Shown here in pieces: positions 1 to 64,000 of a stretch of DNA of 64,000 nucleotides. Position numbers and translations under genes: made by a program. Source of the stretch: Periplaneta americana (taxonomy: Eukaryota > Arthropoda > Insecta > Blattodea > Blattidae); assembly GCF_040183065.1 (NCBI RefSeq), contig NC_091122.1, positions 152,487,955-152,551,954 of the forward strand, written 5' to 3'. The notes beneath the pieces were generated by a model that saw only the letters and a list, made by a program, of their open reading frames with translations, made no database searches and was not told the DNA's origin. Within the stretch, counting starts at the first letter, position 1; each line of letters starts with the position of its first letter.

Positions 1-1962
1 AGAAAACATACCGCTCGTGTATCGTACATTATTTTGTGCGAAGATCGTTTATTACATACCTGAAAGAGGAATTTCTAATTAGTTGCAATGAAATCTCTAT
101 CTTGGTTTCTGTTCAATGACGGCAAATGTGCAAAACAAAAATATCTATCTTCAACATTGTTGCTTTAAAATGTTTTCTGTGTTTGCTATACTCCAGCAGG
201 CCGTGATATACGCCTGTCTTTTTTTTCTCTAGTCTATAAATGCGAACTTAAAACAAACGTTAAGGTTTTGTAATGATTTATTTTTAATTTTAATATTTTA
301 ACAATATTATTTATATAACATATTGCAGTAATAACATCGGCAAGTTTGTTGATTTTTTCACGGCTTCCTTAATGTTACTTGCATCACGAATGCAGTAACT
401 TTAGTGGAGTTGTAGAGTTTACTTAATTTTTGCAAATATTTAAAAACAATAATTAACAGTGCAATTTAGGTGAAATTGCAGTGGTAAGTTTCAAATTTAT
501 AATTATTACTATATTGAACGTCTCTAAAAATAATATGTTAAAAGCCTAAAGCAGTAAAATCAATATGTCACTTAAGCGGTAAGAAGAGGGAAATTGTTAT
601 GTGTGTTAGGTTGGGAATACTGAATGTGGAATTTTAGACTTACCGCGGATTTGTTTTTTGCGGAAACCAAACAAATACGCACGATCTCGCACAAAAGATA
701 TTTTTCACGTAATGCTAGTATTTGTTGCAAATGTCAACTTCTTATTGTTAATCATGAGGAATTCCTAATTAATTATAGCCGGTAGTATAATTATGCATGA
801 CGTAATAGAGCAGGAAAAGCCGTAGAGTCATTAGTATATTGCATGCGTAGCGAAGCGAGGTGCTTGTTGACATCAATATTACAGGCCGACGCAAATGATG
901 ATGCGTTTAATGGATGGTAGATTAATAATCTAGAAGATTAATAGGAGAAGCATAGCCACTTAGGCTGCACTGCCCTTGGGTTACTTCCCTGTCGGTCGCG
1001 CTGGCTTCCCTTCGCCCTGGTTTAATTCGTATTGCGTACAACACTTCCAATAAACTCTTCAATCTCTCAAATTACGTCGCTTTCAGAATTCTAGTTTCGG
1101 TTTCATTCATATTTCGTTTCATTCAATTTTTCTTTGTTGAGTATTTTACCTTTGTGCGAGATCGTGCGTATTTGCTTGTTTTCCGCACAGAACCAATACG
1201 CGGTAAGTGTGAAATACCACATTCAGTATTCCCAAAGTAACACACATAACACTTTCCCTCTTTTTACCGCTTAAGCGCGACATTCATTTTACTGCTTTAG
1301 GCTTTTAACATATTATTTTTAGAGACGTTTAACATAGTAATAATTATAAATTGGAAACTTACCACTGCAATTTCACCTAAATTGCAATGTTAATTATTGT
1401 TTCTAGATATTTACAAAAATTAAGTAAACTCTACAACTCCACTAAAGATACTGCATTCGTGATGCAAGTAACATTAAGGAAGCCGTGAAAAAATCAACAA
1501 GATTCCAGATGCCGATGTTATTATTGCAATATGTTATACAAATAATATTGTTAAAATATTAAAATGAAAAATAAATCATTACATAACATTACCATTTGTT
1601 TTAGTTCGCATTTATAGACTGGGGGAAAAAAAAGACAGACGTATATCACGGCCTGCTGGAGTATAGTAAACACAGAAAACATTTTACAGCAACAATATTG
1701 AAGAAAGATATTTTGGTGTTCCGAAGTTGGCGTCATTAAACAGAAACCAACATGAAGATTTTATTGCAACTAATTAGAAATTCGTCTTTCAAGTATGTAA
1801 TAAACGATCTTCGCACAAAATAATGTACGATACACGAGCGGTATGTTTGTTTTCATGTTCTCGGAAATTAAAAAAGCTCAACTACGTTTCGCTTTTTCAA
1901 TCTTTTCCTCGAAAATGAAAACGTCAACATACCGCTCTTGTAACGTATATTAATATTTTTTG
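1..1962. mobile_element. Foldback element with 0.7-kb inverted arms
   Basis: The left arm (1-697) is the reverse complement of the right arm (1151-1850): the right arm opens TTTGTGCGAGATCGTGCGTA and closes with CACGAGCGGTATGTTT. The right arm carries a further tail to 1962 that folds back on itself: 1832-1864 pairs with 1908-1945, around an AT-rich loop that itself contains AAAAAAGC facing GCTTTTT. The left end runs off the window. The spacer 698-1150 is unique here and has no ORF. No coding capacity is visible. A third copy of one arm lies at 57992-58690. I infer a non-autonomous foldback-type DNA element; the superfamily is unknown. Confidence 0.8.
698..1150. other. Spacer between foldback arms, no gene seen
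   Basis: This stretch separates the two inverted arms. It has somewhat higher GC near 960-1020 but no open frame of note, no recognised repeat and no RNA gene that I can support. Confidence 0.5.
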
Positions 1963-2289
1963 TTTTGTGTTACTATCTGTAGTAATATAACGAGAGGTCT
2001 GTGATTTATCTGGGAAATCTCAGACCTCGAGTGACATTTATTAGGACTATTTCGTGAATAAAATAAAAATGTAAATAATATATCCCTAAAATTCGATCAC
2101 AAAATATTAATAATTGTATATTAACGAATACTTAAACCTATTCAGACATCGTGAAGTTGAAATACTCGTAGATGAATATCGATTACTGCAATAAAGAAAT
2201 TCGATGTTATTGTTCAATAATGCCAATTGCGAAACGCGAAATACAGATTCAACAACGTTAATTGCATGTACTGCACTTTTCTTTTATTA
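1963..2289. other. AT-rich intergenic sequence, nothing recognised
   Basis: It lies between the foldback element and the Helitron-like element. I see no ORF, RNA gene or repeat. Confidence 0.5.
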
Positions 2290-3415
2290 TCTATACTAAT
2301 AATAAATCTGTAGCCGACATTTTTCTGGTAATTTTCGAATTTCCAAAAATAATTGATCCTAACATATATAATTAACCACCCTGAAACCGAAAATCGCTTT
2401 TTCGAAATTTTTGTTTGTATGTCTGTCTGTCTGTATGTTTGTTACCTTTTCACGCGATAATGGCTGAACCGATTTCGATGAAAATTGGAATATAAAGTAA
2501 GTTCGTTGTAACTTAGATTTTAGGCTATATGGCATTCAAAATACATTATTTAAAAGGGGTTATAAGGGGGTCTGAATTAAATAAATCGAAATACCTCGCT
2601 TATTACTGATTTTTGAGAAAAATGTTACATAATAAACATTTCTTTAAAATTCATTTCCGGTAAGTTTTATTCTCCGAAAAATTTTGATAGGACTCATATT
2701 TAATGAGATAAATGAGTTTCAAAATTAAAATAACTGCCATCTAAGGCGGTGTAATGAAATAAACAAATGAATTCGTCTATAAGGGGCCTTGGTCAACAAC
2801 AATCTCGAAAGCTATGAATCATAGCCTACAGAGAATGTTTGTTTGTTTGTATGAAGTAATATCGGAAGCTAAATTAAACGATTTGTGTAATTAATTATTA
2901 TTTCACCATTGGAAAGTGTAGTTTCTATATATGGACATAATGATATAATGTTATTGCAGTAACTTCGGAGTGAACTGAGGACAGGTAAGATTAAAATAAC
3001 TTCTTATGCACAAACAACTTGATAGGCTATTCTGTGTATTCGTTTTTGTATTTCTTAAAATAATATTTATCTCAGAGAATTAACGAACCACAAGAGTGTA
3101 TTGATTTAGTATGCAGTAATAATATGTTGGCTTAGCATTCCATTATTTTATAATCCAAATTTTAACTGTGCTCAATTGAATCGTGTTAAAATACATAAAA
3201 TACATATGCATTAAATGCAATGCAAAAGAAAATGGGTAATAAGCCAAGCAGATTATGTTGCGCTGTTGTAAAATGAAATTTGTTCCTCCTGAGATTCAAG
3301 AGCCCCCATAACAAATTAAAAACTTACTTATCGGTGTACATCCGTTATCAACACATTTTTATATAATATAATATAATACGAGTATAATATAATACAATAT
3401 ATTTTAAGTTATTTG

Positions 3416-3570
3416 GAGGGTTCAGAACCATAGTGTCCCAAGCGCCATTTACTGAATACGTAGAAAACAAGGTTAAAATTAAGTTATTATCATAAATCAA
3501 TGGAAAAATATAGCAAGTAAAATAAAGTATACACATTAAATCTAAATGATATGTCAGTATTCATTAAAGT
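3416..3570 (+). repeat. Partial copy of the 59.3-kb TIR element's end
   Basis: GGGTTCAGAACCATAGTG and the following roughly 140 bases match the arms of the TIR element at 59304-60836. The match includes the run ending in AAACTAAATGATATGTCA (here AAATCTAAATGATATGTC). It is absent from Helitron copies 2 and 3, so it is an insertion or recombination product inside copy 1. Its right edge is not clean and the opposite TIR is not seen. Confidence 0.6.
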
Positions 3571-3988
3571 ATGGATGCATGTAATAAAAATTAAGAAACA
3601 TGTTAAAGGAATTGTCATTGCACCAAATGAGTTGTCTCTGGACCAAAATGATCGCATTTTAATTATTTAAATCCAGTTTAAATTAAGTAACATATTAAAC
3701 GATTTATCCTTCTATTAAACACGAATGTTCCCTGGATCAAATGTCCTATTTTAATTGAATCGGTCATTGCAGAAAGGGGATAAGTCATAAAATCTTACTT
3801 TTGAGATAATCAATAAAAACTGTTTTCCTCTTCCAATACTGGAGCAATCCTCATAAATATTTTTTCTTACCTTGTTTATGAGTAGTGAAGTATAATACAT
3901 CATGTTAGACATCTGACATCTCATACACTTTTGTTTAAAGTTGTTTAATCGAACCATGACTTATCCCCTTTCTGCAAGGAATTGTTAA

Positions 3989-3989
<1 letters not shown>

Positions 3990-4022
<33 letters not shown>
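3990..4022. repeat. (AT)n microsatellite
   Basis: A run of alternating AT lies inside the DUF7869 element, just after an inward-facing copy of its terminal motif. Confidence 0.9.
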
Positions 4023-4026
<4 letters not shown>

Positions 4027-4355
4027 ACAATTTTGGGCTAATGTAATATTTGAAAACAAACTAAATGTTAATAATTACAATGATAACGATGTTTTTGTGT
4101 GTAATTACTACATTACTGTCACCATTTACATAATTATTTTTGCATTTTAATCATTATTCTTACTACAGGAATGTACCAATATGTGGTTTTGTATCACAGT
4201 TTTAACTCAAAACTCTACTTTTAAACTAATACTTAAAAACTGCATATAGGAGAGCACAATAAAAATACTCTAAAGTACTACACAAAATCATTTGTTTCAA
4301 TTGTTATAGAGTGTATTGTTAGACGTTGGAAGCCATGTCATTTGTAGATTCCTTG

Positions 4356-5364
4356 TCACAAGGTGGCCAGTTCAGGATCTCTTCGTAAAAGGAAGTGTGT
4401 TCCAATGGAATGTATTGCCTCACTTTCGATACGTCTCCAAGTTTTTTTCTTATTAATGGGAATTTTCCCATTGTATGCTTTTGTGTAAGCATTAATATGC
4501 GTCCAGAACCGGGTTTTTTTCATACAGAATCTGTGTTTCCTCATTTCACTACCAATGAACAAACTGACAGTCACACATCCTGTATCATCTTTAGAGTAAA
4601 CAAATTCACTGAATCGTGCTGAAGAAAACATGTTCTTATCTTTCCCTTTCTTCCTCAGTGTGTCTAATGAGCAGGTGGTTTTCTTGTAATGCTCTGGCCA
4701 CCAGTATTTAAAATTCAAAATATCATCAGTAGTAACTGATTCTGCAGAAAATCTGTTGTTTGTGTTTGCCTGGTGGATCAAGGTATTGTATTGGTCTGCC
4801 TCATTTACCCTGTCTGTCTTCCTTAGTTTGCGCTTCACTACACCAAAGTTACGGTCACAGGGACGAAATGAATGGCATCTTTGTGGAAAATAATGCATTA
4901 TTTTGTTAAATCTCCCCATTTGGATCAGTGCAAGCAACAATCGAATTAAGGTATGATTTTTATTTTTCCCTCCACAGTTATCAGAGAAAAGATACAATTC
5001 CTTGACTGAAGAAGGGACATTATTTTCAATGTAGTTCAGAAGGAACACACTTCATTTGAAGATTTGTGGCCTATACCTTCATGATAGGAATAGAAGTGCG
5101 CCGTATAGTCTTTGAAATTGTGAATGTTGAAAATTGATGACCCAAAGTTGCGTCTAAACAAACAATGAGTAGTTTCTTATCCACATTGTTCTCCAGTCGT
5201 ACGGGCTGCTACAGCCTTCCCAATAGAAATGACGTTCCAATGCCTTCAGTTAATTTTTCTTATTTACATTTCTGCGGTAGTTAATTTCATTGCGTTTACG
5301 TTTACCACTAATAACACAGTTTTCTTCCCTTGGGTCACTTACTACTTCTAGCTTATCTGTCATT
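4356..5364 (-). pseudogene. DUF7869-type protein gene, frameshifted and internally deleted
   Basis: The frame may begin at the ATG at 5362-5364. It gives an N-terminal basic stretch with KRKR (possible nuclear signal) and, after a frame break, the phrase AARTTGEQCG. A gap follows, then FNIHNF, HFYSYHEG and SNEVCSF, one more frameshift near 5048, and an open 230-codon frame to 4356. That frame holds LYLFSDNCGGKNKN at about residues 19-32 and HSFRPCDRNFG at about 60-70. Conserved Asp in the SDNCGG block and an RNase H-like layout would fit a nuclease or transposase, but that function is inference. DUF7869 is an uncharacterised family known mainly from arthropod and other metazoan proteins. The gene cannot make a full product as written. 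Confidence 0.75.
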
Positions 5365-5692
5365 TTCCTTATCAGCTGATGGGCGCGTAACTCATTAGAT
5401 CCGCTGCACTCAGTTGCGTCACGTCGTCAGTGCAGGAAGAAGGTAAGTCGCTGACTTGTCTCCTTTCTGCAATGACTGCGCTGCTTATGGTACTCTGTTT
5501 TGCGTTGAGAATGAGCAAATTTGTCCCATTTCTGTATGGAAATGTGTGTCTAGGTCTGGAGAAAACAATGGCACTCTTAACTCATTTTCGCGTTTTTCAT
5601 GACTTATCCCCTTTCTGCAATGACCGATTCAATTATGTAATTACTTTATATTCATTTCTAACGGGTGTAGCGGAGCGCACGGGTACGGCTAG

Positions 5693-6640
5693 TTATAACA
5701 TAAACACATTTTCATTATCTGCTGAAATCATAATTTAATTTAACAGTAACAGTGGGGACAGCTATATACCAATGCTTATGTATTCACAGCGAGATATGTT
5801 GCTACACAGTGAATGCATCTCTGTATAGATAGACCCAATTAAAATACGAATTTTATTACGTCATACGGAAGGCAGTTTGATCAAAGACCTTATTATTACT
5901 ATGCAAAGTCTTTGGGTTTGATATGCGATGATGTTACATAAATTTGAACATCTGACTTTCTATTAATTGTTTCATTTCATTCACAAAATACAAATTTTAT
6001 GGGCTATAATTATTATAGTTTAAGTTACCTGTGGGAGCAGGACCAATGTCAGCTGTCGACCGTTACTAACAATCAGTGCTACACGAAAGCATTTTTTATA
6101 GCTCGACAAACGCGTTCTCGATGTAGTGTGTAACGGAACTAAAGCTGCACCTACACAGTTCAATATTCCAATCGCGTATGCGTGCAATCTGGGAAGAATA
6201 TTGAAAGAATCAACTTTGAAAGGTACGTTCAATTAAGATGCATGAAGATTTTGTGTCTACATGGTGCGCCGTTTTGAATGTCGTCTTCACTGTGTAAATA
6301 TATTAATTAATATTAAATATAAATTTTGCATTCATTGCTTTAAAGTTGAAAGAAAAGTTTAACCGTGTAGTTGCATCTTAATGTATTCATGATCATCAAT
6401 TTACGGGGAAACAGTTGGCGACAACGACTAAACAAAAGAACGACCATGCGATAAATTGATAGCGATAAATCTAGCTGCAAAAATTATCGCAAAGTGTGAC
6501 TGTGATTGGTTGGAATTCAAAATTTCATTACACGTCATTGGTCGAAAATTGAATGACGTCATATAAACGAAATAGTCATTGTAAACGTTCTTGTTTTGTT
6601 TGAATGGACATAATTAATTTGTTTTTTCGATGTATGTATA
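5693..6640. other. Intergenic, no gene recognised
   Basis: Several short open frames of 60-70 codons occur on both strands. None resembles a protein I know and none has supporting context. Confidence 0.5.
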
Positions 6641-6654
6641 CATATTTCTGGTAG

Positions 6655-6714
6655 CATGGAAGAGAAGGCCTGATGGCCTTAACACCACCAGAATAAATAA
6701 ATGTATAATTATAA

Positions 6715-6793
<79 letters not shown>

Positions 6794-6800
6794 GTATTAT
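6655..6800 (+). repeat. Retroelement 3'-tail module plus (ATT)n
   Basis: The block reading GAGAAGGCCTGATGGCCTTA, then ACACCACCAGAATAAATAAA, precedes an (ATT)n run from about 6716 to 6800. A diverged version (GGCCATCTCACCACCAGAAA) sits at 55287-55330 next to a (TTTA)n run. A recurring block ending in a simple repeat suggests a LINE or SINE 3' end, but no coding part is present. Confidence 0.55.
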
Positions 6801-6917
6801 AGGTAGTACTTTTGAAGTTAGTTACGTCTAAGAATACCACTATTGTGTACTATTCCTAAATGTACATACGTATATTATTGGTTCCAATTACTCAAACGTG
6901 TAAGGACAAATGGCGCA

Positions 6918-7066
6918 AATGTTCTCCCCAACAGGTAAATGTCAAGTAATCTGTGGCGAATCCTCGGCCTCAACTCGCCGAATACCACCTCAATATCACA
7001 AATTCCATCGATGCTAAATAACCTAGCCGTTGATACAGCGTCGTTAAATAACCAACTAAAAAAAAC
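6918..7066 (+). mobile_element. SINE 3' half (family B)
   Basis: The sequence TGGCGAATCCTCGGCCTCA through AACCAACTAAAAAA is the 3' body and tail of a tRNA-derived SINE. Reverse-strand pieces of the same body lie at 23690-23878. The tRNA-like head with A and B boxes is missing, so this copy is 5' truncated. The last 60 bases resemble the tail of SINE family A (22030-22284). Confidence 0.7.
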
Positions 7067-7491
7067 GTTCACTAACCTATACCCAAAATCGAGACAAAAA
7101 AAATTGAACTAGAGAGTTTATCACCGTTTGATCTTTACGAAATAAATCAGAATATTATGTTTACCACTTGCCATTTCAATATTGTCTATTGATTTTCCAT
7201 ACATAACAATGCATTTCTTGAATCCTTTCTCGACATTTCATACAGATCTGTTGGTGCTGAGTTCTATAATGTACTTTTCCTTTTAATGTATTACCTACGT
7301 TTGTTACTACAACAGATTCCCAATAGAACTGCCTTTATTTCCATAAACTAATGCACGATTTTTGCCTTTTGAATGTTCAATAATTCTATTTTATTATATG
7401 CTTCGAATTATAAAAAGCAAAGTTCAACCTGCGAGATAGTGAATCTGAGCGATTTTAGAGCGCAAATGTTTTTTTTTTTTTTGTTCTGTTT
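7067..7491. other. Intergenic, no gene recognised
   Basis: Low-complexity T-rich runs and no supportable ORF or RNA gene. Confidence 0.5.
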
Positions 7492-8143
7492 GTTTATTTT
7501 CAACCGTTTCTCAATTATAAGGTCAAACATTTAATTCACAATTGAGGTCACTTATTTCATTACGATCATAAAAATATTAGTAATAGTAATTTATTCCCAC
7601 TACCTTTTATTAGAACAAATGCTCAAAATGTCCGCCTCTTGAACACAAACATACCTGGGAGCGTTTTCTAACAACCATGTACACACTAATTAACAGTCTG
7701 TTTTTTGTCTGATGTTTTCTACAGTTGCATCAATTCGTTACAGCAGAACATCTCTGTATGTAACATTTGTAGCGTACACCTTTTCTGTCACACAGCCCCA
7801 TAAAAAGTCCACGGTCTTTAAGTCTGGGGATCGTACCAGCCAAACCACAGGATCTCCACCCTCTATCCATTGACCTGGATAATGTTCATCTAACCGACAA
7901 ACAGGTAGTACGAAATATGCAAGTGCCACATCCAACTGGACACCACAATTATGTTGATGTGTACTGAGAAATACGTCGTCCAGCAATGTACTCCTATACA
8001 ATGCGCTTCCTATTCTCTCTGCCAGCACATATGAACCATTTAAACTGCCACCAACAATTCCAGTTCAGATGTTAGCACTAGATCACTTTAATTGTGAACT
8101 AAATACTTGCCTTCTTATAACTGTGAAACGGTTGCAAATTAAC
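7492..8143 (-). mobile_element. Tc1/mariner-type element, deletion derivative
   Basis: Diverged terminal inverted repeats start near GTTTATTTTCAACCGTTTCT (7492) and, on the other strand, GTTAATTTGCAACCGTTTCA (from 8143). Similarity extends about 50 bp inward. Between them is the C-terminal part of a DDE transposase on the minus strand. At about 650 bp it is half the length of an autonomous member, and the N-terminal DNA-binding part is missing. Confidence 0.7.
7614..8028 (-). pseudogene. Tc1/mariner-type transposase, C-terminal fragment
   Basis: The minus-strand frame contains LDEHYPGQWIEGGDPVVW, then RSPDLKTVDFLWGCV and EKVYATNV. This is the region around the second and third catalytic acidic residues of insect DDE transposases of the IS630/Tc1/mariner group. 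The usual WPARSPDL is altered to WLVRSPDL. The frame runs past an in-frame stop near 7738 into sequence resembling the usual C-terminal end. The helix-turn-helix domain is absent, so this is a relic. Confidence 0.75.
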
Positions 8144-8369
8144 AAAAATTACAAAGGACTTTTCTGCTATTAACATTGCTTTGATATATCCCATTCTCGG
8201 TTAAAGTTATCTTTTGAATCACTCTCTTTAAAGCTTGCATTTCTGCCAATGCTGGGGTGAATATGAAAAACTTTCTACGTAGCGAAGGCAGTTTCTACTT
8301 CAGCCAATCCCGGCAAACTGGGAATTCCAATGAAAAAGTATTTCAGAAATATTTGTTTATTATTATATT

Positions 8370-9243
8370 AGGGTTTGGAATTGAACGGGTTACATCAGCT
8401 GCTTGTCTATACGGATGACATAAATATGTTAGGAGAAAATCGACAAACGATTGAGGAAAACACGGGAATTTTACTTGAAGCAAGTAAAGAGACAGGTTTG
8501 GAAGTAAATCCCGAAAAGACTAAATATATGATTATGTCTCGTGACAAGAATATTGTACGAAATGGAAATATAAAATTTGGAAATTTATCCTTTGAAGAGG
8601 TGGAAAAATTCAAATACCTGGGAGCAACAGTAACACATATAAATGATACTCGGGAGGAAATTAAACACAGAATAAATATGGGAAATGCCTGTTATTATTC
8701 GGTTGAGAAGCTTTTATCATCCTGTCTGCTGTCAAAACATCTGAAAGTTAGAATTTATAAAACAGTTAGTCTATATTACCGGTTGTTCTTTATGGTTGTG
8801 AAACTTGGACTCTCACTTTGAGAGAGGAACATAGGTTAAGGGTGTTTGAGAATAAGGTGCTTAGGAAAATATTTGGGGCTGAAAGGGATGAAGTTACAGG
8901 AAAATGGAGAAAATTACACAACACAGAACTGCACGCATTGTATTCTTCACCTGACATAATTAGGAACATTAAATCTAGACGTTTGAGATGGGCAGGACAT
9001 GTAGCACGTATGGGCGAATCCAGAAATGCATATAGAGTGTTAGTTGGGAGGCCGGTGGGAAAAAGACCTTTGGGGAGTCCGAGACGTAGATGGGAAGATA
9101 ATATTAAAATGGATTTGAAGGAGGTGGGATATGTTGATAGAGACTGGATTGATCTTGCTCAGGATAGGGACCAATGGCAGGCTTATGTGAGGGCGGCAAT
9201 GAACCTTCGGGTTCCTTAAAAGCCAGTAAGTAAGTAAGTAAGA
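8370..9243 (+). mobile_element. RTE-like LINE, 5'-truncated copy A1
   Basis: The copy begins inside the reverse transcriptase, just before motif C (here YTDD in place of YADD), and runs to the stop after NLRVP at 9217-9219. It then ends with TTAAAAGCCAGTAAGTAAGT, a (GTAA)n tail. Six more copies of this family lie in the window (20728, 21371, 40790, 49639, 52079, 56600). 5' truncation and a simple-repeat tail fit target-primed reverse transcription. Confidence 0.85.
8375..9219 (+). pseudogene. RTE-like reverse transcriptase C-terminal part, one frameshift
   Basis: Frame 1 (8375-8821) holds [36 protein letters not shown] and KVRIYKTV. A short insertion at about 8767 shifts the frame. Frame 2 (8818-9219) continues with VFENKVLRKIFGAERDEVT, SRRLRWAGHVARMGE and PRRRWEDNIKMDLKEVGY. 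The tail region after the RT is typical of RTE-type elements. No endonuclease is present. Confidence 0.85.
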
Positions 9244-9539
9244 CATAGACATGGCTCTAAAATTAAGTATTCTAATGTTTTATTTTCAAAAGGAAAATAT
9301 TTTACAAATTTTATGGGCATTGAATGAAAGTCGTCTTGGTTGGGTAATAGGTACTGTTTTATTTCCGGAAAGTTTGCAGCACTTGCTCATAAAGAGATCA
9401 GCTATTAATGTATGTTTTTAAAGGAGCTGTTGTTGAAGAAATATTTTAAGAATCTACACTTTACACTGATAATTCCTGAGCTTCAGAATCAAGATACATT
9501 TTACTCAGTACTAAATTCTTTCTGCAACTTATTTCACTA

Positions 9540-9740
9540 CTTTTGGTTAATAACAAGGTTTAGCATTTTGTCAGTCAAGTGATTAATTTTCAAGTAAACT
9601 ATTTTTAAAAGTTTGGTAATTGCATTATTTTTACTTCCGAGTGAAACATTTTTTTACTTATCTATTATTGTAGTTAATTTTCCCGTAAAAGTGTTAATCT
9701 AATTTGTCATTGAAGTTTTATTAATGGAAGGACTTTTTTA
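9540..9740. repeat. Degenerate ~50-bp tandem repeat, left block
   Basis: Loose units of the type 'GTCATTGAAGT...TTAATTTTCCCGTAAA' recur at about 40-50 bp spacing (GTAAAC-like cores near 9597, 9645 and 9686). The same repeat continues at 10975-11320, on the far side of the Penelope fragment. Confidence 0.5.
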
Positions 9741-10120
9741 AAAGAGAACCTTAGTCCAAATATGCAAATTTCAGATATTAAGCATAATATTGTAGCGGAT
9801 ATCTACTGAATTAGTTGTTAGGGGAAAAACATCACAGGCCTATGTTATAGGAGTGAAAATTTTGAGAGGTTTTCATAAAACAACCGTAATCCAGAAACTT
9901 ATTTTGTGAAAACACTTCTTGTCCAGCCAGGACGATGGTAGCATTTACAAATATCCCATTCATATCATCTTGAAACATTTATCCATAAAATTTTTAACTG
10001 TAGTATATTGCCAGTACTGCTTGTTACATACGCAGCAAAAGCCGCCGCAGAGAAAAATACTTTCGCACGTGAATTGTTGTTTTAGTTATGGAGTCATTTT
10101 AGGTGCAGAAGTAACTCCTT
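9741..10120. other. Intergenic, no gene recognised
   Basis: An open frame at 9919-10122 has no recognisable features. Nothing else is supported. Confidence 0.4.
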
Positions 10121-10618
10121 AGAAGAAACGTAAGTGAGATCGCATCCTCATTCAGAAAACAGAAATACAACATAGCATATAGAACAGAAAATACATTACA
10201 AAGACACCTCAACACACAAACAACACAAACAAATAAATACAACCACACAGGCGTATACAAACTCACATGCAATAGTTGCGACAGTTTCTACATTGGACAG
10301 ACAGGCAGATCATTCCAAACTCGATACAAAGAACACATTAAAGGAATAACCAGAGGACATAATGCATCTACATATGCCGAACACATAACTAGTGCTAACC
10401 ACACATACAATAACATAAATACAGACATGGAAATCCAACACATGCAACCCATAAACCAAAAACTCAACACACTAGAACAATATGAAATATACAGACACAC
10501 TAAAACACACCCCAATCAAATTCTCAACACACAGATCAATTTCGGAACACACACACTATTTGATACAACTCTTCATCACACGAACGCACCCACACATCAG
10601 GCAGCAAATTTGAGATAG
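10121..10618 (+). pseudogene. Penelope-like GIY-YIG endonuclease domain
   Basis: One frame reads through IASSFRKQKYNIAYRTENTL, then GVYKLTCNSCDSFYIGQTGR, then SFQTRYKEHIKG and KLNTLEQYEIYRH to a TAG at 10616-10618. GVY...FYIGQTGR...R..EH is the GIY-YIG nuclease core with a zinc-finger-like C-x2-C in front. This is the characteristic C-terminal domain of Penelope-like retroelements. The domain is open over about 165 codons, so this copy is fairly recent, but it lacks a start and the RT. Confidence 0.85.
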
Positions 10619-10720
10619 CGCCGAGATCCTAGTAGGCTCTGAGGATGGTGTCGAATAGTACCGAAACAGCTGTAAGCCGCACATGCATACATAATTAACA
10701 CGAGTAAGATCGCCATTTAA
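10121..10720 (+). mobile_element. Penelope-like element, 3' fragment
   Basis: The fragment holds the end of a Penelope-like ORF (GIY-YIG endonuclease) with about 100 bp of 3' sequence. The reverse transcriptase part is absent. It sits between two blocks of the same ~50-bp degenerate repeat, which suggests insertion into a pre-existing array. Confidence 0.8.
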
Positions 10721-10974
10721 TCAATTATTTAGAATTTGTTTCTTAAAACAACCCCTGTTCACAATTACCTGCATTTACACACGTATTTTTATCAGGCAAT
10801 TTAAGTTACAAATGTATTTCAGTTTTCCCGGTTTCTACAACACTTTAAGAAATGGCATGATGCATTTCATACTTGAAGTGTCAACAATACCCATGTCAGG
10901 TAGTTTTTTGTTTCTCCTGAAAATGTATGTTTTTGGACTTTGGTTTTTTTTTAACCTTCCATTTTCCCGCAAGC

Positions 10975-11325
10975 AATTTTAATGCATTGGTCACTGAAGT
11001 TAATTAATTTTTAAGTAAACAACTTCTGACTGACAGGTAATTTAAGGGAATTAATTTGTTCGTAAAACATTTTAACCTATTGTAATTGAAATGGGATTTA
11101 TTCCCGCGTAAACCACTTATTTACCCTAGTATTTACTAAATAGAGAATGATTTCCAAATAAACAGCTCTTTTAACCACTTGGTCAATAAAGTGGGACTAA
11201 TGTTTTCGTAAACTGTTTTTGAAAGCGGTTCGCCATTAAAGTGGAATTAATTTGCCCTTAAACCTCTTTTCAGCGTATGAGTCACTGAAGTTGAATTAAT
11301 ATTCCCGCAAACCATTTTACACTCA
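10975..11325. repeat. Degenerate ~50-bp tandem repeat, right block
   Basis: About seven diverged units share a phrase close to 'TTGGTCACTGAAGT' then 'TTAATTTTCCCGTAAACCA'. The GTAAAC-like core falls at about 11023, 11062, 11106, 11157, 11207, 11259 and 11308. Divergence between units is high, so the array is old. Confidence 0.6.
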
Positions 11326-11669
11326 AATGCAGATCCAGCAAGCTGATTGAGAGGGGGGGGTGTTAGTTTACTGGCAAAAAGTTGTTAATTTAACCGTTAG
11401 CTATATAACACCCTTTACTGCATCCATATGCTAATCTCAAGCTTATACCTCTTCCTGAAATAAAGCCACGCTTTTTGCATGAACTATTACACCGCCGAAA
11501 TACATAACATGATTCGTCGTCTATGGCGCACGAATTTACAATGAATTATAATCTGTCTATATTGTAACTTGTTTATTTTTTTACTGTACAAAATTGAAAA
11601 CTTTACTTAGATTCGTCTCTTTCTGATATTTTTTATTTCGAATCTTGTACGTATTGAATCCGCCCATAT
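11326..11669. other. Intergenic, no gene recognised
   Basis: A G8 run at about 11353 and AT-rich sequence; nothing coding is supported. Confidence 0.4.
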
Positions 11670-11671
11670 TA

Positions 11672-12265
11672 CAGACGTGGACAAATTATATTAGACTAAA
11701 ACGTTTTTTTTTTTTTTTGGAAACATAATATAATTCGTCATATCAACTATCAGTATAATTCATAGAGCCTCTATTGTTGTAAATATGATTGTTTACATCT
11801 TCTGGTATATTTTTCTAATGGTTAAGTAGGCCTATATTTTTCTGACTATGTTGGTACTACTGTTGTTTTAATTATATTCTGCAGAAGATATTCAACAGTC
11901 TGTTCTCCCATGGCCTGCAAGAAGACCGGACATGAACGAAATTGAAAATCTGTGATCTATACTGAAAGAGAAAATGAACAAAAAGAGGCTTACAACAAAA
12001 CATGGACTCATTTAAGCACTGTCTGATATCTGGCTAAATGATGCTGACGTTCAAAGAAAGTGTCAAACTTTGGTTTCCAGTATCCCTGACAAAATGAACG
12101 TGTTAATGAAGAATAAGGGAATGTTCACAAAATATTAGTAACCTCCAGAGTCAATTTTCTGTTCATTTTTTCTGTCCAAAATACATTTTTGTTCATTACG
12201 TCTGACGATAAATACAGGTTCGTTGCACATATAATTAATTTAATCTAATAATTTGTCCACATCTG
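11672..12265 (+). mobile_element. Tc1-like transposon, 594-bp deletion derivative, TSD TA
   Basis: The left end is CAGACGTGGACAAATTATAT (11672); the right end, read on the other strand, is CAGATGTGGACAAATTATTA (from 12265). TA flanks both ends (11670-11671 and 12266-12267), as expected for Tc1/mariner elements. The inside retains only the last quarter of a transposase. Confidence 0.85.
11893..12138 (+). pseudogene. Tc1-like transposase C-terminal fragment
   Basis: The frame reads LPWPARRPDMNEIENL, then a stop in place of the usual W, SILKEKM, a further stop, IWLNDADVQRKCQTLVSSIP and GMFTKY. The WPA.RPDMN.IENL and C..LV.SIP blocks are the conserved end of Tc1 family transposases. The two stops and the missing N-terminus make it non-functional. 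Confidence 0.85.
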
Positions 12266-13088
12266 TACTGTCACCGCTCCTGTTACAGGCCTATGACGTG
12301 CTGCTTCAGTGGTTAGATAGACCATGTTCCGCTGAACTCTCCAATATTCATAATACACTCTTATATAAAATAAAGTAGTAAGTAAAGAGTTTCCTTGCGT
12401 ATAATACGAGTGCCACATATCCTCTTTATGGGTTAGTGGACCCCGGCGTGAGGAATACTGGACTAGTATTATTACCACAATCTAGTATATACAGTCACGA
12501 AGCTTGAGTTGTTGAGGTTGCTAGGAACAATAGAATGTGCTGGTACTATTTCGCATTGTCTGTAATGAGGCGATAGTAGCGATCCTAGTGGTTAGCAATT
12601 ATCTATGGATGCATATTTATTACATACTAGCTGAAAGCACCCGGCGTTGCCCGGGTTTTCCTTTCTGCTTCTGTTTTCAAATGAACTGGTTGTTAAATTT
12701 TCGGAAATTTTGGAAACCCAACTATAGACAACCAAAACGAATTGTTTTACTAAGCTTTCCTCGCACATAAAGATGAATCTTTACTTAACTTCACTTACAT
12801 GAATTAATACTCCTTAGCCAAATGCATGCCAGGTTTAACTAAATTTAAAACAATTGTAGATCAGGCACCGAAAAGAAAATATTTCATCATGTGCAATACG
12901 TTCAACTTTGTTTTAAATTTATATATTTATTTGTTTTGTTTATTTATCTCTGCCGGTCAGATACCGCTAAATTTCAAGTGCTTTATCTTAGTCGTGGCTG
13001 TCAGCGTATTAAACGCCATTAATTTTTCTGCCGTCTCCTTTCCTCCCCGCCAAAAATGTGACATTGTACAGAGGCAGGGAAAAAATAA

Positions 13089-13330
13089 TTATAAGATTAC
13101 TTTTGTCATGAGTTTTTTCACACCAATTCCTATTCCATTGCATAATTCTTGTGGATCAATATTTCGCAATTGTACTATTGATGATTCAATATTAAGTATT
13201 AAATTATCTGTTGGCAATTCTTGTGATTTCAAAGAATTTAAGAATTCAGTTTGGTAAAACACAGTCTGCTCACTATCTACAACTGTCTCGAGAAACACAT
13301 AATACGGTTCTGGACTGCATAAGGATACTT
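13089..13330 (-). pseudogene. Helitron Pif1-like helicase fragment
   Basis: The minus-strand frame reads FLETVVDSEQTVFYQTEFLN, then LPTDNLILNIESSIVQLRNI and DPQELCNGIG, then VKKLMTKVIL. The order 'TEFLNSL..LP...L.L..G..V.LLRN.D...LCNGT' is the C-terminal region of Helitron Rep-Hel Pif1 helicases. It is only about 70-80 codons long and lacks Walker motifs, so it is dead. Confidence 0.8.
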
Positions 13331-13640
13331 ACTGTCTACATTTTGGCCTTCATGATGCATCTACAATGTTATTTTATATCGTTTTGCTTTTTCCATGGCC
13401 TCATGAAAGTCGATGTTGAATACAACAGACAATAATAAAGAACAATTGACTATAGAAGATTGCATTTTAGTATTATACATGAATGTTTGATCGTATTTAT
13501 TTTTATTTTTTACTGTTTTAATTAATTTAACGTCCATTTTAACAATTTCAATATAGCCTATGTTCTTCTCCTGGTTATGAAGGTTAAATGTGCAAACTTT
13601 GGTACATATTGGTCAAAGCGTGTAGATTTGTATAGGGAAC

Positions 13641-13732
13641 ATACATACATACATACATACATACATACATACATACATACATACATACATACATACATAC
13701 ATACATACATACATACATACATACATACATAC
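13641..13732. repeat. (CATA)n microsatellite
   Basis: About 23 tandem 4-mers lie just inside the 5' end of the minus-strand Helitron. The open frame through it (repeated THTYIHTY) is an artefact of the repeat. Confidence 0.95.
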
Positions 13733-14084
13733 CCACATTCACTTTTATATATTAGATTGTGCTTCGTGACTGTATATACTAGACTGTGTTATTACGTTAT
13801 AAATTTTTGTAGTGTATGAGATCATTCATTAATATTTTTAATCTGAAAATAATGTGAAACTAATTTTCGCTACTTCCGTGATCATTACACAATTGAAATT
13901 TCTAATAGAGGCAAGAACAATGGCAGTGCAGTTCCAGAAAAAAAATGCCCCGCTTAAATTTACTAAGATCCAGATACAATGCGCATATGCAGTAAACGAG
14001 AGCGCCTATAATATATATATATATGCTATTTGTGGACAGTCGTACGAAACTTGTTGCCTACATAGACTACAGACAGATCCCCAT

Positions 14085-15312
<1,228 letters not shown>

Positions 15313-15320
15313 ATCCCAAT

Positions 15321-18300
15321 CGAAACTCGGGCCATTTTATTTTTCTGAAATTGTATAATCATATAGGAGTGAAAAATATTCCACTTCTTTATCTACATTA
15401 ATTATGTTTACCTTTCATGAACTGTAGTTGAAAAATGCAAAAAAAAAAGTTGTTTCGTTTGTTTGATTTTCCTGTTCTTTAATCTAAAGGAGAGATCCGT
15501 GATTTCGTCTTTGAGTTTTAACATTTCCATGGTGTTATCCTTGCTTTGGGTTTTGGCATAAGATTTAACATGTCGTACAGAAATACCCCATAACGATGGT
15601 GAGTAAACTGTAGGCTACATTTTTATATGGGATAAAATTGTGAATTTATGGCACAGAGGGTGTAATATTCCATACGGGAGCTCTAGAGTAAAGGTGTGTA
15701 TTTATGGTCTGTTTTATTTGGGAGGGAGAATAGCAACCCATATAAAAATGTGACCCAAATTCGACATGTGGGATGCAGCTAATACTACTTCATTGTTCAC
15801 AGCACTGTTAATTGAGAATTTCCATCATAAATTTCATTAGAATGTTGAGACCAAAATAATGAACCATCGTTGCCAATAAACAAGAGAAGCTAGACATTGT
15901 GCTCATAGATAAACACCACAGGTGCACCATTCAAGTAGACGTGACCATTATACAAAGCCAATATTTATAGGTGAGGAAATAAATGCAAAACTAAACTAGA
16001 TGCAGAAGTCGAATGAATGTTGTTGGAAAATAACTCGACTAAGTCAATTAATTGGTTTTATTTTATTTCAGTCTATGATTTATCATAAAATATTTAAGGA
16101 GTAGTTCCTTTATATTACATATTTGACTGTTTGTATTAACGTTTTCATCGCGCCTGCGACATCATCAGATACATTGTTACATTATCCAATTGGTTAAAAA
16201 TAGGGAATTCGGGAGTGATCAATCTCGACGTCTCGAAACACTCACAAGCAGTCTTTACGTCAGCGACGCGACATATACAACATTGTCGTGGCTTTACGGG
16301 GCTGTTAGTCTTGCTTTCTCGATCGTTGTTCATCTCTACAACTTATACCAGATCTGCAGAACTGTAGCTCCTCAGAGCGACTGACTTCGCATCCCTTCTA
16401 CCCCACCCACCTTCTCTACCAGTGTGGTTATAGCGTTCTGGATCTTCCACACGCAAAGAATGTCAACACTCTAAGCAGAAGTCGATCATCCCCAATAGAA
16501 GTAGAGTCAGGCTGACGTCATATTTCCCCTACTTAGGGGTTCTGCAGGCGTGACTTATACAGGGATATCATTTTATTTTTACTTCAATTTTTTATTGTAC
16601 CTGAGTTTTTGAATGTACTTCACTCCCACCCCTTCTACTAATGAAGTTCCAACTGTCCTCCACACAGAACCAAGCCCACATATAGTAAGCAGTACTGAGT
16701 TAGTGAGTAGGCCTATAGTACGTTCCAGAAATATCTTCGCTTTTTCCAGTGACAAAAGAGCTTTCAATATTGAATCATATTTTCGCACAAGTACTGTCCA
16801 TTTGCCTACGTCGCATCCCGATTTCCCCCACCTGCTTCTGCTCGCCCCTCTGTAAAAGCTGGGTTATCTTAGCTCTTTTCTGAAAACATTAATTTCTGTT
16901 AGGAATTTAGGACGTTTAGGCCTACGTAATATTATACAACTGTTTAAAATAACTTAAATAAAAGGGCCTCGTTAAGTAATTAACTGTCACGTGATTTCCC
17001 CCCTTTCTACGATCCTGCAACATAACCACTTGGACGGACAGTAGATAGCATGTCTGAGTAATTTTATCTTTCCGGATCGAGCAGAAGTGAAGATTGAATT
17101 TACAGTACGTAAGGTACTCTTTTACAGAGTAGGTACAGAATTATTTCAACATGAATTACTAGTACGAAGGACGAAATTGGTAATTGGAATTACACACATT
17201 AGAACTGAAGCCTGTATCGAAATGAAAGGCCACCAATTTGAAAAATGTCTTTAAATATCATATTATGACTATTTTTCAATTTAACTTCATTCTCTGTAGT
17301 ATACGCTAATGTGCTGTAGACAGTATAATATACACTGCATAATGAATACGTCCACATGGACAGCTCAGTTCGTGAATAAAAGCACTTATTGTTAAAACTG
17401 TACTGTATTTTGATTAAACAAAAACCTAATAAAAATTATCAAACTGAAAAGCGTGATATTTCCCAGTTTACGTAAATGGATGAACTACTTTTCTTCCCTC
17501 CTATACCTAATAAAGTGATTTGTTTGTATATTACGCCAGTATCATCGAACTCCAGTCGTGGAAGGGGGTAGCAACCGTTGATCCAAAGGTATAGCCAGGT
17601 TAATTTTAAAAACCTTAGTAAAAATAAAATGATGTCCTCTGTACAAACACCAGCAGGGATTTGTTCCTCAAATTATAAGCACCCCTCTGATTGCTATTCC
17701 TCAAATTTCGTGTGCTCGGGATCTGAATCCTTGCACTGTATTAGTGACGCTGGAGTAAACTCGCCCAAAATACCGAAGACAATATGGGAAAGCCAATGCC
17801 CAAATTCAAAAGGTTTTAATTTGTAAAAATACCGAAACGTTTGTGGGGAGAGAGCTGTAGGTCTGCGGCCTATTTCTTTTAGGACTCAGCCCGACATTTA
17901 ATATCCAGTCGTCATATATTATAATTCTAATGACGTGTCCTCTAAGCTGGATACTTCGATACGGTCTGTAACCACACCCGTCTCCGTTGCGTGTATAGGC
18001 GTGCCTGTTACAAGGCAAATTAAACTGCAGGGAATAACATCAACCCAAGGAACAAAGTAGGGAATCAATTTATACGGAAAGCCACCAGCACCTCGTAAGA
18101 GTAAGTGCGTTGCATCGTTCAATTTTAATATAGCTTTCACATGATCAAAGATTCAGAATACTCTGTAATCATGAAACTTAAAAAAGACTAACATTGTTGT
18201 TCTAATAATGAACTGCAAAGATTAAAGCGGGTTTAGGGTTTTCGTCACAGCTAAGCTCGTCACCGGTATGACTCGCCACGGATAATGGTTCGTTCGCATC

Positions 18301-18426
18301 TACAGACATTGGATGTGCCAGAGCGTAGAGTAGGGGACACGACATTTGTTATACCTTTACACTATAGTCGTCAAAAACCAGTTACGAAAAATATAAATTA
18401 TAATTGTGACCCGTTGCTGCGAAAGG
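15321..18426. other. 3.1 kb without recognised gene or element
   Basis: There are small open frames on both strands, none convincing. Near 17857-17901 a phrase close to GGTCTGCGGCCTATTTCTTT, then AGGACTCAGCCCGACATTT, matches two places at 36108-36452, so this is an uncharacterised dispersed repeat. The rest looks unique within the window. Confidence 0.5.
17850..17905 (+). repeat. Dispersed repeat fragment (three copies in window)
   Basis: The phrase 'GGTC.GCGGCCTATTTCTT.TAGG.CTCA.CCCGACATTT' also occurs at 36108-36165 and 36371-36432. I do not recognise the family. Confidence 0.55.
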
Positions 18427-18699
18427 GACCTAAATAGGTTTGCCAACCGTTCCATATTTCCCGGGACAGTCCCGATTTCGACGCAATATCCCGCGTCCCG
18501 AAATAATTTTCACACTCATCAAAATATCCCGATTTTATGGCATATTAGACATTTACAACTGATTTTCGATCCTATCATATTGTTTGATTGAATCTTGGTC
18601 ACACATTCTCATACAGGCATACTTTCAATGTGACGAAACTGAGAAATGACTCTAGTATGAATGTTCAAGGCAGAAATTTAATTCTCGTTGATGTGTCAA

Positions 18700-19473
18700 A
18701 GCAGCACTATCAGAGTCACTACAAGAATTTGAGGAAGAAGCGAAAAGGCTTGGTTTAGAAATAAATTAAAGAAAAACCAAGTATATGAAAATATCCAGAA
18801 GAGAGATACAGAAGCAGGACAATGTGGTCTTTTATCACCATAATTTTGAAAATTGTACAAGTTTTAAATATTTAGGTACAATGATTACAAACAATAATGA
18901 TATATCCTCAGAAATAAAGACAAGAATAATGGCCGGTAATAGGTGCCTGTTTGGGCTTGGAAAAGTATTTAAACTCGGTTCATTATCCAGATCTGCAAAG
19001 AAAATAATTTATAAAACTATTTTAAGACCAGTGATTACATATGCTAGCGAAGCTTGGGTTTTAACAATAAATAATGAAAATATGCTAGGAGTTTGGGAAA
19101 GAAAAGTCCTGAGAAAGATATATGGTCCCCATTTTGAAAATGGTCAGTTTAGAAGTAGAACAAATAAAGAATTAATGGAACTGTATGGAGAACCGAGTAT
19201 AGTTTCTTTCATTAAGAAAGGCAGACTTAGATGGTTGGGACATCTTGAACGTATGCCAGAAAGCCGACTACCTAAACGGACATTATATGGACACCCAGGA
19301 GGATCAAGGAAGAGAGGAAGACCAAGGCTGAGGTGGCTTCAGGATGTGGAGGGTGATCTGCGGAGAGTTGGATGCAAGAGATGGAGACAACGGGCTCAAG
19401 ATAGACATGAATGGTTTCTACTGATTAAGGAAGCCCAGGTCCTTCATGGGCTATAGTGCTAATAATGAATGAA
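18700..19473 (+). mobile_element. Second LINE family, 5'-truncated, 11-bp TSD
   Basis: The insertion is bounded by TGATGTGTCAA at 18689-18699 and 19474-19484, a perfect 11-bp duplication. It starts inside the reverse transcriptase and ends, after the stop at 19454-19456, in an (AATG)-like tail. It is a different family from the GTAA-tailed RTE copies but has the same arrangement of RT followed by a basic C-terminal block. Confidence 0.9.
18706..19456 (+). pseudogene. RTE-like reverse transcriptase C-terminal region
   Basis: The frame begins LSESLQEFEEEAKRLGLEIN and meets a TAA where related proteins have an acidic residue. It then stays open for 223 codons: FKYLGTMITNNNDISSEIKT, KKIIYKTILRPVITYASEAW, VWERKVLRKIYGP, GRLRWLGHLERMPESRLPKR and GRPRLRWLQDVEGDLRRVG. 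These are the RT thumb and tail of RTE-like LINEs. The long open stretch suggests a fairly young insertion. Confidence 0.85.
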
Positions 19474-19846
19474 TGATGTGTCAACAGAATGATGGGTGCA
19501 ATGATCATAATACACAAGTTAGGGAAACCTATAGCATACTTACAGAATCATCTATCCTCTGAGCTCATCGTATGCACTTTGACTTTAGTTTGCGCCATTC
19601 AGTATTATGTTCACTTTGTTCCACTTGATGCATCATTCATTGGTTTCGGAGGAAAAATGGGGAGGGGGGAGAAAGAAAAATTTTTACGACCACTTCTACG
19701 CAGATATAGATATCAACGAGGACAACAACAAAGACCTGTAAAATACCGTAGCCCCTCAAGTGTGACAAGATCTAATAGCTCTGGTGATAAATCACTTAAA
19801 CATCTCTGTGTTTTCCGAGAAAAGTGGCTTGAATCTTTTGTGTTGG

Positions 19847-19908
19847 TAGGTTAGGTTAGTTCGAATTAGTTCTAGTTACGTTAAGTTAGGTTAGTTTATA
19901 TTAGGTTA
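19847..19908 (+). repeat. Degenerate GGTTA/TTAGG-rich stretch
   Basis: Repeated TTAGGT-like units (TAGGTTAGGTTAG and variants) occur over about 60 bp. TTAGG is the insect telomere repeat, but the units here are few and diverged. Confidence 0.45.
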
Positions 19909-20094
19909 TTAATTACATCAAAATGATGGATTCTTAGTTCCTGAGATACACATACACGTACTGAGTTATAAAAGTAGCCTAATAATGTTGAATATGTGGA
20001 TTGATAGGCGGAAATAATTAGTGCAATAAATATTGTCAGTAATGTCTGTGTCTCTAATTTTTACTTACGAAAGTTGGCAAGCCTAGACCCTAAA

Positions 20095-20727
20095 GTCGGG
20101 AAAGGAAATTTTACAGGAGAATAAAAAAACGAGTTTGCGGTGTAAAAACTGCATTTCTATGTTTTCACATCTTGCGCTACCTGTAGGCTTTCCTTCCATA
20201 CTAAACTAGGATGTAGTTTTATTACTTGCCACAAAACCGCGCAAAATGAGTTTTACTGACTGAATGCCGACAGCAGAAAAGGGACCCATTATAATATTGC
20301 CAATTTTAGGTCCCTTTCGTTTTGTACTGTAATCAGTTGTTGGAATTGTCCATGATTTAATGTCACGGAAAAGGTAATTAATAAAGACGGTTTAAGTGAC
20401 GAATTTCATACTTTTTTTACAGATTATTTCACATCAATTGACAATGAAAGTGAAATAGAAAGTGAAGTGAAGAATGAAAAATCTGATGGCCAGCTAAAAG
20501 ACATTATTTCAACTGTTGTTTTTAGTTATTTATGTTTTCCTATGTATTTCATAACAGTTCCATGCTGTAGCTTAAGGTTTAATGTATGTGTTGTATTTCA
20601 TATTAACTAATTAACTATAATTTTTTCTGAAAAAAAAAACTATGACCTTTCCACCACTATGATGTTATAATTTTTGTTTCATAAAACATGAGCTATTCAC
20701 TCTGAAAATCTACGAGGTTATTTCTCT
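20095..20727. other. Intergenic, no gene recognised
   Basis: At 20385-20520 the plus strand gives a short acidic peptide (DEFHTFFTDYFTSIDNESEI). It resembles the start of some transposase proteins, but it is too little to assign. Confidence 0.35.
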
Positions 20728-21111
20728 TCCATCCTGTATAAGGGTTTTATAAATTCTAACCTTCAACTTTTTTGAGAGCAGACTGGATGACAAAAGCTTG
20801 TCAACCGAATAATAACAGACATTTCCAATATTTATTCCACGTTTAATTTCCTTCCGAGTGTCATTTATATTTGTTACTGTTGCTCCAGGATATTTGAATT
20901 TTTTCAACCTCTTCAAAGAATAAATTTCCAATTTTTATATTTCCATTTCGTACTATGTTCTGGTCACGAAACATAATAACATACTTCGTCTTCTCGGGAT
21001 TCAATTGCAAATCTATCTCTTTACTTGTTTCAAGTAAAATTCCCGTGTTTTCCCTAATAGTTTGTGGACTTTCTCCTAACATATTCAAGTCATTCGCATT
21101 AAGAAGTAGCT
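20728..21111 (-). mobile_element. RTE-like LINE fragment A2
   Basis: The minus-strand translation gives [40 protein letters not shown] and GNIKIGNLFFEEVEK, then a frameshift, NINDTRKEIKRGINIG and [10 protein letters not shown]. The catalytic YADD appears as NAND, so the copy is mutated. Both ends are truncated. An (AAT)n run abuts it at 21112-21165. Confidence 0.8.
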
Positions 21112-21112
21112 G

Positions 21113-21165
<53 letters not shown>
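21112..21165. repeat. (AAT)n microsatellite
   Basis: About 17 units, directly adjoining RTE copy A2. Confidence 0.95.
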
Positions 21166-21166
<1 letters not shown>

Positions 21167-21598
21167 CATTGTAGGTCCCTATCACCACAGCATGGCCCGT
21201 CCTCAGGTTGCGGATAGAGGAGACGGCCTCCAGATATGGAGAGTAGCTGCAAATATATTGAATAAGCAGTCGTAGACAGCCGTTAAGGGGTGGTCCTCCA
21301 GCTTGGGGATTGGGCGAAGGGCTAACAACCCATCACCGTAAAAACAGCTTGTTACGAAACCATACAAAAAAATGCACGTTATTATTCGGTTGAGAAACAT
21401 TTGTCATCTAGTCTGCTGTCAAAAAATCTTAAAGTTGGAATTTATAAAACAGTTATATTACCGGTTGTTCTGTATGGTTGTGAAACTTGGACTCTGACAT
21501 GGAGAGACGAACAGAGATTAAGGGTGTTTCAGAATAAGGTTCGTAGGAAAATATTTGGGGCTATGAAGGATGAATTTACAGGAGAATGGAGAAAGTTA

Positions 21599-21783
21599 AG
21601 GCTGGTTCACAATAAGCCGGGAACGGAAACGAGAACGAGAACGGAAATAATGTTAAAATAAATGTATTTAAATGTGAACATTCACAATAGTTGTGAACGC
21701 TCACATTTAAATATATTTTTAAACAATATTTCCGTTCTCGTTCTCGTTGCCGTTTCCGTTTCCGGTTTATTGTGAACCAGCCT
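21599..21783. mobile_element. PIF/Harbinger-type MITE, 185 bp, TSD TTA
   Basis: The ends AGGCTGGTTCACAATAAG and CTTATTGTGAACCAGCCT-like right end are nearly perfect inverted repeats of about 50 bp. The loop also contains ACATTTAAAT-type complementary runs, so the whole element folds. TTA flanks it at 21596-21598 and 21784-21786, and the uninterrupted RTE sequence (AAAGTTACACAAC) has one TTA. A 3-bp TWA duplication is the mark of PIF/Harbinger. Confidence 0.9.
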
Positions 21784-22029
21784 TTACACAACGCAGAACT
21801 GTACGCATTGTATTCTTCGCCTGACATAATTACGAACATTACATCCAGACATTTGAGATGGGCAGGGCATGTAGCACATCTGGGTGAATCCAGAAATGCA
21901 TATAGAGTGTTAGTTGAAAGACCGGAGGGAAAAAGACCTTTGGGGAGGCCGAGACGTAGATGGGAGGATAATATTAAAATGGATTTGAAGGAGGTTGGAT
22001 ATGATGATAGAGACTAGATTAATCTTGCA

Positions 22030-22284
22030 GTCCTCACCTGTAGAGTAACGGTTAGCGCATCTGGCCGCGAAACCAGGTGGCCCGGGTTCGATTCTTGGTC
22101 GGGGAAAGTTACCTGATTGAGGTCTTTTCTGGGGTTTTACCTCAACCCTATATGAACAAATGCTGGGTAACTTTCGGTGTTGGATCCCGTATTAATTTCA
22201 CCAGCATTATCACCTTAATCTCATTCAGACGTTAAATAACCTAAGATGTTGATAAAGCGTCGTAAAATAATCTACTAAAAAATA
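22030..22284 (+). mobile_element. SINE family A, full-length, tRNA-derived
   Basis: A tRNA-like head begins GTCCTCACCTGTAGAGTAAC. It has an A-box-like GTAGAGTAACGG and a B box GGTTCGATTC at 22085-22094, both pol III promoter elements. A body and a tail ending TCTACTAAAAAA follow. TAATCTTGCA duplicates at 22020-22029 and 22285-22294. A second copy lies in reverse at 55450-55698. Confidence 0.9.
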
Positions 22285-22614
22285 TAATCTTGCATAGGAT
22301 AGGGACCGATGACGGGCTTATATTAGGGCGGCAATGAACCTGCAGGTTCCTTAAAAGCCATAAGTAAGTAAATAAGTAATAATAATAACAGTAATAATAG
22401 TAATAATAATAATGTACAACACTGAAAATCTCCCGGGAGGTGAGAAATTTAATGACAATTCTCGTTGGTATACTAATCCATTCAATATTTTGTGGGAAAT
22501 CGTTTCGTAACCAAGCCTAAGAACTACATATCCAGATGTTCAGTGAAATATTTATTTATAACATTTTCATTTATTGTATTTCATAGATCTTACATTAGCA
22601 ATGAAGCTTTAAGA

Positions 22615-23645
22615 CAGGGATGTCGAACAGTGCTCTCAAACTGTGAAACGATTAATACCGTTTCCTACCATAGCTGAGCTGAAACGGCAGTCAGTAAGGC
22701 CAATCTGAGCTCGCTGTAGCAGTGTTCTGTACGCAGTGTGTTCATCAACTCTGGCGGCTGGTATGGCTATGAAACGACAATTCAAGATTTAATTCAGAAA
22801 ACCTTCCATCGCCATCCGGTGTTAGTATAACAAGCTTGGTTCGTGCTAGTTACAAAATTTGTGAAATTATTGCGACGGCTTCAAAGCTATTTACTGACGG
22901 AGAATTTGCGAAAGGCTGCCTCATAGCTGTTGCAAAAGAGATATGTCCGGAATACGTTAATGATTTTAAATCTATAAGTTTGTCACGTAATATTATTGCG
23001 GAGCGCATATCAGAAATGGGAGATAACTTGGAGGGACAACTGATAGCAAGAATGAAATTTTTTTCTAGTTACTCACTAGCTCACTAGCGCAAAGATACGG
23101 CGCAGCTAGCTATATTCATAAGGGGTCTCCATTCAGATTTCAATGTTCATGGAGATCTTATAGGTGTCATTTCACTAAAGGATCGAACTCGAGGAGAAGA
23201 TATTTTTGAATCTGTAACAAAAACTTTGAATAAATTTCACGCTAAAGTTATTAATTTTATACATCAAAGCAGTTTACGTTTCTGAACTTGAAGTTGCACT
23301 GCTACAACACAAACACACTAAGTTGATACTTTAAACATGATATTAACAATATTATTATTATTATTATTATTATCATTATTATCATTATCATCATCATCCA
23401 TCCATCCTCATGTAGGCCTACATTTTTGTTCATCAGAGTTTATCAAGTGCAAATCTAAAATTAGCTCCCAATCAATTAGTAAGATGTATAAAAGTTATCC
23501 AAGTATCAGCCGCAGCATTAGTAGTTTCGCTTTTGTTTACGATCATTCGACCGATCTGCCTGCTATCTGTGTTCAACAGTTGCACGGTAAGGGAGGAGTG
23601 AAGGCTCTTCATTTCACAGCTCGAGAGCGCTGTTCGACATCCCTG
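22615..23645 (+). mobile_element. hAT element, deletion derivative, TSD CTTTAAGA
   Basis: Terminal repeats start CAGGGATGTCGAACAGTGCT at the left and, on the other strand, CAGGGATGTCGAACAGCGCT at the right. A perfect 8-bp duplication CTTTAAGA lies at 22607-22614 and 23646-23653. Inside is part of a transposase gene, then an ATT/ATC-rich run at 23350-23400. At 1,031 bp it has lost most of the catalytic and dimerisation regions. Confidence 0.92.
22827..23265 (+). pseudogene. hAT transposase fragment (GTF2IRD2/ZBED5-like)
   Basis: The first segment reads RASYKICEIIATASKLFTDG, EFAKGCLIAVAKEICPEYVN and SLSRNIIAERISEMGDNLEG, ending SSYSLA. A small deletion then shifts the frame. The second segment continues KDTAQLAIFIRGLHSDFNV, then RTRGEDIFESVTKTLNKF. 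This matches the middle of hAT proteins related to GTF2IRD2 and SCAND3/ZBED-type transposases. The deletion falls on the ALDESTD-like stretch that carries a catalytic Asp. Confidence 0.8.
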
Positions 23646-23689
23646 CTTTAAGATGTGGAACAAGTTACAATTTTACAAGAGTACAATTT

Positions 23690-23878
23690 TTTGGCGAGAT
23701 GTAGTGAGATGAGGCCGAGGATTCGCCAACAGATTACCAGATATTTGCCTTGCGGTTGGGGAAAATCTCGGAAAAAACCCGACCAGGTAATCGGACCAAA
23801 CGGGGGTGCAGTGAGGTGATGCCGAGGACTCGCCATAGACCACGTGGCATCCGCCCCACGGCTTGGGAAAACAATATA
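23690..23878 (-). mobile_element. SINE family B fragments, two overlapping copies
   Basis: Reverse-strand SINE body occurs twice in the same orientation. 23690-23802 contains GAGGCCGAGGATTCGCC and AAACCCGACCAGGTAAT; 23803-23878 starts again from TGATGCCGAGGACTCGCC. Neither has an intact tRNA-like head. The orientation is opposite to the copy at 6918. Confidence 0.65.
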
Positions 23879-23879
23879 A

Positions 23880-24536
23880 ATGTAATCGGAAAATACGGTT
23901 ATTTTTACGTGGTAAGACTCACGCGGCGACTCTGAGGGGGCCGAGAGTCAGGCTGCATTCATTACAAAGTTAAATAGACTTTAGAACAGAGTCTGTACGT
24001 GGCTGGTGCTGTGTAAAATTCTACTCCCATAATAATTTATCTTTTGTTTCACGTACAGTATTACAAAGTCTCCTTGTTAAGACATTTGTTTCAGTTGTTA
24101 TCTTGTATATCTGTCTTTGTTCCTTCTACTAACGCTAGGACGTCCTATGTTGTGTTATGTACCTGGTTGTCACTCCTACTCACAGTGTCGCAAGGGAATA
24201 AATAATTAAAGAAACTGACAGTTCAGAAGTGGGACGAATAATGAATGCAGCTTGCTAATGGTCTCTTACAAGAGAACTCTATTTGCAGACAATTTTCTAC
24301 GGAATAAGCCTCGAATTATTTAATCCAGACTTTATAATTTACTCATTTCCCATCTGGCCATAACAACAGTTCAACAAAAGAACATTTTGCATATGTATTT
24401 AAAGAATTAACAGACAAACAGACTCTGAACGTTCAATTCAATTTCACGTGCGATATTATTCTTCTCTAGTGTTAATATTATATTATATAATTCCATTGCC
24501 GCTGTAATTTAAATTTTAGTTCCTATTTTATTTTAC

Positions 24537-24537
<1 letters not shown>
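23880..24537. other. Intergenic, no gene recognised
   Basis: No ORF, repeat or RNA gene that I can support. Confidence 0.45.

Positions 24538-24607
<70 letters not shown>
24538..24607. repeat. (TTA)n microsatellite
   Basis: About 22 units. Confidence 0.95.
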
Positions 24608-24608
<1 letters not shown>

Positions 24609-24715
24609 ATATTTCCTATATTTCTCTTATATTAATATTGTATTATATAATTTCTGTAACTGTAATTTTAATTTTATTTCCTATTTTATTTTATTTTATA
24701 TTCTCTTATAGGCCT

Positions 24716-24900
24716 ATTAATATTATATCTGAACTGCGACCGAACACGAGCGCTGCTCATTCGGTCTCAAATTTTGTTAATACTACTGCATCTCCTTTTT
24801 TATATTGATAGCATTATTTTATTTTTATTTCTCTTGTTTGTTTGTAATTATATTCTTTATTCTGTATATTTAAATTTAAATAAATTTAAATATAAATTAT
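24716..24900 (+). repeat. Probable retroelement 3' end
   Basis: The block GAACTGCGACCGAACACGAG, then CGCTGCTCATTCGGTCTC, is followed by T-rich sequence and TAAATTTAAATAAATTTAAA. I believe this is a widespread insect LINE 3' UTR, but only one copy is in the window and no coding part is attached. The call is from memory of similar sequences. Confidence 0.35.
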
Positions 24901-24901
24901 A

Positions 24902-25113
24902 CAGAGTGTTCCAAATTGATGTATACACTCTTTGAAATACTATTTCACAGCAAAGAAATGAGATAGAAATACGATTTTTGCGGTTTATGATTCAGAAGTC
25001 AGTGGAAAGCGTGGAAACATGTTCATCTGTTTATAAACAAACATGGCGGTGCAATTATCGTTCGATGAACGTAAGTGGATACTGAAATGTTATTGGAATG
25101 TTGAGGTTCAACG
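24902..25113 (+). mobile_element. Mariner/Tc1-type element, left end only
   Basis: The left TIR CAGAGTGTTCCAAATTGATG follows a TA. An ATG at about 25044 starts MAVQLSFDERKWILKCYWNV, the DUF4817-like N-terminus of insect mariner-type transposases. The sequence breaks at 25113, where a composite SINE begins. The rest of the element is not found nearby. The same family recurs at 25772-26618. Confidence 0.8.
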
Positions 25114-25450
25114 ACGTTGGAGGACGGCGCTTATTCCGTCGGATCCTGGCCAACTAGTCACTCATTACGAGTGCACCTCAGCACATGTGTGGACTTCGGT
25201 CCTAGGTTCATAGATATCTATGACGTAGTGCAGAGGACGGCCACTAGAGGGAACCTAAAAGTTGGAACTTAAAACTGAGACGATTCTTCCGACGCCGGGG
25301 TGGAATCCGGTGTGGCTTAGTGGATAAAGCGTCTGCACGTAGAGCTGAAAACCCGGGTTCAAATCCCGGCGCCGGAGAGAATTTTTCTCTGTTCCATTAC
25401 TCTTTCATCGTATTTTTAGTTAAGTTTAAGTCTTTTTAAGACACTGTTCT
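25114..25450 (+). mobile_element. Composite tRNA(Tyr)-like SINE
   Basis: An upstream non-tRNA part of about 190 bp begins near GGCGCTTATTCCGTCGGATC. It is joined to a 71-nt tRNA-like unit at 25306-25376, and a T-rich 3' part follows. Two modules in one SINE suggest a composite element. Its exact ends and TSD are not clear. Confidence 0.6.
25306..25376 (+). ncRNA. tRNA-like SINE unit with anticodon GTA
   Basis: It folds as a cloverleaf. The acceptor TCCGGTG pairs with CGCCGGA. The D stem is GCTT/AAGC. The anticodon stem is TCTGC/GCTGA (one T-T mismatch) with loop ACGTAGA, giving GTA (Tyr). The T arm is CCGGG-TTCAAAT-CCCGG. A-box-like TGGCTTAGTGGA and B box GGTTCAAATCC are intact. The context is a retroposon, so it is unlikely to be a working tRNA gene. 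Confidence 0.7.
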
Positions 25451-25771
25451 TCTACAGTATTGTCCAAGAGGTTTTACTGATTCGTCACCACGAAGAAAGA
25501 AAATGCAACTTTTATGAAATTGCAACCCACAGAATTTTTTAAACTTTCATATGCTTGCATTTTAAAATTAGCTTTTATGGACATAAAACAAACCAATTCG
25601 CAAACGGCGAGCTGACTTTGGTCCTTTTATGAGGAATTTCTGTATAGTACTACAAAAACTTTCCAACAACCACTGTCTCCAAGTTACACATGTGGAGAGT
25701 GTGTAAATATGACTAAACTGTGGTCAATATTCATGTTAGGCAGGTGGTCAACTTACAGAGTAAATTCTGTA

Positions 25772-26618
25772 CAGTGTATCCCAAAGTGATGTATACACTT
25801 TTTGAAATACTATTTCATAGCAAAAAAGGAAAAAAAAAAATGAGAAATACGATTTTTGCGGTTTATGATTCAGATGGCAGTGGAAATTATGAACGTAAGT
25901 GGATACTGAAACGTTATTGGCAAGTGGAGAATGTTGTTGAGGTTCAACAACTTTGAATTTGAAACACAATCACCAACAAGGTTAACTATCACAATAATCC
26001 GAGACAAGTTTGAAGTCGACGGAACGGTGCAAGGTGTGTTGAAAGGGCAGTGTGGAAGAAAGGGAAGTTCCACCGATAACGAGAGTGTTGATGCAGTCAT
26101 GCAGGCTTTTGCATAATCCCCAAAGAAGTCAATGAGGCAATGTTCTCGTGAGATCGGTATCAGCAAATCCAGTGTTCATCGAATTTTGCGACCTCAAAAA
26201 TGGAAACCTTACATTCCGAGACTTTTCCACGCACTAAATGAGGACGACCCAGAGATGGATAGGACGAAGAGGAAGTGCTGCGGAGTTTTCACCTCGATCT
26301 CCGGATTTAACCCCTTCAGACTTCTACCTATTGGAAGCTCTAAAGGACACTGTGTACTGTACGCCACAAAACCACAAACACTGGAGGAACTAAGAGTTCA
26401 GATTGAACATGTCTGTAATGATATTCCATTAGCAACAATCCAGTTGGTATGTCAGTCCAGTTGTACGTCGTTATTGCGAGTGTACTGTGGTAGAAGGAGG
26501 TCATTTTGAACATGTACGGTCTTAAGGAATACAAAACCCCAAAAATCGTATTTCTGTCTCATCTCGTTGCTGAGAAGTAGTGTTTCAAAATGTGTATACA
26601 TCAATTTGGGATACTCTG
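25772..26618 (+). mobile_element. Mariner/Tc1-type element, 847 bp, internally deleted
   Basis: The left TIR is CAGTGTATCCCAAAGTGATG; the right, on the other strand, is CAGAGTATCCCAAATTGATG. The left flank is TA; the right has TG, a probable mutation. The coding sequence jumps from the DNA-binding domain straight to the end of the catalytic domain. Confidence 0.85.
25870..26509 (+). pseudogene. Mariner/Tc1-type transposase, central deletion
   Basis: ERKWILKRYWQVENVVEVQQ is followed, after a frame break, by [40 protein letters not shown] and [20 protein letters not shown] form a helix-turn-helix region. The next residues are already the C-terminal end: [19 protein letters not shown] in one frame, then [31 protein letters not shown] and VEGGHFEH in others. 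The first two catalytic Asp residues are in the deleted part. Confidence 0.8.
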
Positions 26619-26837
26619 TGAAATTAAAATTATATGTCTTGATATCCCATGTATAAAACGACAAGACAGTGTGGGTAAAAATGTGTAATAATGCTTCTAG
26701 GTTTCCTGTTTTTAATTTTATGAAGAAATACAATTTAAAAATGTTATAGGAGGCAAAAAGAAAAAGAAATGTTTTGAACATTTTTTTTTAATTATGCATT
26801 TAATTTTTAAAAGATGTGCCAAGGAGTCTCTTTTTTC

Positions 26838-26894
<57 letters not shown>

Positions 26895-27260
26895 GTAATA
26901 ATAATAATAATAATATATTTCCACCTGATTATACATATTACGTACATGATGATACCCGAAAGAGCACATTTTCTTTCTCGGGTGCAGTTCATCTGCTATA
27001 TTAAATTCCAAATAAAATAAAAAGGCATAATGTAGTAAAAATGAACATAAAACAAAGAGAGCAAATGCAATACATACGGAATGAAGTAGATAAAACACAA
27101 CGAGAATAATGAAAGTACGATCTATAATAATAGATTATATATAATACAACAAAAGTGAGCACAATACAATGCAATGGATGATAGACAAACACATCGCAGA
27201 CGGATGAATAATATTTGAACATAATATAAAAATGCTTGCTACCTATATAAGTTTAATGAA
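26619..27260. other. Intergenic with (AAT)n at 26838-26914
   Basis: Besides the microsatellite, I see only AT-rich sequence. The long tyrosine, isoleucine and asparagine runs in translated frames come from the repeat. Confidence 0.5.
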
Positions 27261-27414
27261 TCTATACTAATAATAAATCTGTAGCCAAAATTTTTCTGGT
27301 AATTTTCGATTTTCCAAAAATAATTGGTGTTAACATGTATAATTAACAACTCTGAAACCGAAAATCGCTTTTTTGAAATTTTTGTTTGTATGTTTGTCTG
27401 TCTGTTTGTCTGTT

Positions 27415-27460
<46 letters not shown>

Positions 27461-28457
27461 GATGTTTGTTACCTTTTCACGCGATAATGGCTGGACGGAT
27501 TTCGATGAAAATTGGAATATAAATTAAGTTCGTTGTAACTTAGATATTAGGCTATTTGGCATTCAAAATACGTTATTTAAAAGGGGGGTTATAAGGGGGC
27601 CTGAATTAAATAAATCGAAATATCTCGCTTATTATTGATTTTTGTGAAAAGTGTTAAATAACAAACGTTTCTTTAAATATGATTTCTGATACGTTTTATT
27701 CTCTGAAAAATTTTGATAGGACTGATATTTAAAGAGATAAATGAGTTTTAAAATTAAAATAACTGCCATCTAAGGCCGTGTAATGAAGTAAAAAACAAAA
27801 TAATGACTTCGTCTATAAGGGGCCTTGGACACAACAATCGAAAGCTATGAAACATAACCTACAGATAATGTTTCTGTGTTTGTATGAAGTAATATCGGAA
27901 GCTAAGTTAACCGATTTGTATAATTAATTATTATTTCACCATTGGAAAGTGTAGTTTCTCTAGATGGACATAATGCTATAATGTTATTACAGTAACTTGA
28001 GGACAGGTAAGATTAAAATAGATTGTTATGCACAGAAAACTTGATAGGCTACTCTGTACATTCGTTTCCTGTATTTCCTAAAATAATTTTTATCTCCACA
28101 TTCATTTTTATCTCAGATAATTAACTAACAACGAGAGTGTATTGATTTAGTATGCAATAATAGTACGTTAGCTTAGCAGTCCATTATTTTATAATTCAAA
28201 TTTTAACTATGCTCAATTGAATCATGTTAAAATACATAAAATATATATGCAATAAATGCAATGAAAAAAAATTTGGTAATGAGCCAAGCAGATTATGTTG
28301 CGCTGTTGTAAAAGTTGTTCCTTCTGAGATTCAAGAGCCCCCACAACAAATTAAAGCTTTCTAATTGGAGTACATCCGTTATCAACACACTTTTTACATA
28401 ATATAATATGACATATAATGTAATATAATATAATATAATATAATATAATATAATATA
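27261..28457 (+). mobile_element. Helitron-like element, copy 2, 5' part
   Basis: It starts TCTATACTAATAATAAATCT after an A, like copy 1, and follows copy 1 for about 1.15 kb, including an expanded (GTCT)n run at about 27396-27460. It ends in a TATAA-rich tract at 28393-28456, where copy 1 also breaks. No 3' end belongs to it directly. Confidence 0.75.
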
Positions 28458-28554
28458 TAAAAGGTAAAGGTATCCCCGTAACATGCCATGAAGGCACTTG
28501 GGGGGCATGGAAGTAGAGCCCCATGCTTTCCATGACCTCGGCACTAGACTGAGA
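28458..28554 (+). repeat. Unassigned repeat piece between Helitron copies
   Basis: About 97 bp beginning AAAAGGTAAAGGTATCCCCG, more GC-rich than its surroundings, separates two Helitron-like heads. I think I have seen this block dispersed in cockroach DNA, but the window holds one copy only. Confidence 0.35.
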
Positions 28555-29251
28555 TATACTAATAATAAATCTGTAGCCAAAATTTTTCTGGTCATCTTCG
28601 ATTTTCCAAAAATAATTGGTGTTAACATGTATAATTAACTATCCTGAAACCGAAAATCGCCTTTTTGAAATGTTTGTTTGTATGTCTGTCTGTCTGGATG
28701 TTTGTTACCTTTTCACGCGATAATGGCTGAACCGATTTATATGAAAATTGAAATATAAATTAAATTCGTTGTAACTTAGATTTTACGCTATATGGCATTC
28801 AAAATACTTTATTTAAAAAGGGAGTTATAAGGAGGCTTGAATTAAATAAATCGAAATATCTCCCTTATTATTAATTTTCATGAAAAATGTTATATAACAA
28901 AAGTTTTTTTAAAGGTGATTTCCGATAAGTTTTATTATATACAAAATTTTGATGGGACAAAATTGCACCAAAACGGATGTTCTCTGAACCAAATGATCAT
29001 ATTTTAATTATTTCCATGCAATAACAATTACGAAATATGTTACAGGAATTATCATTGCACTAAATGAGTGGTCTCTGGACCAAAATGATTACATTTTAAT
29101 TATTTAAATACAATTTAAATTAAGTGACATATTAAACGATTTATCCTTCTATCAAACACGAATGTTCCCTGGAGCAGACGTCCTATTTTAATTATGTAAT
29201 TACTTTATATTTATTTCTAACAAGTGCAGCGGAGCGCACGGGTACAGTTAG
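28555..29251 (+). mobile_element. Helitron-like element, copy 3, internally deleted
   Basis: The head (ATACTAATAATAAATCTGTA) runs to about 28957. It joins directly to the tail seen in copy 1, ending CGCACGGGTACAGTTAG (29251); the terminal CTAG of copy 1 is TTAG here. Its tail carries the uninterrupted target TTTTAATTATGTAATT at 29187-29202, which is the empty site for the DUF7869 element of copy 1. Confidence 0.75.
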
Positions 29252-30842
29252 TTTATAATAAATATAGAGAAATAATTTTACGTTTTATTCAATTTGAATA
29301 TTTTCTTTTTTAATATTTTGTAGTTCAATAATATTAGAAACCCGGGTTTGGCTTAATACAATCTTGGGCAAAAATATGAGTTACGATATTATTTTTTACA
29401 CCTAATTGGCTTTACATTTTTGTTCAATGAGAGGGCATGAAATCCTGTATCTTCTTGTATTATAGACATGATCGTCCGATATACTCCTAAAATGATTTCA
29501 ATGTTTATGGAAGTAATTTAGTAAGATGTTATGTATGATTTTGTTTGGTGTTCAATACATCAAATTGTCTATTTATGAGCTGTGTTGGACAATCGAAGAA
29601 TTTCAAACATATTTTAATGTTTTTCTTTTTTTAAGTAGTAATGGGAGAAGTAAAGATTATTTAATCCCATCCCATCCTATTATTCCATATTGTACTCGTA
29701 TAAGTGACTGAACTAAAGGTAGCTTATTGTCTGTGATTTAACTGGCATGAATTGTCGTTACTGTACAAATGACACAACTTATATAGGTAACAAAAATCTG
29801 CTATGTCTATGTTTGGATTCTTCATATTTAAAAATACATTACCATATTTTTACCATTTATGAACTTATTTTCTAAAATTTGTCTCAAAATTTGTGATCCC
29901 AAACATGTGTAGACTTTCAAACAGAGAAATACTTTTCAGTATATAAGTTTAACACTATGAAGAATAAGGAGAGCACGAATAAATAATTATGTGCAAAAGA
30001 TAGTAACAGAGAATTGAATAACAATGGTTCTTAAATGGCCCTCAAGCTCCCCTGATCTCAATTTTTTCGATGCTGTAATAATGTTGTCTCTGTATTGGAT
30101 AATCTTATACGATATCACAGTACATTTAATTCTTTTTTTTTTTTTTTTTTTTTGTCACTACGCCCTATAGGTATTGGTTTGGAGTCCTTAATTTGACTAA
30201 GATGTTTCTTGTAAACCATAATCATTTCCTGTGTTACTTCAATCCAGGATGTTTTCATTGGTCCAGCTGTTCTCAGTATATCAATCCATTATTCAGCTGT
30301 TTATACTGTGTCGTGGTTCTAGGTATTGGTTTAGGGTCTTTGACCGGAAACACACAGCGCTCCAAGCGATAAAATAAAGAAGCATGTAGTTGTGTGCTTT
30401 TGCAATACATGCGCGCTTCATTGCTGATAGGTGTGCAGCAACAAGCATAGGTTCCGACTTTTGTTTTATTGTTATATACTATTTCTAAAGTCATACAAAG
30501 CAAGGATTTCTGATGTGAAATTTGTATTGTTTTGGATCTCATTTGGTGTATATTGAGTATATTGAATATCGTACAGTCAGTGAAAACTTGTGCAATTGAC
30601 AAAGTCAAATAATGCATATAAAATAAACAATACAGACATAAAAAACAGTAAAATTGTATCAAAAAACACTCAATAACATTAACATTAAAAAATTCATTAC
30701 TATAAAAGGGTTTGTTGATCAACCAACCAGAGACAAGTCAGTTAAAGACTTTCTTTCCAGATTGAAAACAGATGTCGGAAATTTATGTGCAGTTTTTAAA
30801 GACATAATACAATAAATATTCATTGTTTTGGTTAGCCTACAG
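29252..30842. other. 1.6 kb with no clear gene
   Basis: At 30025-30080 the plus strand gives LKWPSSSPDLNFFDAVIM, which resembles the WP.RSPDLNP.DF block of a mariner-type transposase; only about 20 codons remain. A T26 run lies at 30128-30153. The 149-codon minus-strand frame at 30273-30722 has no features I know. Confidence 0.45.
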
Positions 30843-31310
30843 TAGTGGCAAAAAAACCAGACCCACCCTTGTAGCTGATTTCAGAGCCTTGTTCACTCCA
30901 GAGCCACGATAGACTGGTAACTAAGGGTCTATGCACAGACATTTCGCTAGCCCGCGCTACGAGTGTGCTAAACTAGCCCCGGCTATCGATTGATTACTTG
31001 TACAGGATTCATATCATATCATATCATATCATATCATATCATATCATATCATATAGCTAACACTGGTTTATGAATATGAAAAACATTAGTTCGCTGATCA
31101 TCCACCGGAAGCCCGCGCTAAGAATGTTTATGAATATGGCCCTAAGACTTCCGTGGTTCGAATCCTACCTGGGAAGGAAACTTTTTTTGTTCCTTATTCA
31201 AATTTATTACCAATACTTTTCGATTGCAGCGATACTTTATTACTTAATTAACTTATTATTCCCAGAACATGAATTTTACCAGCTTATTTTCTAATGGCTT
31301 TCGAAATGGG
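30843..31310 (+). mobile_element. Palindromic tRNA-like element, copy 1, truncated
   Basis: The left end AGTAGTGGCAAAAAAACCAG matches the ends of the copy at 61110-61694. It contains the same GC-rich core (TTTCGCTAGCCCGCGCTACG) and a (ATATC)n run at 31010-31054. A B-box-like GTGGTTCGAATCC occurs at 31152-31164. The order of the tRNA-like part and the core differs from copy 2, and the right arm is missing. Confidence 0.65.
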
Positions 31311-32240
31311 CTACGTCAGCAGTCGAAACTACAACAATTTCAATAGATTACTCGCTATCTTGTGAATGCGGGCGTGGCATGCGCAGTGGCTCATTTCGGG
31401 GACTTTGATTATTCCGTCGGTGCGGTTTTTTTTTGTCACTACTATACATTTAGGTTAGCCAGAAAGGTCACGGTTTCTGGTGTTGTATAGGTGAACATCA
31501 TTCCTATGTGTCAACATTTGTGAATTATAGACATGCAAGGAATACGATTCTGTGTTTAACTCAATTTGGCCGAAAAGTGGACTTGTGGTGTTTTGCAACT
31601 CGCGGCTTCAATTGTAAATCATCATATGCTAGATAATAATTTAAATCAACGTTATTGAATGTGAGACAGATATAAAAATCAGATTAAGATACTAATAAAT
31701 TGACTAAAAATATGAAATATTATTTGTGAGAGGGAAAATGAATTTTTGCTTTCGAAAATAATGACATACGGGAAAAGTCGTCATCAAGATAGAATACGGA
31801 ACGAGGCAAAATACCCTTTGTGAATTCTGCATCGCAAATTAGGCGCCAGCATTACATGTGGCCGAGGCTGGAGATTATCCCACCGCGCGTTGAATGAACA
31901 GAATAACATAATGTGAGTTGTGTTGTGTTATGCATTTTAATAGCCAAGAGAGATTGTAAAAGGGACACGTTCCCTAACGCCTGGCACATCTAAATTAAAA
32001 CAAAATATGAAAGTGATCTGCATTTTGTTATAAATAATTCTCGAAATCTAATTTTGTCAAAAAATAAATTTGGATTTTCACATGTTAATATAGCCCTAAA
32101 TTTTAATCATATTAATCTATAGATCCAGTGATTTAGGAGGAATATTAAATATTTTAAGGGGTGGCAGTATAGACTGATCTGAGCATGGTATGGTTTATTG
32201 ACATTTCTGGCTTCGAGCCAGCGGCTGTTATAGGTTCTTA
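31311..32240. other. Intergenic, no gene recognised
   Basis: AT-rich sequence and no supportable ORF or RNA gene. Confidence 0.45.
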
Positions 32241-32249
32241 CCAGGAGTA

Positions 32250-32297
32250 GGCGGAAACTGCACATTTTGATCCGGAAACTGCACACCGCTTCGGTAT
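32250..32297 (+). repeat. CGGAAACTGCACA motifs flanking the satellite
   Basis: GCGGAAACTGCACA and CCGGAAACTGCACA occur in tandem at about 32258 and 32270. A same-strand copy lies at 35032 beyond the array, with a near copy (CGGATACTGCACA) at about 34990. These may mark the edges of the element in which the satellite expanded. Confidence 0.5.
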
Positions 32298-34254
32298 GGC
32301 ATAGTTGCGCCCCGCGGTCAATTGGGAGACCTAGGCATGGCATAGTTGCGCCCCGAAGAAATCAGGTAGCAGAATGGACATGGCATAGTTGCGCCCCGAA
32401 GAAATCAGGCAGCAGAATGGACATGGCATAGTTGCGCTCCGAAGAAATCAGGTAGCAGAATGGACATGGCATAGTTGTGCCCCGAAGAAATCAGGTAGCA
32501 GAATGGACATGGCATAGTTGCGCCCCGAAGAAATCAGGTAGCGGAATGGACATGTCATAGTTGCGCCCTGAAGAAATCAGGTAGCAGGATGGACATGGCA
32601 TAGTTGCGCCCCGAAGAAATCAGGTAGCAGAATGGACATGGCATAGTTGCGCCCCGAAGAAATCAGGTAGCGGAATGGACATGTCATAGTTGCGCCCCGA
32701 AGAAATCAGGTAGCCGAATGGACATGGCATAGTTGCGCTCCGAAGAAATCAGGTAGCAGAATGGACATGGCATAGTTGCGCCCCGAAGAAATCAGGTAGC
32801 AGAATGGACATGGCATAGTTGCGCCCCGAAGAAATCAGGTAGCAGAATGGACATGGCATAGTTGCGCTCCGAAGAAAACAGGTAGCAGAATGGACATGGC
32901 ATAGTTGCGCCCCGAAGAAATCAGGTAGCAGAATGGACATGGCATAGTTGCGCCCCGAAGAAATCAGGCAGCAGAATGGACATGGCATAGTTGCGCTCCG
33001 AAGAAATCAGGTAGCAGAATGGACATGGCATAGTTGTGCCCCGAAGAAATCAGGTAGCAGAATGGACATGGCATAGTTGCGCCCCGAAGAAATCAGGTAG
33101 CGGAATGGACATGTCATAGTTGCGCCCTGAAGAAATCAGGTAGCAGGATGGACATGGCATAGTTGCGCCCCGAAGAAATCAGGTAGCAGAATGGACATGG
33201 CATAGTTGCGCCCCGAAGAAATCAGGTAGCCGAATGGACATGTCATAGTTGCGCCCCGAAGAAATCAGGTAGCCGAATGGACATGGCATAGTTGCGCTCC
33301 GAAGAAATCAGGTAGCAGAATGGACATGGCATAGTTGCGCCCCGAAGAAATCAGGTAGCAGAATGGACATGGCATAGTTGCGCCCCGAAGAAATCAGGTA
33401 GCAGAATGGACATGGCATAGTTGCGCCCCGAAGAAATCAGGTAGCAGAATGGACATGGCATAGTTGCGCCCCGAAGAAATCAGGTAGCAGAATGGACATG
33501 GCATAGTTGCGCCCCGAAGAAATCAGGTAGCAGAATGGACATGGCATAGTTGCGCCCCGAAGAAATCAGGTAGCAGAATGGACATGGCATAGTTGCGCTC
33601 CGAAGAAATCAGGTAGCAGAATGGACATGGCATAGTTGCGCCTCGAAGAAATCAGGTAGCAGAACGGACATGGCATAGTTGCGCCCCGAAGAAATCAGGT
33701 AGCAGAATGGACATGGCATAGTTGCGCCCCGAAGAAATCAGGTAGCAGAATGGACATGGCATAGTTGCGCCCCGAAGAAATCAGGTAGGAGAATGGACAT
33801 GGCATAGTTGCGCTCCGAAGAAATCAGGTAGCAGAATGGACATGGCATAGTTGCGCCCCGAAGAAATCAGGTAGCAGAATGGACATGGCATAGTTGCGCT
33901 CCGAAGAAATCAGGTAGCAGAATGGACATGGCATAGTTGCGCCCCGAAGAAATCAGGTAGCAGAATGGACATGGCATAGTTGCGCCCCGAAGAAATCAGG
34001 TAGCAGAATGGACATGGCATAGTTGCGCTCCGAAGAAATCAGGTAGCAGAATGGACATGGCATAGTTGCGCCCCGAAGAAATCAGGTAGCAGAATGGACA
34101 TGGCATAGTTGCGCTCCGAAGAAATCAGCTAGTAGAATGGACATGGCATAGTTGCGCCCCGAAGAAATCAGGTAGCAGAATGGACATGGCATAGTTGCGC
34201 TCCGAAGAAATCAGGTAGCAGAATGGACATGGCATAGTTGCGCCCCGATGGGCA
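32298..34254. repeat. 43-bp tandem satellite, about 45 units
   Basis: The unit reads GAAGAAATCAGGTAGCAGAA, then TGGACATGGCATAGTTGCGC, then CCC. Units are mostly 95% or more alike. Recurrent variants are GCGCTCC for GCGCCCC, GTCATAG for GGCATAG, and AGCGG or AGCCG for AGCAG. The first junction has a different 41-bp spacer. Because 43 is not a multiple of 3, frames cycle every 129 bp, which yields a meaningless repetitive ORF (32749-32988, minus). No coding role is inferred. Confidence 0.97.
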
Positions 34255-34255
34255 T

Positions 34256-34620
34256 AGTACACACGAAATTGATTGTCATAAAATAAATAATTTACTTAAA
34301 AATATTATAGTGGTAGCTGCATTAAAATCAGGTAGGCCTAGCATATGATCAGTTTTGCTATTTAAAATAACCATTTTTTATCGATCACACAATAAATGAA
34401 CTGCATTTTTCGTTTGTACACCGATATCTTAACCCTACGGTACAGGGTTTCGAAAATTGAAACTTAGAACCATTGTGAATTATTAACTCTTTACCCTTTT
34501 CACTAAACTTAAAATTCATTTTAAATTAACCTCACTATACGCCACAGACGGTGTGAAAATCACTACTAAAATGTCAAGACAGCTAAGGCCCCATTTTCAA
34601 CGACTCACTCATTAGAATAT
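34256..34620. other. Intergenic, no gene recognised
   Basis: AT-rich flank of the satellite. Confidence 0.4.
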
Positions 34621-34621
34621 G

Positions 34622-34742
34622 TCAGTTAATAAAGTACTGCCAACTTCATGGTGTTCATTTTAACGGTAGGCTATCGATAATCAATGCATAAACAGTAGAA
34701 AAACAGTTAATAAGTACTGCCAACTTCATGGTGTTCATTTTA
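34622..34742 (+). repeat. Direct duplication of about 40 bp
   Basis: CAGTTAATAA(A)GTACTGCCAA and the following TTCATGGTGTTCATTTTAA occur at 34624-34663 and 34704-34742, about 79 bp apart. Confidence 0.8.
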
Positions 34743-34831
34743 ATAAATATTAAATCTAATAAGAAATCAATAAGTTTGGTTGATTACCAGGCTCGAGTTT
34801 CCGTAATGTATTTTTCTTTACCTATTTCATC

Positions 34832-34952
34832 GGGGCGCAATTATGCCATCCCCCTTTCTCTACCTGATGGGAACGGGGCGCAACTATGCCCACAAAATAG
34901 GGACTCTTTTTTATCTGCTGCATCTTACCCGACCGTGGGGCGCAACTATGCC
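34832..34952 (-). repeat. Diverged, inverted satellite units
   Basis: GGGGCGCAACTATGCC (or a one-base variant), the reverse complement of the satellite core, occurs at 34832-34847, 34875-34890 and 34937-34952. The first two are exactly 43 bp apart, and the spacer keeps CTACCTGAT from the satellite unit. This is an older, opposite-strand relic of the same repeat. Confidence 0.75.
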
Positions 34953-35102
34953 CTGCCCCACCGCTTTTCGAGGGACCCACTAATCCTATCCGGATACTGC
35001 ACACTGATTCACGAGGGTTTTACTAAACCTACCCGGAAACTGCACAATTTACAAAATATATTTGTTTTGCATTTGGCTGACTTTACATTGAAACTTCGCT
35101 TA

Positions 35103-35133
35103 CTTCCTTCCTTCCTTCCTTCCTTCCTTCCTT
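35103..35133. repeat. (CTTC)n microsatellite
   Basis: About seven units. Confidence 0.95.
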
Positions 35134-35139
35134 CATTCC

Positions 35140-36100
35140 TTTGCAGTTTATTATAAGTCTCAATTTGTATGTCCAAAAGTTGATTCACGAATTTATACAA
35201 TGAAGGATGACTGCTGTAAAAACTGACAATAAAATGCTTGTGAAATGCCAAAAACCATCCTGAGCCACTGTCCTATCTCACTGTCTTCTTTGTACTCCTT
35301 CGCCAGTCCTACACACTGTATTTTACGCCACCATGCTTGCGCAAGATGGAAGCGGCAACCTACGAGTATAATAGTAATATTTCCCAAGTTTTCACCACTG
35401 CAGCCTGTATAGCTAGTTCAAAGTCTATTACTACATTAGATGGAGTGAAGTTTTCAATTCCTTGGCTTTATAAAATTTACAATCCTTATATACCAGCACT
35501 AAATTTCCCCGTTCACTTTCAGATGTAAACAAACGCTCCATTTCGAACAAAATTAAAACACTTTGATAAATTAAAACTATGTGTAGTATCGGCAAATCAG
35601 GTCGAAAACATTTTCGAAAAATCGAAGGAGAATTGGGAGGAAAATTTAAAAGTTACGCAAAACGCGTCCTTGCAAGGGGTTGGGGGCTGTACAAAACTAA
35701 ATATGTGAGCCCCAAGCCTGTTGGCCACTAGTCTCACTCCGGGTTACGCTGCTCCTGTGAAGGAGCTCTAGAAAATTTTGAAGGGGAAGCCGAAATTGGA
35801 CGTAACCTCTTAGGTACCACATACGCGAGGGGGACTGAGATTGATCAAGTGATCACGGAACGGGGCGAGGAGGAGTTGACTGGTGTTTGCCGTTAGGATG
35901 GCAAGACGCCGTCATCTGTTGTTCGATGACAAAGCATGTGAAGGCCGTCGGAAGAAGCGCCGTGAAATCTAATCTGCAATTTGAGAGGTCCCTGGCCTTT
36001 CAATTTGCGACTTATTGAGTGACCTCGTATATTTAATAGCTAGTTATATTATCTGAACTAGGGCATACATCGTTTATAATAAGGGTGGAATATATATGGG
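35140..36100. other. Intergenic, no gene recognised
   Basis: 35700-35990 is more GC-rich than its surroundings and may be an unrecognised repeat. No ORF is supported. Confidence 0.4.
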
Positions 36101-36104
36101 GAAG

Positions 36105-36460
36105 GGCATATAGGTCCGTGGCCTATTTCTTATAGGGCTCATCCCGACATTTGTCTTACGCCTGAGGAAAACCACGGGATACCTTAGGCAGGATGAGTTG
36201 TCTCATATAAGAGACTAGCCAAATTGGCTATTATGTGGGAGGTGATTGTTGTCATGAGCCTTGTTGATTTGTCTCAGTTCCGAGACCAGCCATTTGGCTA
36301 TTTGATGGCTCAATTGCGAAGAAGGGGAGAGATGTAATTGTTAATTAATGTAGAATTAATTAGGGAGATTCATGGGGAAATGAGTGCAGGTCCGTGGCCC
36401 ATTTCTTTTAGGGCTCATCCCGATATTTGTCTTAGCGCCTTCAGGAAAACCAAACATTTT
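36105..36460 (+). repeat. Dispersed repeat, two copies about 264 bp apart
   Basis: GGTCCGTGGCCTATTTCTTA, then TAGGGCTCATCCCGACATTT, at 36111 recurs with few changes at 36373, and more distantly at 17857. Between the copies, GAGACTAGCCAAATTGGCTA and GAGACCAGCCATTTGGCTA repeat at about 73-bp spacing. The family is unknown. Confidence 0.6.
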
Positions 36461-36521
36461 CGTGTGCAGTTTGCTCATGACCGTAATCCAGGTAGCAAAT
36501 GTTGGTGTGCAGTTCCTATGA

Positions 36522-37086
36522 ACGTATTCCGAATCTCACCGGTGAGCAATCCGATGGCATCACGGTGTTCCGAATTCCACCGATGACGTCATTGATGCTC
36601 CACCGGTGTCGCACCGGTGCCATCAACTTTACAGAGGTGGTGGCAGTCTCCATCAGCCGCCATCAGTGAATCTGATTGGTTCTTGTATAGGGCGGGAATT
36701 AGCAGACGAATAACATCGTGCACTGTTGTGTCATGGCGGTGTGTTCTGTTTTAGTTCTGCTCTTCGAACATAAAATACTTTAATGATCGATGGTTCTGCT
36801 GTATTGTTTGTAATGAGCACAACGTAAAAACAATATGTTAATGGCTTATGAGCGAACATGTCAACGGACCAGTTATTACTACCGGTTCAAGAAATAAATT
36901 CTTTATGCTATTTTTTCTTTGAACGAGATGGGAGTACGAAAATTTCGCAAAATTTTGCTAGTGTAGCACAGACAACAACTTGTACAGTCGCCATGACAGC
37001 CATCGATCCTTCCAGCAGTTTTGTTCCTTATTTCGCTGCAACGTGACGTCATTGATGCCACCGGACCGGTGAGACTCGGAATACGC
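36522..37086. mobile_element. TIR element with GTATTCCGAATCTCACCGGT ends
   Basis: The left end ACGTATTCCGAATCTCACCG and, on the other strand, the right end CGTATTCCGAGTCTCACCGG agree over 21 bp with one change. GGCATCA and TGACGTCA motifs lie near both ends. Direct repeats of about 45 bp (ATGACCG.AATCCAGGTAG.AAAT.TTGGTGTGCAGTT) flank it at 36475 and 37091; these are too long to be a TSD. No transposase is recognised. Confidence 0.6.
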
Positions 37087-37139
37087 TGTATATGACCGAA
37101 ATCCAGGTAGTAAATTTTGGTGTGCAGTTTCCGATGCCC

Positions 37140-37575
37140 GCTTACCAGAGCTCGGAAGTTGGTACCGAAACTTTTAAGTTGTGCGAGCTTGGACTATATG
37201 TCTATCGAATGAAGAGTAGTAGCGTAGCTCTCAATGTTAGTGAACCAGCCGGGTGGTAACCAATCATGTGCTCCAATCGTACAATGCCTTAGAACAAGAA
37301 AATAATAAACGAATATTAAAAAAAACAACAATTTGTAATTATAAACTTCATGACTCCCAATCTAAAAATAATTCACCCATACATATAAAAATAACATAAA
37401 AAGTATACAATTATGATTCTAGCCCCATTACAACAAATAACAATCTTTATCGAAAGAAATACTCCTTTTATGTTCAGAAAAAAAAAAAACAATATTTGTA
37501 CTCTGAAAATATTCGTTCTACGTCACAAGACGTTACTGGAGCAAATGTGAAATACAATACAGCACTTCTTATTAC
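37140..37575. other. Intergenic, no gene recognised
   Basis: AT-rich sequence with an A-rich run near 37480; nothing coding is supported. Confidence 0.4.
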
Positions 37576-37838
37576 ATTACGGCGAAGTGAACAGAAGCGA
37601 CTAGAAGCATTTGAAATGTGAATATGGAGGAGAATGGAGCGTGTGAAATGACATAATAAGAAACGAAGTTTTATTGGAAAGAGTAGCTGAAGGAAGAGTG
37701 ATGTTGAAACTGATTAGAAAGAGGAAAAGGAATTGGTTGGGTCACTGGTTGAGAAGAAACTGCCAACTGAAGGATCCATTGGAAGAAATGGTAAACGGGA
37801 GAAGAGTTCGGGGAAGAAGAAGATTTCAGATAATTTCA
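37576..37838 (+). pseudogene. LINE reverse-transcriptase C-terminal remnant (third family)
   Basis: Across frames the plus strand gives QKRLEAFEM, WRRMERVK, LERVAEGRVMLKLIRKRKRN and WLGHWLRRNCQLKDPLEEMV, then NGRRVRGRRRFQI. This basic W.GH..RR block after the RT matches RTE-like LINE tails but differs from the GTAA-tailed family. A stop (TGA) after EAFEM and frame slips show decay. There is no TSD or tail. Confidence 0.65.
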
Positions 37839-37998
37839 TTCCGGTTTGACAACTTCACACCCCCAGTCCATCTTCTACTTAGCGGCCAGTGCTGCCACTT
37901 GAATTCTCTACCAATTATACTTGAATTCTATGCCTAGTGGATTCTCGGCTACACAAGCACTGCGGAGAGACTTCTTGAACGCACTGTATTTCTTAATA

Positions 37999-39599
37999 AG
38001 GTCCCTGAGCCAAATAACGCCATGTATACCTTTAACGCCACTCTATTAATTTTTGTTAACGACACAAGTTTTTGGTAGGGCACTACTGTAGCCTACATTC
38101 GCTTGCAATCTAGTGATGAAATGAATTACTAGCTGTCCGCTGACATTTACGAGTGACATTATATTCCATCATTTTCCTGTTGTGTGTTGATAGTGAATGG
38201 CTGTTTTTATATCAAGATAAGAGGCAATATTTTATTTTGTGTGTTGAGCAAAAAATAACTATATTAAACTGTATATTTTCGTGATCCTTAAACATTCTTC
38301 TATATATAGAAAGAATTTGCTATCCATAAAATTTGAAAATGTTAGAGAAACAGGCATGTCATGTTATCAAGTACTCTGTAGCGCTTTAACGCTTTAACGC
38401 CATGTAGCGTTAAAGGTCTACAGACAAAATTTTGGGTTATGTTAGTATTAAGGCTGACAGTGCAGCATCAGCAGACTGTTCTGGCTAGGAGAGGTGCAAG
38501 AAAAAGCATCTGGTTGCATCTGAGCACGCAGAAAATGTCACAATAACTTTATTGTTACATGCGCTAATGGTCTTTGTACACGTATGGTTATCTTTAAAAG
38601 CCAGCGTTTGTAGCCGGAGTGGGAGACAGATATGCCTCTTGGAACAGAGACTGCCATGAATGCCAAGGGCTCTATGACAACTGCTTTATTCATCCATTGG
38701 CTTGATCAATTCTCCCGATATAAGGTGGCAGGAGAGGTGGTGTTGATATTTGATGGAGCATCATCTCATCTGGACGCAAACATTACAAGTGCCACTGATA
38801 ATTACGGAATCACACTGTATTGCCTTTCCAGTAATGCAACACATGAGCTGCAACCTATGGATAAAGTGCAAGCACTAGTTGGATGTGTTTTATATGTGAA
38901 GGAGATCGCGTTGAAAACTTGTCATTATGTTCATATCGTGCGAGGTATTTACAAGATAAGTGTGAAAACATCAGGAAAATCACTAAGCTTTCAAGTTACA
39001 AATGTTCAGAATGTGCACTGATGATATTGGTTCAATTGCTTATCGAACTCTTAATTTTTTTTTTATTTTACATAACTTTTTTTTTTTTTTTTACTTATTG
39101 CAAAACATTCATATTAAACTAAGGTGAATGCGTTCATGTTTAATAACTTTCCACTGTGTCACATTGTCTCTTTTTTTTTTAAGTAAGGAGTCACTGGAAA
39201 ACATATTTTCCTAATCCATCTGGTGTTTCAGTTTCAGATCAAGAATCTTTCATTAGTATTGAATTAGTTTGTATCTTTTATTAACAGAAATTCAAATTTA
39301 GTCGCTTAGTTCAATTTGTGTTGCTTAGGAAAAATAATTCATTAATAATTATAAGTGTATAGGTTACCAGAAAATAGGTGGCGTTAATTGGACAACCTGT
39401 TCCTAATAACGCCAGTTTACAAAGTTTTCCTATTTCAGTTCTAATTCTTGTTCGGTATATAATATATCCATTTTCATTGTGCTATTTTGTAAAGATAAGA
39501 TTACAGTTTCTATTTCATAATTTTCGTGTTTGTACATAACTTATTTCCAGAGAAAAAGTGACTGAAGTGTTAAGGTGGCGTTATTTGGTACGTGTACCT
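37999..39599 (+). mobile_element. Pogo-like transposon, 1.6 kb, TSD TA
   Basis: The left end AGGTCCCTGAGCCAAATAAC (then GCCA) and, on the other strand, the right end AGGTACACGTACCAAATAAC (then GCCA) are flanked by TA at 37997-37998 and 39600-39601. The motif AAATAACGCCA or TTAACGCCA recurs several times near both ends. The inside encodes a DDE_1 (pogo/Tigger/jerky) transposase fragment. Confidence 0.8.
38556..39021 (+). pseudogene. Pogo-like DDE_1 transposase fragment
   Basis: From about 38556 the frame reads TCANGLCTRMVIFKSQRL, an in-frame TAG, then PEWETDMPLG and MNAKGSMTTALFIHWLDQFS. VVLIFDGASSHLD (catalytic Asp in FDG) and YGITLYCLSSNATHELQPMD follow. These match the first and second acidic motifs of pogo-family DDE_1 domains. 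The sequence after LQPMDKVQ does not continue the family and the DNA-binding part is missing, so it is a deletion derivative. Confidence 0.8.
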
Positions 39600-39601
39600 T
39601 A

Positions 39602-40789
39602 CTTAAGTAATTCCAATCCCTCAAATTAATTTGTTTTGTCATATTCGGAATAAATAACTGACACAATAAGAAGATACCTGTAAAGAACAAACAGCATAGA
39701 CTTTCAACACAATTTATTCATTTATTTAAATATATTTTGAGTACTATGTATCAGTTCTAGCGACACTACTATGAGAAAGTCACAACCTGAGTAGACCATG
39801 AAAAACGTTGGATTCAGACTGTGGCACATCAAATGGTCTTCGACATACGAGATCAATGTCAACCCACATGTAGCTGGACGACGTTGACGAACACTGCTTC
39901 CTGGAATACGTATATTTTATTCAATTTTTCTGTCACTTTTGCTGTCACGAGTTTCAGAGAATCAAAGCGTGAATGATTACCGAAGGCACGATTCCAGCTT
40001 TCATAGCTACTGCTGTGGAATTTTCTAGTACATAAGATGTTTCATCGATTAAATATTTCCGTTTTAATGTAGTATTAACTAGAACCTTCTAGAATCACTG
40101 CTATCGGAGTTCGACATTAAAGAGTAGGTACGAAAAGAAGAACCAGGAATCGAACCCTCACAGACAGTCGAAATATTCATAGAAGCCATTATTCTAGCTG
40201 AGAACAAGTAACTACCTTGAGAGATCCGCGTATTTGAAATTAATGTTTCTTTACTCAAACGTATCGTATGAATCGATATATTTATCAGTCAACAACCGTT
40301 TATATCTATTTTTTACTTTAGCTTTGAGCATTTTAGAGGATTTCAACAAAGAAAAGTGTCTACCCCTAGTCGTGTTGTGCGTGATGCCTAAAACAATTTA
40401 TGAACAGCTTGAGTCAGATACTTTGTACAGGATGGAAGTAACACAAGTATAGGCTAACTGTGCAGATTTTCACAACGTACAGTATTCCTTCGATAGGATA
40501 CAACAAAAGATTCTAATAACATATTAGTCCCAAATGAATACTTTTCTCAGAAAAAAAAATCCCCTAAATTTTAACACTGTTTTATTTGATAAGTGCTATT
40601 TATACTGGGCACTGACGAAATTATATCGCAATAAACGAGTGTGGTTATAAAAATAAACACACTAGAAGTAAAATTCAAAGTAGAAATTCATAAAATACGT
40701 ACCATAAAATTGCTTATTTTATACACTACTATAAATTATTTTGTAATTTTATGTAGGCCTAAATTACTACAGCTGTTAAAATACTTTTG
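39602..40789. other. Intergenic, no gene recognised
   Basis: Short frames only (for example 72 codons at 40234-40452), with no recognised similarity. Confidence 0.4.
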
Positions 40790-41358
40790 GACCAACAGTA
40801 ACAAATATAAATGACACTCGGGAGGAAATTAAACGCAGATGCCTCTTATTAATCGTCGAGAAGCTTTCACCATCCAGTCTCCAGTCAAAAAATCTGGAAG
40901 TTAGAATTTATAAAACAGTTATATTACCAGTTGTTTTATATGGTTGTGAAGCTTGGACTCCCACTTTGAGACAGGAACAGAGATTAAGATTGTCTGAAAA
41001 TAAGGTGCTTAGGAAAATATTTGGGGCTTAGAGGGATGAAGTTACAGGAGAATGGAGAAAGTTACACAACGCAGAACTGCACGGATTGTATTCTTCACCT
41101 GACATAATTAGGAACATTAAATCCAGACGTTTGAGATGGGCAGGGCATGTAGCACGTTTGGGCGAATGCACAAATGCATATAGAGTGTTAATTGGGAGGC
41201 CGGAGGGAAAAAGAACTTTGGGGAGGCCGAGACGTAGATGGGAAGATAATATTAAAATGGATTTCAGGAAGGTGGGATATGATGATAGAGACTGGATTAA
41301 TCTTGCTCAGGATAGGGGCCGATGGAGGGTTCCTTAAAAGCCATTTGTAAGTAAGTAT
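40790..41358 (+). mobile_element. RTE-like LINE copy A4
   Basis: A 5'-truncated copy starts near [15 protein letters not shown]. It carries [20 protein letters not shown], then KVLRKIFGA with a TAG, and an open 83-codon end with SRRLRWAGHVARLGE and PRRRWEDNIKMDFRKVGY. The 3' end lacks about 30 bases (RGRWRVP directly) and then shows AAAAGCCATTTGTAAGTAAG. Non-functional. Confidence 0.85.
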
Positions 41359-41899
41359 GGGTGTAAGTCAGAATACTTAACGCTGTTTTCTACATTATTT
41401 TGAAAAAAAAAAATATTCTGTACTGGATTGTGGAAAATAGTGGAATACGCAGTAAATTTTATAATGTGAAGTAATTAAAGTATATACCATACACTACTCG
41501 CAATTACAAATATAGATTGAAGAATTCTGTAATTTTTTGTCACTTCACTTTTACAAAATATTGCATCTGTAAATAATTCTCAATTCTTCTTTAATCAAAT
41601 TAAATTGATGGCACACATCAGCTTTCTTTCAACCATTCTTGATTTTTTATAACATTAATTTTGTCTTCGACAACTATAATTTTGCTTCCCTTGCACCTTG
41701 CTGCATTGTGCTATATGTAATACCGATTTGCAAACTGAAATTACAGTGTGAATTGCTTACTCAAGTGTTTCCTTATATACATTGTAATCAGCTGCTTCAG
41801 TATACAGTGGATGATGATTATGATTTTTATTAATTTATTGAGTTCTATAATGAAAATTAAAATGAAAATGTGTTTCGGCAAAACAAAATATGTATCAGA

Positions 41900-42087
41900 G
41901 ATATGGAAAACTTTTTAGAGATGTACAGTGACCAACAATTTAAGAGGAGATACCGTTTCGACAAGAACACTGTTTGGATATTCTGTTGTATCTCACTGAA
42001 ATTCACAATACAACAATGAGGCTTACCGATTTCACCACTGCTGAAAATACTGCTTTGAGATTTTATGCATCAGCATCATTTCAGGTA
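41900..42087 (+). pseudogene. HARBI1-like transposase exon fragment
   Basis: The translation gives RDMENFLEMYSDQQFKRRYR and FDKNTV, then after frame damage LRFYASASFQ, followed by GTAGGTTTA, which looks like a splice donor. The '.F..RFRF.K..V...LRFYATGSFQ' pattern is the N-terminal part of PIF/Harbinger transposases. The catalytic exons are missing. Confidence 0.7.
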
Positions 42088-42259
42088 GGTTTAAGTGGTA
42101 TTTTTTCGAAAAGTATTCACGTCTCAACAAATTGTTATTTGCGTTTTCGTTTGGATTCTACCCAAGGAATAAATTGTTAAAATTTGCGTGATTACACCGC
42201 TTTCACTTTGTTTACCATAAAAAATAACTTAAAAATAAATTAAAATGATTTACATAGAG

Positions 42260-42420
42260 GAATATTTTCACAGTTTGCATTAAACTCAATTGAAATTTTT
42301 TCCCATGTCAATTTCTTCTTTTGGGGAGAAGAATTGTCAGATTTTTTACTTTCGATGATATTTCTATATTTCATAACAGGTTCTCTTAGCTCACTTCTTT
42401 CTTCTTCTGTAAAATGCTTT
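42260..42420 (-). pseudogene. Myb/SANT-like Harbinger accessory gene, 5' exon
   Basis: The minus strand reads SRKHFTEEERSELREPVMKY, then RNIIESKKSDN, then KKKLTWEKISIEFNAN. 'TW..I..EFNA' is typical of the Myb/SANT or MADF-like second protein of PIF/Harbinger elements, which helps nuclear import and DNA binding of the transposase. The start codon is ATA here and ATG in copy B. Confidence 0.65.
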
Positions 42421-42520
42421 CTCGATATTTTGTATAATTTTTAGCTCTATAATATTTACTTCTGTATTTGTGTACGATAATAATGCCGATTTAACAATTA
42501 GAAAGCGCTGGAAAACAATT

Positions 42521-43213
42521 GAATGTTGTTGTTGTTTTCTAATGCCAGGCGTTTGACAATAAAGTCATTTGACCTCTTGCACTCCAATATTTTTCAAAGA
42601 TATTATCATGGTCAGCCACTGAAGCACAGATTTTGAGGTGTTTCGAATCCATTTCTTGGTTTGAGTTGCACAATGGGCAGTTAGGGGACTGATATATTCC
42701 AATTATATGCAGGTGTTTGGCCAAACAATCATGCCCTGTTGCCAATCTAAATCCAGCTACAGACGATTTTCGTGGTAAATCGGGAGACGATTTTCGTGGT
42801 AAATCGGGAATTAACTGTGGATTATGATGCAGGGAGTTCCATTTTTTCCCTTGAGATTGTGTTATCAAATTTTTTTTGTTGAAGTCTAAGTATGTAGATT
42901 TAATAAATATTTTCACAGAGTAATATGTAGATTTAGTAACAGGTCTGTAAGTAGCAGTGCTGCCCTTCTTTGCTAAAGCATCCGCATTCTCGTTTCCCAG
43001 GATTCCACAATGGGATGGTATCCATTGGAATACAATTCTTTTATTGAGTGATATTAATTGAGAGAGCATTTTAGTTATTTCTGCTGTTTGAGATGAAGGT
43101 GTGTGTTTAGAGACTATTGATAGAATAGCTGCTTTGAAGTCTGACAATATAACTGCATTCTTAAATTTATTGATGTGGCATAGAAGGTTCCTGAGACTTT
43201 CACTTATTGCTCA
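42521..43213 (-). mobile_element. I-type LINE 3' fragment with RNase H
   Basis: A 5'-truncated LINE on the minus strand encodes RNase H and a zinc-knuckle-like end and finishes with an (AAC)n tail (TTGTTGTTGTT on the plus strand at 42524). It lies inside Harbinger copy A just after AACAATTGAATG. RNase H downstream of the RT is typical of I-superfamily LINEs. No clear TSD. Confidence 0.75.
42539..43210 (-). pseudogene. LINE RNase H domain and C-terminus
   Basis: The open frame runs from about 43210 (ISESLRNLLCHINKFKNAVI) through LSDFKAAILSIVS and FQWIPSHCGILGNENADALA, where H and D are RNase H active-site residues. It continues with GFRLATGHDCLAKHLHIIGI, CPLCNSNQEMDSKHLKIC and a TAG near 42539. 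A 24-bp tandem duplication (PDLPRKSS twice) at about 42767-42816 adds eight residues. Over 200 codons stay open, so the insertion is young, but it lacks the RT. Confidence 0.8.
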
Positions 43214-43390
43214 CGTCTAGCCATGTTGTCACATTTCTTTCGATGACAAGTGAATGCTAACAATCAGTGCATATGAAAGAGTAGCGTCTCTGCAATACGA
43301 TCTAAAATAAGTGCTAAGGAAATGCTCATTACTTAAGTGTTTCCTCATTTTATAAGTAACGACTATGAATTCGACCCTAAATGTCCCTAT

Positions 43391-44300
43391 AAAAGAGTTG
43401 CTTACTGAAAAGTTGTTGTAATAAAAATAATATCACGTTTGTTTAATACGAACAAAAGCCGTACTTATCTAGACCGCGGATTTGTAAGCTCGTTTAGCGT
43501 AGGCTGAAACATACGTTCTTTAATGTACATAGTTTTAGGCAATACCATCGCCCCAGAGTTTTTCGTGTTGCATACATTTAAAGATTTTTACATAAAATTG
43601 TTGCAACCTATCCTATTCTAGTCTAAAAATCCGAGGTCTATTTATGACTCGTTTGTAACTGAGATGTCCCACTAATCGTGGTCGCTATAACCAAGTTCAA
43701 CTGTATATATAATATTAAGCTAGTTTCAATAAATGAGTCAAATTTAGTGTAAGTAATGACAGTAGAACACATTTTGAAGCGAGAGGTTGAGCGGTAAGCG
43801 AAATCCTAATCCTACGGGATTATTCTGAATCAATGAGATGATGAAATAGCGATAACGGATGGGTTGGGGCTGCCAGGGAAAACTGAATTACTGAGAGAAG
43901 CTTGTCCCAGAGCACTAGAATTATCGCAAATATCAAAGCTTCAGACTATAACTGATCTCCGGCCTCTTGGGAATGAGTGTCATTGAAACAAGTTTTGATA
44001 TTCCTGGTGTATTCCTAGTACACGACATCATTAAGTCACCTACATACAATACCATCCTTTGGCGAAATTAAATATGCGTGTGTAGATGGATTTGTTACGT
44101 ACACGAGAATTCATATATCTTTCTTTTGTAAAGCTACCGTCATGAAATTATAAACAGTAAAGCTACAAGTAGTATTTCATATTTTTTATTCACCTGGTAC
44201 TCATTGGTTGAAGTGGATAAAGAAGTACTAAATGCTGTTCCTACAAGTTTTTAAGTAAATATTTGCATTTTAGTGACTATTACACTTTTACTACGTCATA
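43391..44300. other. Intergenic, no gene recognised
   Basis: No ORF over about 60 codons with support, and no known repeat. Confidence 0.4.
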
Positions 44301-44310
44301 CTATATTTGA

Positions 44311-44347
44311 CCAATAAAACGATACGAAAGGACGTCTTTTAACCAAT
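44311..44347 (+). promoter_or_regulatory. Two CCAAT boxes upstream of the 252-bp array
   Basis: CCAAT occurs at 44311-44315 and 44343-44347 on the plus strand, 170-206 bp before the first TATA-like box of the array. Whether they act as promoter elements is inference. Confidence 0.3.
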
Positions 44348-44366
44348 CATGGCTGCTTATCGCACA

Positions 44367-44480
44367 ATTTTATCGCGTCCCTAGCATTTGTTTCATTTTA
44401 TCGCTTCCCTAGCATTTGTTTAATTTTATTGTTTCCCTAGCATTTATTTGTTTTTTCACTACCCTAGCATTTGTTTCTTT
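44367..44480 (+). repeat. 28-bp minisatellite, four units
   Basis: CCCTAGCATTTGTTT recurs at 44379, 44407, 44435 and 44462 (spacing 28, 28, 27) with TTTTATCGCTT-like spacers. The same phrase begins each 252-bp unit further right. Confidence 0.85.
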
Positions 44481-45470
44481 GTTTGCCAACCTTTCAAACT
44501 GTAAATTATTTACGGTACTATAAAACATGCTTTGCGATCGTTATTTGTTTCCCGCAAATATAGTCGATTGAAAATGGCGCCTCTGTTCAAGCATTTTGGT
44601 GAAGGTAACATTAGTGAAACATAATTTTAGTAAATCAATTAATATCTATTTTACTGTATTAGAGTACTTTATTTCTTCTAATCTTTATATACTTTCTTCC
44701 GTTTTTATCACTTCCCTAGCATTTGTTTCTTTGTTTGCCAACATTTCAAACTGCAAATTCTTTGTGGTACTATAAAACATGCTTTGCGATCGTCATTTGT
44801 TTCCCGCATAGATAGTCGACTGAAAATGACTGCTCCGTTCAAACATTTTGGTGAAGGTAACATTAGTGAAATAAAATTTTAGTTAGTCAATTAATATCTA
44901 TTTTACTGCATTAGAGTACTTTATTTCTTTTAATCTTTATATACTTTCTTATGTTTTTATCACCGCCCTACCATGTGTTTCTTTGTTTGCCAACATTTCA
45001 AACTGCAAATTCTTTACGGCACTATAAAACATGCTTTGCGATCGTCATTTGTTTACAGCATAGACACTCAACTGAAAATGGCGGCTCCGTTCAAACGTTT
45101 TGGTGAAGCTAACATTAATGAAATAAAATTTCAGTAAGTCAATTAATATTTTATTGTATTAGAGTACTTTATTTCTTCTAATCGTTACATACTTTTTCCT
45201 GTTTTATCACCTCCGTAGCATTTGTTTCCTTCTTTGCCAACATTTCAAACTGCAAATTATTTATGGTAGCCTACTATAAAACATACTTTGCGATCGTCAT
45301 TTGTTTACAGCATAGACAGTCAACTGAAAATAGCGGCTCCGTTCAAACGTTTTGGTGAAGCTGACATTAGTGAAGTAGAATTTTAGTAAGTTAATTAATA
45401 TTTTATTGTATTAGAGTACTTTATTTCTTCTAATCTTTATATGCTTTCTTCTAATCGTGCAATAGTCAAT
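44462..45470 (+). repeat. 252-bp tandem array, four units with TATA box and ATG
   Basis: ACTATAAAAC occurs at 44517, 44769, 45021 and 45273, an exact 252-bp period. Each unit continues ATGCTTTGCGATCGTCATTT, then 'A.TGAAAATGGCGGCTCCGTTC', AAACGTTTTGGTGAAG and GTAACATT. The ATG lies at 44574, 44826 and 45078, and is ATA at 45330. Units 1 and 2 end the short frame (MAPLFKHFGEG and MTAPFKHFGEG) at a donor-like AAG|GTAACA; units 3 and 4 have AAGCT. It looks like repeated promoter plus first exon, but no downstream exon is identified. Confidence 0.9.
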
Positions 45471-45536
45471 TAAATCCTATTCGAGTTTTGATTTTCTCTA
45501 GATAAATCAAAACCTGTAGTGAGATTATTGTTGATA

Positions 45537-46345
45537 ACCAGAGACCGGAACTTTGGCAGAATGTCTTTTTAAATGTGTTTAATCTATCTTCATTTTGAAA
45601 GTAAATCTTTACGAATTATACCTTTGTGATTGAAACGTCACAGTTTTATGTTGCCCTTTTGTGCCTTTTCTTAATATAAGTGCCTAATTAACAAAATGAA
45701 TGCTTTTTTGCCTTATTTGATTATTTATCTATTATTTATTAATTTATTATTAAAAATTGCCTATAGGTATATTTTAATTTATTTCCATAACCGCTAGAAT
45801 GAAAGTGACTTCACCGAATGTATATTATTGTCTTTCAGTCAGTTCATATTCTCTCTGCAACAATGAGTGCTGCCGTGCAAAAATGTATAACAGTAAGCGT
45901 TTTAATTATCGCTTGTGTTTATTTGACAAGGCAACAATGAGTGCAGATCTAACGTTATTTTTAACGGTTATTTTTCTTTCAGTTTTCATTGCGACGTTGT
46001 TGTAGCTAGCTAAATATTTCATATCGCAACATATCAGCACAACCAAACACAAAAATTCACTTTCCAAGGCTACTGAGAAGAAGATTTCTTTGCTTCCAAC
46101 AGTAATTGTAACGTCGAGTCGAAAATCTCAATTTGCATTCGACTTATGTGAAGCTTTTCTTGTTGCCGAAATCCCTTTGTGGAAAGTGCAAGGTTGTGGG
46201 TCTAGTGCAAGGTTTTTGTAATTGCCTTTTATTGCGTATTTTAGCTATTTATAATGCCTTTTTGCCTGCCTATTTTAGCTATTTATGATGTCTTTCTGCC
46301 TGCCTATTTTAATGATTCATAATGCTTAAACTTCCGGTCTCTGGT
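45537..46345. mobile_element. Putative TIR element with ACCAGAGACCGG ends
   Basis: ACCAGAGACCGGAACTTT (45537) and, on the other strand, ACCAGAGACCGGAAGTTT (from 46345) form an 18-bp TIR with one mismatch. GATA lies directly outside both ends. Repeated 'GCCTGCCTATTTTA..TATTTAT' motifs (46265-46320) lie near the right end. It starts about 70 bp after the 252-bp array. No transposase is recognised. Confidence 0.55.
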
Positions 46346-47440
46346 GATAACAATAAACCATTATTTTATCACTGTTGTCAACAATGATAACGAATATTTA
46401 TAAAGAATGATACAGAGATAATAGGCTACGAGGGAGACAGAAAATGTTAACGTGTTACAAAAGAAATGGAGCCCGATGGAGAAATTTTCACTTCATATTC
46501 AAGATCATCACATCAAAAAACATAAGAATTTATGGAAATTATTCGTTTAATAAAATCATTGTTGATAGTGTTATTAACGTGTGCCAAGAATTTGTCAAAT
46601 AGTGCCCATCTCAATCCACACATTCCTGAGAGATTTTGATGAAATTATTAATCACAAACGATTGACCGGATCCATTCTACTGCATTCTGTTGTTTTCTTC
46701 CAAAGGAAAAGATGTTAATATGACTAATAATAAGGATCTCTTACAATTGTATGTCACTCATCGGTAAACATTTCACAATATTAATATCGACTATCCCCGC
46801 GAAAGTACATTACTTCGAGTACAATAAATTATACAACAAATTTTAAATTATACCTGTTAAAAGTTTCTTAGAAATTCCATGCCGTAAAGGGGAAAATCCG
46901 CCTATTAAGAAAAAATTGCCCAACTACTGGAAAAGCCTATTAATGTCCGTTATATCGCTTGATGATATCATTACATGTCCCCTAGAATACGCAATTAAGA
47001 TAATGAATGTGGTGCGTGATAAGAATTCAAATGAATGTCATAAAAAAAACGTAGGAAAATGTGGGGGGGGGGGGAAATAATGTAAAAGCCTTGCAAATTC
47101 TCGCGTCAGTATCAGGCTATACAGGACCATTGTATTTTTTTTTTTTTTTTTTTTTTTGCAGACACAAGGAAATCATCTTGCAAGTATCTAAAGCCTATCG
47201 ACTTTAAAATTACTTAAGTATGGATTTAAGGGTTAAGTAAATACTAGCATAAGCAGGATGAGTTGATCTATACAATTTATTAAATAGGTGAGCGAGACAA
47301 CCGTGTGGAAAACCTCTCGAAGGTGGTAGTGGTGGTGGTGGTAAGGGAAAAGGAAGGAGAAGAAATTGAAAGATAACGTCCTATGCTCTTTTTTTCTTGT
47401 TAGGAGAGAGGAAGGGAATATCCCACGCACTACGACCTGA
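46346..47440. other. Intergenic, G and T homopolymers only
   Basis: A G-run at about 47063-47073 and a T-run at about 47131-47157. No ORF is supported. Confidence 0.45.
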
Positions 47441-47760
47441 GGTCTATTGTACACCCCCCTCTCATATGGGATGAGTTGCGTGCCCACCGATCCTCTACGC
47501 GCACCGACCTAACCACTTGACCCCCTTAACGACCGGTCCCTACAGCCAACAGAGTCCATGTACCACTCCTGCTTCGGCAACCCTCCCCCAGGCTCCCTTA
47601 ACGGTCCGAGGCGAAAGTCCTCCCCCGAGAAGGTCTGCCCCAGGTTCTGTTGCAGAAGCTATCCATCACTTAAATACAATCCACGGAGGCCGGTCGAGAG
47701 AGCCAGCAGCTTCGGAGGGCCGCCTGTAGAGCGCTCTGATAACCTGAAGAAGTAACAGGA
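47441..47760. other. GC-rich 0.3-kb island, function unknown
   Basis: This stretch is far more GC-rich than its surroundings. It allows open frames of 65-70 codons on the plus strand with proline-rich, low-complexity content (STGPYSQQS-type). I do not recognise it. It may be the 5' UTR or ORF1 part of a retroelement, but nothing proves that. Confidence 0.35.
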
Positions 47761-48365
47761 TGATGAATGAAAGGATAATATTCTTAATCTTGTCAGATTA
47801 AATAAATAAACAAAATAATTAGACAAACATATATAGATAAATATCTCTTCTTCGTAACACTAACATTGACGCTTCGAACACAACTATCACACGATGGAAG
47901 TGAAATAACCTAGCAGATTTTCACAAAGCGAATAGCTCATATTCTAAGTGACAAAAATGTGTAATACCATATTGGATGAAAGTGCATAGTTTTCTCAGAA
48001 AAAAAAAGGTTTCCCCCCCCCCAATTGTTTAACAACCTCTTATTCGGTAATAATTGCAAGTAGGATCGTGATTTTTGTCCATGTCGATAGAAAATATAAT
48101 AAAGACTAATGCATTCCTCTGGCGTATTTCAATAGCGTGAACAGTTTTCGTGTAAATTTAATTTAACAACCACTAATTTGAAGCCACTGAGCGATGCGAC
48201 AAGCTTGCAACATTGTAGCCAGAAAGGAAGATGGAAGATAGTTCGCTAAGGTAGACAGACCTGAATTCGTTGATCTCTTACATCTGTATTACGAGATGAA
48301 AGAACAGTTTGTCAGCAGCGATGTTGCCAAACTTCTGAAACTTCCAACTCAATTTTCTAATTAAA
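47761..48365. other. Intergenic, no gene recognised
   Basis: An A-run and C-run near 48000-48022; otherwise nothing supported. Confidence 0.4.
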
Positions 48366-48589
48366 GGCTGAATTCATATTCAACACTTATCTTAAGGAAA
48401 CCCTTAATCAGTTCCTTATAATAATTTCCAATTAATAAATCCCACTGAAGTGAACATTTATTCAAATAAGGTAGATTGTCAGCTTACTCAAGCGTTTCCT
48501 CATGCATTATAATCAGCAGATTCGATATACAATGGATGATGATTACGATTTTTAATAAATTTAGTGAGTTCTATAATGAAAATTAAAAT

Positions 48590-48828
48590 GTGTTCCGGCA
48601 AAACAAAAGATATATCAGAGATATGGAAAACCTTTTAGAGCTGTGCAATGAGCAACAATTTAAGAGGAGATACCGTTACGACAAGAACACTGTTGTGAAT
48701 ATTCTGGTGTCTATCATTGAAATTCATAATACAGCTCCTATAACCTATAACAGCTCCATGATTTCATCACTGCTGAAAATATTGGTTGCTTTGAGATTTT
48801 ATGCTACAGCATCTTTTCAGGAAGGTTT
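48590..48828 (+). pseudogene. HARBI1-like transposase exon
   Basis: The frame is open: MFRQNKRYIRDMENLLELCN, EQQFKRRYRYDKNTVVNILV, SIIEIHNTAPIT and LLKILVALRFYATASFQ. The phrase ALRFYATASFQ is a hallmark of PIF/Harbinger transposases, near the end of their first exon. The related copy A has GT directly after FQ; here it is GGAAGGTTTA, so the donor is altered. The DDE-bearing exons are missing. Confidence 0.75.
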
Positions 48829-48984
48829 AAGTGGTATTTTTTTCGAAAAGTATTCACGCCTCAACGAAGTATTAATTGCATTTTCGTTTGTGTTCTACCC
48901 AATGAATAAACTATTTAAATTTGCGTAATCATACCACTTTCACTTTGTTTACCATAAAAATAACTGAAAAATAAATTAAAATGA

Positions 48985-49162
48985 TTTACTTACAAAAATA
49001 TTTCCGAGTTTGCATTAAATTCAACTGCAGTTTTGTCCCATGTCAATTTCTTCTTTTGGAGAGAACGATTATCAGATTTTTACTGTCGACGATATCTCTA
49101 TATTTCATAACTAGTTCTCTTAGCTTACTTCTTTCATCTTCTGTAAAATGCTTTCTCGACAT
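48985..49162 (-). pseudogene. Myb/SANT-like Harbinger accessory gene, 5' exon
   Basis: ATG at 49160-49162 (minus) starts MSRKHFTEDERSKLRELVMK, then YRDIVDSKN. A one-base loss relative to copy A then shifts the frame before KKKLTWDKTAVEFNAN. This is the second gene of a PIF/Harbinger element, transcribed towards the transposase exon. Confidence 0.65.
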
Positions 49163-49192
49163 TTTCTATAATTTTCAGCTCTATAATAATAT

Positions 49193-49374
49193 CACAGTCT
49201 AGTATATACAGTCACGAAGCTCAATACGTAAGGAATATGCATCCATAGATAGTTGCTAACCACTAGGATCGCTACTATCGCCTCATCATAGACAATGCGA
49301 AATATTACCGGCACAGTCTACTGTTCCTAGTACCCTCACAACTCAAGCTTCGTGACTGTATATACTAGACTGTG
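49193..49374. mobile_element. MITE copy 2 (CACAGTCTAG family), 182 bp
   Basis: Ends CACAGTCTAGTATATACAGT and, inverted, the same at the right. The flanks are ATAATAT (49186-49192) and ATGATAT (49375-49381): 7 bp with one mismatch. Harbinger copy A has the uninterrupted sequence AGCTCTATAATATTTACTTC near 42443. Nearly the whole element is self-complementary in its outer 45 bp. Confidence 0.9.
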
Positions 49375-49638
49375 ATGATATTTACTTCTGTATTTGTGTA
49401 CGATAATAATGCCGATTTAATAATTTGAAATAGCTGGAAAACAATTGAATGTACGAAAGCGCTCTCTAGTCATGTTGTCATATTTCTTTCGATATCCAGT
49501 TAATGCTCAGTGCATATGAAAGTGTAGCGTCTCTGCAATACGATCTAAAGTAAGTGCCAAGGAAACGCTCATTACTTAAGTGTTCTCTCATTTTATAAGT
49601 GACGGCTATGAATTCGACCCTAAGCGTAATATAGGTTT

Positions 49639-50435
49639 GTTTTTGTTAGGAGAAAATCCACAAATCATTAGGGAAAACATGGGAATTTTATTTGAAGCAA
49701 GTAAATAGACGGGTTTGGAAGTAAATCCCGAAAAGACAAAGTATATCATTATGTCTCGTGACGAGAATATTGTACGAAATGGAAATATAAAAATTGGAAA
49801 TTTATCCTTTGAAAAGGTGGAAAAATTAAAAAACCTGGGAGCAACAGTAACAAATATAAATGATACTAGGGAGGAAATTAAACACAGAACAAATACGGGA
49901 AATGCCTGTTATTATTCGGTTGAGCAGCTTTTATCATCCAGTCTGCTGTCAAAAAATCTGAAAGTTAGAATTTATAAAACAGTTATATTACCGGTCGTTC
50001 TTTATGGTTGTGAAACTTGGACTCTCACTTCGAGAGAGGAACATAGGTTAAGGGTGTTTGAGAATAAGGTGCTTAGGAAAATATTTGGGGCTAAGTGAAT
50101 GGAGAAAATTACAAAACACAGAACTGCAGGCATTGTATTCTTCACCTGACATAATTAGGAACATTAAATCCAGACGTTTGAGATGGGCAGGGCATGTAGC
50201 ACGTATGGGCGAATCCAGAAATGCATATAGAGTGTTAGTTGGGAGGCCGGAGGGAAAAAGACCTTTAGGGAGGCCGAGACGTAGATGGGAAGATAATATT
50301 AAAATGGATTTGAGGGAGGTGGGATATGATGGTAGAGACTGGATTAATCTTGCTCAGGATAGGGACCTATGGCGGGCTTATGTGAGGGCGGCAATGAACC
50401 TCCGGGTTCCTTAAAAGCCAGTAAGTAAGTAGTAA
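49639..50435 (+). mobile_element. RTE-like LINE copy A5, 13-bp TSD
   Basis: GTAATATAGGTTT flanks the copy at 49626-49638 and 50436-50448, a perfect duplication. The copy starts GTTTTTGTTAGGAGAAAATC (just after the YADD motif) and ends with AAAAGCCAGTAAGTAAGTAG. It is one of the least diverged copies. Confidence 0.92.
49715..50414 (+). pseudogene. RTE-like RT C-terminal region, small deletion
   Basis: Frame 1 has [40 protein letters not shown] and [20 protein letters not shown], up to RKIFGAK and a stop. About 20 bp (coding RDEVTGE) are missing at 50096, which shifts the frame. Frame 2 (to 50414) has SRRLRWAGHVARMGESRNAY and PRRRWEDNIKMDLREVGYDG, ending in NLRVP. Confidence 0.85.
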
Positions 50436-50448
50436 GTAATATAGGTTT

Positions 50449-50913
50449 TCTTTTCAAGTGTATCCTATTATCTCTTCTAATCTGAAGGATTATTTCAGAC
50501 ACCCTGTATAGTGTTCTGTGACAAATTGAACTTGGAAGTTTCGTTCACATGACATGTCAGGATTAGTCTGATGCCGGTAGCAGCAATACAAACACAGCGC
50601 ATGTCTAAATCCGGCACCCTATTCAAACTACATGGAATCCAGTTGCATTCACTGATCAAGTATTTAACTCTGTCGTGAAACACCAAAGTTAAAGCGTCAT
50701 TCCTACGTACGTGAAATGTGTACAAGGACGGAACGTGTTAGTCTAGGTTCTCTTCAACACTTTGCATGTGTGACGCAACGAAAGGAAAAGCAACGAGGCT
50801 TAATGCAATCGAAAGTAAAGTATGGACGAGATATTGAGAATTCACTTTAACTTTTCTCTCGTGTAATTGCTAAAAATAGTTTAAAATGAGGACACTAAAA
50901 AGTTATATGTGAA

Positions 50914-50958
<45 letters not shown>

Positions 50959-51303
50959 CGTTTAAATAAGAATATATATTATGCTAAAAGTGAAGAAAAC
51001 AGCCTTCCCATAAGACTTTCAGTAACATAAACTTTTGATTTATAGTGTAGAACCTGTATCAGCATCGGAAACCCATAATATCGCGAAACAGTGGCCCAGC
51101 CTATTTAGCTATTGCAGATGATGGCTGAAGTGCGGGTAATTAGGAGATTGTAGGTGTAATGATAGAGGGAAACGGGAGTAGCCTAAGAAAAAATCTTCTG
51201 CATTGTATACTCTGTCCACTATAATTTCCATCACGACTTAGCCGGAGAGCGAAACCAGGCCGCCTGGTTTGAAGATCTGGCCTATTATATTATAGTATAC
51301 TAT
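50449..51303. other. Intergenic with (AT)n at 50917-50957
   Basis: No gene recognised apart from the dinucleotide run. Confidence 0.45.
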
Positions 51304-51910
51304 CGGTCTTACTAATAAAAACTCTGTGTACAGATGTTTAACTGTCTTATACAATGAATAGCTCGTTTATAAGTCGTGTGTAAATTCCTTACTAATAATC
51401 ACTACATAGCCTACGTCATGTATAACAGTATAACCGTTACACAGCTACGTCATAGTTTCGTCATTACTTCATTACGAAAGGTAATAGAATATCTGCGATT
51501 CTCTATTGCTTCCGGTAGAGCTCTCTAGTGTTCCGTGTTAAGTATCGATAGTACAACTGGCTCTGATCGATTATCACATTATATTTTGGTCAAAGAGTAC
51601 AAGCTACAGCAATATTACTCTAATTATTCTATGCTCTTTGGTTTGTTCTTCTGTGCTTACAAGGTAACCATCATCATAAAATGACAGTCGATACGAACAG
51701 CTGTTAGAGGGGCGGCCATTTTTTCTCTATATAAAACGCTTAAACATGGGGTTTCGTGTAGGCTATATAACTACTGCAAAGCAATTCCCGTTGTATAGTT
51801 ACAGACTGTTTATACATCCATCCCTTATGCATGGTTTATTAGTAACGTTTTCTGTCTCAACCCTGCATAAGTCTCGTATAAATATTAGACACGGTTTATT
51901 AGTAAGACCG
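51304..51910. mobile_element. Putative TIR element with CGGTCTTACTAATAAA ends
   Basis: CGGTCTTACTAATAAA starts at 51304 and its inverse ends at 51910. A near copy (GGTTTATTAGTAACG) lies inside at about 51834. It has no coding content. No convincing TSD is seen, so the element type is open. Confidence 0.5.
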
Positions 51911-51921
51911 TGTAAGTCTTT

Positions 51922-52078
51922 TTATATTATATTATATTATATTATATTATATTATATTATATTATATTATATTATATTATATTATATTATATTACATTAT
52001 ATTATATTATATTATATTATATTATATTATATTATATTATATTTTTGTGACTTATCGTATCTTATCATATTATATTAT
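51922..52078. repeat. (ATATT)n array, left
   Basis: About 24 pentamers, then a degenerate stretch, ending where RTE copy A6 begins. Confidence 0.95.
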
Positions 52079-53357
52079 ATGATTATGTCTTGTGACCAGA
52101 ACATAGTACGAAATGGGAATATAAAAATTATAAATTTCTGCTTTGAAAAGGTGTAAAAATTGAAATACATTGGAGCAACAGTAACAAATATAAATGACAC
52201 TCGAAATTAAACGCAGATTAAATATGGAAAATTCCTGCTACTATTCCGTTGAGAAGCTTTTGTCATCCAGTCTGTTTTCAAAAGAGCTGGAAGTTAGAAT
52301 TTATAAAACAGTTATATTACTAGTTCCATTAATTAAAATGTGTCTCAGTGAAACGTACACCAGAGTTCGTATAGCCCAGTTTCTATCTGATGCTTTTTCA
52401 ATTCACTGCGGGCTAAAGCAAGGAGATGCACTATCACCTTTACTTTTTAACTTCGCTCTAGAATATGCCATTAGGAAAGTTCAGGATAACAAACAAGGTT
52501 TGGAATTGAACGGGTTACATCAGCTTCTTCTCTATGCAGATGACGTGAATATGTTAGGAGAAAATCCACAAACGATTAGGGAAAACACGAAAATTTTACT
52601 TCAAGCAAGTAAAGCGATAGGTTTGGAAGTAAATCCCAAAAAGACAATGTATGTGATTATATCTCGTGTCCAGAATATTGTACGAAATGGAAAATGTAAA
52701 AATTGGAGATTTATCCTTCGACGAGGTGGAAAAATTCAAATATCTTGGAGAAACAGTAACAAATATAAATGACACTCGGGAGGAAATTAAACGCAGAATA
52801 AATATGGGAAATGCGTGTTATTATTCAGTTGAGAAGCTTTTATCATCCAGCCTGTTGTCAAAAAATCTGAAAGTTAGAATTTATAAAACAGTTATATTAC
52901 CGGTTATTCTGTATGGTTGTGAAACTTGGACTCTCACTTTGAGAGAGGAACAGAGAGTAAGGGTGTTTGAGAATAAGGTTCTTAAGAAAATATTTGGGGC
53001 TAAGAGGGATGAAGTTACAGGAGAATGGAGAAAGTTGCACAACACAGAACTGCACGCATTGTATTGTTCACCTGACATAATTAGGAACTTTAAATCCAGA
53101 CGTTTCAGATGGGCAGGGCATGTAGCACGCATGGGTGAATACAGAAATATATACATCGATTTTTAATTGGGAGACCTGAGGGAAATAGATATTTTGGGAT
53201 GCCGAGACGTAGATGGGAGAATAATATTAAAATGAAATGTAGGGAGGTGGGATATGATGGTAGGGACTGGATTAGCCTTGTCCACGATAGGGACCGATGG
53301 CAGGCTTATGTGAGGGCGGCAATGAACATTCGGGTTCTCTAAAAGCCATTTGTAAGT
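52079..53357 (+). mobile_element. RTE-like LINE copy A6, rearranged
   Basis: There are two consecutive same-strand pieces. 52079-52322 encodes MIMSCDQNIVRNGN to KTVILLVP. 52323-53357 then starts again upstream at [20 protein letters not shown] and runs to the 3' end (AAAAGCCATTTGTAAGTATT). The region from MSRDQN to KTVILP is therefore present twice. Both pieces lie between (ATATT)n arrays. Confidence 0.85.
52323..53166 (+). pseudogene. RTE-like reverse transcriptase with intact YADD
   Basis: Motif B is present as [16 protein letters not shown] and motif C as [11 protein letters not shown] (YADD codons at 52533-52544). A one-base insertion near 52690 shifts the frame. The second frame carries [40 protein letters not shown] and FKSRRFRWAGHVARMGEYRN, then a stop at 53164. 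Motif A and the endonuclease are absent. Confidence 0.85.
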
Positions 53358-53358
53358 A

Positions 53359-53450
53359 TTATTATATTATATTATATTATATTATATTATATTATATTAT
53401 ATTATATTATATTATATTATATTATGTTATATTATATTATATTATATTAT
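53359..53450. repeat. (ATATT)n array, middle
   Basis: About 18 pentamers separate the 3' end of RTE copy A6 (plus) from the 3' end of the minus-strand LINE at 53451-54265. Confidence 0.95.
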
Positions 53451-54265
53451 CATCATCCTTCACGAATTAGGCCTCTGTAGACCTGTTTCGGTCCCATCTA
53501 GCAGTCTTCTTAAAGGTCTTCCTGGTCGACGATGTCCTCTAAGTTTATACTGCATCATAATTTTTGGGATTCTTGAATTTTCCATTCTTCTTACATGATC
53601 TAGCCAATTGAATTTGTATCTGCTGATTTTTTCTTCTACTGACTCTACTTCTAATTGTTCTAAAATTTCTTCATTCCTTTTTCGGTCTAAAAGAGTATAT
53701 CCTGCTGTCCTCCTGAAAAAATTCATTTCCGTTGCTTTTTCTTTAATGTCCAAATCTCGCTTCCGTATAAAAGGGAGGGTAATGCTAGTGTATTATATAT
53801 TTTTATTCTTGTAGATTTTTGTACTAATTTAGCTTTTAATGTATTGTTTATTATTCCTAGAATTTGTGTAAATTTGGTAATTTTCTTGTTCACATCTTTT
53901 TCATTTTGATAAGATATTTCACAACCCAGATAATTGAAATTTTGCACTTGTTCGAGGCATTGGTTATTGTGTATTATCTTACTTCTGACTGGGTCCTAAA
54001 AATGCCATTACTTTTGATTTTTGTGCTGAAATTTCCATCCCAAAATCTTTTAATATTTTATTTAATGTATACAATCCTCTTTGTAAATTATCCTCTGAAT
54101 TGGAAATTATGACTTGATCATCGGCATAGAGTAAGGTATTTAATGTTAGAGCACTGGTTATTTTGATTCCTGATGTGTAGATTTGGTTCCATTTTAAAAT
54201 AATTTCATTTATATAGATATTAAATAAAGTTGGTGATAGTGGACAACCTTGTCGAACTCAATTAT
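53451..54265 (-). mobile_element. Fourth LINE family, 3' part, minus strand
   Basis: The minus strand holds RT motifs B and C and the C-terminal region of a non-LTR element. It ends in GATGATGATAATATAATATA, which runs into the middle (ATATT)n array. The 5' truncation abuts the right array at 54272. It differs in sequence from the RTE copies around it. Confidence 0.8.
53460..54262 (-). pseudogene. Non-LTR reverse transcriptase, C-terminal half
   Basis: From 54262 down: RQGCPLSPTLFNIYINEIIL (motif B), then LNTLLYADDQVIISNSEDNL (motif C, YADD at 54117-54128), then FGMEISAQKSKVMAFLGPSQ. After a stop come NFNYLGCEISYQNEKDVNKK and IYNTLALPSLLYGSEIWTLK. A frameshift leads to EMNFFRRTAGYTLLDRKRNE, KFNWLDHVRRMENSRIPKI and GHRRPGRPLRRLLDGTETGL. 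One stop and one frameshift disable it. Confidence 0.8.
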
Positions 54266-54271
54266 TAACTA

Positions 54272-54351
54272 TATATTATATTATATTATATTATATTATA
54301 TTATATTATATTATATTATATTATATTATATTATATTATATTATATTATAT
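54272..54351. repeat. (ATATT)n array, right
   Basis: About 16 pentamers. Same repeat as at 51922 and 53359. Confidence 0.95.
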
Positions 54352-55170
54352 GCAGCTAAAAATGAAATATATTACGCTATTTAAAGCATACATTTTGTGT
54401 ACGAGGGTGATCTACATAATTGAACGTCATAGGGCGCCGAAATTAACCCCTGTTCAATGCTTAATTAATGTATTTCCCATAACCTTTCAATGCATCAATC
54501 TCGTGTTGCTTTCATTGTGATTCTGTTCTGTCAGAACAGTAATAAAACAAAGCTCTTTCTATCCATTGATTTATACAGAAGTGCCGAGGTCAGGTTACAG
54601 GGAACGAACGCACTCACGGGTTACGATGGTCTTCGGTGTAGAGTTACAGCATCCAACAGGTAGAGGGGGCCAGTTAGTGAACCCCCCTCTTCCCCGCCTG
54701 TGCAATGATTCATTAAGAGGGAGTCTTCCAGATCGATGTGCAGGACGTGAATGGAGTTGGTGTCACGTATAACAAAGGGCGCGGGTGTGTTGACGAGGTC
54801 CCCAGTCTGAAATAAGACGCTCGCTCGCAGGTAATGTAGAAACACGAGAAACTTTCGACTCTACTGCTCTGGTATGTAACGCTGTACAGCAAGGGTTCTC
54901 AATCTTTTGAAGATTGTGAGCATCGGCCCAAGGTAATACCACAGTCTACTGTCATCCTCTGAGGAGTTTAGTGCTGAGAGGAATGCGGCTCCGACTAGTC
55001 TAGCGCGGCACTGGAGGGAACAGTGACGGCGGCAGTCTGGAAGGAAGTACAATCATACTGAAAACATTCGCCCAATTTACGAGAACATTATGCCTATTAG
55101 TTTTCTAACGTATTTTTGGCGAGATAGAGATACAACCATTCGTAATTACGTGTTCAGAGAATGAAAGTAT
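54352..55170. other. Intergenic, no gene recognised
   Basis: 54560-55050 is relatively GC-rich with short frames on both strands. None is recognised. Confidence 0.4.
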
Positions 55171-55190
55171 TGTAGAAAATTGTATTTAAG

Positions 55191-55261
<71 letters not shown>

Positions 55262-55400
55262 CTACTTATTTATTATTTATTTTGGTGAAGTTAAGGCCAT
55301 CTCACCACCAGAAATACAAATACAATAAAATAAATAAAAAGAAAAATCATAATACAACTACAATAATATAAATGAAAAGAAGAATCATACTATAAAATTT
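55191..55400 (-). repeat. (TTTA)n run and retroelement tail module
   Basis: A (TTTA)n run spans 55191-55262. It is followed by GGTGAAGTTAAGGCCATCTC, then ACCACCAGAAATACAAATAC, and an A-rich stretch. The module resembles that at 6655-6716. Confidence 0.6.
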
Positions 55401-55449
55401 AGTGATTAGTAGAATTGAATTAAATTTGTAAAGTAATCAATTTAAATAT

Positions 55450-55698
55450 TTTGATTGGGTTATTTTACGACGCTTTATCAACATCTAGGTTATTTAGCGT
55501 CTGAATGAAATGAAGGTGATAATGCCGGTGAAATGAGTCCGGGGTCCAGCACCGAAAGTTACCCAGCATTTGCTCGTATTGGGTTGAGGGAAAACCCCGG
55601 AAAAAACTCAACCAGGTAACTTGCACCGACCGGGATTCCAACCCGGGCCACCTAGTTTCGCGGCCAGACGCGCTGACCGTTACTCCACAGGTGTGGAC
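55450..55698 (-). mobile_element. SINE family A, reverse copy, about 13-bp TSD
   Basis: It is the reverse complement of the SINE at 22030-22284. The head (CACACCTGTGGAGTAACGGT on the minus strand) has the A-box-like GGAGTAACGGTCAGCG and a B-box region GGTTGGAATCC that is one base off consensus. The flanks TCAATTTAAATAT (55437-55449) and TCAATTTAAACAT (55699-55711) agree at 12 of 13. Confidence 0.88.
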
Positions 55699-55711
55699 TC
55701 AATTTAAACAT

Positions 55712-56104
55712 ACTGTACTGCTGAACTCACTTGAGAAGTATAACTACCTGATTTTGTATTTTAAGACATCACCAACAAATGATTTTTGCATGACATTTTA
55801 GGAATCTGTTTTTCACGATACCAATCACACATATTCTAAAATTCCAATAGAATAAAACCAAAAATTTTCTACAACATGTTTCCTTAAAAATAACTTGTAA
55901 CGGTGAAATATTTAATGGGTAATTCATATAATATTAACATGCTATCATCAGGGAGAAGACTGAAGACTGCATATTTTGGACGATTAATACTTCCCACTCC
56001 GCTCGGCTCGGCTTGGCTGTAGCAACAAAAGAATCTACCTGCAACCCCCCCGCATCGATGGCAAGAATACCTCAGGTCCCAGCGCTAAACTCGTCGGAGG
56101 AAGA
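55712..56104. other. Intergenic, no gene recognised
   Basis: Nothing supported beyond a short GC-rich stretch near 56000-56080. Confidence 0.4.
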
Positions 56105-56290
56105 CAGTAGTATATACAGTCACGAAGCTTGAGTTGTTGAGGGTGCTAGGAACAATAAACTGTGTAGGTACTATTTCGCATTATCTGTAATGAGGCGATA
56201 GTAGCGATCCTAGTGGTTAGCAACTACCTATGGATGCATATTTACTACATATTGAGCTTCGTGACTGTATAGACTATATACTAGACTGTG
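56105..56290. mobile_element. MITE copy 3 (CACAGTCTAG family)
   Basis: The body matches copies 1 and 2: AGTATATACAGTCACGAAGC at the left and CTATATACTAGACTGTG at the right. It carries the uninterrupted TACTACATATTGAGCTTCGT that serves as the empty site for the Helitron in copy 1. The left terminus has lost a few bases, and no clear TSD remains. Confidence 0.85.
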
Positions 56291-56599
56291 TTAATAGTAA
56301 ATGAGCGAGCGCCGTAAAATCGAATAGGTTTAATAGCCCTATATGAGTACATAAATAATATAAAAAATAAACAAATACATTTTTAAAACACTCGCCTGAA
56401 TAATTATATCTTTTGAACTTTAATGTTACTCAAAATTTCAGTGATATCCAAGGAGAAGTCGCTTGTAACTACACATCAACAGTCCTATGTGAATTAGTTA
56501 TTCGCGATCTTGTCTTATTCTTGAGGTACTTCATAAGTGAGAAATTTTTTTCAGTTATATACGTTGTATTCTTTTGAGAAAATTAGTTCCCTACGTAGT
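56291..56599. other. Intergenic, no gene recognised
   Basis: AT-rich sequence without support for any feature. Confidence 0.4.
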
Positions 56600-57808
56600 T
56601 AAATTATTGGGGATCATCAGTGTGGTTTTTGGCATAATAGGTCAACTATTGATCAGATATTTTGTATTCGACAGATAATGGAGAAAACATGGGAGTATAA
56701 GTGTACAGTGCATCAGTTATTCATAGATTTCAAAAAGGCATATGACTCGGTTAACAGAGAAGTTTTAAATGATATTCTTATTGTATTTGGTATTCCCAAG
56801 AAACTAGTTCGATAATTAAAATGTGTCTCAGTGAAACGTACAGCAGAGTTCGTATAGGTCAGTTTCTGTCAGATGCGTTTCCAATTCACTGCGGGCTAAA
56901 GCAAGGAGCTGCACTATCACCTTTACTTTTTAACTTTGCTCTAGTGTATGCCATTAGGAAAGTCCAGGATAACAGAGAGGGTTTGGAATTGAACGGGTTA
57001 CATCAGCTGCTTGTCTATGCGGATGACGTGAATATGTTAGGAGGAAATCCACAAACTATTAGGAAAAATACGGGAATTTTACTTGAAGCAAGTAAAGAGA
57101 TAGGTTTGGAAGTAAATCCTGAAAAGACAAAGTATATGATTATGTCTCGTGACGAGAATATTGTTCGAAATTGAAATATAAAAAATGCAAATATATCTTT
57201 TGAAGAGGTGGAAAAATTCAAATACCAGGGAGCAACAGTAACAAATATAAATTATACACGGGAGGAAATTAAACACAGAGTAAATATGGGAAATGCCTGT
57301 TATTATTCGGTTGAAAAGCTTTTATCATCCAGTCTGCTATCAAACAATTTGAAAGTTAGAATTTATATATTACCGGTTGTTCTTTATGGTTGTGAAACTT
57401 GGACTCTCACTTTGAGAGAGGAACATAGGTTAAGGGTGTTGAGAATAAGGTTCTTAGGAAAATACTTGCAGCTAAGAGTGATGTAGTTACAGGTGAATGG
57501 AGAAAGTTACACAACACAGAACTGCACGAATTTTATTCTTCTCCCGACATAATTAGGAACATTAAATCCAGACGTTTGAAATGGGCATGGCATGTAGAAC
57601 GTATGGGCGAAACCAGAAATGCATATAGAGTAGGCCTATTAGTTGGGAGGCTGGAGGGAAAAAGACCTTTGGAAAGGCCGAGACGTAGATGGGAAGATAA
57701 TATTAATATAGATTTGAGGGAGGTGGGATATGATGGTAGAGACTGGATTAATCTTGTTCAGGATAGGGACCAATGGCGGGCTTATGTGAGGGCGGCGGGA
57801 ATGAATTA
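56600..57808 (+). mobile_element. RTE-like LINE copy A7, longest in window
   Basis: It begins before RT motif A (IIGDHQCGFWHNRSTIDQIF) and runs to the family's C-terminal region (YVRAAGMN). The usual NLRVP and (GTAA)n tail are replaced by other sequence, so the 3' end is altered. About 1.2 kb is retained. The endonuclease is missing. Confidence 0.88.
56604..57808 (+). pseudogene. RTE-like reverse transcriptase, motifs A to C present
   Basis: Motif A is FIDFKKAYDSVNREVL (catalytic Asp about 56729). It is followed by KLVR and a stop at 56813. Motif B is [16 protein letters not shown] (A replaces the D of copy A6). Motif C is [11 protein letters not shown] (YADD at 57016-57027). Later parts show a stop after NIVRN, loss of KTV before ILPVVLYGC, and frameshifts near 57440 and 57620. 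RT motifs are recognisable but the gene is dead. Confidence 0.88.
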
Positions 57809-57991
57809 AGTCGGTAGAAGTGGTGTGATTTGTAATAATTGTGATAAGTGCGTAATAATAATGTAATTTTCTAGTTAATAATGGAAAAAGACGTCTGTAC
57901 GAAGCAACTAAGCAGTTCACAGCACATTTGTAGCTTCATAATACTTGCCAATTAAAGAAATGATACTTCTGAATGGTTCATTCTGTGTTTA

Positions 57992-58690
57992 TATTATTCT
58001 TTTGTGCGAGATCGTGCGTATTTGCTTGGTTTCCGCACAAAACCAATCCGCGGTAAGTCTAAAATTCCACATTCAGTATTCCCAGCCTAACACACATAAC
58101 AATTTCCCTCTTCTTACCGCTTAAGTGACATATTGATTTTACTGCTTTAGGCTTTTAACATATTATTTTTAGAGACGTTCAATATAGTAATAATTATAAT
58201 TTGGAAACTTACCACTGCAATTTCACCTAAATTGCACTGTTAATTATTGTTTTTAAATATTTGCAAAAATTAAGTAAACTCTACTACTCCACTAAAGTTA
58301 CTGCATTCTTGATGCATGTAACATTAAGGAAGCCGTTTGTTTTAAGTTCGCATTTATAGACTGGGGGAAAAAAAAGACAGACATATATCACGGCCTGCTG
58401 GAGTATAGTAAACACAGAAAACATTTTAAAGCAACAATGTTGAAGATAGATATTTTTGTTTTGCAAATTTGCCGTCATTGAACAGAAACCAAAATGGAGA
58501 TTTCATTGCAACTAATTAGAAATTCCTCTTTCATGTATGTAATAAACGATCTTCGCACAAAATAATGTACGATACACGAGCGGTATGTTTTCTTTCAATT
58601 CTCGGAAATTAAAAAAGCTCAACTACGTTTCGCTTTTTCCTCGAACATGAAAACTTCAACATACCGCTCTTGTAACGCATATTACTATTA
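57992..58690 (+). mobile_element. Single arm of the foldback element
   Basis: It opens TTTGTGCGAGATCGTGCGTA and ends GTAACGCATATTA, like the right arm at 1151-1962. It includes the terminal hairpin (CGAGCGGTATGTTTT facing AACATACCGCTCTTG). Relative to both arms at 1-1850 it lacks about 105 bp after GGAAGCCG at 58336. No inverted partner lies next to it. Confidence 0.85.
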
Positions 58691-59303
58691 CCTTTAAACT
58701 AAAGAAAAAACATATTTTACAAAAAAAATTAAATTAATGTAACTCGTAAAATATTGAGAATAGGAACTATGTTTATGTGACTTTTTTGTTCAAAGTGCCT
58801 TCAGAAATAAGCTCCGCAAAGGACGGTAAATCCTCGAGAATCAGCCTGAATATACTTATTATATAGTATACCGTATAACTAAACTAAAACCCTAGCATAC
58901 CGCTTGGTAAATTAGGGTTCTTTTGAGCTGTTATTTAATAATAATAATTTTAATTATTCTGTATTATTTGTAATGTGTATTTTAATTGCATTGTGTATTA
59001 TTTTTATTGTGTATAATTAAGTTACCACTGCCGCCGGGTGTTTGCCCCCACTTGCAATGTAAATAAATACATACACACATACAAATTTTAGACTCGTTTT
59101 ATTTCAGACTGTTTCAGTATTCAGCATCATTTTATTTCTTTATAGATTCCAAGGTTAGACTCCTTTTATTTAAGATTGTTTTCATGTTGACATAACATAT
59201 TATTTAAATTTCATTAGATTCACCATCATTTAGATCCCTTAGATTCCATTGTAATTGTAATCGTAAATTTAATATCAATTGCACTTAATTGTAATTTCAA
59301 TTG
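58691..59303. other. Intergenic, possible retroelement tail at 59020-59075
   Basis: GTTACCACTGCCGCCGGGTG, then TTTGCCCCCACTTGCAATG, then TAAATAAATACATACACACA resembles a LINE 3' end with a simple-repeat tail, but no coding part is attached. 59088-59190 shares a TTAGACTCNTTTTATTT phrase with 62010-62310. Confidence 0.35.
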
Positions 59304-59406
59304 AAGGGTTCAGAACCATAGTGGGCCAAGCACCATTTACTAAAACCGTAGAAAACAAGGGTTAAAATGAAGTTACTACCATAATTCAATGGAAACATAT
59401 AGCAAG

Positions 59407-60698
59407 CAGTGGCGGTTCCTCGGGGGAGGGAAGGGAGGAACGTCCTCCTCACATTTTCTTCTTTTGAAAGTAAATACCAAATAAGATATGTGCCTTGAAA
59501 TTCGAGGAAGATTCGATAATTTTTAAGTTCACAGCTATAAGAAAAACTCGGTTGATCGAGTTTTAAACGACGCGCGCTCATGTGCTGTAGAAAACTGTGA
59601 GAAAGATGCGAGATTGTCTGTGTGGAGGAAAGACACTTCATTCCTCCTCTACTGCAATTAACACACATAGACAACAGCGCACTAGCGGCCAGAGAAAGAA
59701 GCAGAGTTTTAAAGCAAGTAAATGAACGGAGAGGGAGGAGATCTTCCTCTGAATCAGTCATGGGCGGGAAATAGAAACCGACTGGTCGTGCAGCAAGCTC
59801 GCTACCGCTGCCATCTAACGATGCTGCATTCAACCAGACTATAACACATCTAGGAGGAGGCACAAAAAACAGTTTTAACGCAACGCTATGAAAGAAACCA
59901 TGTAAACTTTTTTTTTTTTTTAATTATAAATCAAAAATATTATTCATTGCACTTTATATAGGCTACTATATATGGTTTGAAACTTTCGTGGATATTTGAA
60001 AGTTAAAGTCGGGTTTATGTAAAACAAAGAGGAAGTAGTTTTACGTAGTTGGCCCCTGAAATTCACTTCTATTCATTGTTTACTAGACAGGACAACAGCC
60101 AAGTTGTCAGTTTTGTACAAATATATTTGAAACTGAAAGTAGGTACTCCAAACTACATCATTTTTAACATAAAAAATTAATCGGCCACCGGCAGCTTTGA
60201 ACAATAATGATAGTATGACTTTACAAGAACGGACATTCTTCGAAAGTATGCAATACTGAACTTGTAAAATGTACATGTGGCAACACAGACCACGTGGATG
60301 GGTGCAGTGTTCTCGCTTTCCTCAGATTATTTCCCATTCCCATTTCCATTTCCGTAAAACGGTTCCGGTTATGAGTTAGTAGCTAGTCTCTTCCAGCACG
60401 TGTGATGCTGTAGAGTCCTCGAAAAATGCTACGAGGTTGTGAATTTCCTTGTAATTGTTAATTTGTGCAGTTATTCAACAATGAATGGAAGTGAAAACAT
60501 AATATATTTTGGACAATTTAGGAAACTCAGTTTACAAGAACAGATTATTGCTATACAGAAGGGAAGGCCAACCCCAACACTACCTGGTCTTACATGTATG
60601 CATGTAGGCTAATTTGTAGCATGTTTCATTCAAGAAGGTGTCATTTAGTGCTGTTAACTTCTTTCATCCTCTTAAGAAATATGCAGGAGCCGCCACTG
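59407..60698 (+). mobile_element. hAT element, 1,292 bp, TSD ATAGCAAG
   Basis: The ends are CAGTGGCGGTTCCTCGGG (left) and, on the other strand, CAGTGGCGGCTCCTGCATAT (right). A perfect 8-bp duplication ATAGCAAG lies at 59399-59406 and 60699-60706. Most of the transposase is missing; one N-terminal exon remains. Confidence 0.92.
60481..60612 (+). pseudogene. hAT transposase N-terminal exon
   Basis: ATG at 60481 gives MNGSENIIYFGQFRKLSLQE, then QIIAIQKGRPTPTLPGL, then a stop at 60610-60612. LSLQE...I...GRPTP.L resembles the start of hAT proteins with TTF/ZMYM-type zinc fingers. The downstream domains are gone. 43 codons only. Confidence 0.55.
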
Positions 60699-60836
60699 AT
60701 AGCAAGTAACAAAATATATACATTAAAACTAAATGATATGTCAATCTTCATTAAACTATGGTATTCACTTAACTTTAACCCTTGCTTTCTCCGTTTTTAA
60801 TAAATGGAGCTTGGCCCACTATGACTCTGAACCCTT

Positions 60837-61109
60837 TAACCCTTAAATTGGCAATGTATCCTATAGGATACAACAGGTTAATAGGCTACATGCTATAATT
60901 GTGATAGAACAATATAAAAAAATTGGTAGGAAAATTAAAATTTCACAGTACTAACATATTGCACAACATATAAAATATGGACATTGCGATTGTTGTTTTC
61001 TTTACAGTCCGACACGGTTTAATAAACTAGTGTGAGAAATGAAGTTTGCCAATTTAAGGGTTAATTATAGATTAACTTACTTCTTATAGGGGTTCTGACT
61101 GATATGTAC
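60837..61109. other. Intergenic, nothing recognised
   Basis: AT-rich sequence. Confidence 0.4.
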
Positions 61110-61694
61110 ATTAGTGGCAAAAAAAAACCGGCCGACCCTTGTAGCTTATTTCAGAGCCTTGTTCACTCCAGAGCACGATAGACTGGTAACTAAGACTTTC
61201 GTGGTTCGAATCCTGCCTGGGAAGGAAACTTTTTTTTGTTCATTATTCAAATTTATTCCCAATACTTTTCGATTGCTGGTAAAATTCATGTTCTGATAAT
61301 AATAAGTTAATTAAGTAGTAAAATATCGCTGCAATTGAAAAATATTGGAAATAAATTTGAATAAGGAAGAAAAAAAAGTTTCCTTTCCAGGCAGGATTTG
61401 AACTACGAAAGTCTAAGGGTGCTATGCATAGAAATTTCGCTAGCCCGCGCTACGAGCGTGCTAAATTAGCCCCGGCTATCGACTGATTACTTGTACAGGA
61501 TTTATATCATATCATATCGCTAACACTGGTTTATGAATACGAAAAACGTTAGTTCGCTGATCATCCACCGGAAGCACGCGCTAAGAATATCTATGAATAT
61601 GGCCCTTAGTTACCAGTCTATCGTGCTCTGGAGTGAAGAAGGCTTTGAAATCAGCTACAAGGGTCGGTCCGGTATTTTTGCCACTACCGTACAT
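61110..61694. mobile_element. Nested palindromic element with tRNA-like arms, copy 2
   Basis: The outer arms, TAGTGGCAAAAAAAAACCGG at 61113 and the inverse at 61670-61690, pair for about 85 bp. An inner inverted repeat pairs 61190-61300 with 61325-61425. Each inner arm holds a T-arm/B-box-like segment: GTGGTTCGAATCC at 61202, and a diverged inverse with GGATTTGAAC at 61396. A GC-rich core (CGCTAGCCCGCGCTACGAGC) follows. No protein is encoded. Copy 1 is at 30843. Confidence 0.7.
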
Positions 61695-61925
61695 CTATTA
61701 TCAGGCAGTACACCTCTCTTGACGATATGTGCTAGAGGAAGAACAATAATTGTTTGTATGCATCTGAAGTCTGATTAGTGTAATATGTAGCGATGTATGC
61801 AATGGAGAGGGAAAGAACTCGTCACTCTACCCAATTACCTTTCAGCTTAGTTGCCTCATCAGTGAGGTCTTACTGGTGTCACGAGGTTCCAACCTGTCTT
61901 CGAACCGCTGACTAAACAACAACAA
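61695..61925 (+). mobile_element. Retroelement 3' end, forward copy
   Basis: The block runs from GTACATCTATTATCAGGCAG through GTTGCCTCATCAGTGAGGTC to GACTAAACAACAACAATTC. Its inverse is at 63215-63420 and 63645-63712. The AAC-rich terminus fits a LINE or SINE tail. No coding part. Confidence 0.6.
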
Positions 61926-62009
61926 TTCTAGATACGCGTATTGTCCCCGAGTGGACCGGAAGAGAAAGGTTGTTGGTCTTATCCCTACCGGGTTAAATAT
62001 ATAGATAAT

Positions 62010-62310
62010 AAATACTGTATTTTAGATAGATTTCACTGTAAGACTCCTTTATTTCCTATTGTTTTTGTATTGTGACCCCATTTATTTTAGTTAACTTTCA
62101 CTTTTAGACTGTTTTTATTTCAGATTGCTTTCATAAAGTCTGATCCTTTTTTTTTTTTCTTTAGTCAACTTTAACTTCTACGCTCCTTTTATTTTAGTTA
62201 ACTTTCACTTTTAGACTCCTTCACTACAAATTGCTTTCATATTCTAACTCCTATTTTGTTTAACTTTCTTTTCTAGATGTTATTATTTCAGATTGCTTTC
62301 ATATTCTTTG
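62010..62310 (+). repeat. Degenerate T-rich tandem repeat, about 60-70 bp units
   Basis: TTTATTTTAGTTAACTTTCA, then CTTTTAGACT, and 'TATTTCAGATTGCTTTCAT' alternate about four times. A weaker match lies at 59088-59190. Confidence 0.6.
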
Positions 62311-63214
62311 ACATTTGTTACTTTTCACATTTACAGTATATCAAATAGATATTACATGAACAATTCTTGTATATTTATGTCATTTGCAAAAATTGTGAAC
62401 AAATGGACGATTGAGAACGTCAAAATTAAAGTACTATTTAGTGCATATTCTGCATGTATTAATATAGTGCAATGTTTCTGCCATAGTAATCAGCCACTGT
62501 ACACTCACCTTGCTTTACAGCACTGTTTTGAATGATGTAACAGACATGACATGGAGTAACAGATCTGACAGATAACATACATGACAAAGCAAACAAGCAT
62601 GGGCGAACCTAATATGTTTTTGCTTAAAAATCTTCAAAATAGCAACTTAACTACTGGACACGTGTACTATTATGTCCTCTTGATCTTGACTTTATATGTT
62701 GTTATTTGTGGAAAACACAACACAAACAGATCTGACAGAGTAAAAATGCACGCTTAGACTAAAACACAAAGCAAGAGTTTGACACATAAACTCGCCAAAT
62801 CAAAATGAGTGAACATAGCAATACAATCAAAATGGGTCTTTGTGCATAATCTTGGCTTGTGCTGATATCTGTGGGATTTCTTTTTCAGCTGTATGTCCAT
62901 AGGAACAGAATGGTGTAACAGACCTGACTAATTTACTGGACTAGAGTAATTATGCAATAATATTTAAGGAAATATAAACTCAGACATAAATGAAGAAGTT
63001 TTGATAATACCAAATGTTTCTATAATTTTTTTTCTCAATTACATTATTAAACAATGACGTAACATTGGAATCTGCATCTGGACAAAATCATGGACATTTT
63101 ATCTTAAAGCGGGCGTCACGAATTTTCACGGAACGGAGTGAATGAATCATTTCTGAGTATGAGATTTAGCAAAGTTTCGACTTTGGATAAAACCATTTAG
63201 GAGTGTAGGCTAAA
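62311..63214. other. Intergenic, no gene recognised
   Basis: An 80-codon frame at 62293-62535 (SNRYYMNNSCIFMSFAKIV...) has no known features. The phrase 'TAACAGA.(C/T)TGAC' recurs around 62538, 62560, 62728 and 62917. Confidence 0.4.
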
Positions 63215-63712
63215 TTACCAGATTTGTTTTTGTTGTTTAGTCAACTATCCGAAGACAGGTCTCAACCTCACAAGTGATACCAAGAAGGCACCACTTATGA
63301 GGCAACTAGGCCAGGAGATAATGGGGTAGGGTGGCCAGTTCCTTTCCCCCCTTCATTGCATACATCGTCGACTATCTACATATTACGCTAATCAGACTTC
63401 AGATGCATACAAACGATGAATGTCACAATTTTGTTAAGGTTGATGTCATTATCTAATTCAGTGGATCACTACGAAATTTAATGTTGTTCTTATGAAAAAT
63501 GGTAAAAAGGAGAATTATCACCACGAATACAGTAATCCTTTCCTTTATTTTCTATAGAAATAGCACTACACCTTGTAGTTATAGACTCAATTAGATCATT
63601 ATCTAATCCTTAACAGAAATGTGACAATCATCGATTATCCCGCGAACTCTTCAATTGTTCTTCCTCTGACACATATCGTCAAGTGGGATGTACTGCCTGA
63701 TATGATAGATGT
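63215..63712 (-). mobile_element. Retroelement 3' end, reverse copy, interrupted
   Basis: 63215-63420 and 63645-63712 are the reverse complement of 61695-61925, in the right order. They are separated by about 225 bp that is absent from the forward copy. GAAGACAGGTCTCAACCTCA and CAATTGTTCTTCCTCTGACA mark the two parts. Confidence 0.6.
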
Positions 63713-64000
63713 ACGTATCAACCAGAACCTCAGTCAGAAGTATTACCAGATTTATGGGGTTAAATAATTAAATAATATTCTACTAATATAACACGTTTTA
63801 TCGGCATATTTACGAGTTTACAACAGCGCACCACGCGTCATTAATTTGAACTGCTCATGAGGGGATTCCAATACAAACAAAAATAAAATTTAGAGCCAAA
63901 ACTTGCTAAGTGTACGGATCCTTCCTAGGTCGAGCCCTAATAAAGCTAAACCATGCCTCCCGACCGTTATAGCTAGTTCCCGTAACCGGATTTCGCTGCC
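63713..64000. other. Window end, nothing recognised
   Basis: No ORF or repeat that I can support. Confidence 0.4.

What the first reader, a model, noticed from the sequence alone, without database searches (positions are those of the whole stretch)
3753..5634. DUF7869-type gene carried by a TIR transposon with a readable empty site
A perfect 32-bp TIR encloses a broken DUF7869-type gene. A 4-bp AATT duplication flanks it, and a related Helitron copy at 29187-29202 has the same target with a single AATT. That combination ties the domain to mobility by direct sequence comparison. DUF7869 is, to my knowledge, annotated only as a domain of unknown function, so it may be the transposase (or cargo) of a little-described superfamily. 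The RNase H-like reading of SDNCGG is inference.
Basis: partly seen in the sequence, partly recalled or inferred. Interest (0 to 1): 0.87.

Follow-up and report, generated by a model that had tools for sequence, protein, structure and literature searches.

The report
Cockroach DNA transposon; DUF7869 is transposase
The window holds a crippled copy of a DNA transposon that spread through a cockroach genome, and comparison with intact copies and bacterial relatives indicates that the 'unknown' DUF7869 protein is the enzyme that moves such elements, probably a branch of the known Sola group.

Summary
Confirmed. The element is 3757-5630, with perfect 32-bp TIRs, AATT on both sides, and an empty site at 29015-29258 (90% identical) with one AATT. 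The 20-bp end occurs 625 times in the genome, 524 times beside AATT. Of 43 paired copies, 39 have exact 4-bp duplications, four of these not AATT, so AATT is target and not terminus.

The window copy is non-autonomous: 37 of 43 copies share one internal deletion, which here removes the first catalytic Asp. Full-length ~3.05-kb copies encode a ~617-aa DUF7869 protein, predicted to fold as an RNase H transposase/integrase core with conserved DDD.

Two further cockroach insertions with diverged DUF7869 genes (2 of 4 examined) also have GAATC...GATTC ends and AATT. Bacterial relatives sit between TIRs at 7 of 11 loci; 13 of 14 flanking 4-mers are AWWT, with exact duplication in 3 of 7.

Best reading: DUF7869 is a DDD transposase, probably Sola/Sola2. 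No reference Sola sequence was available, so membership is unproven.

The parts
3753..3756 (.). left target site duplication AATT
3757..3788 (+). left TIR, 32 bp, GAATCGGTCATTGCAGAAAGGGGATAAGTCAT
3955..3980 (+). subterminal copy of the TIR core, inverted relative to the left TIR; possible second transposase-binding site (inference)
   Evidence: families D1, I2
4307..5165 (-). remnant of exon 2: P0001 residues 330-616 in shifted frames, including the DUF7869 core (ORF 4356-5051, PF25273 E 3e-10)
5165..5180 (-). approximate junction of the shared internal deletion (L011 element bp 487-1645: intron plus first half of exon 2, including catalytic D315)
5180..5363 (-). remnant of exon 1 (P0001 residues 1-62, two frames)
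5450..5475 (+). second subterminal copy of the TIR core (81% to the reference copy), near the end where the gene starts
5599..5630 (-). right TIR, perfect complement of the left
5631..5634 (.). right target site duplication AATT
29015..29258 (+). related empty site: flanking repeat without the insertion, single AATT at 29190-29193

Best explanation
The window holds a non-autonomous copy of a DNA transposon of a cockroach (most likely Periplaneta americana). The DUF7869 protein of the full-length relatives is the transposase: an RNase H-fold DDD nuclease/strand transferase (D315, D392, D434) with an upstream segment that looks like a helix-turn-helix (by eye) and conserved Cys pairs. Inferred mechanism: it binds the 32-bp TIRs, and perhaps the subterminal copies of the TIR core, cleaves at the G of GAATC, and joins the 3' ends to a palindromic AT-rich target with a 4-bp stagger (AATT preferred, AWWT allowed). 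Repair gives the 4-bp duplication. The window copy moved in trans, because it and its ~1.85-kb kin lost D315 in one ancestral deletion and then multiplied. The superfamily is most likely Sola, probably Sola2 (about 0.75; the confidence below is for the transposon and transposase reading). Shown by sequence: TIRs, TSDs, empty site, shared deletion, gene structure, conservation. Predicted: fold and active site. Inferred: binding sites, cleavage chemistry, trans-mobilisation, and cut-and-paste as against copying.
Confidence: 0.9

Rival explanations
1. Same transposon, but the superfamily is not Sola: DUF7869 defines its own superfamily shared by insects and bacteria, with AWWT targets.
For: No reference Sola protein could be compared; 'DUF7869' and 'PF25273' give 0 papers in the library; PF25273 is the only Pfam or NCBIfam family that passes its cut-off in the proteins tested (a weak, sub-threshold DDE_Tnp_ISAZ013 match, E 0.018, in L068).
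Against: TSD length, AWWT motif, DDD triad and bacterial presence all match what is published for Sola/Sola2.
Confidence: 0.25
2. DUF7869 is a cargo or host gene captured by an unrelated TIR transposon.
For: The window copy alone, with a broken gene between TIRs, would look the same.
Against: No other gene is seen in the full copies (ORFs of 100 aa or more); predicted transposase/integrase fold with a conserved DDD triad; found between TIRs in 2 of 4 further cockroach insertions and at 7 of 11 bacterial loci.
Confidence: 0.04
3. AATT is part of the terminal repeat and the true TSD is something else (for example 2 bp).
For: AATT is its own reverse complement and flanks 524 of 625 ends; shuffled pairings of the 43 copies also agree often for that reason (mean 31.2).
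Against: ATTT, AACT, AAAT and ATAT occur as matching direct pairs; no pair extends to 5 bp; the empty site keeps one AATT.
Confidence: 0.02
4. The element belongs to another superfamily with duplications of about 4 bp: Ginger, piggyBac or Kolobok.
For: Their duplications are 4-6 bp (Ginger) or TTAA (piggyBac, Kolobok); the best structural matches include integrases; GA...TC ends fit Kolobok's 5'-RR and YY-3'.
Against: Ends are GA...TC, not TG...CA as in Ginger; target is AATT/AWWT, not TTAA; no rve, piggyBac or other transposase Pfam hit at E 1 or better in 8 insect members.
Confidence: 0.03

Closest known systems
Sola superfamily, Sola2 group (PMC10741241, passages seen; PMC3627910, passages and section 11 seen)
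   Same: 4-bp AT-rich target duplication fitting AWWT, DDD transposase, TIRs, element size within 2-9 kb, occurrence in bacteria and animals.
   Different: Sequence homology could not be tested. Described dictyostelid Sola2 elements have shorter TIRs (12-21 bp) and, in one family, an 888-aa protein, against 32 bp and ~617 aa here.
PF25273 (DUF7869), Pfam domain of unknown function
   Same: Window ORF, L011, 8 of 8 insect proteins and 4 of 4 bacterial proteins tested pass its cut-off.
   Different: Annotated as unknown; here given a role, a predicted active site and element boundaries.
Mos1 mariner, Metnase transposase domain and retroviral integrases (solved structures)
   Different: No sequence relationship detected; TA target for mariner (PMC10741241); third acid here is D, not the E of integrases (recalled).
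Ginger, piggyBac, Kolobok
   Same: TIR elements with duplications of about 4 bp.
   Different: TG...CA termini (Ginger) or TTAA target (piggyBac, Kolobok), not met here.

Membership tests
PF25273 (DUF7869) | profile score above Pfam's gathering cut-off (26 bits) | tested here: met
   window ORF 40.5 bits; L011 45.6 bits; 8 of 8 insect proteins; 4 of 4 bacterial proteins 57.5-82 bits
DDE/D (RNase H) transposase | RNase H fold with three conserved acidic residues in the standard order | tested here: met
Sola | 4-bp TSD | tested here: met
   39 of 43 exact, 0 of 43 longer
Sola | DDD transposase | tested here: met
   by conservation and position in the model: D434 invariant in 11 insect plus bacterial rows while D436 is Y in the 4 bacterial rows
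Sola (Sola2) | AT-rich TSD of the AWWT type, as described in dictyostelid Sola2 | tested here: met
   38 of the 39 exact cockroach TSDs fit AWWT (AACT is the exception); 13 of 14 bacterial flanking 4-mers fit
Sola | sequence homology to reference Sola1/2/3 transposases | not testable with these tools
   Bao 2009 and Yuan and Wessler 2011 not held; I had no named Sola protein to compare
Ginger | 5'-TG...CA-3' termini and Gypsy-integrase-like protein | tested here: not met
   termini GA...TC; no rve hit
piggyBac / Kolobok | TTAA target | tested here: not met
   targets AATT, ATTT, AACT, AAAT, ATAT
Tc1/mariner | TA 2-bp TSD | tested here: not met
   4-bp duplications in 39 of 43

The most novel reading that the evidence does not exclude
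DUF7869 defines a transposase superfamily of its own, separate from Sola, that spans bacteria and insects. It recognises the same AWWT 4-bp target in both domains and is currently hidden among 'uncharacterized' insect proteins and unnamed bacterial IS-like elements (496 and 551 protein clusters at E 0.001 in two capped searches).
Probability: 0.22. Interest if true: 0.7.

Novelty: new member of a known kind. Interest (0 to 1): 0.5.

Why it matters
It turns an annotated domain of unknown function, found in uncharacterized proteins of several insect orders and in bacteria, into a testable transposase with a predicted active site, defined ends and a defined target. That would allow such 'genes' to be relabelled as transposons. 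It also gives bacterial and insect elements with the same target preference, which makes the prokaryotic root of a eukaryotic transposon superfamily directly testable. Full-length copies 98-99% alike, some with open frames, make recent activity plausible.

Tried and rejected
Cargo gene, AATT as terminus, Ginger, piggyBac/Kolobok and mariner were considered and rejected (see rivals).

Searches that found nothing. 'DUF7869', and 'PF25273', 'DUF7869 domain-containing' or 'Sola2-type transposase', in the paper library: 0 papers. PDB by sequence profile: best E 0.35, ribosomal protein L23. Viral contigs scanned with alignments A1 and A3: 11 and 63 pattern matches, none confirmed. Plasmid and phage collections with the D. 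vacuolatum protein: no match. NCBIfam: only sub-threshold, unrelated names. BFVD Foldseek: no match at E 0.001 or better. Bacterial copy number: one scored match per genome in 5 of 5 genomes (a lower bound), so no multi-copy TSD test there.

Results against the simple picture. L083-L086 are copies of one larger repeat (about 5.6 kb compared, 98.6-99.2% identical including flanks), so they count as one insertion; three of the four loci show its inverted repeats, none a clear TSD. L088 has a degenerate left end and no right end. L011's right end abuts a second copy, identical over 2,247 bp, with only AT between them, and that copy runs into a stretch of N; real tandem or assembly artefact cannot be told. 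My fixed tolerance put L042 under 'other' although it shows nearly the same deletion. The RNase H folds of MutS, NurA and Argonaute-type proteins also appear lower in the Foldseek list.

Full report
Observation. The element lies at 3757-5630 (1,874 bp), bounded by perfect 32-bp TIRs, with AATT at 3753-3756 and 5631-5634. The 20-mer end is found twice in the window against 0.01 expected. Joining the two flanks with one AATT gives a sequence that aligns at 90% over 244 bp, with no gap at the junction, to window 29015-29258, where a single AATT stands. The minus-strand ORF 4356-5051 matches Pfam PF25273 DUF7869 (E 3e-10).

Genome. The assembly has 3.23 Gb in 91 contigs. The end 20-mer occurs 306 + 319 times, the reversed control 0 times; with AATT in front it occurs 258 + 266 times, so 524 of 625.

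Target duplication. The 100 places listed form 42 pairs, 15 unpaired ends and one extra end beside L011; with the window there are 43 pairs. Exact 4-bp duplication: 39 of 43; 5 bp or more: 0 of 43. Because AATT dominates, shuffled pairings also agree often (mean 31.2, maximum 35 of 43 in 1,000 shuffles), so the telling cases are the four identical pairs that are not AATT: ATTT (L022), AACT (L026), AAAT (L030), ATAT (L042). They are direct repeats, so AATT is target and not terminus. The four exceptions are L011 (abuts another copy), L012, L013 and L014. Of the 15 unpaired ends, 10 have a partner with 1-2 mismatches in the 5 kb fetched, and 8 of these 10 have AATT on both sides. The 39 exact sites, taken on both strands, show a palindromic preference beyond AATT: A at -7 and AT at -4/-3, counted from the centre, with their complements.

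What the window copy is. Aligned to a full-length copy (L011, 3,054 bp), 37 of 43 elements lack the same stretch, about bp 487-1645 (3 are full-length, 3 other); 9 of the 15 unpaired loci show the deletion too. It is therefore most simply one ancestral deletion that then multiplied. Thirty-two members of 1.5-2.0 kb average 2.7% from their consensus (1.7-3.9%; window 2.9%), and that consensus is 92-94% identical to L011. The window copy lacks P0001 residues 63 to about 329, including D315, so it cannot make transposase and was presumably moved in trans (inference). Its gene also has frameshifts. A 231-bp miniature copy (L024) also exists.

Full-length copies. L009, L010 and L011 are 97.9-98.8% identical; L054 and L056 are further full-length copies. 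One of these five (L011) has both exons uninterrupted. The splice, inferred from the sequence of L011, agrees with the 616-aa database protein P0001. A whole-genome protein search scored 78 of 13,228 candidates: 12 rows cover exon-2 residues 1-555 at 96% identity or more, 5 of them without a stop.

Other cockroach insertions, chosen from the rows at 40-53% identity. L087 (50%, no stop): ends GAATCATGACTTGTTAAAAGG, 2,811 bp, AATT on both sides, inverted-repeat score 30 against at most 15 in 40 shuffles of the flanks. Its end 21-mer occurs 14 times in the genome; the 12 ends outside L087 are all next to AATT. L089 (45%, with stops): ends GAATCGTTGAGTTGG.../...CTCACCGATTC, 2,664 bp, AATT on both sides, score 29 against at most 13. 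L088 (51%) lacks a recognisable right end. L083-L086 (about 42%) are one insertion inside a larger repeat, with inverted repeats but no clear TSD. So 2 of 4 further insertions show the full signature.

Bacteria. A scan of one genome per bacterial and archaeal species found 11 loci with relatives: the isolate Desulfocicer vacuolatum DSM 3385, Thiomargarita nelsonii (two), Desulfobacterales and other proteobacterial, verrucomicrobial and nitrospiral records, several of them MAGs. Four ORFs tested (628-659 aa) match DUF7869 at E 1.7e-15 to 5.3e-23, although only 20-24% identical to the cockroach protein. Across 7 insect and 4 bacterial rows, D315, E358, D392, D434 and the Q-N-x-N and G-H motifs are invariant. 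Seven of 11 loci have long TIRs; ends set at the G run give elements of 2.04-2.72 kb. Exact 4-bp duplications: 3 of 7 (AAAT, ATTT, AATT). Of 14 flanking 4-mers 13 fit AWWT, against 5% in nearby sequence. I set those boundaries by hand, so this is supportive and not proof.

Known families. Published Sola traits (passages seen in PMC10741241): DDD transposase, 4-bp TSD, mostly 2-9 kb, TIRs 11-1124 bp, in bacteria and metazoans. Sola2 in dictyostelids: 4-bp TSDs AWWT (PMC3627910 section 11). Sola2 with derived miniature elements is reported in a wasp (PMC7822920, passage). The features I could test fit. Direct homology to a reference Sola transposase could not be tested, so I hold Sola at about 0.75. 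Ginger fails on its termini; piggyBac and Kolobok fail on the target.

Verdict. The corrections are that the window copy is a deletion derivative, that DUF7869 is very probably the transposase and not cargo, and that the superfamily is probably not new.

Noticed in passing
L066 2580-7881 (C2:159162579-159167880): A full-length element is followed, after only the two bases AT, by a second copy identical over 2,247 bp that runs into N. A head-to-tail tandem with a 2-bp junction could reflect a circular or joined intermediate, or an assembly artefact beside a gap.
   Followed up: partly
L083-L086: A DUF7869 element (about 42% identical protein) has been amplified inside a larger repeat that is about 98.6% identical including flanks over the 5.6 kb fetched (L085 only over 3.6 kb).
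   Followed up: partly
L012 about 1002-2017 (- strand): ORFs that look like a mariner/Tc1-type transposase (by eye, not searched) lie inside one of the non-autonomous copies, apparently a nested insertion.
   Followed up: no
L072 2632-3162: The Desulfocicer DUF7869 element appears to interrupt an IS3-like transposase ORF (read by eye, not searched).
   Followed up: no
protein hits: Many of the listed DUF7869 hits come from contigs of only about 2-3 kb, as expected if the elements are repeats that break assemblies.
   Followed up: no
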